From Pseudomonadota bacterium (GTDB taxonomy: Bacteria > Pseudomonadota > Gammaproteobacteria > Steroidobacterales > Steroidobacteraceae), in the NCBI GenBank assembly GCA_021780475.1, contig JAJXYR010000106.1, positions 1 through 38,171 of the forward strand: a stretch of DNA of 38,171 nucleotides. Reading direction: 5' to 3'. Under the pieces are notes generated by a model that had not been told where the DNA came from, did no database searches, and saw only the letters and a list, made by a program, of their open reading frames with translations. Position 1 is the first letter of the stretch; each line of letters opens with the position of its first letter. Positions 1 through 38,171 of this stretch are shown here, in pieces. Made by a program: the position numbers and the translations under genes.

Positions 1-296
1 CCGGGCCCGTAGGTCTGCCGCCAGCACAGCGTGGGTGCCGCGCGCTCCAGTGCGGCGGCGAGACCGGTAGCGTGCGCACGCATCGTCTCGATCGCCGCAC
101 CCAGGTACTTCAGCACCGAGAGCCCGGCGCCGCGACGCTCGCCGCAAGGCGCGCCCCGTACGCCGTCTCGAGGCCAATCCTCGACGAATCGCGCATACCC
201 GGGCAGCGCGGCATAGGCCTCGCGCACCCCGGTCAGCAAATCCTCACGGGCGCACCCGGCGGCCGCATCAAGGGATGACGGAGGTCTCTTCGGCAA
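1..296 (-). CDS. Partial CDS (3' end outside the window); possible DMSP-lyase-like cupin family protein
   Basis: Open minus-strand frame from about 296 to the window edge, absent from the ORF track because it has no stop in the window. Reads ...DAAAGCAREDLLTGVREAYAALPGYARFVEDWPRDGVRGAPCGERRGAGLSVLKYLGAAIETMRAHATGLAAALERAAPTLCWRQTYGPG. The L-x-WRQTY segment recalls the N-terminal part of DMSP-lyase-like cupins. Start codon uncertain (TTG near 294-296, or a later alternative start). Confidence 0.4.
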   Translation of the reverse strand, partial: MPKRPPSSLDAAAGCAREDLLTGVREAYAALPGYARFVEDWPRDGVRGAPCGERRGAGLSVLKYLGAAIETMRAHATGLAAALERAAPTLCWRQTYGP

Positions 297-741
297 TCAT
301 CAGCTCCAGCCGCTGCAGATCGGGAATCAGCGGCGTTTCATTGACCATGCGCACCTGGCAGATGACCGGCGAGCGGTCGGTGAAGCTGCGCGACGGATCG
401 GGTTGGATCACATCGGCATGGATGCGCACGAGTTGCGGAAACCCTTGGGTCAACAGGCCGAAGCACCCCGACTGCAGCTTGCCCTCCGACGCGTGGAACA
501 CCACGATGCGGGTGCGCCCTGAGACGAGCGGCAGCGCTTGGCCGAGGGCGCCTTCGAAGGACACCACCGGAACGCTCGAACCGTTCCACGGCACGACCCC
601 GAGGTACCACGGCGGCGCATTCGTCATGTCCGCGGGCGTTTGATAGCCGATGACCTCTGCGACGCATGCGCGCGGGACGATCAGCCGTTCGCCCACCAAA
701 GGCACCAACAGGCTGTAGAGTTCGTCGCGCAGTTCCGACAT
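268..741 (-). CDS. chpC: CheW-domain protein of the Pil-Chp system (ChpC-like)
   Basis: 157 aa CheW-like protein (IVPRACVAEVIGY...WYLGVVPWNGSSVPVVSFE) directly downstream of chpA. Confidence 0.75.
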   Translation of the reverse strand: MSELRDELYSLLVPLVGERLIVPRACVAEVIGYQTPADMTNAPPWYLGVVPWNGSSVPVVSFEGALGQALPLVSGRTRIVVFHASEGKLQSGCFGLLTQGFPQLVRIHADVIQPDPSRSFTDRSPVICQVRMVNETPLIPDLQRLELMIAEETSVIP

Positions 742-752
742 GGGCGGCGGTC

Positions 753-3700
753 TCAGTGCGCCGCCGCGTTGCGCCGGTTGACCAGGGGCTCGATGGCATC
801 GAGCAGCTGGGTCTCCTGATAGGGCTTGCCCAGGTAATCATCAACCCCGATTTCGATGGCGCGCGCCCGATGCTTCTCGCTGACGCGCGAGGTGATCATG
901 ACGATGGGGATGTCCTTGAGGCGCGCATCACCGCGCACGTGCGTCGCCACCTCGTAGCCATCCATGCGCGGCATCTCTATGTCGAGCAGGATGATGTCCG
1001 GACGCATGCCCTGAAGAATCGAGACCGCCTCGAGGCCGTCCTTCGCCGTCACCACGCGCATGCCGTTGCGTTCCAGCAGCCGCTGGGTCACGCGCCGCAC
1101 CGTGATCGAATCGTCCACGACCAGGGCGACGGTGCGCCGATCGCGCTGATCGACGATGGCGGTCTCGGCCGGCCGCGAACGCCACTCGGAGCGCACCAGC
1201 GAGCCCATGTCGAGAATGATCACGATCCGGCCGTCGCCGAGTATCGTCGCGCCGGCGATGCCGCGAATCGCGGAGATTTGCGGACCCAGCGACTTGACCA
1301 CGATTTCCCGGCTGCCGACGAGTTCCTCGGTGACCAGCGCCGTGGAATGCTCGCCGGCGCGGATCAGAACGACGGACATGGACACATCGGTCTCGGGTAG
1401 TCGCGTCGCGCCCAGGCCGACGAACGTGCCGAGCTGTTGGAATCGGTACTTCTGACCGCCGTACTCGAACGGCGGTGCATCCGGCGCCAGATGCCGCGCC
1501 ACGATGTTCCGCGGCAGCCGCACCACCCCTTCGACCGTCGCGAGCGGCAGCGCATAAACCTCCTCGGCGACCCGCACGATCAGCGCCTGGCTGATCGCGA
1601 GCGTGAACGGCAGACGGATCGTGAACCGTGATCTCTTGCCGAGCTCCGATTCGATGAACAGGCCGCCCCCCAGTTTCTTCACTTCCGTCGCAACCACGTC
1701 CATGCCGACGCCGCGACCCGCCGCCTGGGTCACGTGACCCGCCGTGCTGAACCCGGGTTCGAGAATGAGCTGGGTGGCTTCCTCGTCGGTGAGTTTCGCC
1801 TGCGGATCGGCGAGCCCCAGGGAGATCGCCTTTTCGCGGATCAGTTTGACGTCGATACCGGCGCCGTCGTCTTCGACGACGATCACCACCTCGGCACCGT
1901 CACGCTCCAGCGAGATCGAAATGCGCCCCATCTCCGGCTTTCCCCGGGCAGCGCGGCGCTCTGGAGCCTCGATTCCATGAACGACGGCGTTGCGCAACAT
2001 GTGCTCGAGCGGCGGCACCATGCGCTCGAGCATCTGTCGATCGAGCTCGGCGGCGGCGCCGTGCACGGTCAATTCCGCGCGCTTTCCGGTGTCATTGGCG
2101 GCCTGCCGCACCAGCCGGGTCAGTCGCTGAACGTGGCGCTGAAACGGCACCATGCGGGTGCGCATCAAGCCGTTTTGCAGCTCCGTGATGACGCGCGCCT
2201 GCTGCGTGAGCAGGTTTTGCGCCTCCCGGGTCAGCGTCTCCAGCATCCCCTGAATGCTGCCCACGTCGTTCGCGGTCTCGGCGAGCGCGCGCGAGAACTG
2301 CTGCAATGCCGAGTAGCGGTCGAGTTCGAGCGGATCGAAATCGGCGCGGCCTGGGGACGGCGCCTCATGGCGGTGCAAAATTTGCGCTTCGGTCTCCATC
2401 TCGACGCCGCGCAATTGATCCTTCAAGCGGGTTACGGTGCGCGCGAGCTCGGCAAGGTTGAAATCGATGGAATTGACCTGTTGGTCGAGGCGCGCGCGGA
2501 AAATGCTGACTTCGCCGGCGTTGTTCAGCATCGTGTCGAGCAAATCGGCGTCGACCCGCGCCATTTCCGCGCGCTCCACCGGAGCGGTCTCACGACCGGG
2601 CAAAACCGGTGCGCTGGACGCTTCCAGACCCGCAACCACGGCTTCATCGCTGATCGTGGCCGCTGCGATGGCGGGCGCCGCCGCCGGAGCGGATGCAGGT
2701 GTGGGTATGGGTGCTGCGTGCGCGGGTGCTGCGACGGGTGCCGCGGGCGGCCCCACGTGCCCCACGGGTGCCGCGGGTGCCGCGGACGCTTCCAGCGTAT
2801 CGGCGCCACCGAGCGCGCGGATCTGCGCGATCAGCGCGCTCGCCGGCGGCGGCCATGAGCCCGCGCCGACCAGGTCGCGCATGCGCGCGAGTTCATCCAG
2901 ACTCGCCTGCAGCACGGCGCGGGCGCGATCACTCGCGGGAACGGTGCCGCCGTCGATCTGTATCACCAGGGTCTCGAGTTCGTGGCTCAAATCGCCCATC
3001 GCTGCGATGCCGGCCATCCGCGCCCCGCCCTTCAGGGTGTGCAGATGACGCTGCAATTCGGCCACAGGCTCCTTGTTGCGAAGATCGCCGTTCCAGGCGC
3101 CGAGCGACGCCTGCGCGCTCTCCAGCAGTTCGGTCGCCTCTTCGCTGTAAATATTCGCGATCTCGTGATCGAAGCCATCCGGGTCCGATGGCCCGGGCTC
3201 CGCGGCGAGCGCCTGAATGACCACCGAAGCCCCGGCGTCCACTTCGGCGCGCGCGAGTTCCTCGTCGAGCGCCGCATCGAGGGCGCGAATACGCTCGAGC
3301 AACACCGGCTGGTCGGCGAAAAAGATCGTCGACTCATCGATGTGCGCGACGACGTTCTCGATCGCCGCGACGGCATCGCGCAATACGTCCAAGCCGGCGT
3401 CGGGAAGTCCGCGGCCGTTGTCGAAAACCTTGCGCAGATAATGGTTGAGCGGTTCGGTGACGCGGATGCCGTGCCGCGCTTCGGCCATCTTGGAACTGCC
3501 GCACAGCGTGTGCACGGCGCGGTAGATGACCTCAGGCAGTTCGTGCGGGGCCAGTTGCCCGTCACGCTTCTGCAGATACGCGCGAATGACCGCCAGGTGC
3601 GTCGCCGCTTCGTTGCTGTAGATGTCGTGCAGCGCCGGATCCATTGCCGTGTGCGCGGCTTCCGCGGCCGGCGCAGCGGCGGCGGCGGCGGCCGCGGCGG

Positions 3701-5975
3701 ACTCGTGCTCGGCCGTGGGCTCCGGCGCGGGGACTGCGGCGGCTCGCTCTTCTGCGTCGCGCGCCGCGGCGCAAGAGTGGGCGCGCACGATGATTTCATC
3801 GACCGGAGTCGCGGCCGGTCGGCCGGTTTCCAATTGTTCGATGACCTGCGGCAGGACTCCGACGGCCGCGCGCATCACCGACACGATCGCCGGCGTGCGC
3901 GAAAGTGTCTTCTCGATGATCCGATTCAGCAGATTCTCGATCGACCAGGCCAGGTCTCCGATCGTCTGCGCCCCAACCATGCGCCCGCTGCCCTTCAGCG
4001 TATGGAAGCTGCGCCGCAGCGTGACCAGCGCGTCGGTGTCCATCGGATTCTGTTCCCACAATGGGAAATTGGCACCGATCGAAGCCATCTCCTCCTTGGC
4101 TTCCTCGATGAACAGTTCAACCAGCTGCGGGTCGAGGCCGGAGTCCGCGGCCGCCACGCTCGAGGCGTTCGGCGGCGCCAATTGCACCGTTTTCGCAAGC
4201 GCCACGGTCCCCGGCTCTGCGTCGAGCCGGACAGTCGCGGCACCCGCGTCCGCAGCGGGCGCATCGAGAGCGGGCACACGGGCCGCGACGTCCTCAGACA
4301 AGGCCTTGATGCAGGTTTCCGCATTGTCCAGCATGTACCAGGGATCATTGCGGCCGCTCTGGATCGTCTCCATGTAATATTCGATGCTGACGATCGCATC
4401 CGCGATGCGCTCCAGCCGCAACGGATCGGCGGCCGGCGTGCCCGGCTCGACGAGCCGGCGCACATGGATGCCGATCGCCTCCATCAGCTCCGCGGCGCGG
4501 CCCTTTCCGAGCATCAACAAGCCCGCGGTGATCCCCCGCAGCAGCTGCGGCACGTTATCCAATCCCTGCGGGGACAAGTCGCCGGATTTCTGCACCGCGA
4601 CAGAGATCGCCTCCTTGATGCGCGCCAGATTGACCGTGCACTCACGCAGCACCGCCTCGCTGACCAGGCGGAAATCCAGGTCTCCCGGCACTTCGGCGCC
4701 GGCCGCTGCCGCGGTGGGCAGGATCAACCGGACGAGTTGATCGTCGAGGCTGTCTTCGACCGAAAGCAGCACGCCCGCCACCTTGATCAGCGCCTCCTCT
4801 GGCGGCGCATGCCCGGAGGCGAGCATGGCGTTCATATCGCCGATCTCTTGCTGCACCCGCTGCCGCAATTCACCGAGACCGAGCACGCCGAGCGTGTCGC
4901 TGATCTTCTTCAGCAGCTCCAACTGCGGCCGGAGCTCCTCGGTCCGCCCGCCGCCGCGCCGCACGAAGATATCCAGGACGTCCTTGACCTTGGCCAGGTC
5001 CTCCTTGATCGCGGCTGCGACGGTCTGCATCAATTTGACGCTCGGCGCCGACAGGCTCGCCCGTTCCTGCTCGACCGAATCGTCCACCGGCAACAATTCG
5101 GCGAGCTTGAACGAAGCCCGGACCGCGCCGATACGGCCGCCTGCGACCGACGCGCGGGCGACGTAATACAACAGATTATTCAGCAGATCGACCGGCGGAT
5201 CCTCGCAATAGCGCGCCTCGCCCGCCTCATACAGGGCCTTGATCTGTCGGTCGGCCTGCCCGAGCAGGCGCTTCAAGGTCGCGCTGGCATCGAGACCGTT
5301 CGCGCGCAGCGCCTCCAGAATGGCCCCTGTGACCCACCAGAACTGAAACACAGGCTGCGTGGTCGCAACCTGCTCCAGTTTCTCGGCGACTTTGGCCATG
5401 ATCTCGAGGTTCTGTTCGGTGCGCTCCCCGCGAATCAAGCCGAGTAATCCAACCTGGAAGCGGGGACGCAGCCGCCGGGCCCACAGGGCAACCGAAATCG
5501 GCGGCTCACCCCCCTGTTGGGGCTTGGCCGGCTGGTCGGACTTCAGGTTCAGCAGCAGCAAGGTCCCTTCGGACAACAACGGACTGCCTCGCACGGACCG
5601 CAAGTCGTTCAATAGCGGCAGCAGCACGAGAGCCAGGTCGCGGCCGCCGGACAATACGCGCTCCAGATACGCCGGCAATTGCACCATCGCGCGCATCAGC
5701 GCATCGAGGCCGTCAGTCTGCCGCTTCTCGTCATCGGCCGACTCGAGCAGGAAGCGCGTGACGTGCTCCATCTCCTCCGCCAGCAATGCCGCCCCGTAGA
5801 CTTCGACCAGCCGCAGGACCCCGTGGGCCACGTGCAGCTGCTCGGCGCATCGGTCGAGCAGGTCGCGCTGATCGGGTCTTTCCGCATACGCCTCGAGGGA
5901 GGCGCGCGCCTCATTCAAGGTCGCGGCAAGCTCCTTGGCGACGATGTGCAGGGTCTGCGAACTGATATCGGTCAT
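753..5975 (-). CDS. chpA: Hybrid chemosensory histidine kinase ChpA (HPt domains, CheA-type kinase, CheW, C-terminal REC)
   Basis: About 1740 aa. HPt motifs SFHTLKGSGRMVG, AVHTLCGSSKMAEA and HLHTLKGGARMAG; HATPase motif LEHMLRNAVVHGIEAPERR; C-terminal receiver ALVVDDSITVRR...IILLDIEMPRMDGYE. ATG at 5975 (MTDISS) preferred over the 6002 start in the track. Confidence 0.93.
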   Translation of the reverse strand: MTDISSQTLHIVAKELAATLNEARASLEAYAERPDQRDLLDRCAEQLHVAHGVLRLVEVYGAALLAEEMEHVTRFLLESADDEKRQTDGLDALMRAMVQLPAYLERVLSGGRDLALVLLPLLNDLRSVRGSPLLSEGTLLLLNLKSDQPAKPQQGGEPPISVALWARRLRPRFQVGLLGLIRGERTEQNLEIMAKVAEKLEQVATTQPVFQFWWVTGAILEALRANGLDASATLKRLLGQADRQIKALYEAGEARYCEDPPVDLLNNLLYYVARASVAGGRIGAVRASFKLAELLPVDDSVEQERASLSAPSVKLMQTVAAAIKEDLAKVKDVLDIFVRRGGGRTEELRPQLELLKKISDTLGVLGLGELRQRVQQEIGDMNAMLASGHAPPEEALIKVAGVLLSVEDSLDDQLVRLILPTAAAAGAEVPGDLDFRLVSEAVLRECTVNLARIKEAISVAVQKSGDLSPQGLDNVPQLLRGITAGLLMLGKGRAAELMEAIGIHVRRLVEPGTPAADPLRLERIADAIVSIEYYMETIQSGRNDPWYMLDNAETCIKALSEDVAARVPALDAPAADAGAATVRLDAEPGTVALAKTVQLAPPNASSVAAADSGLDPQLVELFIEEAKEEMASIGANFPLWEQNPMDTDALVTLRRSFHTLKGSGRMVGAQTIGDLAWSIENLLNRIIEKTLSRTPAIVSVMRAAVGVLPQVIEQLETGRPAATPVDEIIVRAHSCAAARDAEERAAAVPAPEPTAEHESAAAAAAAAAPAAEAAHTAMDPALHDIYSNEAATHLAVIRAYLQKRDGQLAPHELPEVIYRAVHTLCGSSKMAEARHGIRVTEPLNHYLRKVFDNGRGLPDAGLDVLRDAVAAIENVVAHIDESTIFFADQPVLLERIRALDAALDEELARAEVDAGASVVIQALAAEPGPSDPDGFDHEIANIYSEEATELLESAQASLGAWNGDLRNKEPVAELQRHLHTLKGGARMAGIAAMGDLSHELETLVIQIDGGTVPASDRARAVLQASLDELARMRDLVGAGSWPPPASALIAQIRALGGADTLEASAAPAAPVGHVGPPAAPVAAPAHAAPIPTPASAPAAAPAIAAATISDEAVVAGLEASSAPVLPGRETAPVERAEMARVDADLLDTMLNNAGEVSIFRARLDQQVNSIDFNLAELARTVTRLKDQLRGVEMETEAQILHRHEAPSPGRADFDPLELDRYSALQQFSRALAETANDVGSIQGMLETLTREAQNLLTQQARVITELQNGLMRTRMVPFQRHVQRLTRLVRQAANDTGKRAELTVHGAAAELDRQMLERMVPPLEHMLRNAVVHGIEAPERRAARGKPEMGRISISLERDGAEVVIVVEDDGAGIDVKLIREKAISLGLADPQAKLTDEEATQLILEPGFSTAGHVTQAAGRGVGMDVVATEVKKLGGGLFIESELGKRSRFTIRLPFTLAISQALIVRVAEEVYALPLATVEGVVRLPRNIVARHLAPDAPPFEYGGQKYRFQQLGTFVGLGATRLPETDVSMSVVLIRAGEHSTALVTEELVGSREIVVKSLGPQISAIRGIAGATILGDGRIVIILDMGSLVRSEWRSRPAETAIVDQRDRRTVALVVDDSITVRRVTQRLLERNGMRVVTAKDGLEAVSILQGMRPDIILLDIEMPRMDGYEVATHVRGDARLKDIPIVMITSRVSEKHRARAIEIGVDDYLGKPYQETQLLDAIEPLVNRRNAAAH

Positions 5976-5998
5976 CGGTGGGTCCGGGCGTCCTGGGC

Positions 5999-8071
5999 TC
6001 AAGCGCCGAAGCCGCTGGCTTTGCGGACCTTCCCGCCGATTCCGGCGCCTGCGCCGGGCACGAGCGGCTCCTTCAGTTCGGGCAATCGCGTCGACGTGGA
6101 GCCGACGAGCGTCGTGGTGCCGCCGCCGACATCGGGCAGGCGGAAGCCCGCGACCGATTTGCGCAGCTGTGCGGCGAGGGCGGCGAGTTTAGAAATGGAG
6201 GCGGAGGTCGCGGACGATCCTTCCGCGGTCTGAGTCGAAATTTCGCGCACCACCTGCATGTTCTTGGAGATATTGCCGGACGCGGCGGCCTGCTGCCGGG
6301 CGCTTGCGGAAATGTTCTGCACGAGACTCGCGATCTGGTTGGACACCTGCTCGATTTCCTCGAGCGAAGCCCCGGCGTTCTCGGCGAGCAGCGCACCGCC
6401 GACGACATCGGTCGTGCTGCGTTCCATCGAAACGACCGCCTCGTTGGTGTCGGTTTGGATGGTGCGCACGAGAACCTCGATTTGCTTCGTCGCATTGGCC
6501 GCCCGCTCCGCGAGCCGCTGCACCTCGTCGGCGACGACAGCAAAGCCGCGTCCAGCCTCACCGGCCATCGACGCCTGGATCGAGGCGTTCAGCGCGAGAA
6601 TGTTCGTCTGCTCGGCGATGTCGTTGATCAATTCGACGATATTGCCGATTTCCTGCGAACTCTCTCCGAGCCGCTTGATGCGCTTGCTGGTCTCCTGAAT
6701 GGTTTCGCGGATCGTGTTCATGCCGTCGATCGTGCGGCGAACGGCGTCGCCGCCCTTGTGGGCGATGTCCACCGAGTGACGCGCGACGTCCGCGCAGCGC
6801 TCCGAGGTTCCTGATACTTCTTCGATGGAAGACGCCATTTCGGCCATCGATTCACTGGCCGATGATATCTGCCGCGATTGCGCGGCGCTCGCCCTCGCCA
6901 TGTGCGCGGCAACCGACTGCGCCTGTTTCATCGCGCCGTCGAGCTGGATCGCACCCTCATTGATCGTCGTTACGAGCTCACGCAAGGCCTCGACCGCATA
7001 ATTGATCGAATCGGCGATGGCGCCCGTGATGTCCTCGGTCACCGTCGCCTGCACGGTCAGATCGCCGTCGGCGAGACTCGACAATTCGTCCAACAGGCGC
7101 ATGATCGCTTCCTGGTTGCGCTCGTTCTCGCGCACCCGCTGTTCGACGGTGCGACGCCGGTCGAGCGCCTTGGTATAGGCCCACGCGAGCGCCGCCAGAC
7201 AAAACAACGAGACCCCGAGGGACGCGAGGATCCACGGCCTGTATGCGGCCATCGATCCGGCCTGCGCGCCCGCTCGCGCGGCGTAGGGTCGCGCGAGCGC
7301 CTGGGTGAGCGCGGGCAGCGTGCGTGCCGCGGCCTGGGCTCGCGACACGGGCTCGGAAGCGCCGATCGCTTTTCGGACGACTTCGACGAATTCGCGGTCG
7401 CGCTGCATGAACGCGTCCAGGTGCCCACCCGCGCCCGCGCCCGCGCCCGCGCCGGCGCCGGCGCCGTCGCCAGCGGACAAGCCGCGCACGACCTGGCTCA
7501 GAAATTCGAGGCTGTCGGCCAGACGCTGGGCGGTGGGCGCCGCATCGCCGACGCCCGCGGCCAGTCCGCTCAGATCCTGCTGGATGCGCTGCACGGTCAA
7601 CTCGAAGCGCTCCAGGTAATGACTCATGCCGGCGAGCTTCTGCACGCCGCCGGCGCTCGCCATGTCGCCGAGTTCGGAAAGCAGCTTCGGCGCGAGCCGA
7701 CGGGCGTCCCTGTTGGACGACTGAATCGTCTGCACCGCGGTCCGCGACGCCGCGATCGTCCCGACCGCCGAGTCGAGCTTCCGCCAATCAGCCGCGTCGG
7801 CGCCGCCGGTGACCTGTCCGCGCAGCGTCGCTTCCCGCGCCAGCGTGCGGCCCAATTCGTCGAACGATAGAGGATCGCCCCGCAACGCATTCCCGGCTTC
7901 GAACGGAATGCGCTGCAGCACGAGCGACAATTCGTCGCCCGGCGCGGCGCCGCCACCGGGTGCGCGCGCCAGCAGCGTGAGCACGGCGGCGGCGGCGATG
8001 CCGAGCGCGGCGGCCGCGGCGAGTCCCGGCAACACGCTGGACCAGGTATTCGTGGGTTTTTCGTTGGTCAT
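5999..8071 (-). CDS. pilJ: Type IV pilus methyl-accepting chemotaxis protein PilJ
   Basis: 690 aa, two TM segments, HAMP-like region and MCP signalling hairpin (IVELINDIAEQTNILALNASIQASMAGEAGRGFAVVADEVQRLAERA); located between pilI and chpA. Confidence 0.93.
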   Translation of the reverse strand: MTNEKPTNTWSSVLPGLAAAAALGIAAAAVLTLLARAPGGGAAPGDELSLVLQRIPFEAGNALRGDPLSFDELGRTLAREATLRGQVTGGADAADWRKLDSAVGTIAASRTAVQTIQSSNRDARRLAPKLLSELGDMASAGGVQKLAGMSHYLERFELTVQRIQQDLSGLAAGVGDAAPTAQRLADSLEFLSQVVRGLSAGDGAGAGAGAGAGAGGHLDAFMQRDREFVEVVRKAIGASEPVSRAQAAARTLPALTQALARPYAARAGAQAGSMAAYRPWILASLGVSLFCLAALAWAYTKALDRRRTVEQRVRENERNQEAIMRLLDELSSLADGDLTVQATVTEDITGAIADSINYAVEALRELVTTINEGAIQLDGAMKQAQSVAAHMARASAAQSRQISSASESMAEMASSIEEVSGTSERCADVARHSVDIAHKGGDAVRRTIDGMNTIRETIQETSKRIKRLGESSQEIGNIVELINDIAEQTNILALNASIQASMAGEAGRGFAVVADEVQRLAERAANATKQIEVLVRTIQTDTNEAVVSMERSTTDVVGGALLAENAGASLEEIEQVSNQIASLVQNISASARQQAAASGNISKNMQVVREISTQTAEGSSATSASISKLAALAAQLRKSVAGFRLPDVGGGTTTLVGSTSTRLPELKEPLVPGAGAGIGGKVRKASGFGA

Positions 8072-8090
8072 GTTGCGATTCCGGCGGCGC

Positions 8091-8669
8091 TCAGGTCGCC
8101 GCCTGTAAGAACCCCTGGCTTTCGACGAGCGTCTTCAAACTCAGTACCGGCCAGACTTCGCCCCCGCGCCGGAATGCGCCGGCCAGGTAGCTGTCGCAGC
8201 GGATCACCGTCGGCGGTGGGTCGGCGCTGAATTCCTTTTCGGCGAAACGCCGGAATCCATGGACCTCGTCGACCATCAAGCCGACCGGAATTTCGCGGTG
8301 ATTGACGACGACGACGCGCGTATTGCGGCCCGCCGCGGCAATCCCGCTCCCCAGAAACTGCCGCAGATCGATCATCGGCAAGAGCTGGCCGCGGATGTTC
8401 GCGAGGCCCTTGACCCAGGACTTGGCGCCTGGAATGCGGGTGACCGTGGCCGGATAGCCGAGCACTTCCCGGGTTTCCTCGCGGGCGACGAGAAACGTCT
8501 CGCCGCCCATTCGAAACGCCACTCCGACCCATTCGCGGCCGGCATTCGCCTCGGCGACGGCGCTCGTGCCGTTTACGCGGCTGCGCTTTTCGAGCTCCTG
8601 CAGCAACTCGAACGGCCGATCGCGCAGATCGCGAAGATTCGCCGCCGCACCGGCGTCGGCGGCGCTCAT
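8091..8669 (-). CDS. pilI: CheW-like adaptor PilI
   Basis: 192 aa CheW domain (VAFRMGGETFLVAREETREVLGYPATVTRIPGAKSWVKGLANIRGQLLPMIDLRQFLG); between pilH and pilJ. Confidence 0.88.
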   Translation of the reverse strand: MSAADAGAAANLRDLRDRPFELLQELEKRSRVNGTSAVAEANAGREWVGVAFRMGGETFLVAREETREVLGYPATVTRIPGAKSWVKGLANIRGQLLPMIDLRQFLGSGIAAAGRNTRVVVVNHREIPVGLMVDEVHGFRRFAEKEFSADPPPTVIRCDSYLAGAFRRGGEVWPVLSLKTLVESQGFLQAAT

Positions 8670-9031
8670 ACGGACAGCGCCGCTTGAGCCTTCTCGACCA
8701 AGGCCTGCGCCGATACCGGCTTGACGATGTAATCCACGGCGCCTTGCCGCAATCCCCAGACCCGGTCGGTCTCCTGGCCCTTCGTCGTCACCATGATGAT
8801 CGGAATCAGGCTGGTCTCGGGGTCGTTGATCAGGGTGCGCGTCGCTTGATAACCGTTGACGCCCGGCATGACAATGTCCATGAAAATCAGGTCCGGCTTC
8901 ATCTCCCGCGCCTTTCGGATCCCCTCGGCGCCGTTTTCGGCCGCCGCGGTCCTGAAGCCGTGTTTTTCGAGCGCCTTCTGCATCACGAAGACCTCGGTGG
9001 GGGAATCGTCGACTATGAGGATCAGTGCCAT
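8666..9031 (-). CDS. pilH: Response regulator PilH (single REC domain)
   Basis: 121 aa CheY-like: ILIVDDSPTEVFVMQKALEKHGF...DLIFMDIVMPGVNGYQATR...IVKPVSAQALV. Confidence 0.9.
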   Translation of the reverse strand: MALILIVDDSPTEVFVMQKALEKHGFRTAAAENGAEGIRKAREMKPDLIFMDIVMPGVNGYQATRTLINDPETSLIPIIMVTTKGQETDRVWGLRQGAVDYIVKPVSAQALVEKAQAALSV

Positions 9032-9044
9032 CGTGGATTCTCCG

Positions 9045-9440
9045 TCATTTGCCCACGTGCGCTTCGATCGCCCCCAACAGCTCGTCCTTCGTGAACGGCT
9101 TGGTCAGGTAATGCTCCGAGCCGACTATGCGACCGCGTGCGCGGTCGAACAGTCCGTCCTTGCTGGAGAGCATGATGACCGGGATCTGCTTGAAGATCTT
9201 GTTGTGCTTGATCAAGGAACAGGTCTGATAACCGTCCAGGCGCGGCATCATGATATCGACGAAAACGATGTCCGGCTGGTGATCGGCGATCTTGGACAGG
9301 GCGTCGAAACCGTCGATCGCGGTGAACACCTCGCACCCCTCCTTGCTGAGGAGCGTTTCGGCCGTGCGCCGTATGGTCTTGCTGTCGTCGATGACCAGCA
9401 CCTTGAGGCCGGTCAGTTTTGATTTGTCGCTGGCGGTCAT
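9045..9440 (-). CDS. pilG: Response regulator PilG (single REC domain)
   Basis: CheY-like: LKVLVIDDSKTIRRTAETLLSKEGCEVFTAIDGFDALSKIADHQPDIVFVDIMMPRLDGYQTC. MTASDKSK start at 9440 preferred over 9518. Confidence 0.9.
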   Translation of the reverse strand: MTASDKSKLTGLKVLVIDDSKTIRRTAETLLSKEGCEVFTAIDGFDALSKIADHQPDIVFVDIMMPRLDGYQTCSLIKHNKIFKQIPVIMLSSKDGLFDRARGRIVGSEHYLTKPFTKDELLGAIEAHVGK

Positions 9441-9675
9441 ACTGTCCTTTGAGAACCCGTTTTCCAAGACTCGGGGATGCTCGCGCCTGGGCCCGGAAAT
9501 ATGATGGCTTTTTAACATATCCAGGGTTGCCTAGCCATGTCACGGGGTTCACATTTCGGGCCAAACCGGCGCAAACAACGGCGCCGTGGTTCACACTTCC
9601 ACGATCTGATCGGGTCCGGCGCGCGCTTGCGCTAGACTGCGGGCGCATCGCCGGACGGCGGCTCCGAGGAAACCC

Positions 9676-10632
9676 ATGCCCACTGAAATTCGCCTGCTTG
9701 TCGTCATGGACCCGATCGACTCGATCAAACCGGCCAAGGACAGCACGCTCGCGATGCTCCTGGCGGCGCAAAAGCGCGGTTGGAATCTGTTCTATGCCGG
9801 GCAGAAGGATCTGTGGCTGCGCGACGGGGTCGCGTTCGGGCGCCTGGCGCCGCTGCGGGTCGCCGATGACCCCGCGCGTTGGTTCGACCTCGGCGCCGCC
9901 GAAATCGCGCCGCTCGGCGGCTGCGACGTCGTCCTGATGCGCAAGGATCCTCCGTTCGACACGGAGTATATCTACACCACCTACCTGCTCGAGCGCGCCC
10001 GCGACCAAGGCGCCCTGGTCGTCAACGACCCGCGCGGCCTGCGCGACATGAACGAAAAAGTCTACACCGCCTGGTTTCCGGAGTGCTGCGCGCCGACGCT
10101 GATCACGCGCGACATGCGCGACATGGGGGAATTCCTGCGCGAGCACGGCAAGGCCGTCTGCAAGCCGCTGCACGGCATGGGCGGCCGGTCGATCTTCGTG
10201 CTGGAGGAAGGCGACAAGAACCGCAATGTGGTTTTCGAGACCTTGACCGACTACGGCAGCCGTTATGCGATCGTGCAGCGGTATCTGCCGGAAATCACCA
10301 CCGCCGGCGATTGCCGCATCATCCTCGTCGATGGAGAGCCCGTGCCCTACGCGCTGCGGCGCATTCCCGATGAAACCGACAATCGCGGCAACCTTGCGGC
10401 GGGCGCCCGCGCCGAAACCCGCCCGCTCACCGACCGCGACCGCTGGCTGTGCTCGAGAATCGGACCGGCATTGCGCCAGGCCGGCATGATTTTCGTCGGT
10501 TTGGACGTGATCGGCGACTACGTCACCGAAATCAATGTCACCAGTCCCACCGGTATTCGTGAACTCGACAAGAAATGCGGTGTCGATATTGGCGGGACCT
10601 TCATGAACGCGATCGCCGACCGCCTGGGATGA
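9676..10632 (+). CDS. gshB: Glutathione synthetase
   Basis: 318 aa prokaryotic-type GshB: MDPIDSIKPAKDSTLAMLLAAQKRGW..., ATP-grasp segment KPLHGMGGRSIFVL, C-terminal EINVTSPTGIRELDKKCGVDIG. Confidence 0.96.
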   Translation: MPTEIRLLVVMDPIDSIKPAKDSTLAMLLAAQKRGWNLFYAGQKDLWLRDGVAFGRLAPLRVADDPARWFDLGAAEIAPLGGCDVVLMRKDPPFDTEYIYTTYLLERARDQGALVVNDPRGLRDMNEKVYTAWFPECCAPTLITRDMRDMGEFLREHGKAVCKPLHGMGGRSIFVLEEGDKNRNVVFETLTDYGSRYAIVQRYLPEITTAGDCRIILVDGEPVPYALRRIPDETDNRGNLAAGARAETRPLTDRDRWLCSRIGPALRQAGMIFVGLDVIGDYVTEINVTSPTGIRELDKKCGVDIGGTFMNAIADRLG

Positions 10633-10635
10633 CGC

Positions 10636-11553
10636 GTGAATTCGGATTTACTCCAAGCGGGCCTGCCGCCCGCGCAAGACCGGCTCGTGACGACCTGCTT
10701 TCTGGCCGCGTTGCTGCATGGAATCATCATTCTCGGCGTGAGTTTCAGCCCGCCGAAACCGGCGGCCGCTGACGGCGCGCAGAAGGGGCTGGAGGTGATC
10801 TTGGTCGATGACCACGGGCCCGCGGTCGCGGCCAGTCCGGACGCGCACTATCTGGCGCAGCGCAATCAAAAGGGCTCGGGCAACACCGTGGCGGACAAGC
10901 GCGCGCTGATCCCCAAGTCCTCTCCCGCCCCGGCCGACCACCCCGGGATGATCAACGGCGAAGGACTGGCCTACGGCGCGACGGGACGCGGGGCGGACCG
11001 GGAGGCGGTACTCGTGACCACGGCTCAAGCGACCCAGATCCGCTATTCGACGTCGGACGACGCCGCGGCGCAGCCGCTGCCCATTCCGATGCGCCTGGAG
11101 AAGCGCCCGGATTTCGGGATGGAGCCGAACGACGACGGCGTCGAACTGCGGCTGCGCGGCAAGGCGCGGCATGAATTGTGGATCGCCGCGGACACCCGTG
11201 CCACGGACGTGGCCGAGTACCTCGACCGCTGGCGGCGCCGCGTCGAGCGCATCGGCACGATGCATTTTCCGAGCGCGGCACAGGCCTCGAAACGCGGCGC
11301 CACGCCGGTCGTCGAGGTGACGATCGATGCCGACGGCCGGCTCGCCGACGCGGTCGTCCGGCGCAGCAGCGGCCGGCCGGAAATCGACGACGCGGCGATC
11401 CGGATTCTGCAGCTCGCCGCCCCTTTCGCGCCGTTTTCCCGCCAACTGCGCGCCCATCACGACCAGATACGGATCGCGTACCAATGGGAATTTCTCTCCG
11501 GCGCCGCCGGCGAGTCGAAGGTTCTGTATTCAGAGCCTGCGGCGGTGCGTTGA
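10636..11553 (+). CDS. TonB-family energy transducer (TonB3-like)
   Basis: 305 aa, GTG start, N-terminal TM (LVTTCFLAALLHGIIILGVSF), C-terminal TonB domain (VVEVTIDADGRLADAVVRRSSGRPEIDDAAIRILQLAAPFAPF). Follows gshB, as tonB3 does in Pseudomonas aeruginosa. Confidence 0.8.
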   Translation: MNSDLLQAGLPPAQDRLVTTCFLAALLHGIIILGVSFSPPKPAAADGAQKGLEVILVDDHGPAVAASPDAHYLAQRNQKGSGNTVADKRALIPKSSPAPADHPGMINGEGLAYGATGRGADREAVLVTTAQATQIRYSTSDDAAAQPLPIPMRLEKRPDFGMEPNDDGVELRLRGKARHELWIAADTRATDVAEYLDRWRRRVERIGTMHFPSAAQASKRGATPVVEVTIDADGRLADAVVRRSSGRPEIDDAAIRILQLAAPFAPFSRQLRAHHDQIRIAYQWEFLSGAAGESKVLYSEPAAVR

Positions 11554-11599
11554 GCGCGGGGCTCGCAAGCCTCGCGCCGCTGCGAGATGATGTGCGCCT

Positions 11600-12163
11600 A
11601 TGAACGGAGACGGCTACCTGACCAATCAGCTGCTGATCGCGATGCCGGCGATGGGGGATCCGAATTTCGCCCAAACCGTCGCGCTGGTTTGCGATCACAG
11701 CCCGCGCGGCGCGCTCGCGCTGATCGTCAACAAGCCCCTGCCGATGCGCATGGGGGAGATCTTCGATCAGCTGGAGATCAAGGTCGCGCAGGGTCCGTTG
11801 ACGGAGCGCCAAGTCCTGCGCGGCGGCCCGATGCAGACCGACCGCGGCTTCGTGCTGCACCCTGCCGGCGGTCAGTGGGACTCGACGCTGAAGGTCTCAG
11901 AGCGCCTGCACGTGACGACCTCGCGCGACATTCTCACGGCGATGGCGCGCGGTGATGGGCCGGAAGAGGCCGTCGTCGCACTGGGTTACGCGGGTTGGGA
12001 CGGCGGGCAGCTCGAGGATGAGATCCGCGCAAACGTCTGGCTGAACGCGCCGGTCGACGCGGCGATCATATTCGACCTGCCGTTCGAATCGCGTTGGGAC
12101 GCCGCCGGCCGGCTGCTCGGAGTCGACTTGTCGCGCATCAGTTCGACGAGCGGGCATGCCTGA
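11600..12163 (+). CDS. yqgE: YqgE/AlgH family protein (UPF0301)
   Basis: 187 aa: LTNQLLIAMPAMGDPNFAQTVALVCDHSPRGALALIVNKPL...GGPMQTDRGFVLH. Confidence 0.93.
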   Translation: MNGDGYLTNQLLIAMPAMGDPNFAQTVALVCDHSPRGALALIVNKPLPMRMGEIFDQLEIKVAQGPLTERQVLRGGPMQTDRGFVLHPAGGQWDSTLKVSERLHVTTSRDILTAMARGDGPEEAVVALGYAGWDGGQLEDEIRANVWLNAPVDAAIIFDLPFESRWDAAGRLLGVDLSRISSTSGHA

Positions 12164-12629
12164 GATTGCGAACCCCGGTGCGCCGCGGGTGATCATGGCA
12201 TTCGACTTTGGAACCCGCCGGATCGGCGTCGCCTGCGGTGACACCGTGAGCCGCACGGCCAGGGCGATCGCGACGCTGCCTTCGACCGGAGGCGCGCAGG
12301 CCTGGCCGGCGATCGCCAGCTTGATGCGCGATTGGCAGCCGGCGGCCGCGATCGTCGGCCTGCCGTATAATGCGGACGACACCGAGGGTCCGCTCGCGCG
12401 CGCGGCGCGTGGTTTCGCCGCCGGGCTCGCCGAACGGTTTCGAATACCGGTCGCGCTCGTCGATGAACGCTACTCGTCGCTCGAGGCCGAGGCTTCGCTG
12501 AAGTATGCCAGGGAAACCGGACTGCGCCGCCGCCGCGTCGCCAAGGGCGACGTCGACGCGGCGGCGGCGCGCGTGATCCTGGAGCGCTGGTTCGAAACAA
12601 GCCGCGAGACACAATGCAGTCACAACTAG
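12156..12629 (+). CDS. ruvX: Putative pre-16S rRNA nuclease YqgF/RuvX
   Basis: 157 aa: IMAFDFGTRRIGVACGDTVSRTARAI...IVGLPYN...VALVDERYSSLEAEA. Overlaps yqgE by 8 nt. Confidence 0.92.
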   Translation: MPEIANPGAPRVIMAFDFGTRRIGVACGDTVSRTARAIATLPSTGGAQAWPAIASLMRDWQPAAAIVGLPYNADDTEGPLARAARGFAAGLAERFRIPVALVDERYSSLEAEASLKYARETGLRRRRVAKGDVDAAAARVILERWFETSRETQCSHN

Positions 12630-13582
12630 ATGATGCCGGCGGCCTGCGCCACCTCGTGACGCTCGAAGGTCTCGCGCGGGACCTGTTGACCGCGATCTTG
12701 GACCGCGCCGAGTCCTACCGCCGGCTGCCCGGACAACCGGCGTACGAGGGGCGCGAACTCGCCGGCGTCACCGTCGCCAATTTGTTCTTCGAGCCGAGCA
12801 CCCGCACACGCGCATCGTTCGATCTCGCCGCGCGAAGGCTGGGCGCTCAGGTGGTGAATCTGGACATGCACTCGAGTTCGCGGGCGAAGGGCGAGACGAT
12901 GCTCGACACCATCTACACGCTCGAAGCAATGAACGCCGACGTGTTCGTCATCCGCGACTCGGAAGCCGGACTGCCCGAGTACTTGATCGATCACGTCGCG
13001 CCGCATGTTTCGGTCATCAGCGCCGGCGAGGCCCACCTGTCGCATCCGACTCAAGGTTTGCTCGATGTCATGACGATCAGGTCCCACAAGCGTCCGTTTG
13101 CCGGGCTCAAGGTGGCCATAGTCGGCGACATCAGGCACTCGCGGGTCGCCCGCTCGACCGCGCGGGCGCTCGCCACGCTCGGAACGACGGACTTGCGGGT
13201 CGTCGCTCCGGAGTCGCTGCTGCCGGCCGAAGGCGAATTCCGCGGCGCGCAGCGTTTCACGCGAATCGAGGACGGCATCGCCGGAGCCGACGTCGTGATG
13301 ATGCTGCGGATCCAGAAGGAACGCATGGCCGAGAGCGCCGCGCTCGACGATGCCGCTTATTTCCGCTCGTACGGGCTGACTGCGGCGCGTCTGCGGCTCG
13401 CGGCGCCGGACGCACTCGTCATGCACCCCGGACCGATGAACCGGGGGGTGGAAATCAGCTCCGATGTCGCCGACGGGCCGAATTCGGTGATTCGCGAACA
13501 GGTCAACAATGGGGTGGCGGTGCGCATGGCCGTGCTTGCGGCGATCACCGCCACGCTGACGCGGCACCGCCGGCCGCTTTGA
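12614..13582 (+). CDS. pyrB: Aspartate carbamoyltransferase catalytic subunit
   Basis: 322 aa: NLFFEPSTRTRASFDLAARRLG, HPTQGLLD, MHPGPMNRGVEI. Overlaps ruvX by 16 nt. Confidence 0.95.
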   Translation: MQSQLDDAGGLRHLVTLEGLARDLLTAILDRAESYRRLPGQPAYEGRELAGVTVANLFFEPSTRTRASFDLAARRLGAQVVNLDMHSSSRAKGETMLDTIYTLEAMNADVFVIRDSEAGLPEYLIDHVAPHVSVISAGEAHLSHPTQGLLDVMTIRSHKRPFAGLKVAIVGDIRHSRVARSTARALATLGTTDLRVVAPESLLPAEGEFRGAQRFTRIEDGIAGADVVMMLRIQKERMAESAALDDAAYFRSYGLTAARLRLAAPDALVMHPGPMNRGVEISSDVADGPNSVIREQVNNGVAVRMAVLAAITATLTRHRRPL

Positions 13583-13597
13583 GCGGCGGCGCCCCGC

Positions 13598-14479
13598 TCA
13601 GGCGTCGATGTGCATCAGCGCCTGGCCGGCGCGTATAAGCGCGCCGGCGACGATCCGCGCCGGAATCGAGATCCCCGGCGGCGCGAGCACGATGATCGTC
13701 GAGCCATGCTCGAACCACCCCATCTCCTCGCCTTTCGCGAGGTTGGCGGCGCACGGAATCACGTTCGGCCCCCGATAGCGCAGGTGCAGCCGCACGTCGA
13801 CGAAGCGCAGTCTGATGCTGGCGACGAGTATCGCCGCCACGGGAACCAGCGTGATCAGGTGCCCGGAGCGTAGCCGGCATCGGATCACCGCCCGTTCGTT
13901 TCTGCAAAACAGGCGTTCGACGCGCTTCAACGCGACCGGATTCACGTTCCAGGTGTCACCGGAGATGTAGTCGACCCGTTCCACCGTGCAATCCTGCGGC
14001 GCGTGGAATCGGTGGTACATGCCCGCTGTCAGGCGCAGCGTGGCATAGCTGCCGCCGAGATGGTACTGGGCGAGCCGTGGGTCGCCGAGGAGGTCCACGA
14101 TGGCGTAGGGGTGCCCCTTGGCCTGCAGCACGGTGCCGTCGCCGATTTCGCCGTGAGCGCCGACGAGCGCGTCGCAAGGGCTCGCCAGGCTCGACGGGTC
14201 GGCGTCCACCGGGCGCGCGCCGGCGGTCAATTCCCGCGTGAAGCACGCCTGCAGGCTGTTGAAGCGGGTCGTCTTGGCGTCGCGCAGGTCCAGGTCGCAG
14301 AACAGCTTCCAGATCGCGATGCCCGCGGCCGCGAACCAGCGGTTCTCGATTCGGCTCAGCCGTCCCATCAACCGTGTCGACCAGCGCCGCGGGATGCGGT
14401 TGGTCAGCAGGAAATTCAGATTCTCCGCGCCGATCAGCCGGCGCAGCCGGGCTCGCCCGGTCATCGAAGTGTCATTCAT
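13598..14479 (-). CDS. psd: Phosphatidylserine decarboxylase proenzyme
   Basis: 293 aa with TRELTAGARPVD, SPCDALVGAHGEI, MYHRFHAPQDCTVE, and the C-terminal self-cleavage motif WFEHGSTII. Confidence 0.92.
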   Translation of the reverse strand: MNDTSMTGRARLRRLIGAENLNFLLTNRIPRRWSTRLMGRLSRIENRWFAAAGIAIWKLFCDLDLRDAKTTRFNSLQACFTRELTAGARPVDADPSSLASPCDALVGAHGEIGDGTVLQAKGHPYAIVDLLGDPRLAQYHLGGSYATLRLTAGMYHRFHAPQDCTVERVDYISGDTWNVNPVALKRVERLFCRNERAVIRCRLRSGHLITLVPVAAILVASIRLRFVDVRLHLRYRGPNVIPCAANLAKGEEMGWFEHGSTIIVLAPPGISIPARIVAGALIRAGQALMHIDA

Positions 14480-14508
14480 GTGAAATAGAGTTCCCTTGGA
14501 GGAATTTC

Positions 14509-16239
14509 GTGCCGAACAAAAATCTCATTCACGCGCCCGCGGTCATCGCGGCGGGACTCGCGGCCCTCGTCGTGCTCGGCACGGTGCTGCGCCGGCTGCG
14601 GCGGCGCCTGCAGCTCTCCGCGGCCAAGCATCCCTCGCTCGCCGGGCACTCGCGCCTGTCGCGCCGAGTCGCCGCGCAGTTGCCGCTGGTCGAATACGGC
14701 GATGATCGGTTCTTCCGCGCAGACGACGCGCCGGACGGTGACGCGGCGGCGCGGCGTGCCGGCTTCGAGCGGCTCGCGATGCACTTCGCGCAGCGCCATG
14801 CGGTCACGGCGAAGCTCACGGCCGAGACGCGGGCCGGCGTATCCGACCTGCAGTTCACGTCGCGCTACCGGGTGCCGTTTCAATTCAGCCGCTATGTGCG
14901 CGAGCGGCTCCCCGTCGGCGCGTTCGTCGAGTCTTCGGCCGGGGTCGAAGTCGTCGACCTCGACGGCAACCGCTTCGTCGACCTGACCGGCTCGTACGGC
15001 GTCAACGTGTTCGGCTACGATTTCTACAAGGAGTGCATCGCGAGGGGCGCCGAACGGGTGCGCGACCTCGGTCCCGTGCTCGGCGCCTACCACCCCGTCA
15101 CCGCGTACAACGTCCGTCGTCTGCTCGAAATCTCCGGCCTGGATGAAGTCTCCTTCCACATGTCCGGCACCGAGGCGGTGATGCAGGCGGTGCGCCTCGC
15201 GCGCTACCACACCCGCCGGGACCATCTGGTGCGGTTTTGCGGCGCATACCACGGGTGGTGGGGCGATGTGCAACCGGGGGTCGGCAATCCGGTGCCCGCG
15301 CGCGAAACCTACACGCTGAAGGACATGGATGACGCCAGCCTGCGCGTATTGCGCACCCGCGACGACATCGCCTGCGTGCTGGTCAACCCCCTTCAGTCGC
15401 TGCATCCGAACTCGGCGGCGCCGGGGGACTCGACGCTGGTCGACAGCGGGCGCCGGGCGCACTTCGACCGCGACGCCTACGCGCACTGGCTGCGGGAACT
15501 TCGCACCGTGTGCTCCGCGCGGGGGATCGTGCTCATTTTTGACGAAGTATTCGTCGGCTTCCGGCTGGCCGCGGGCGGCGCGCAGGAATATTTCGGCGTT
15601 CGCGCCGACATGGTCACCTACGGCAAGACCGTCGCCGGAGGCCTCCCGGTGGGGGTGCTTTGCGGACGCCGCGAGCTGATGCGGCGATTCCGCGAGGATC
15701 GGCCCGCGGACGTCTGCTTCGCCCGCGGCACGTTCAACGCCCATCCCTACGTGATGGGCGCCATGCATGAATTTCTGCATCGTATCGAGGGTGAGCCGGT
15801 GCGCGCGCTCTACCGCGGCCTCGATGAGGTGTGGAATTCCCGGGCGCGTGCCGTGAACGGGCGCCTCGAGGCCGAGGGCCTGCCGGTGCGCGTCGCCAAC
15901 CTGTCGACGATCTGGACCATGTATTACACCCGGCCGTCCCGCTACAACTGGATGTACCAGTTCTACCTGCGGGCAGCCGGCATCGCGCTGTCCTGGGTGG
16001 GAACGGGCCGCTTGATCTTCAGCTTGAACTTCTCCGACGCGGATTTCGACCTGGCGGCCGACCGGATCGTGTCGGCCGCCAGGCAGATGCAACAAGACGC
16101 GTGGTGGCGGGCCGGACCTGAAGTGACGAACCGGTCCATCAAGCGGCGCGTGCTCCGGGAGCTCCTTCAGGCCCGATTCTCGCCGATCGCCGGGTCGATC
16201 AACTCCCCGCGCAACAAATGGAGCGGCGATTTGCAGTAG
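14509..16239 (+). CDS. Class III PLP-dependent aminotransferase (glutamate-1-semialdehyde aminomutase-like) with N-terminal membrane anchor
   Basis: GTG start at 14509 behind TTGGAGG. Predicted TM HAPAVIAAGLAALVVLGTVL; motifs FHMSGTEAVMQAVRLAR, LIFDEVFVGFR and PLP lysine VTYGKTVAGGLPVG. The track start at 14374 lies inside antisense psd. Confidence 0.85.
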   Translation: MPNKNLIHAPAVIAAGLAALVVLGTVLRRLRRRLQLSAAKHPSLAGHSRLSRRVAAQLPLVEYGDDRFFRADDAPDGDAAARRAGFERLAMHFAQRHAVTAKLTAETRAGVSDLQFTSRYRVPFQFSRYVRERLPVGAFVESSAGVEVVDLDGNRFVDLTGSYGVNVFGYDFYKECIARGAERVRDLGPVLGAYHPVTAYNVRRLLEISGLDEVSFHMSGTEAVMQAVRLARYHTRRDHLVRFCGAYHGWWGDVQPGVGNPVPARETYTLKDMDDASLRVLRTRDDIACVLVNPLQSLHPNSAAPGDSTLVDSGRRAHFDRDAYAHWLRELRTVCSARGIVLIFDEVFVGFRLAAGGAQEYFGVRADMVTYGKTVAGGLPVGVLCGRRELMRRFREDRPADVCFARGTFNAHPYVMGAMHEFLHRIEGEPVRALYRGLDEVWNSRARAVNGRLEAEGLPVRVANLSTIWTMYYTRPSRYNWMYQFYLRAAGIALSWVGTGRLIFSLNFSDADFDLAADRIVSAARQMQQDAWWRAGPEVTNRSIKRRVLRELLQARFSPIAGSINSPRNKWSGDLQ

Positions 16240-16775
16240 AGCATGGCGTCGTGGAACGGGTCCGTCAAAATCTTCGTGATCCACACGAGCCCGGTCTGCA
16301 AGTCCTTGATGATCATCAGCTGCACCGTGCGGAACAGCAATCCGCCGATGCCGACGGCGAGCCAGACCTCGCCGACACGGCGCACGAAACCCGCATGGCT
16401 CGCGCCGGTCTTGAACACCCCGAAAAGCGTCGGATCGAACCACAGCACCGCCGGCGCCGCGGCCCAGATCGCGAGCAGCACGGCCTTGCGGCGCAGGTTG
16501 TAGCCCACCTTGATGTCCTCCTTGTGTTCGTGGGTCGCCTGATTGGCTTCGTCATAGCCTTTCGGCTCGAAGAAGAAATGCCCGGCCTGCCGGCTCGTCA
16601 TGGCGAGCAGCCAGCCGATCAGCGCGGAGACCACCGGGTCCTTGAAGACCTCCGCGTAGGCGACGATGAAGCACAGCGCGCTGAAGAAGTGCAGCGATTG
16701 ATTGATGCGGCTGTGATGATAGTAGCGATGATCGTCCCATCGCTGTATCGCAAGGGCTTCCTTGAAACTATGCAT
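16167..16775 (-). CDS. Integral membrane protein resembling the Mpo1/DUF962 family (possible fatty-acid oxygenase)
   Basis: 202 aa: WDDHRYYHHSRINQSLHFFSALCFIVAYAEVF...SRQAGHFFFEPKGYDEANQATHEH. The YHH-x-N-x-LH and GHxxFE spacing resembles Mpo1 (YHHNPKNxxIH ... GHGVFEK). Multiple TM segments. Confidence 0.55.
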   Translation of the reverse strand: MHSFKEALAIQRWDDHRYYHHSRINQSLHFFSALCFIVAYAEVFKDPVVSALIGWLLAMTSRQAGHFFFEPKGYDEANQATHEHKEDIKVGYNLRRKAVLLAIWAAAPAVLWFDPTLFGVFKTGASHAGFVRRVGEVWLAVGIGGLLFRTVQLMIIKDLQTGLVWITKILTDPFHDAMLYCKSPLHLLRGELIDPAIGENRA

Positions 16776-16820
16776 GTTGAATCCTCGAAGGGGGAGACGG
16801 GGTCGGAACTTCAGACAACG

Positions 16821-16835
16821 GAATATAGGATATTC
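16821..16835. promoter_or_regulatory. Perfect dyad GAATAT-agg-ATATTC in a divergent intergenic region
   Basis: 6-bp arms with 3-bp spacer between the divergent starts at 16775 (-) and 16983 (+). Confidence 0.35.
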
Positions 16836-16982
16836 ATTGCAGCCTGATTACAGTGCGGCCGGGCGGCGCGACGCGGCGGAGGTTTGTAAGAAAACTTTGT
16901 CGCTCCCTTAACAAAAGCGTCATTGCCCGGTGAGATCGTGACGCTCGGCGCAGATCCGGATAGCGGCGCGGGTGGGCCATTC

Positions 16983-18029
16983 ATGCGAATCATGATAGTC
17001 AGCGACGCCTGGCTTCCTCAGACCAACGGAGTCGTCAGCACGCTCGCGAACACGGCGGCGTGGCTCGAACGCTTCGGCCACGAGGTGAGCATGGTCACCC
17101 CGCGCGAATTCTCCAGCATTCCCTGCCCGACCTATTCGGAGATACGCCTGTCGCTGCTGCCGTACCGTGGCGTCGCCCGCCGCGTGGAATCCTTCGCGCC
17201 GCAGGCTCTGCACATCGCCACCGAGGGACCGCTCGGCCTCGCCGCCCGCCGCTATTGCGTCGGACATGGAGCGCGCTTCACGACCTCTTATCACACCCAG
17301 TTTCCGCAATATTTGCGGGCACGGTTTCCGGTGCCGCTCGGCCTGACCTACGGACTGCTGCGGCGTTTTCACGGAGCGGCGACGCGCTGCATGGTCAGCA
17401 CCCCGTCCGTTCGGCGCGATCTGGAGGCGCGCGGGTTCGTCAACATCGCGACCTGGCGCCGCGGCGTGGACACGGAACTGTTCAAACCGCGGGAAAAATC
17501 GTTCCTGAACCTGCCCCGCCCGATCGCCGCCTACGTCGGCCGCGTCGCGGTCGAGAAGAACATCGGCGCATTTCTGGAGATGAGCTGGCCCGGCAGCAAG
17601 ATCGTGATCGGCGACGGTCCGGCGCGCACCGGGCTGCAATCGCAGTTCCGGGACGCGCATTTCCTCGGGTTCCGATTCGGTGAGGACCTGGCGATGCACC
17701 TCGCCGCCGCCGACGTCATGGTCTTTCCGAGCCGTACCGACACGTTCGGACTGGTGAACCTGGAAGCGATGGCCTGCGGAGTCCCGGTTGCCGCCTATCC
17801 GGTCACGGGGCCCGTCGATGTCATCGACGACGGCGTCACGGGCGCGCTCGACGAGGATCTCGCGCGCGCCGCGGCGCGCGCGCTCACCCTGGATCCGAAG
17901 GGCTGCCGCGACCGCGCGCTGCGCGCCGGATGGGATGTGTGCAGCCGCGAGTTCGAGCGCAATCTGACGTCATGCACGGCCGCCACCGCGGCGGCGGCCG
18001 CGCCGGCCCCGTACGTCAGCCAAAATTGA
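16983..18029 (+). CDS. GT4-family glycosyltransferase (GT-B fold, lipid/mannosyl-type)
   Basis: MRIMIVSDAWLPQTNGVVSTLANTAAWLERFGHEVSMVTP, HIATEGPLGLAARRYC, TTSYHTQFPQYL, VMVFPSRTDTFGLVNLEAMACGVPVAAYPVTGPVDVI. Confidence 0.87.
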   Translation: MRIMIVSDAWLPQTNGVVSTLANTAAWLERFGHEVSMVTPREFSSIPCPTYSEIRLSLLPYRGVARRVESFAPQALHIATEGPLGLAARRYCVGHGARFTTSYHTQFPQYLRARFPVPLGLTYGLLRRFHGAATRCMVSTPSVRRDLEARGFVNIATWRRGVDTELFKPREKSFLNLPRPIAAYVGRVAVEKNIGAFLEMSWPGSKIVIGDGPARTGLQSQFRDAHFLGFRFGEDLAMHLAAADVMVFPSRTDTFGLVNLEAMACGVPVAAYPVTGPVDVIDDGVTGALDEDLARAAARALTLDPKGCRDRALRAGWDVCSREFERNLTSCTAATAAAAAPAPYVSQN

Positions 18030-19098
18030 TCTTGGCTTCGAGATTGCTGCGGGAGTCGGCGCTGGACAGCGCCTCCTCCAGTTCGATGCGTCCCTCGCGC
18101 ACGAGGTTGTAGAGCGAGCTGTCGAAACTCAGCATCCCGCGCTCCGTGCCGGTTCTGATCGCCTCCTTCAAGCCGATCACGTCGCCCTTCTTGATCAGGT
18201 CGCTGATGTGGGGGGTGTTGACCATGACCTCGGAGGCGGCGACACGCACGCCGCTTTTCGCGGGGACCAGGCGCTGTGAAAGGACGGCCCGCAGGTACTG
18301 GGACAGGTCCAGGAATATCTGGCTGTGCTGGTCGCGCGGGAACATGTTGATGATGCGGTCGAGCGCCTCCGCGCAATTGTTCGCGTGCAGCGTCGCGATG
18401 CAAAGATGGCCGGTCCCGGCCAGCGTGATGGCGGATTCCATCGTTTCACGGTCGCGGATCTCGCCGATCAGCACGACATCCGGCGCCGCGCGCACGGCGC
18501 TGCGCAGCGCGCGCGCGAAGGACTTCGTGTCGAGCCCGACCTCGCGCTGATTGATTATCGATTTCTTGTTCGAGTGCAGGAATTCGATCGGATCCTCGAT
18601 CGTCAATATATGGTCGGACGAGGTCTCGTTGCGGTAGTTGATCATCGCCGCGAGCGTCGTCGACTTTCCGGCGCCGGCGCCTCCCACCATCAGGATCAGG
18701 CCGCGCTTGAGCATCACGAGGTCCTTCAGGACCTCGGGCATGCCGAGATCCTCGAGCCGCGGCATCTCCGCGGTGATGTAGCGCAGCACCATCGCCGGAT
18801 AGCCGCGCTGATAGAAGACGTTGACGCGAAATCGGCCTAGGCCGGGCTCGGATATCGCGAAATCGATCTCCAGCTCCTCGTTGAAATGATCGATCTGTTC
18901 CTGCGTCATCAGGCCGAGCGCCGCCTGGCGCACCGTTTCGGGACTGAGAACCTGCTTGTTGACGGGGAATATCTTGCCTTCGATCTTGATCTTGACCGGC
19001 GCGTTGCAGGTGAAGAACAGGTCCGAGGCCTTTTTCTCCACCATCAGCTTGAACAGCGGCTTGGTGTTCATCGACTGCGCGGGAGCGGCGGCGGACAT
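18016..19098 (-). CDS. PilU-like PilT-family ATPase (third paralog)
   Basis: 360 aa GspE/PilT ATPase: VGGAGAGKSTTLAAMINYRN, IEDPIEFLH, LIGEIRDRETMESAITLAGTGHLCIATLHANN, PilU-type HISDLIKKGDV. Confidence 0.88.
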   Translation of the reverse strand: MSAAAPAQSMNTKPLFKLMVEKKASDLFFTCNAPVKIKIEGKIFPVNKQVLSPETVRQAALGLMTQEQIDHFNEELEIDFAISEPGLGRFRVNVFYQRGYPAMVLRYITAEMPRLEDLGMPEVLKDLVMLKRGLILMVGGAGAGKSTTLAAMINYRNETSSDHILTIEDPIEFLHSNKKSIINQREVGLDTKSFARALRSAVRAAPDVVLIGEIRDRETMESAITLAGTGHLCIATLHANNCAEALDRIINMFPRDQHSQIFLDLSQYLRAVLSQRLVPAKSGVRVAASEVMVNTPHISDLIKKGDVIGLKEAIRTGTERGMLSFDSSLYNLVREGRIELEEALSSADSRSNLEAKINFG

Positions 19099-19101
19099 GC
19101 G

Positions 19102-20259
19102 TTAAAACACCTGGCCTTCTTCTTCCTCGAGAATCTTGAGCGACTGGCCCGGATCCTCCGGGTTCTTGAGTTCGCGCTTGCTCTCGAGCTTGACGCGCAG
19201 GCGCAGTTCATTCTTGGAGTCGGCGTTGCGCAAGGCATCCTCGTAGGAGACGAGTCCGGCCTCGTAAAGCTCGAAAAGCGCCTGGTCGAATGTCTTCATG
19301 CCGAGCCGGTTGGAGCGCGCCATGACGTCCTTGATCTTGGACACATCGCCCTTGAAGATCAGATCGGAGATCAACGGCGACTGCAACATGATTTCCATCG
19401 CGGCGATCCGGCCGGACCCGGATTCCCGCGGCAGCAGGCGCTGCGAAATCAACGCCCGGATGTTCAAGCTTAGGTCCATCAGCAGCTGCTCGCGCCTCTC
19501 CTCGGGAAAGAAGTTGATGATCCGGTCCAGCGCTTGATTGGAGCTGTTGGCGTGCAGCGTCGCGAGCACGAGATGCCCCGTCTCCGCGAACTGGATGCAA
19601 TATTCCATCGTCTCGCGATCGCGGATCTCGCCGATCAGGATCACGTCCGGCGCCTGCCGCAGCGTGTTCTTGAGCGCGAGGTGCCAGCTTTCGCAGTCGA
19701 CGCCGACCTCGCGATGGGTGATCACGCAGCCCTTGTGCGCGTGCACGTACTCGACCGGATCCTCGATGGTGACGATGTGGCCGCGGGTCTTCTCGTTGCG
19801 GTAACCGACCATCGAGGCGAGCGATGTCGACTTGCCCGAACCGGTTCCGCCGACGAGGATCACCAAGCCGCGCTTGGAGAGCACCACGTCCTTCAGCACC
19901 GACGGCAGTTCGAGTTCCTCGAGCGACGGTATCTTCGCGTTGATGGTGCGGATGACCGCGCCGGTGAAGCCCTGCTGGATGAAGGCGCTGACGCGGAACC
20001 GGCCGATTCCGGGCGGCGCGATCGCGAAATTGCATTCCTTGGTGGAGTCGAAATCCCGGGTCTGCCGGTCGTTCATGATCGCGCGGACCATCCCGGCGCT
20101 CTGCTCCGGGGTCAACGTACGTTCGGACTGCGGCCGGATTTCCCCGTCGATCTTGATCGCCGGCGGAAATCCGGCCGTGATGAACAGGTCGGATCCTTTT
20201 TTCTCCACCATGCGCCGCAGCAGATCCTGCATCAACCGAATCGCTTGTTCGCGTTCCAT
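19102..20259 (-). CDS. pilU: Type IV pilus ATPase PilU
   Basis: 385 aa: VGGTGSGKSTSLASMVGYRN, GEIRDRETMEYCIQFAETGHLVLATLHAN, PLISDLIFKGDVSKIKDVMARSNRLGMKTFDQALFELYEAG. Confidence 0.93.
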   Translation of the reverse strand: MEREQAIRLMQDLLRRMVEKKGSDLFITAGFPPAIKIDGEIRPQSERTLTPEQSAGMVRAIMNDRQTRDFDSTKECNFAIAPPGIGRFRVSAFIQQGFTGAVIRTINAKIPSLEELELPSVLKDVVLSKRGLVILVGGTGSGKSTSLASMVGYRNEKTRGHIVTIEDPVEYVHAHKGCVITHREVGVDCESWHLALKNTLRQAPDVILIGEIRDRETMEYCIQFAETGHLVLATLHANSSNQALDRIINFFPEERREQLLMDLSLNIRALISQRLLPRESGSGRIAAMEIMLQSPLISDLIFKGDVSKIKDVMARSNRLGMKTFDQALFELYEAGLVSYEDALRNADSKNELRLRVKLESKRELKNPEDPGQSLKILEEEEGQVF

Positions 20260-20260
20260 A

Positions 20261-21301
20261 TCAGATGCTGTCCTTGTTCTGCGCCTTGAAGCGTGCTTCC
20301 TCGCGGCTCACGACACCCTTTTGCACGAGGTCCTGCAGGCACTGGTCCAGGGTCTGCATGCCCTGGCCCTGACCGGTCTGGATGGCCGAGTACATTTGCG
20401 CAATTTTTCCCTCGCGAATCAAGTTGCGGATCGCCGGGGTGCCGATCATGATTTCATGCGCTGCGATACGGCCGCCGCCGACGCGCTTCATCAAGGTCTG
20501 GGAAATAACGGCGCGCAGGCTCTCGGACAGCATCGCGCGCACCATTTCCTTTTCGGCCGCCGGGAAAACGTCGACGATGCGATCGATCGTCTTGGCGGCG
20601 GAACTCGTGTGCAGGGTGCCGAACACCAGATGCCCGGTCTCTGCGGCGGTCAGTGCCAGCCGGATCGTCTCCAGATCGCGCATCTCGCCGACCAGCACGA
20701 CGTCCGGATCCTCGCGCAGCGCCGAGCGCAGCGCCTCGCTGAATCCCAGGGTGTCCCTGTGCACCTCGCGTTGATTCACCAGGCAGCGCTTGCTTTCATG
20801 GACGAACTCGATCGGATCCTCGATGGTTATAATGTGATCGGGGCGGTTGTCGTTGCAGTGGTTCACCATGGCCGCAAGGGTGGTGGATTTCCCGGATCCG
20901 GTCGGCCCCGTCACCAGCACGAGTCCGCGAGGAAGCATGCACAAGTCTTTGAAACTTTTGGGGGCGTTCAATTCGTCCAAGGACAGGATCGTCGACGGGA
21001 TGGTGCGAAAGACCGCCCCCGCGCCGCGATTCTGGTTGAACGCATTGACCCGGAATCGCGCGAGCTTGGGGATCTCGAAGGAAAAGTCCGTCTCGAAGAA
21101 TTCCTCGAATGCCTTCCGTTGCTTGTCGTTCATGATGTCGTACACCATGCTGTGCACTTCCTTGTGCGCGAGCGCCGGCATATTGATGCGTTTGACGTCG
21201 CCGTCGACGCGTATCATCGGCGGCACCCCCGCGGAGAGGTGCAAGTCCGACGCGTTGTTCTTCACCGCGAACGCGAGAAGCTGCGCGATATCGACCGCCA
21301 T
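20261..21301 (-). CDS. pilT: Type IV pilus retraction ATPase PilT
   Basis: 346 aa: MAVDIAQLLAFAVKNNASDLHLSAGVPPMIRVDGDV, GPTGSGKSTTLAAMV, TPAIRNLIREGKIAQMYSAIQTG. Confidence 0.97.
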   Translation of the reverse strand: MAVDIAQLLAFAVKNNASDLHLSAGVPPMIRVDGDVKRINMPALAHKEVHSMVYDIMNDKQRKAFEEFFETDFSFEIPKLARFRVNAFNQNRGAGAVFRTIPSTILSLDELNAPKSFKDLCMLPRGLVLVTGPTGSGKSTTLAAMVNHCNDNRPDHIITIEDPIEFVHESKRCLVNQREVHRDTLGFSEALRSALREDPDVVLVGEMRDLETIRLALTAAETGHLVFGTLHTSSAAKTIDRIVDVFPAAEKEMVRAMLSESLRAVISQTLMKRVGGGRIAAHEIMIGTPAIRNLIREGKIAQMYSAIQTGQGQGMQTLDQCLQDLVQKGVVSREEARFKAQNKDSI

Positions 21302-21365
21302 CGACGGCTCCTAATCCGGCCCATTTCGGCCGCAAGCAGTATATAAGAGGGTGTCCTCACCCAAT

Positions 21366-22061
21366 ATGTTAATTGGTCCGCAAAATTTCGCGGTCAGGCT
21401 GCGCGATATCCGCGATCGGATCGCGCGCGCCGCCGAAAGCGCCGGGCGCGATCCCGCGTCGATCACCTTGGTCGCCGTCGGCAAGACGCATCCTGCCGCA
21501 CTTTTGCGCACCGCGGCGACCGCCGGCGTCACGGATTTCGGAGAAAACTACCTGCAGGAGGCGGCCGGCAAGCTCGATTTGCTCGCCGACCTGCCGCTGC
21601 GCTGGCATTACATCGGCCGGCTTCAGGCCAACAAGACGCGCGCGATCGCCACTCGCTTCGACTGGGTGCACGGCGTCGATCGGGCCGATATCGCGCGGCG
21701 CCTGTCGGAGCAGCGCTCCCCGCATGCGCCGCCGCTGAATGTCTGCATCCAGGTCGCGCTGGCGGCCGAGACGAACAAGGGAGGGATCCCCCCGGCAGGG
21801 GTCGCGGACCTGGCGGCGTCGACCGCCCAGCTGCCCCGCTTGCGGTTGCGGGGGCTGATGTGTCTGCCGCCGCCGCAGGCGGACCCGGCGCGACAGCGCC
21901 CGGTTTTTGCCGCCATGAGGGCGCTGCTGCAGGAATTGAACGCGCGCGGGCTAGCCCTCGACACCCTGTCGATGGGGATGAGCGAGGATTTCGAGGCGGC
22001 GATCGCCGAGGGCGCAACCATGGTGCGCATCGGTTCGGCCTTGTTCGGTCCGCGGCAATGA
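21366..22061 (+). CDS. yggS: YggS family PLP homeostasis protein
   Basis: LVAVGKTHPAALLRTAATAGVTDFGENYLQEAAGKLDLLADLPLRWHYIGRLQANKTRAIA; MGMSEDFEAAIAEGATMVRIGSALFGPR. ATG at 21366. Confidence 0.95.
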   Translation: MLIGPQNFAVRLRDIRDRIARAAESAGRDPASITLVAVGKTHPAALLRTAATAGVTDFGENYLQEAAGKLDLLADLPLRWHYIGRLQANKTRAIATRFDWVHGVDRADIARRLSEQRSPHAPPLNVCIQVALAAETNKGGIPPAGVADLAASTAQLPRLRLRGLMCLPPPQADPARQRPVFAAMRALLQELNARGLALDTLSMGMSEDFEAAIAEGATMVRIGSALFGPRQ

Positions 22062-22086
22062 ATCACTGAATGCAGGGGAAACCAGC

Positions 22087-22917
22087 ATGAACGACTTCGG
22101 CAACCTAACCTTCATCGGCGGCGGCAACATGGCCGCGGCATTGATCGGTGGCCTGATCAAGCGCGGCGTCCCCGCGGGGCGAATCACGGTTTCGGATCCA
22201 TCCCCCGACAGGCGGCGCCAGCTGGCGCTCGAGTTCGGCGTGGCGGTGGCATCGGACAACGCACAGGCGGCGGCAGCGGCCGAGGTCATCGTATTGGCTG
22301 TGAAACCACAACAAATGCACGCCGTGGCGACCGGGCTCGCGCCGCGAAGCGGCCCGTCCCCGGCATTGATCGTGTCGGTGGCCGCCGGCATCCCGCATGG
22401 CGCGCTCGCGCGCTGGTTCGGCCCGCGGGTGCCGATCGTGCGGGCGATGCCGAATCGACCCGCGCTGAACGGCTTCGGCGCCACCGGCATGTACGCGCCG
22501 CCCGGCGTCGGCGCGGCGTACCGGGCGCTCGCCGAATCGATCATGAGCACGGTCGGCGCCACCGTGTGGGTGGAGCATGAATCGCAGATGGATGCCGTAA
22601 CCGCGTTGTCCGGCAGTGGACCGGCCTATTTCTTCCTTTTCATGGAGGCATTGGAGTCCGCCGCCCAGGCGCGCGGCCTGCCGGCGGAGATCGCGCACCG
22701 GCTGACGTTGGAGACCGCGTTCGGCGCGGCCCAAATGGCGCGCCAGTCCGCCGAGTCGCTCGCGGCGCTGCGCGAGCAGGTAACCTCGAAGGGAGGGACG
22801 ACGGCCGCAGCGCTCGCGGTTCTGGACGCGGGGGGACTTCATGCTATCGTCGCACACGCGGTATCGGCGGCCGACCGTCGCTCGGCGGAACTCGCCGTGG
22901 AGTTCGGATCCGCGTAG
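22087..22917 (+). CDS. proC: Pyrroline-5-carboxylate reductase
   Basis: 276 aa: LTFIGGGNMAAALIGGLIKRG, VLAVKPQQM, RAMPNRPAL, VTALSGSGPAYFFLFMEAL, VTSKGGTTAAALAVLDAGGL. Confidence 0.96.
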   Translation: MNDFGNLTFIGGGNMAAALIGGLIKRGVPAGRITVSDPSPDRRRQLALEFGVAVASDNAQAAAAAEVIVLAVKPQQMHAVATGLAPRSGPSPALIVSVAAGIPHGALARWFGPRVPIVRAMPNRPALNGFGATGMYAPPGVGAAYRALAESIMSTVGATVWVEHESQMDAVTALSGSGPAYFFLFMEALESAAQARGLPAEIAHRLTLETAFGAAQMARQSAESLAALREQVTSKGGTTAAALAVLDAGGLHAIVAHAVSAADRRSAELAVEFGSA

Positions 22918-22939
22918 CGCGCCCACCTCGTGAGCTGAC

Positions 22940-23473
22940 ATGAACGCCATCATCTATCTGGTCGACACCCTGCTTTGGCTGCTGACGCTCGCATTCGTGC
23001 TGCGCCTGCTGCTGCAACTGGTCCGCGCGAACTTTCGCGATCCGCTGGCGGATGCGCTGTTGCGCGTCACCAACTGGCTGATCCTGCCGATGCGCCGCGT
23101 GCTGCCGCCGATCCGCCAGGTCGACACGGCGACCGTGGTGGCGGTGTTCTTGGTGGCGGCGGCGCGAACCCTCGCTCTGTTCGCGCTGCGCGGCCTCGCG
23201 CCGGTGGATGCGGCGTCCATGGTGGGCGCCACCGCCGTGAGCCTCGCCGACATGATTTTGCGGATATACCTGTTCGCACTGCTGCTCTACTGGCTGACCG
23301 GATTCGTCGCGCCCGGCGGCTACGGACCTGGAATCGGACTCGTCGGACAGCTTTGCGAGCCCCTGCTGCGGCGGATCCGGCGCTGGATACCGCCCATCGG
23401 CCAGGTCGACTTTTCCATCCTCTGGGCCTCGATCGCCATCGGCGCGCTGTTGATTCTACTCGCGCAACCATGA
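22940..23473 (+). CDS. yggT: YggT family membrane protein
   Basis: 177 aa with hydrophobic segments: DTLLWLLTLAFVLRLLLQLVRANFRDPLADALLRVTNWLILPMRRVLPP. Follows proC. Confidence 0.92.
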   Translation: MNAIIYLVDTLLWLLTLAFVLRLLLQLVRANFRDPLADALLRVTNWLILPMRRVLPPIRQVDTATVVAVFLVAAARTLALFALRGLAPVDAASMVGATAVSLADMILRIYLFALLLYWLTGFVAPGGYGPGIGLVGQLCEPLLRRIRRWIPPIGQVDFSILWASIAIGALLILLAQP

Positions 23474-23541
23474 CGCACAGGTCCTCCTCGCGCCGTCAGC
23501 CCGGGCTCGCGCAATCGGCGAAGTACCGGAAAATCCAGCCT

Positions 23542-23572
23542 CCCGCACGCGCCATCGTCGCGGGTTTTTTTT
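23542..23572 (+). terminator. Rho-independent terminator after yggT
   Basis: CCCGC...GCGGG stem followed by TTTTTTTT. Confidence 0.65.
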
Positions 23573-23675
23573 GCGTTTGCGCTAAACATCGGCTTTTTTC
23601 TATGTTATTTTCGGCGCCGAGTTGAACTTGCGGGCAATCGCAACCCGCGTTTGGAAACATCAGTAGGAGATTACT

Positions 23676-23987
23676 ATGGCGAAAAAGAATGCCGCACCGA
23701 CCAAGTCAGAGATTCTCGCGAGCATCTCGAAGGATACGGAGCTCACGAAGAAGCAGGTCGGAGCCGTGTTTGATTCACTGGCCGCGTCGATCAAGAAGAG
23801 CCTGCGCAGCCACGGACTTTTCACGATGCCGGGGCTGTTGAAGATGAAGGTCGTCAAGAAGCCGGCGACGAAGGCGCGCGAGGGCATCAATCCGTTCAAC
23901 GGCGAAAAGATGATGTTCAAGGCGAAGCCCGCGAGCAAGAAAGTGCGCATCGCGGCGCTCAAGAATCTCAAGGAATTCGTGAACTAG
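23676..23987 (+). CDS. HU-family histone-like DNA-binding protein
   Basis: 103 aa Lys-rich: TKSEILASISKDTELTKKQVGAVFDSLAASIKKSLRSHGLFTMPGLLKMKVVKKPATKAREGINPFNGEKMMFKAKPASKKVRI; preceded by TAGGAGATTACT. Confidence 0.88.
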   Translation: MAKKNAAPTKSEILASISKDTELTKKQVGAVFDSLAASIKKSLRSHGLFTMPGLLKMKVVKKPATKAREGINPFNGEKMMFKAKPASKKVRIAALKNLKEFVN

Positions 23988-24007
23988 GACGCTCCTGGGT
24001 TTTTGGT

Positions 24008-24040
24008 CCGGAGCGGCTGAACTGCCGTCAGGCGCTCCGG
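24008..24040. terminator. Inverted repeat in the convergent HU-like/hydrolase region
   Basis: CCGGAGCG (24008-24015) and CGCTCCGG (24033-24040), 17-nt loop, across the 3' end of the hydrolase gene. Confidence 0.35.
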
Positions 24041-24672
24041 ATTTCGCCGACCACCGCATCCCGCAGGTCGGTGAGGCGGCCGTGGAAGAAGTGCCCGACG
24101 CCCGTCATCATCAACAGCTTCGGGGCGGGCGACGACGCCTGCGCCCAGCCGCTCACCGCGAGGGGATCGACGACTTCGTCGGCGTCGCCCTGTATGACCA
24201 CCCAGGGCGCGCCGGGCGCCGACAAGGCGGAGAAGTCGAACCGGCCGACCGGCGGGGCGACCAGGATGAGCCGCCGCACCGCGCGTCGCTGCGCGAGGCG
24301 CAGCGCCACGTAGGCTCCGAAGGAAAATCCGGCGACAACGAGCTGCCTCCGCGGCCAATGCGTCGCGCCCCAATCCGCCACGGCGAGCGCGTCGTCGGTT
24401 TCTCCCCCGCCCCCGTCGAACGAGCCCGCGCTGCGCTCGACGCCGCGGAAATTGAACCGCAGTGTCGGAATCGCACAGGCGTGCAGCGCCCGAGCCAGGG
24501 TCGTGACCACCTTGTTTTCCATCGTGCCGCCGAACAGCGGATGTGGATGGCAGACGACCGCGTAGGCATCGCCGGCGACGCCGGGATCTTCCAGCACGGC
24601 CTCGATCGATCCGGCCGGGCCCCTCAGCGCGATGCGTTCAGGCGTGACCTGCGGCGGTGTCGATCGGATCAT
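24028..24672 (-). CDS. Alpha/beta hydrolase
   Basis: 214 aa: AYAVVCHPHPLFGGTMENKVVTTLARAL, LRFNFRGVERSAGSFDGGGGETDDA, VAGFSFGAYVALRLA, IQGDADEVVDP, GVGHFFHGRL. Confidence 0.9.
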   Translation of the reverse strand: MIRSTPPQVTPERIALRGPAGSIEAVLEDPGVAGDAYAVVCHPHPLFGGTMENKVVTTLARALHACAIPTLRFNFRGVERSAGSFDGGGGETDDALAVADWGATHWPRRQLVVAGFSFGAYVALRLAQRRAVRRLILVAPPVGRFDFSALSAPGAPWVVIQGDADEVVDPLAVSGWAQASSPAPKLLMMTGVGHFFHGRLTDLRDAVVGEIRSA

Positions 24673-24820
24673 CGGTGGCCCGGAGTGATTTCAGTCCCGG
24701 AGCGCAGTGTAGCGCGCGGCGCGACTGGCGGTGCGCCCAGGGAATCGCTCCGACCGACAGGTGCGCGAGCGCTGCGAGCGCGTCGTCCACCTCATCGAGT
24801 AATTGCAGCACCCATTCCAT
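24638..24820 (-). CDS. Small hypothetical protein
   Basis: 60 aa, MEWVLQLLDEVDDALAALAHLSVGAIPWAHR...; amphipathic acidic N-terminus; overlaps the hydrolase start by 35 nt. Confidence 0.4.
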   Translation of the reverse strand: MEWVLQLLDEVDDALAALAHLSVGAIPWAHRQSRRALHCAPGLKSLRATDDPIDTAAGHA

Positions 24821-24940
24821 GACGGCGGAAGTCTAGACCGGAAGGCGTCCGCGGCGGCGTGCGCTGGGTCACAGCGACGCCGCGGCGTTCGGCGCGGCCC
24901 GCGCTTGCCATACCGGCCGCCGCTGCGTAGGCTCGGGCGC

Positions 24941-25639
24941 ATGCAGCGCGTCTTGATCCTGAATCCGAAGGGCGGGTCGGGCAAAACCACCGTGGCGACC
25001 AATCTCGCCGGATATTTTGCGGCCAGCGGCGGGCGACCGTTGCTCGCCGACCACGACCCGCAAGGATCCAGCACCCGCTGGCTCAAGAAGCGCGCGCCGC
25101 CACAGTCGCTGATCCACGGGGTCGCCGCGTTCGAGCGCAATACCCGGGTCACGCGCGCCTGGCAGATGCGCGTCCCTGCGGACGTCGACCACGTGGTCGT
25201 CGACACGCCGGCGGCGATAGCCGCGCAGGATTTTCCCGAGATGACGCGGGACGCCGATGCGATCATCGTTCCGGTCCTGCCATCCGACATCGACATCCAC
25301 GCCTGTTCGAAGTGCATCGCGGATTTGCTTCTGATCGCCAAGGTCAAACGCGGCGAGCAGCGCATCGGAGTCGTCGCCAATCGGGTCCGGCGGAACACCC
25401 TGATCTACCGGTCGTTGATGCGCTTCCTCGCGACGCTGGGGATCCCGGTCGTGGCCACGCTGCGCGATTCGCAAAACTACGTGCGCGCCGCGGAATTCGG
25501 CATCGGCATACACGAAATGAAGGGACACGCGGCGGCGCAGGATCTGGAGGACTGGGTGCCCTTGTTGGCGTGGCTGAAGGAAAAGGAGGCGCGATCCGGC
25601 GTCGCGAACGACGCGGCCGCGTTACAGGCGCGGCGCTGA
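24941..25639 (+). CDS. ParA/MinD-family P-loop ATPase (orphan)
   Basis: 232 aa from ATG at 24941: MQRVLILNPKGGSGKTTVATNLAGYFAASGGRPLLADHDPQGSSTRWL (deviant Walker A), VVVDTPAAIAAQDFPEM. No parB in the window. Confidence 0.9.
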   Translation: MQRVLILNPKGGSGKTTVATNLAGYFAASGGRPLLADHDPQGSSTRWLKKRAPPQSLIHGVAAFERNTRVTRAWQMRVPADVDHVVVDTPAAIAAQDFPEMTRDADAIIVPVLPSDIDIHACSKCIADLLLIAKVKRGEQRIGVVANRVRRNTLIYRSLMRFLATLGIPVVATLRDSQNYVRAAEFGIGIHEMKGHAAAQDLEDWVPLLAWLKEKEARSGVANDAAALQARR

Positions 25640-25655
25640 ACGCCCCGCTTCGCGG

Positions 25656-25880
25656 TTATTTCTTCACTTCCCAGCTGCCCCGCATCTTGTCGGCCCAATT
25701 CTTGTAGCTGTGCCAGCTGTACAAGTCGTTGGTGATCGCGGCATGCCGCCCGCCGATCTTGGCTCCACGCTGCAGGAGATCGCCGTAGAGCTTGTCCGCT
25801 TCGGCGCCCGCGACGGCTTCGCGCGGCCGCGTCCTGCGGTCGACGCCGAGATAACGAGACTTGATTTTCCTGTCGCTCAT
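25656..25880 (-). CDS. Small basic hypothetical protein
   Basis: 74 aa from MSDRKIKSRYLGVDRRTRPREAVAGAEADKLYGDLLQRGAKIGGRHAAITNDLYSWHSYKNWADKMRGSWEVKK; no recognised family. Confidence 0.55.
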   Translation of the reverse strand: MSDRKIKSRYLGVDRRTRPREAVAGAEADKLYGDLLQRGAKIGGRHAAITNDLYSWHSYKNWADKMRGSWEVKK

Positions 25881-26017
25881 CGTGTCCGCCTGATCCACTA
25901 TGGCCAAGTTACGGCCGGCGGGCGGCCATCGACAGGAACTGTGTCACAGGCGCATCGCCGCCGTCGCACCCCGTCGACGCGCGTTGGGATACGCCTCTCA
26001 CACCGGATCGCGGTAAG

Positions 26018-26725
26018 TTAAATCGCCGCCGTCGGCGCGCCGCGCCACGCGGCGAACAGCGGCTCGAGATCCGCGAGCGAGTTCTCCAGCGCGGCCGGCA
26101 ACAGCGCCGTGTAAACGTCGAGCAACGCGATCGCGTTGCGCGCCGGGTCGGTCTGTGTCGCGGCACCCAGCCGGCGTGCCATGTGGCGATTCACGAGGTG
26201 CAGGTTCCGGTACAGATCCTCGAGCTGCGCGAAGTCCGAGCCGACGCGCATGCCGACGACCTGGGCCGCCAGCAGGTACATCGACACGCTGCGGTACACG
26301 GTTTCCGTTTCGTCGGCGAACGGCAGATGAAAACGGGCCATCGGGCGCAGCCGGTCGGTCCAGGGACAACCGGCCGTCGCCATGATCAATCCGAGCACCG
26401 AGGACAAGGCCTCCTGCACCGACGTACGCGCGCAAATCCGCCGGCCGGCGACATCGACGGCGACATCCACCGCGTCGAAGGAGACGAGCGCCTGCAATTT
26501 TTCCACGGCATCGGCCATGTGCAGCGCGGGCGGGCAACAACGGTGGGCGGCTGCGTCGAGCGGACAGTTCGGACAGCGGTTGAAATCCAGTTCCGCCCAG
26601 AACGGCGGCTCCTCGGGGACCGCGTTCGTCAATTGGAATTCGCGCGCGGTGAATTCGAAATCCAGCACCCTCGCGGTTCCGTCCGGCAGGTCGAATCGGT
26701 AGCGGATGCGCTGCGGCGCCGTCAT
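26018..26725 (-). CDS. Conserved hypothetical with CPxCPL...CCP motif (possibly the family recalled as DUF6901)
   Basis: 235 aa: FNRCPNCPLDAAAHRCCPPALHMADAVEKLQALVSFDAVDVAV...SSVLGLIMATAGCPWTDRLRPMARFHLPFADETETVYRSVSMYLLAAQ. Start overlaps the ppnN stop by 4 nt. Confidence 0.75.
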   Translation of the reverse strand: MTAPQRIRYRFDLPDGTARVLDFEFTAREFQLTNAVPEEPPFWAELDFNRCPNCPLDAAAHRCCPPALHMADAVEKLQALVSFDAVDVAVDVAGRRICARTSVQEALSSVLGLIMATAGCPWTDRLRPMARFHLPFADETETVYRSVSMYLLAAQVVGMRVGSDFAQLEDLYRNLHLVNRHMARRLGAATQTDPARNAIALLDVYTALLPAALENSLADLEPLFAAWRGAPTAAI

Positions 26726-28107
26726 GCCACTAATCGATAACAGGGACGGTATTCGGCGCCGGCAAGCTTCATGCGGCGCTGGGCGACGAAGGATCGCAGC
26801 AGCCGGTCGAGGGGTTCCATGACCGCCGGCTCCCCGTAGAGCTCGAACGGGCCGTGCCGCTCGATCGCGTTGATGCCGTACTCCTTGACGTTGCCGGCCA
26901 CGATCCCCGAAAAGGCGCGGCGCAGATCCGCGGCGCGCTCGTGGACGGGCCGGTCCATGGACAAGCGGAGGGCGCTCATCGCCTCATGAGTCACATCGAA
27001 CGGGCGCTGGAATTCAGGCGGGATCTTCAACAGCCAGTTGAACCCGAAGGAGTCGCTGACGCGGCGCCGGTGGTCCTGCACGGCCGCGAGGCCGTGTACC
27101 AGCGCGCGCGCCACCGCCGGCGGATCGTCGAGGATGATCTGGAATCTGGACAGCGCCGCGGCGCCGAGCGTGGCGCCGATGAACTCGTGGATCTGTTGAA
27201 AATAATCGGCGCTGCCGGCCGGCCCCGTGAACACCACCGGGAACGGCTGATGTTGGTTCGCAGGATCGAGCAGGATGCCGAGCAGGTACAGAATCTCCTC
27301 GGCGGTTCCGGCCCCGCCCGGGAACACGACGATTCCATGGCCGAGGCGCACGAACGCCTCCAGCCGCTTTTCGATGTCCGGCATGATGACCAGCTGGCTG
27401 ACGATCGGATTCGGCGGCTCCGCGGCGATGATCCCCGGCTCCGTCAGCCCTAGATACCGCCCGTTCGCGATGCGCTGCTTCGAATGTCCGATCGTCGCGC
27501 CCTTCATGGGCCCCTTCATCGCGCCCGGCCCGCAGCCGGTGCAGACGTCGATGCCGCGCAGCCCGAGCTCGTACCCGACCTTTTTCGTATATTCGTATTC
27601 GGCGCGTGAAATCGAATGACCGCCCCAACAGACGATCAGATTCGGCTTGACCTGCAACTCGAGGATGCGGGCGTTGCGCAGGATGTGAAAAACCGCGTTG
27701 GTGATGCTGGGCGAATCGGTAAGATCGAAGCGGCCCCCGTCGATGATCTCGTTCGAGATGAACACGACGTCGCGCAGCACGGCGAACAGGTGCTCCTTGA
27801 TTCCGCGGATCATCGTGCCGTCGACGAACGCGCTCGCCGGGGCGTTCTTGATCTCCAGTTTGATGCCCCAGGCCTGGCGGACGATCCGCAGATCGAAGTC
27901 GCGGTATTTCTCGAAAATCAGCCGCGTATCATCGATGTTGCCGCCGGTGTTGAGCACGGCCAGCGCGCATTTTCGGAACAGCGGGTACAAGCCGCCCTGC
28001 CCTGAGTCCAGGAGCTTGGCGATTTCCTGCTGGGAGAGGTGCTCGAGACTGCCTAGCGGTGCGACTCGCGCATCAACCAGATCGGTTGAAAGAATTTCCG
28101 TTTCCAC
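26722..28107 (-). CDS. ppnN: Pyrimidine/purine nucleotide 5'-monophosphate nucleosidase (YgdH/PpnN, LOG family)
   Basis: 461 aa from GTG at 28107 (VETEILSTDLVDARVAPLGSLEHLSQQEIAKLLDSG); LOG-type motifs CTGCGPGAMKGPMKGA and VFPGGAGTAEEILYLLG. The 654-aa track ORF runs antisense-free but out of frame through the transpeptidase gene upstream. Confidence 0.92.
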   Translation of the reverse strand: METEILSTDLVDARVAPLGSLEHLSQQEIAKLLDSGQGGLYPLFRKCALAVLNTGGNIDDTRLIFEKYRDFDLRIVRQAWGIKLEIKNAPASAFVDGTMIRGIKEHLFAVLRDVVFISNEIIDGGRFDLTDSPSITNAVFHILRNARILELQVKPNLIVCWGGHSISRAEYEYTKKVGYELGLRGIDVCTGCGPGAMKGPMKGATIGHSKQRIANGRYLGLTEPGIIAAEPPNPIVSQLVIMPDIEKRLEAFVRLGHGIVVFPGGAGTAEEILYLLGILLDPANQHQPFPVVFTGPAGSADYFQQIHEFIGATLGAAALSRFQIILDDPPAVARALVHGLAAVQDHRRRVSDSFGFNWLLKIPPEFQRPFDVTHEAMSALRLSMDRPVHERAADLRRAFSGIVAGNVKEYGINAIERHGPFELYGEPAVMEPLDRLLRSFVAQRRMKLAGAEYRPCYRLVA

Positions 28108-28115
28108 TCGCGCCT

Positions 28116-28643
28116 CTAAGGGTAGATGTCGATGGGGATGTCGTCCTTTGTCCTCATCCAGACCTCGATCATGTTCGAGTCCGACAGCGCGATGCAGCCG
28201 TTGGTCCAGTCGCTGGTCGCGTAATAGGCGGCGGGGTAGCGCGGCGAATTCGGCGAACCATGGATCATGATGTCGTCGCCCGGCGCCCAATGATGCCGCT
28301 TCGCGCGCGCCTCGTCCTGCTTGTTGGGATAGGAAACCTGGATTGCGAGGAAGTAGTTGCTGCGCGGATTGCGCCTTACGAGCCTGTAATGCCCTTCCGG
28401 CGTGCGAAAGTCGTCCTCCCGCTCCTTCTGGCCGACGGGATTCAGGCCGAGTTCCACGTGATAAGCGCCGATCACCTGCGTGCCGCGATACAGGTAGAGC
28501 ATGTGCTGCGCCTTGCGGACCACGACACGGTCGGCGCGTACGAGTCCACCGTTGGCGGCCCCCGCCGACAGCGCGCCGCAAAGGGCACCCATCAGGATGA
28601 AGCAGACTCGCGCGGCCGCGAGTGGACGAAAGCGGATTGCCAT
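28116..28643 (-). CDS. L,D-transpeptidase, YkuD/YafK-like, exported
   Basis: 175 aa from ATG at 28643; signal-like MAIRFRPLAAARVCFILMGALCGALSAGAA; catalytic region DDIMIHGSPNSPRYPAAYYATSDWTNGCIALSDSNM. Confidence 0.9.
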   Translation of the reverse strand: MAIRFRPLAAARVCFILMGALCGALSAGAANGGLVRADRVVVRKAQHMLYLYRGTQVIGAYHVELGLNPVGQKEREDDFRTPEGHYRLVRRNPRSNYFLAIQVSYPNKQDEARAKRHHWAPGDDIMIHGSPNSPRYPAAYYATSDWTNGCIALSDSNMIEVWMRTKDDIPIDIYP

Positions 28644-28746
28644 GGGAAAGATTATAGCGTTTTGCGCGGGGATCGATATCGTGCATGGCGCACGTCCTCG
28701 ATTAATGGTTTCCGCTTGAGGCCGGCGGGCGTATCCTTTGGGCCCC

Positions 28747-29385
28747 ATGTTGACCGAAATGCCGCCTGATTGGCGCTCCTGCCTTGCCCGCCGCACCCGC
28801 CGGCTGATTCTGCCGGCGCTCGCGGCCTTGTTGTGCGCGTGCACGGGCGGATCGTCGCCTTCGTGGCGCCTGACGGATGTTCGCGGGCATCTGCCGGATC
28901 TGCGGTTTCATCTGACCGACGGCAATGGGCAGGCCGTCAGCGGCGAGACGTATCGCGGCAGGCTGGCCATGCTCTACTTCGGCTACACCCACTGTCCCGA
29001 TGTATGCCCGCTCACGCTGAGCCATCTGCACCTCGTCATGGAGAAGCTCGGGCCGCTCGCCTCGAACGTGCGCATCCTGTTCGTCAGTGTCGATCCGGCG
29101 CGCGACACCCCGGCCGTGATGCATGAATACGCCGCCGCATTCGATCCGCGCGTGGTGGGTCTCACCGGCGGCGAAAGCGAAATCGCCGCGGTGGCGAAGC
29201 GCTACCGGGTCGCCTTCACGCGCGGCCCGACGCTCGCCGGCGGCGGCTATGAGGTCAATCACAGCTCCGGGATTTATATATTCGATGCGCGGGGCCGCGC
29301 GCGCCTGCTCGGGACCCCCGGCGACAGCGTGGACGACATCGTCCACGATCTGCGGATCTTGATCGCCATGGAGAAGGATTCATGA
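28747..29385 (+). CDS. SCO1/SenC family copper chaperone
   Basis: YFGYTHCPDVCPLTLSHLHLVMEKLGP (CxxxC), FVSVDPARDTP, EVNHSSGIYIFDARGRARLL (distal His). Confidence 0.93.
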   Translation: MLTEMPPDWRSCLARRTRRLILPALAALLCACTGGSSPSWRLTDVRGHLPDLRFHLTDGNGQAVSGETYRGRLAMLYFGYTHCPDVCPLTLSHLHLVMEKLGPLASNVRILFVSVDPARDTPAVMHEYAAAFDPRVVGLTGGESEIAAVAKRYRVAFTRGPTLAGGGYEVNHSSGIYIFDARGRARLLGTPGDSVDDIVHDLRILIAMEKDS

Positions 29386-29834
29386 CGGTGTCACGGGCGC
29401 CGTCGCTGGCGGCGCTGCTGGTCTTCGCCACCGGCGGCGCGTGGGCGGGCGGGACCGGTGCGCTGCGCGCCGACGCCGCGTGGATTCGCGTGCTGCCCGG
29501 TGACCTGCCCGCGGCCGCCTATCTGACCTTGAGAAACGCGGGGGATGAGGAAGTCGCGCTGACGGGCGCCCGCTCGGCGTCGTATCGACGGATCATGCTG
29601 CACCGGAGCGCCGGAGTCGGCGGGATGGAGGGCATGGTGCCCGTCGCGCGGCTGCCGGTGCCCGCGCATGGGGCGGTCCGGCTCGCACCGGGCGGCTACC
29701 ACCTGATGCTGATGGACGCGGTGCGCCCGATCGCGCCCGGCCGGAAGGTGACGCTCACGCTGATTTTCGACGGCGGCAGGGAGAAGTTGGACGTGGCGTT
29801 CCTCGCGCGTCCGGCCAACGCCACCGGCCCCTAA
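29382..29834 (+). CDS. PCuAC-type periplasmic copper chaperone
   Basis: 150 aa, signal peptide, AAYLTLRNAGDEEVALTGARS, MLHRSAGVGGMEGM...LAPGGYHLMLMD (H..M..H.M copper motif); 4-nt overlap with the SCO1 gene. Confidence 0.92.
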   Translation: MTVSRAPSLAALLVFATGGAWAGGTGALRADAAWIRVLPGDLPAAAYLTLRNAGDEEVALTGARSASYRRIMLHRSAGVGGMEGMVPVARLPVPAHGAVRLAPGGYHLMLMDAVRPIAPGRKVTLTLIFDGGREKLDVAFLARPANATGP

Positions 29835-30709
29835 GGATCGGACGGCGCGTGCGGGCGGGCCGCCACGCGCGACGCCGCCGCGAGCCGCGGCCGTCGCTGC
29901 GACGAACGGCCGCGTGCGGAAAGCGAAATCCAATGGCGCAGAGCCACCAACGCGCCGACGACGCTCATCATGGCGCTCGGGATCCACAAGATGAGGCCGC
30001 CGAGGCGCTGAGACTGCATCGCGCTCACCCCGGCGAAGGCGCGCCCGCACAATTCATAGAGCGGATACAGGTCGGTGCGGGCGAAGGTTACGTAGGCACC
30101 GATCAAGATCTGCGGCAAGGCCACCGCCAAGGAGACCATGATCCGCACGCCCGGCGCGAGCCGGGCGGGCGGCTGCGGCCGACGGTCCAGCACCAGCCAC
30201 CAGAACAGGAGCCCGTCGACGGTCACGCTCCAGTTCATCAGCCGATACATCCGCCAGTCGAGCATTGCGATGAAATGCACAGACGGCCATAACCACAGAT
30301 AGATGATCCCGAAAAAGGCAAACGCGGCCACCCACGGATTCAAGAGGACGTTGAGAATTCCGCGCGGCGCCGGATGGCTGAGTGCTCGGCGCAGACGAAT
30401 CCGCCAGCGCAAACTCAGGCCCGCGCGCAATGCGGGCCCCGGGGAGGCCAGCATGATCAGGAACGGTCCGAGATGATGCAGCGCCAGATGCTGCAGGCGG
30501 TGGACGAAGAATTCGCGCTCCGCGTAATAGTCCAAATCGGTCTGCAGGCCCACGTAGATCAACGCGAGCCCCGACCAGAAGGCGAGCCGCCGCCAGGCAC
30601 CCGCGCGGCGACCGCGAGCGCCGCGCAGATACAGCAGCGCCGTTGCGCCGATGGCGAGGATCGCGGTCGGCGAGAATTCCCACGGACGCAGCCAGGATAG
30701 GAAAACCAT
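29831..30709 (-). CDS. Cytochrome c oxidase assembly protein, Caa3-type CtaG family
   Basis: 292 aa polytopic membrane protein: FFVHRLQHLALHHLGPFLIMLASPGPALRAGL...QRLGGLILWIPSAMMSVVGALVALRHWI. Confidence 0.85.
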   Translation of the reverse strand: MVFLSWLRPWEFSPTAILAIGATALLYLRGARGRRAGAWRRLAFWSGLALIYVGLQTDLDYYAEREFFVHRLQHLALHHLGPFLIMLASPGPALRAGLSLRWRIRLRRALSHPAPRGILNVLLNPWVAAFAFFGIIYLWLWPSVHFIAMLDWRMYRLMNWSVTVDGLLFWWLVLDRRPQPPARLAPGVRIMVSLAVALPQILIGAYVTFARTDLYPLYELCGRAFAGVSAMQSQRLGGLILWIPSAMMSVVGALVALRHWISLSARGRSSQRRPRLAAASRVAARPHAPSDP

Positions 30710-30724
30710 GCGGGGAGCGGCGGA

Positions 30725-30747
30725 CGGCGGGCGCGGAACGCCCGCCG
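30725..30747 (-). terminator. Hairpin between nrdJb and ctaG-like gene (terminator/attenuator without U-tract)
   Basis: Perfect 9-bp arms CGGCGGGCG / CGCCCGCCG with 5-nt loop CGGAA. Confidence 0.5.
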
Positions 30748-30759
30748 CTCACGCGCAGG

Positions 30760-31464
30760 CTACCCGCACTTGGAATCGCCGCAATTGAGGCAGGTCTGGC
30801 ATCCGTCCAGCATCACCACCGCCGCGGTGTTGCATTTGATGCAGAGCTGCGCGCCCTCGGGGAAGACCGGCTTCGAAAACGCGTCGGTCTGCTTCGTGCG
30901 CGCCTCGAACTCGGCGCGCTTCTCCTGCACGAGCTTGCGCTGGTGCTCGTCGAGCTCGGGCTTCTTCAGCAGGCCGATCGACTGCAGGTGGCGCTCGATC
31001 ACGTAGCCGAGCTCGGCTATGGTCGAGGGCATGTATTTGCCGCCCGGCTGCCAATAGCCGCCGCGCGGATCGAACACGGCCTTCAACTCGTCGACGAGAA
31101 AGGTCGTGTCGCCGCCCTTGCGGAACACCGCGGATATCACGCGCGTCAGCGCGACGATCCATTGAAAATGGTCGAGATTCTTCGAATTGATGAATATCTC
31201 GAACGGCCGCCTCTGTTCGTGCGGCGTTCCTTCGTTCAACAAGATGTCGTTGATCGTCACGTACATGGCGTGATCCGACACCGGCGTCTTGATCTTGTAC
31301 GTGGAGCCGATGAGGACCTCGGGCCGCTCCAGCTTTTCGTGCATCCAGATGACATTGTCCTGCGCCTTCACCGCCTCCTTCGGGGCGGCTTTCTGGCCTT
31401 CCGCCGCCTCGGGCTTGAGCACGCGGTACTTCGTGATCTTCTTTTCTATTTTGATGTGCGCCAT
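30760..31464 (-). CDS. nrdJb: Adenosylcobalamin-dependent ribonucleotide reductase small/C-terminal subunit NrdJb (TSCPD domain)
   Basis: 234 aa: TSCPD-like middle, C-terminal Cys cluster LCIKCNTAAVVMLDGCQTCLNCGDSKCG; starts 1 nt after the nrdJa stop. Confidence 0.9.
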   Translation of the reverse strand: MAHIKIEKKITKYRVLKPEAAEGQKAAPKEAVKAQDNVIWMHEKLERPEVLIGSTYKIKTPVSDHAMYVTINDILLNEGTPHEQRRPFEIFINSKNLDHFQWIVALTRVISAVFRKGGDTTFLVDELKAVFDPRGGYWQPGGKYMPSTIAELGYVIERHLQSIGLLKKPELDEHQRKLVQEKRAEFEARTKQTDAFSKPVFPEGAQLCIKCNTAAVVMLDGCQTCLNCGDSKCG

Positions 31465-31465
31465 G

Positions 31466-33613
31466 TCAGAACTTCCCGTAATAGCCTTCTTTTAGGGCGT
31501 CAAAGAGGTTGGCCGCGGTGTGCATCTCGCCGTCGTATTCGATTTCCTCGTCGCCCTTTGCCTCGACTTCCTTGCCGTCCTCCAGCGTGAACACGTAGGT
31601 GGTGTTCTTCAAATCCTCCTCCTTGACCAGCACGCCCTGGAACGCCTCGGGATTGAAGCGGAACGTGGTGCACCCCTTGAGCCCCTGGGCATGGGCATAC
31701 AGGTAGATGTCCTTGAAGTCCTCGTACTTGTAATCCGTCGGCACGTTGGCCGTTTTCGAGATCGACGAATCGACCCAGATCTGGGCGGCCGCTTGAATGT
31801 CGACGTGCTCGCGCGGCCCGATGTCGTCAGCCGACAGAAAATACTCGGGGAGTCTCTCCTGCGGGTTGGTCGAACCGGGCATCGCCCGCGGGTTCACGAG
31901 TTCGCGGTAGGCGAGCAGTTCGAACGAAAACACGTCGACCTTTTCCTTCGATTTCTTTCCCGGCCGGATCACGTTGCGGAAATAGTGGTGCGCGAACGAC
32001 GGCTCGATGCCGTTCGACGCGTTGTTGGCGAGCGACAGTGAAATGGTGCCGGTCGGCGCGATCGACGTGTGATGCGTGAATCGCGCGCCGACCTCCGCGA
32101 GTTCATCGACCAGTTCGGGCGACGCTTCCGCGATCCGCTGCATGTAGCGGCTGTAACGTGCGTGCAGCACCCTGCCCGGCACGCGCGCACCGACGCGCCA
32201 CCCGTCCCGGACCATCTCCGGTCGTTTGCGCAGCATCTCCGGCGTGACCGTAAACTCCTCCGTCATGATCGGCGCCGGACCTTTTTCCCGCGCCAGCTCG
32301 AGCGCAGCCTCCCATCCCGCCACCGCCATTTCACGCGCGACGTTCTGCGTGAACGCGACGGATTTGCGCGAACCGTATTTCATGCAAAGCATCGTGATCG
32401 CCGAGCCGAGCCCGAGAAACCCCATTCCGTGACGCCGCTTGCGCAAAATCTCGTCGCGTTGCGGCGCGAGCGGCAGCCCGTTGATTTCGACGACGTTGTC
32501 GAGCATGCGCGTGAACACCTTGACGACCCGCCGGTAGGTGTCCCAATCGAAGCGGGCATCTTCCGTGAACGGCTCCACGACGAATTTGGTCAGGTTCACG
32601 GACCCCAGGAGGCACGACCCGTACGGCGGCAGGGGCTGCTCGCCGCAGGGATTGGTCGCACGGATGTTTTCGGTCCACCAGTTGTTGTTCATTTCGTTGA
32701 CCCGGTCCACCAGGATGAATCCGGGCTCGGCGAAATCGTAGGTCGACGACATGATCAAGTCCCAGACACGCCGCGCGGGCAGGGTCTTGTAGATCTTGCA
32801 CGCGACCAGCCCTTCGTCGTTCGCGACATAGGCACCCGTATAGGGCCATTCGCGCCAGACGAACTTGGACGGGTCCTCGAGGTCCGGCCGCTCGGCCTCG
32901 TACTCTCGCTCGCTCAGCGGAAAGGCCAGCTTCCAGTCACCGTCGCTCTTGACCGCCTTCATGAACTCGTCGGTGATCAACAGCGAAAGGTTGAACTGCC
33001 GCAAGCGGCCGTTCTCCCGCTTCGCCCGGATGAACTCGAGCACATCCGGATGACCGATGTCGAACGTGCCCATCTGGGCGCCGCGGCGGCCTCCGGCCGA
33101 AGAGACCGTGAAACACATCTTGTCGTAGATATCCATGAAGGACAGCGGCCCGGACGTGTATGCGCCGGCACCGGAAACGTAGGCGCCGCGGGGCCGCAGC
33201 GTCGAGAACTCGTATCCGATCCCGCAGCCCGCCTTCAAGGTCAGGCCGGCTTCGTGGACCTTGTTCAGGATGTCGTCCATTGAATCCCGGATCGTTCCGG
33301 ACACGGTGCAATTGATCGTCGATGTCGCCGGCTTGTGCTCCAGAGAACCGGCGTTCGACGTCACGCGTCCGGCCGGAATGGCGCCGTGGCGCAACGCCCA
33401 AAGAAAGGATTCATACCATTCGCCGCGCGTCTCCTCGGATTCCACGTCCGACAGGGCACGCGCCACGCGCTTGTACGTGTCATCCATCGAGGCGTCGATC
33501 GGTACGCCATCCTTGTCGGCGAGGCGGTATTTCTTGTCCCAGATGTCGAGGGAAGCCTCCTGGAACGGGATGCTGTCTACGTCTTTTGGTTGAATATGGA
33601 CCACGGTATTCAT
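31466..33613 (-). CDS. nrdJa: Adenosylcobalamin-dependent (class II) ribonucleotide reductase catalytic subunit NrdJa
   Basis: 715 aa: INCTVSGTIRDSMDDIL, LKAGCGIGYEFSTLRPRGA, NPCGEQPLPPYGSCLLGSVNLTKFV, HHTSIAPTGTISL. Confidence 0.95.
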   Translation of the reverse strand: MNTVVHIQPKDVDSIPFQEASLDIWDKKYRLADKDGVPIDASMDDTYKRVARALSDVESEETRGEWYESFLWALRHGAIPAGRVTSNAGSLEHKPATSTINCTVSGTIRDSMDDILNKVHEAGLTLKAGCGIGYEFSTLRPRGAYVSGAGAYTSGPLSFMDIYDKMCFTVSSAGGRRGAQMGTFDIGHPDVLEFIRAKRENGRLRQFNLSLLITDEFMKAVKSDGDWKLAFPLSEREYEAERPDLEDPSKFVWREWPYTGAYVANDEGLVACKIYKTLPARRVWDLIMSSTYDFAEPGFILVDRVNEMNNNWWTENIRATNPCGEQPLPPYGSCLLGSVNLTKFVVEPFTEDARFDWDTYRRVVKVFTRMLDNVVEINGLPLAPQRDEILRKRRHGMGFLGLGSAITMLCMKYGSRKSVAFTQNVAREMAVAGWEAALELAREKGPAPIMTEEFTVTPEMLRKRPEMVRDGWRVGARVPGRVLHARYSRYMQRIAEASPELVDELAEVGARFTHHTSIAPTGTISLSLANNASNGIEPSFAHHYFRNVIRPGKKSKEKVDVFSFELLAYRELVNPRAMPGSTNPQERLPEYFLSADDIGPREHVDIQAAAQIWVDSSISKTANVPTDYKYEDFKDIYLYAHAQGLKGCTTFRFNPEAFQGVLVKEEDLKNTTYVFTLEDGKEVEAKGDEEIEYDGEMHTAANLFDALKEGYYGKF

Positions 33614-33703
33614 GAGCGTGACTGCTGCTCCTGCGGATAGTTATCGAGCGGACCCGGAAACACAAACGCCAAATCATCCCTGCGCGCCGGGCGAACCAGC
33701 CGA

Positions 33704-33719
33704 CCACTAGATCTTGTGA
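33704..33719. promoter_or_regulatory. NrdR-like box (proximal to nrdJa)
   Basis: CCACTAGATCTTGTGA matches the conserved positions of aCaCwAtATaTwGtGt; 12 of 14 core bases are self-complementary. Confidence 0.5.
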
Positions 33720-33759
33720 TTGGGCCTGAAGGTTAAGTCTCCGCAAGGATGCACGTCAA

Positions 33760-33850
33760 GACATAATGACGGTCTTTTTACACTATTTTTTTTATTTATA
33801 TATCAATTACTTATAATATATACCGAAGAATTTATCGAATTGCATTTTTG
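33760..33850. other. AT-rich island in the nrdJab/hsp20 divergent intergenic region
   Basis: tctttttacactattttttttatttatatatcaattacttataatatata, in strong contrast to the GC-rich surroundings. Confidence 0.8.
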
Positions 33851-33880
33851 CGCGTCATGGTCAAGCGGTTTAAGGCTCGA

Positions 33881-33896
33881 CCGCTAGATGTAGTGT
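33881..33896. promoter_or_regulatory. NrdR-like box (distal)
   Basis: CCGCTAGATGTAGTGT matches the conserved C.C.wA.AT.Tw.G.G positions of the NrdR consensus. Confidence 0.4.
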
Positions 33897-33940
33897 TCCA
33901 TGGTCTGCGGCGGCCGCAGCCGGATTCACGCACCCCGAAT

Positions 33941-33968
33941 GTTGAAATTCCGCCCGCCGTCCCTACCT
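33941..33968 (+). promoter_or_regulatory. Sigma32-like heat-shock promoter for hsp20
   Basis: GTTGAA - 14 bp - CCCTACCT versus consensus CTTGAA - N13-14 - CCCCATNT, 40 bp upstream of the hsp20 ATG. Confidence 0.55.
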
Positions 33969-34007
33969 CCCGAAACGTAACGGCAATCAACCAAGGAGGC
34001 ATCAGCC

Positions 34008-34439
34008 ATGACCGTCGTACGATATGAACCATGGGCCCTGGTCAACCGCCTGCAGAAGGATATCGACCAGTTGTTTGGCGCGCCGATCGCGACCGCCGCG
34101 GATTCCGGCGCGTGGCTCCCGCCGGTGGACATCCACGAAGAGGCGAATCGCTACCTCCTCACCGTGGACTTGCCGGGGGTCGACCCAAAACAAGTCGAGA
34201 TCACGTCCGAGCAGGGCGTCTTGACGATACGCGGGCACCGCAGCGAGACGGTGCGCGACAATGCTGCCGGGTACCGGCGCGTCGAGCGCGTCCAAGGCGA
34301 GTTCGAGCGGCGCTTCAGCCTGCCCGAGACTTCCGACGCGCAGGGCATCAAGGCCAAGGCGGCCAACGGCGTGCTGGAAATCACGATTCCGAAGCTCGCC
34401 CAGGTGCAGCCCCAACGGATAGCCGTCGAAGCGGCGTGA
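34008..34439 (+). CDS. Hsp20/alpha-crystallin small heat shock protein
   Basis: 143 aa: WLPPVDIHEEANRYLLTVDLPGVDPKQVEITSEQGVLTIRGHRSE...YRRVERVQGEFERRFSLPETSDAQGIKAKAANGVLEITIPK; SD aaggagg upstream. Confidence 0.95.
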   Translation: MTVVRYEPWALVNRLQKDIDQLFGAPIATAADSGAWLPPVDIHEEANRYLLTVDLPGVDPKQVEITSEQGVLTIRGHRSETVRDNAAGYRRVERVQGEFERRFSLPETSDAQGIKAKAANGVLEITIPKLAQVQPQRIAVEAA

Positions 34440-34504
34440 GCAGGCTGCGGGCGCCTGCTGCCCGGCGGTTCCGTGTAAGATCGCCGGATCCCGCGGGGAC
34501 ACCG

Positions 34505-34533
34505 GGTCCCGGACGGCGCGTACGTCCGGGACC
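34505..34533 (+). terminator. Strong inverted repeat downstream of hsp20 (probable terminator/attenuator)
   Basis: GGTCCCGGACG gcgcgta CGTCCGGGACC: perfect 11-bp stem, 7-nt loop, followed by weakly T-rich TTGGATTTTGG. Confidence 0.6.
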
Positions 34534-34609
34534 TTGGATTTTGGTCAACAACAGTGCGTTCAGGCGCGACGGCGGGCGGCCGCATCATGCCATACGGAGT
34601 GGATTGCGA

Positions 34610-35983
34610 ATGATGCGTCGTTTCAAGCTGGCGGCCCCGCTTCTGGCGGCGTTCGTCGCCGTTTCCATCGCCCATCCGGCGGGGGCATTGGCCGGTTCCT
34701 CCGCGCTCGACGCGACGCCGATGCCGTCGCTCGCCCCGATCGTCAAGCGCGTGTCGGCGGCCGTGGTCAACATCGCAACCCGCGGCACCATCAAGGAAAG
34801 CGCCGGGCAGCGCAACCCGCTGCTCGACGACCCGTTCTTTCGCCGCTTCTTCGACGCCCCGCCGAATGCGCAGCCGCGGCAGCGCCAGTTCCAGAGCGCC
34901 GGATCCGGCGTCATCATCGACGCCAAGAAAGGCTACATCGTCACTAATTATCACGTCGTCGAGAACGCGAACGAGATCACGGTCACCCTGCTGGACAATC
35001 GAACCTTCAGCGCAAAGGTGGTCGGCACGGACGAGGGCTCCGACATCGCGCTGCTGCAGGCGAAGGAGCCTGACTTGGTCGCGATGCCCCTGGGGGACTC
35101 ATCGCGCCTTCAAGTTGGCGACTATGTGCTCGCGATCGGCAATCCCTTCGGACTGCAGCATACCGTGACATCCGGAATCGTCAGCGCACTGGGCCGGTCC
35201 GGCATCAACCCGGAAGGATATGAGGACTTCATCCAGACCGACGCGTCGATCAATCCAGGCAACTCGGGCGGCGCGCTGGTGAACCTGCGCGGGGAACTCG
35301 TCGGCATCAACTCCGCGATCCTGTCGAGGAGCGGCGGAAACATCGGCATCGGCTTCGCCATCCCCGTCAACATGGTCAAGAACGTGATGGCGCAGTTGAT
35401 CCGTTACGGTGAGGTCAAGCGCGGCGTGCTCGGGGTCAACATCTACGACGTCACGCCGGACATCGCCAAGGAGTTCGGCCTGCACGACATCAGCGGCGCC
35501 CTGGTCGCCGGCGTCGTGCAAGGCTCGGCCGCCGAACAGGCGGGCATAAAGACCGGCGACATCATCACGTCGATCAATGACACGCCGATGAAGAGCGCCG
35601 GCGAATTGCGCAACGCGATCGGCATGCTGCGCGTCGGTTCGAGCATCCGCATCGGCTTCCTGCGCGACGGCAAGGCGCGGCACCTGACAGCCCGGATCGC
35701 GGAGCCCGCCGACGCCGACTTGGCCAATGCCGGGATCATCAACAAGGCGCTCGACGGCGCGGAACTCGCCGACGCGCCCGGCGGCGCCGGGATACTGGTC
35801 AAGGCGATCCAGGAGGGCAGCACGGCGGCGCAGTCCGGGCTGCGGCCGAACGACATGATCATCGGCGTCGGCCGCAACGCGCTCTCCAACACCAAGGCGC
35901 TGCGCGCCTTGGCCAAGGGCGCCAGTTTCCTGATGCTGAAGGTGCGGCGCGGCGCATCGACGCTCCTCATACCGGTACATTGA
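34610..35983 (+). CDS. DegP/DegQ/MucD-family periplasmic serine protease (trypsin + two PDZ)
   Basis: Signal peptide MMRRFKLAAPLLAAFVAVSIAHPAGALA; catalytic NYHVVENA, SDIALLQ, INPGNSGGALVNLRGELVGIN; PDZ repeats GVVQGSAAEQAGIKTGDIITSIN and AIQEGSTAAQSGLRPNDMIIGV. Confidence 0.94.
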   Translation: MMRRFKLAAPLLAAFVAVSIAHPAGALAGSSALDATPMPSLAPIVKRVSAAVVNIATRGTIKESAGQRNPLLDDPFFRRFFDAPPNAQPRQRQFQSAGSGVIIDAKKGYIVTNYHVVENANEITVTLLDNRTFSAKVVGTDEGSDIALLQAKEPDLVAMPLGDSSRLQVGDYVLAIGNPFGLQHTVTSGIVSALGRSGINPEGYEDFIQTDASINPGNSGGALVNLRGELVGINSAILSRSGGNIGIGFAIPVNMVKNVMAQLIRYGEVKRGVLGVNIYDVTPDIAKEFGLHDISGALVAGVVQGSAAEQAGIKTGDIITSINDTPMKSAGELRNAIGMLRVGSSIRIGFLRDGKARHLTARIAEPADADLANAGIINKALDGAELADAPGGAGILVKAIQEGSTAAQSGLRPNDMIIGVGRNALSNTKALRALAKGASFLMLKVRRGASTLLIPVH

Positions 35984-35987
35984 AATC

Positions 35988-36959
35988 ATGGCCAGCGCAT
36001 CCGTCTGCATCCTTGGTGGAACGGGCTTCGTCGGCTCGAGGCTCGCGGCACGCCTGGTGAAGGCCGGACATCGGGTGGTCGTGCTGACGCGCGATCGTGA
36101 AATGCACAAGGATCTGCGCGTGGTCCCGGGACTGATCCTGCGCAACTGCGATGTGTACGACGAAGCCCAGCTCGCGGAGACCTTCCGCGGCCAGGACGTC
36201 GTCGTCAACCTGATCGGCATTCTCAACGAGCGCGGCTTCGGTGGCGCCGGCTTCCGGCGCGCGCATGCGCAGCTGACGCGCGGCGCAATCCGGGCGGCGC
36301 GTTCGGCCGGCATCCGCCGCTTCCTGCAGGTGTCGGCGCTCGGCGCGGCGGCCGACGCGCCCAGTCATTATCTGCGATCGAAGGCCGAGGCCGAACGGAT
36401 CGTGCGCGAAGAGAGTGCCGGGGTCGCTTGGACGATCTACCGGCCCTCGGTGATATTCGGGCCCGGCGATTCCTTCTTGAACCGGTTTGCCGCGCTGCTC
36501 GCCATGCTGCCGCTTGCCTTTCCGCTCGCGATGCCGGATGCCCGGTTGCAGCCGGTGTTCGTCGACGACGTCATCGACGCCCTGCAGCAGGGCGTCGAGC
36601 GGCACGGGCAGGTTGGCGCGACACTGGAACTCGGCGGCCCCCGCGTCTACACGCTGCGTGAAATCGTCGCGTTCGTCGCCGCGACCACCGGACATCGCCG
36701 CTGGATCGTCGGCCTGCCGCGATTCGCCGCGCGCTTGCAGGCGCTCGCGATGGACTTCGTGCCCGGCCGGCCGTTTTCCACCGACAACTATCGTTCGCTG
36801 ACCGTGGACAGCGTCTGCCGCGAGGATGGATTCGCAACGCTCGGCATCAAGCCGCAGTCGATGGCCGGGGCGGCACGCCAATTCCTGGGGTCCACCGAGG
36901 ACAACGCCCGGCTCAGCCACCTGCGCGCAAATGCGGGCCGCCGCGAAGCCGGACGCTAA
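35988..36959 (+). CDS. Complex I NDUFA9-like NAD(P)-binding protein (atypical SDR)
   Basis: 323 aa: SVCILGGTGFVGSRLAARLVKAGHRVVVLTRDREMHKDLRVVPG, VNLIGILNERGFGGAGFRRAHAQL, WTIYRPSVIFGPGDSFLNRFAALL. Confidence 0.88.
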   Translation: MASASVCILGGTGFVGSRLAARLVKAGHRVVVLTRDREMHKDLRVVPGLILRNCDVYDEAQLAETFRGQDVVVNLIGILNERGFGGAGFRRAHAQLTRGAIRAARSAGIRRFLQVSALGAAADAPSHYLRSKAEAERIVREESAGVAWTIYRPSVIFGPGDSFLNRFAALLAMLPLAFPLAMPDARLQPVFVDDVIDALQQGVERHGQVGATLELGGPRVYTLREIVAFVAATTGHRRWIVGLPRFAARLQALAMDFVPGRPFSTDNYRSLTVDSVCREDGFATLGIKPQSMAGAARQFLGSTEDNARLSHLRANAGRREAGR

Positions 36960-38011
36960 GGGCCGGCGTCACCGCAAACGGCCTCGTCGCGCGCGCCGCG
37001 CCGGAGCGCCGCGATTTCGCCGACATTGCGGAAGAACCGCGGAAAGCTCCGCCCGGCCCGGGCGAACTGCCGCGCGAATCCCGGCACGCAACGCTCATAG
37101 GTCGCGACCGAAGCAAGGTCCGCGTTGTTCAGGCCCGCGCCGAACCAGGCGCTGAACGGCGCGTCGGCACCCCATCCGGCCGCCAGGGCGTGATACGAGG
37201 CTCGCAGCGCCGCGAATTCGGCGCGTTTCGCCGCGCGCATCGCGGCCGGCGGCAGCGGTCGCGCGTAGAGCCTGCGCAAGGCCGCGCGCGTGCCACCGAG
37301 CAGCTTCGTCACGGCCCGGTACCTGCGCCGGGTCAGCGCGTAGCGCGCGAGATCGGCCCCGCGGCCCTGTGCGGTAAGCCAGCGCCGCACGCCTTCTCTT
37401 TCGACGAAGGTTGCGAGCCCTTCGTCGAACGGGGTGTCGTCCGCGACGAAGATCTTCTGGTGGGTCAGCTCGTGGAAAATGATCGACGCCAGTTCGACGT
37501 CGCTCCAGCCCATCATGGAGCTCAATATCGGGTCGTCGAAGTGACCCAAGGTCGAATACGCGGCAACCCCCTGGACCGAGACGTCGAAGCCGCGGGCCCG
37601 CAGGCGGGCCGCGTACCTTACCGCCTCGCGCTCGGCGAAATATCCCCGGTAGGCCAGGCAACCGACGAACGGGTAGCACCATCGCTTCGGCGACAGCGAG
37701 AATTCCGGCGCCGCAACGACGTTCCACACGACGAACCGCCGGTCGAGCCGCGCATAGCTGCGATAGCTGCCGTTGTCGGGCAGGTCGAGCCGCCGGGTCG
37801 CGAATTCGCGTATCGCGGTGACGCTGAGCAGCGCGCGGCGCACGTCGCCGGGCGTGCGCGGATCTGAGATCACCCGCCCGATCGGCTCGCGGCTCCACAT
37901 CAGCGCCGCCTGGCCGGCGGCGGCCTGCAGCTCGTAGCAGCCGCTTACCGACGAGCCGAGCAGGATGACCGCCGCCGCGCGGACCACCGGGCGGATGCTG
38001 CTAAGATTCAT
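36956..38011 (-). CDS. Putative aminopeptidase lipoprotein (DUF2265)
   Basis: 351 aa: lipobox VSGC then [19 protein letters not shown]; HExxH motif [29 protein letters not shown]. Confidence 0.9.
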
Positions 38012-38013
38012 GC

Positions 38014-38171
38014 ATGCAAGTGTATCTGGTCGGTGGAGCGGTCCGGGACGCGCTTCTCGGGCTGCCCGAGCGCGAGCGCGATTGGGTCGTCGTCGGCGGC
38101 TCCCGCGAGGAGTTGCTGCGTCTGGGCTACCGCGAAGTGGGGCGCGATTTTCCGGTTTTCCTGCATCCGCA
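38014..38171 (+). CDS. cca: CCA tRNA nucleotidyltransferase, 5' partial
   Basis: [52 protein letters not shown]..., running off the window edge. Confidence 0.93.

Follow-up and report, generated by a model that had tools for sequence, protein, structure and literature searches.

Bacteria short of phosphate replace phospholipids with phosphorus-free lipids, and the lipids seen so far outnumber the pathways known. The locus considered here lies in a stretch of 38,171 nucleotides (the window) and raises the question of whether four neighbouring genes encode one such missing pathway. A preliminary description of this DNA had proposed an uncharacterised lipid-modification locus; it made no mention of the likely phosphate-starvation (Pho-box) context.

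Gene content and layout of the block

All four genes announced in the preliminary description are present, encoding a phosphatidylserine decarboxylase (Psd), an aminotransferase (AT), an Mpo1-like polytopic protein and a GT4 glycosyltransferase. The psd gene (13598..14479, minus strand) and the AT gene (14509..16239, plus strand) diverge with 29 nt between their starts, as had been noted, the AT and Mpo1-like genes (the latter at 16167..16775, minus strand) share 73 nt at their 3' ends, and the GT4 gene (16983..18029, plus strand, with its start taken from congener alignment) completes the block. Profile matches also recover the expected flanks, pyrB on the left and, on the right, a run of three genes for PilT/PilU-family ATPases. 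Because the strands alternate (−, +, −, + for psd, AT, Mpo1-like and GT4), the four genes in the window form two divergent pairs, which rules out a four-gene operon.

The psd product, of 293 aa with an uncertain start (Met6 is a candidate), scores above the cut-off for both PF02666 (E 1.4e-52, 178.7 bits against 22) and TIGR00163 (148.7 bits against 111.75). In common with known Psd enzymes it has the self-cleavage GST motif (G259-S260-T261) and the catalytic Asp and His residues (D103, H156 and H159), all invariant in 19 homologues. The genome encodes another Psd, ~33% identical to this one, and the locus copy is a diverged paralogue that, unlike known Psd, is tied to the AT and Mpo1-like genes. 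Such divergence would allow a substrate other than phosphatidylserine. At least two Psd matches are found in 32 of 34 AT-bearing genomes checked (in one of them only via a weak second match), and a single match in a congener that lacks the locus.

The AT gene encodes 576 aa from a GTG start at 14509, with GGAGG at 14498-14502, and its C-terminal ~18 aa extend beyond the stop position of most congeners. The predicted N-terminal membrane anchor is borne out by a single hydrophobic helix at residues 9-27 (Kyte-Doolittle 2.33), which appears as a helix spanning residues 8-39 in the AlphaFold2 model, is followed by an Arg-rich stretch and is conserved in relatives. The anchor places the PLP domain at the membrane, probably on its inner side as inferred from the Arg-rich stretch. 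The earlier assignment to GSA-type class III aminotransferases holds for the class (PF00202, with the PLP lysine K373 invariant among the homologues aligned). GSA aminomutase profiles are the top NCBIfam matches, yet AT reaches only 172.7 bits with TIGR00713 (HemL) against a cut-off of 527.3, and it is nearer to PKS/NRPS aminotransferase domains. Among solved structures it comes closest, by both sequence and fold, to the mycosubtilin synthase AMT domain (6kfm/6kfu; for 6kfm, phmmer E 3.4e-43, Foldseek E 2.3e-29, TM 0.83 on the target), followed by GSA aminomutases and beta-transaminases, and its best non-orthologous matches in congeners lie in ORFs of 2,200-2,700 residues, the size of PKS/NRPS megasynthases. 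Within MycA the AMT domain lies where the PKS and NRPS parts meet, and it takes its amine from Gln (PMC3870968). AT shares the fold and the PLP lysine of this domain but is a stand-alone, membrane-anchored protein, ~26% identical, with no adjoining ACP or ketosynthase. We rejected a HemL or tetrapyrrole role for AT in view of the TIGR00713 shortfall and the gene context.

The Mpo1/DUF962-like call has weak profile support in the window. PF06127 matches all 11 congeneric homologues (best E 4e-5), whereas the 202-aa window copy itself matches weakly (E 0.004, 17.7 bits, below the Pfam gathering cut-off of 24); distant members reach up to 23.5 bits. Residues H20, N25, H29, H66 and E70 are invariant across 26 sequences from several classes. 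The structure model has a pLDDT of 88.7, and a PDB fold search with it returned no match (best E 2.6). The protein resembles Mpo1, the yeast 2-hydroxy-palmitic acid dioxygenase of PF06127, in the HMM match of its homologues and in the conserved His/Asn/Glu pattern, but it is below the Pfam cut-off, longer, always found with AT and, in one genome, fused to it. An Fe(II)-dependent dioxygenase activity is inferred from the conserved His and Glu residues only.

The fourth gene product matches PF13692, PF13439 and PF00534 (Glyco_transf_4 and Glycos_transf_1), which confirms the GT4 family call, and NCBIfam gives it no name, all profiles lying far below cut-off. Action on diacylglycerol, from which Agt enzymes make MGDG or GADG, is inferred from the family, without activity or lipid data.

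Conservation and co-occurrence of the block

Within the genus, AT occurs in 20 of the 22 other genomes, and the order psd-AT-Mpo1-GT4 between pyrB and the pil genes is kept in congeners where contigs allow. One genome carries the four-gene block without pyrB or pil flanks; the block can thus be separated from its surroundings. Scanning 84,980 species, each represented by a single genome, yielded at least 592 stretches with AT relatives, of which the best 80 were analysed. In these 80, drawn from Alpha-, Beta- and Gammaproteobacteria, psd lies near 78 AT loci and an Mpo1-like gene near 78; of the four absences, three are explained by contig ends, and locus L085 has AT without an Mpo1-like gene within 10 kb. 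The preliminary description would have been refuted had the genes rarely co-occurred, and these counts show the reverse. Genome samples point the same way: of 200 Pseudomonadota genomes 15 have AT, and the Mpo1-like gene is confined to 14 of these 15; among 274 genomes of the window's class the two genes occur in the identical nine. No genome of either sample has the Mpo1-like gene without AT. The co-occurrence is far from chance, with the reservation that related genomes are not independent.

Elsewhere, two loci have psd, AT and the Mpo1-like gene on one strand, and in four loci of an alphaproteobacterial-type family outside the window's class (L161-L164), as well as in one genome of the window's class (G280), AT, a GT4 protein, psd and the Mpo1-like gene are arrayed consecutively on one strand, the GT4 forming the C-terminal part of a ~900-residue protein. 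In genome G324, AT and the Mpo1-like protein are fused into one 738-residue ORF, a single open frame that both profiles hit, implying that the two steps are coupled. The neighbours of this fusion are DUF3419 (BtaA-type), methyltransferase, PlcP-like and GT4 genes. In both G324 and G319 the locus has AT and the Mpo1-like protein but lacks psd, and the genome encodes a single Psd, arguing that AT and the Mpo1-like protein form the core and that psd is a near-constant partner. GT4 genes lie near 62 of the 80 AT loci (again the best 80 of at least 592) and belong to different subfamilies by clade, ~50-76% or ~30-35% identical to the window GT4. The constant part of the block is the AT/Mpo1-like pair, nearly always joined by psd, while the GT4 subfamily varies by clade.

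Pho-box-like sites and lipid-gene neighbours

The sequence CTGTCAT-N4-CTGTCAT is a Pho-box consensus, and we used it as the scan pattern. At up to three mismatches the window contains three sites where 1.49 are expected, a count at chance level, so that the case for a Pho box rests on position, conservation and controls. Two of the three sites sit at divergent promoters, facing AT and the Mpo1-like gene. The former, CGGTCATCGAAGTGTCAT (14458..14475, plus strand, 12/14), lies 33 nt before the AT start, with one half-site overlapping the start-codon region of psd; the latter, CTGTAATCAGGCTGCAAT (16836..16853, minus strand, 11/14), lies 60 nt before the Mpo1-like start, and congener sites are at 52-60 nt. 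Such sites recur in several genera: at 11/14 or better they precede AT on its own strand in 24 of 64 non-redundant loci, where the other strand gives 0, the reversed pattern 3 and shuffles 0.3. Upstream of the Mpo1-like gene the corresponding figure is 15 of 59 loci (other strand 5, reversed 0, shuffled 0.3); the other strand of this region faces GT4 in many loci. Upstream of psd such sites occur in 1 of 63 loci, and many loci have no strong site. Across the window's genome there are nine sites at up to two mismatches against one for the control, and others among them precede genes for an MGDG-synthase-like glycosyltransferase (E 1e-4), a phosphoesterase and an OmpR-type regulator. The genome's best PstS candidate served as a positive control and showed no strong Pho-box site. 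Control of AT and the Mpo1-like gene by PhoB is an inference, made without expression data.

The neighbours that recur are lipid genes. Beside the 80 AT loci (the best of at least 592) these are genes for PmtA-like phospholipid methyltransferases (17), PlcP-like phosphoesterases (12) and LplT-like transporters (10), and counting Pfam families over 116 neighbours gives the same picture. The gene next to the block in L163 encodes OlsF (above its cut-off), and DUF3419/BtaA-type genes lie near some copies. The window's block has no PlcP-type gene; the genome does have a PlcP-like one at another location. At the fusion locus of G324, a homologue of the window GT4 (54% identical) is found a few kb from a PlcP-like gene. 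Near-total co-occurrence, one-strand arrays, the AT-Mpo1 fusion and these neighbours together support the proposal of an uncharacterised lipid-modification locus.

A candidate lipid-remodelling module and its alternatives

We read the block as a phosphate-starvation lipid-remodelling module whose product is unidentified, with a probability of about 0.65 and with the lipid chemistry inferred. Under low phosphate, PhoB would act at the two Pho-box-like sites and switch on both AT and the Mpo1-like gene, each from its own promoter; their products may then work in succession on one membrane intermediate. AT, as a PLP enzyme at the inner leaflet, would transfer an amino group onto, or off, a carbonyl-bearing lipid. 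An iron- and O2-dependent step next to it would fall to the Mpo1-like protein. The dedicated Psd paralogue might decarboxylate an amino-acid head group, feeding or ending the pathway; that it supplies or finishes the amino head group is inferred from its family. GT4 would glycosylate diacylglycerol in parallel, and the putative outcome is a phosphorus-sparing aminolipid with a glycolipid beside it. The gene content, its conservation and co-occurrence, the fusion, the recurring Pho-box-like sites, the lipid-gene surroundings and the AMT-like fold come directly from the analyses. PhoB control, the leaflet, the order and direction of the steps, the metal use and the lipid product are all inferred in the absence of lipid data, and head-group chemistry is as much an inference here as it was in the preliminary description. 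Points against the module are the lack of expression and lipid data, the chance-level Pho-box count in the window alone, the overlap of one half-site with the psd start region, the many loci without a strong site, the negative PstS control, the sub-cut-off Mpo1-like match, locus L085 and the genomes G324 and G319.

PlcP-Agt, betaine-lipid and ornithine-lipid genes are known to remodel membranes under phosphorus limitation (PMC4796936, PMC9239053). The block shares with PlcP-Agt a lipid glycosyltransferase of the GT4 group and the Pho-box control of remodelling genes, here inferred, and some copies have PlcP-like, BtaA-type or OlsF genes nearby. It differs in adding AT, the Mpo1-like protein and the Psd paralogue, none of which belongs to PlcP-Agt as described, and in the window it lacks plcP. 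We found no description of the psd-AT-Mpo1 combination in the open-licence literature, which does not exclude one elsewhere. The four-gene set of lipid enzymes, widely conserved in Proteobacteria, is apparently undescribed and probably switched on at low phosphate, and a new low-phosphate membrane lipid may await identification. The three-enzyme core is found in many Proteobacteria, comes with Pho-box-like sites and is partly fused in a way that suggests coupled steps. It can therefore be put directly to the test as one of the missing pathways; if it proves to be one, the Mpo1-like family would gain a bacterial role.

The mycosubtilin AMT domain acts on a beta-ketoacyl thioester. The kinship of AT to such domains and to beta-transaminases, its nearest relatives in sequence and fold, leaves a possible, if unlikely, alternative in acyl-chain chemistry, whereby AT would make a beta-aminoacyl chain from a beta-ketoacyl thioester, the neighbouring alpha position would be oxidised by the Mpo1-like protein, and Psd would act on the membrane lipid into which the chain is built. 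PF06127 is named after a 2-hydroxy fatty acid dioxygenase, and OlsF, which joins acyl chains to an amino acid, adjoins the block in L163. However, ketosynthase, ACP and acyl ligase families are not prominent among the neighbours in the Pfam tally, the dedicated Psd and the methyltransferases indicate head groups, and the identity to 6kfm is low.

Within the remodelling module, it is also conceivable, though doubtful, that the product of the AT/Mpo1-like/Psd core is a phosphorus-free aminolipid not yet described, whose head group may be a beta-amino acid as in a DGTA-type betaine-lipid route. This would fit the beta-transaminase-like enzyme, the decarboxylase and the methyltransferase beside DUF3419 (BtaA-type) in some loci. 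The bacterial DGTA-type route awaits characterisation in marine heterotrophic bacteria (PMC4796936).

Head-group removal is an improbable reading, in which Psd would yield phosphatidylethanolamine, AT would deaminate or eliminate the ethanolamine part, the Mpo1-like protein would oxidise the remnant and GT4 would glycosylate the released diacylglycerol. Some class III aminotransferase relatives act on phosphoethanolamine, and the PlcP-like and GT4 neighbours, like the position of psd beside AT, would suit the conversion of phospholipid into glycolipid. Against this, PlcP-like genes offer a one-step route in several carriers, including the window's genome, and the phospho-lyase branch is not the nearest to AT in the list of solved structures. 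A soluble function, with AT serving either in tetrapyrrole synthesis, like HemL, or as a general transaminase, and placed beside lipid genes by accident, is scarcely credible: the GSA aminomutase profiles that head its NCBIfam matches speak for it, but the TIGR00713 shortfall, the conserved membrane anchor, the conserved linkage and the AT-Mpo1 fusion all speak against it.

Start of psd and the tail-to-tail gene overlap

The first codons of psd (MNDTSMT; 14458-14479), which is encoded on the minus strand, coincide with the Pho-box-like site that points at the gene of the membrane-anchored class III aminotransferase. The true start of psd may be Met6 rather than the first Met of this stretch, in which case the conserved "DTSMT" would represent regulatory DNA. 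At its other end, the aminotransferase gene overlaps the Mpo1-like gene tail-to-tail (16167-16239). In most congeners, the aminotransferase stops approximately 6-18 residues earlier than in the window, where its C-terminal end thus enters sequence whose conservation is attributable to the other strand.

Flanking and recurrent genes

Beside the block, three PilT/PilU-family ATPase genes, compared with the usual two, lie in tandem on the minus strand (18016-21301), a triplet conserved genus-wide. A hydrophobic protein of approximately 280 residues, without a Pfam or NCBIfam match, recurs near the block in L078 (12304-13152) and seven other loci. A further locus, L128, carries a second Mpo1-like gene (1-560) approximately 9 kb away from its block, with 48% identity to that of the window.

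Glycosyltransferases elsewhere

In five loci of other genomes (L161-L164 and L187), the GT4 domain is fused C-terminal to an N-terminal part of approximately 500 residues containing HxH, HN, HP and DDH motifs. Judged by eye, these motifs are reminiscent of PHP phosphoesterases; a Pfam search of the N-terminal part gave no match. In the window's own genome, a Pho-box-like site lies 61 nt upstream of the start of a glycosyltransferase gene (L172, 270-1439) whose product weakly matches MGDG synthase.
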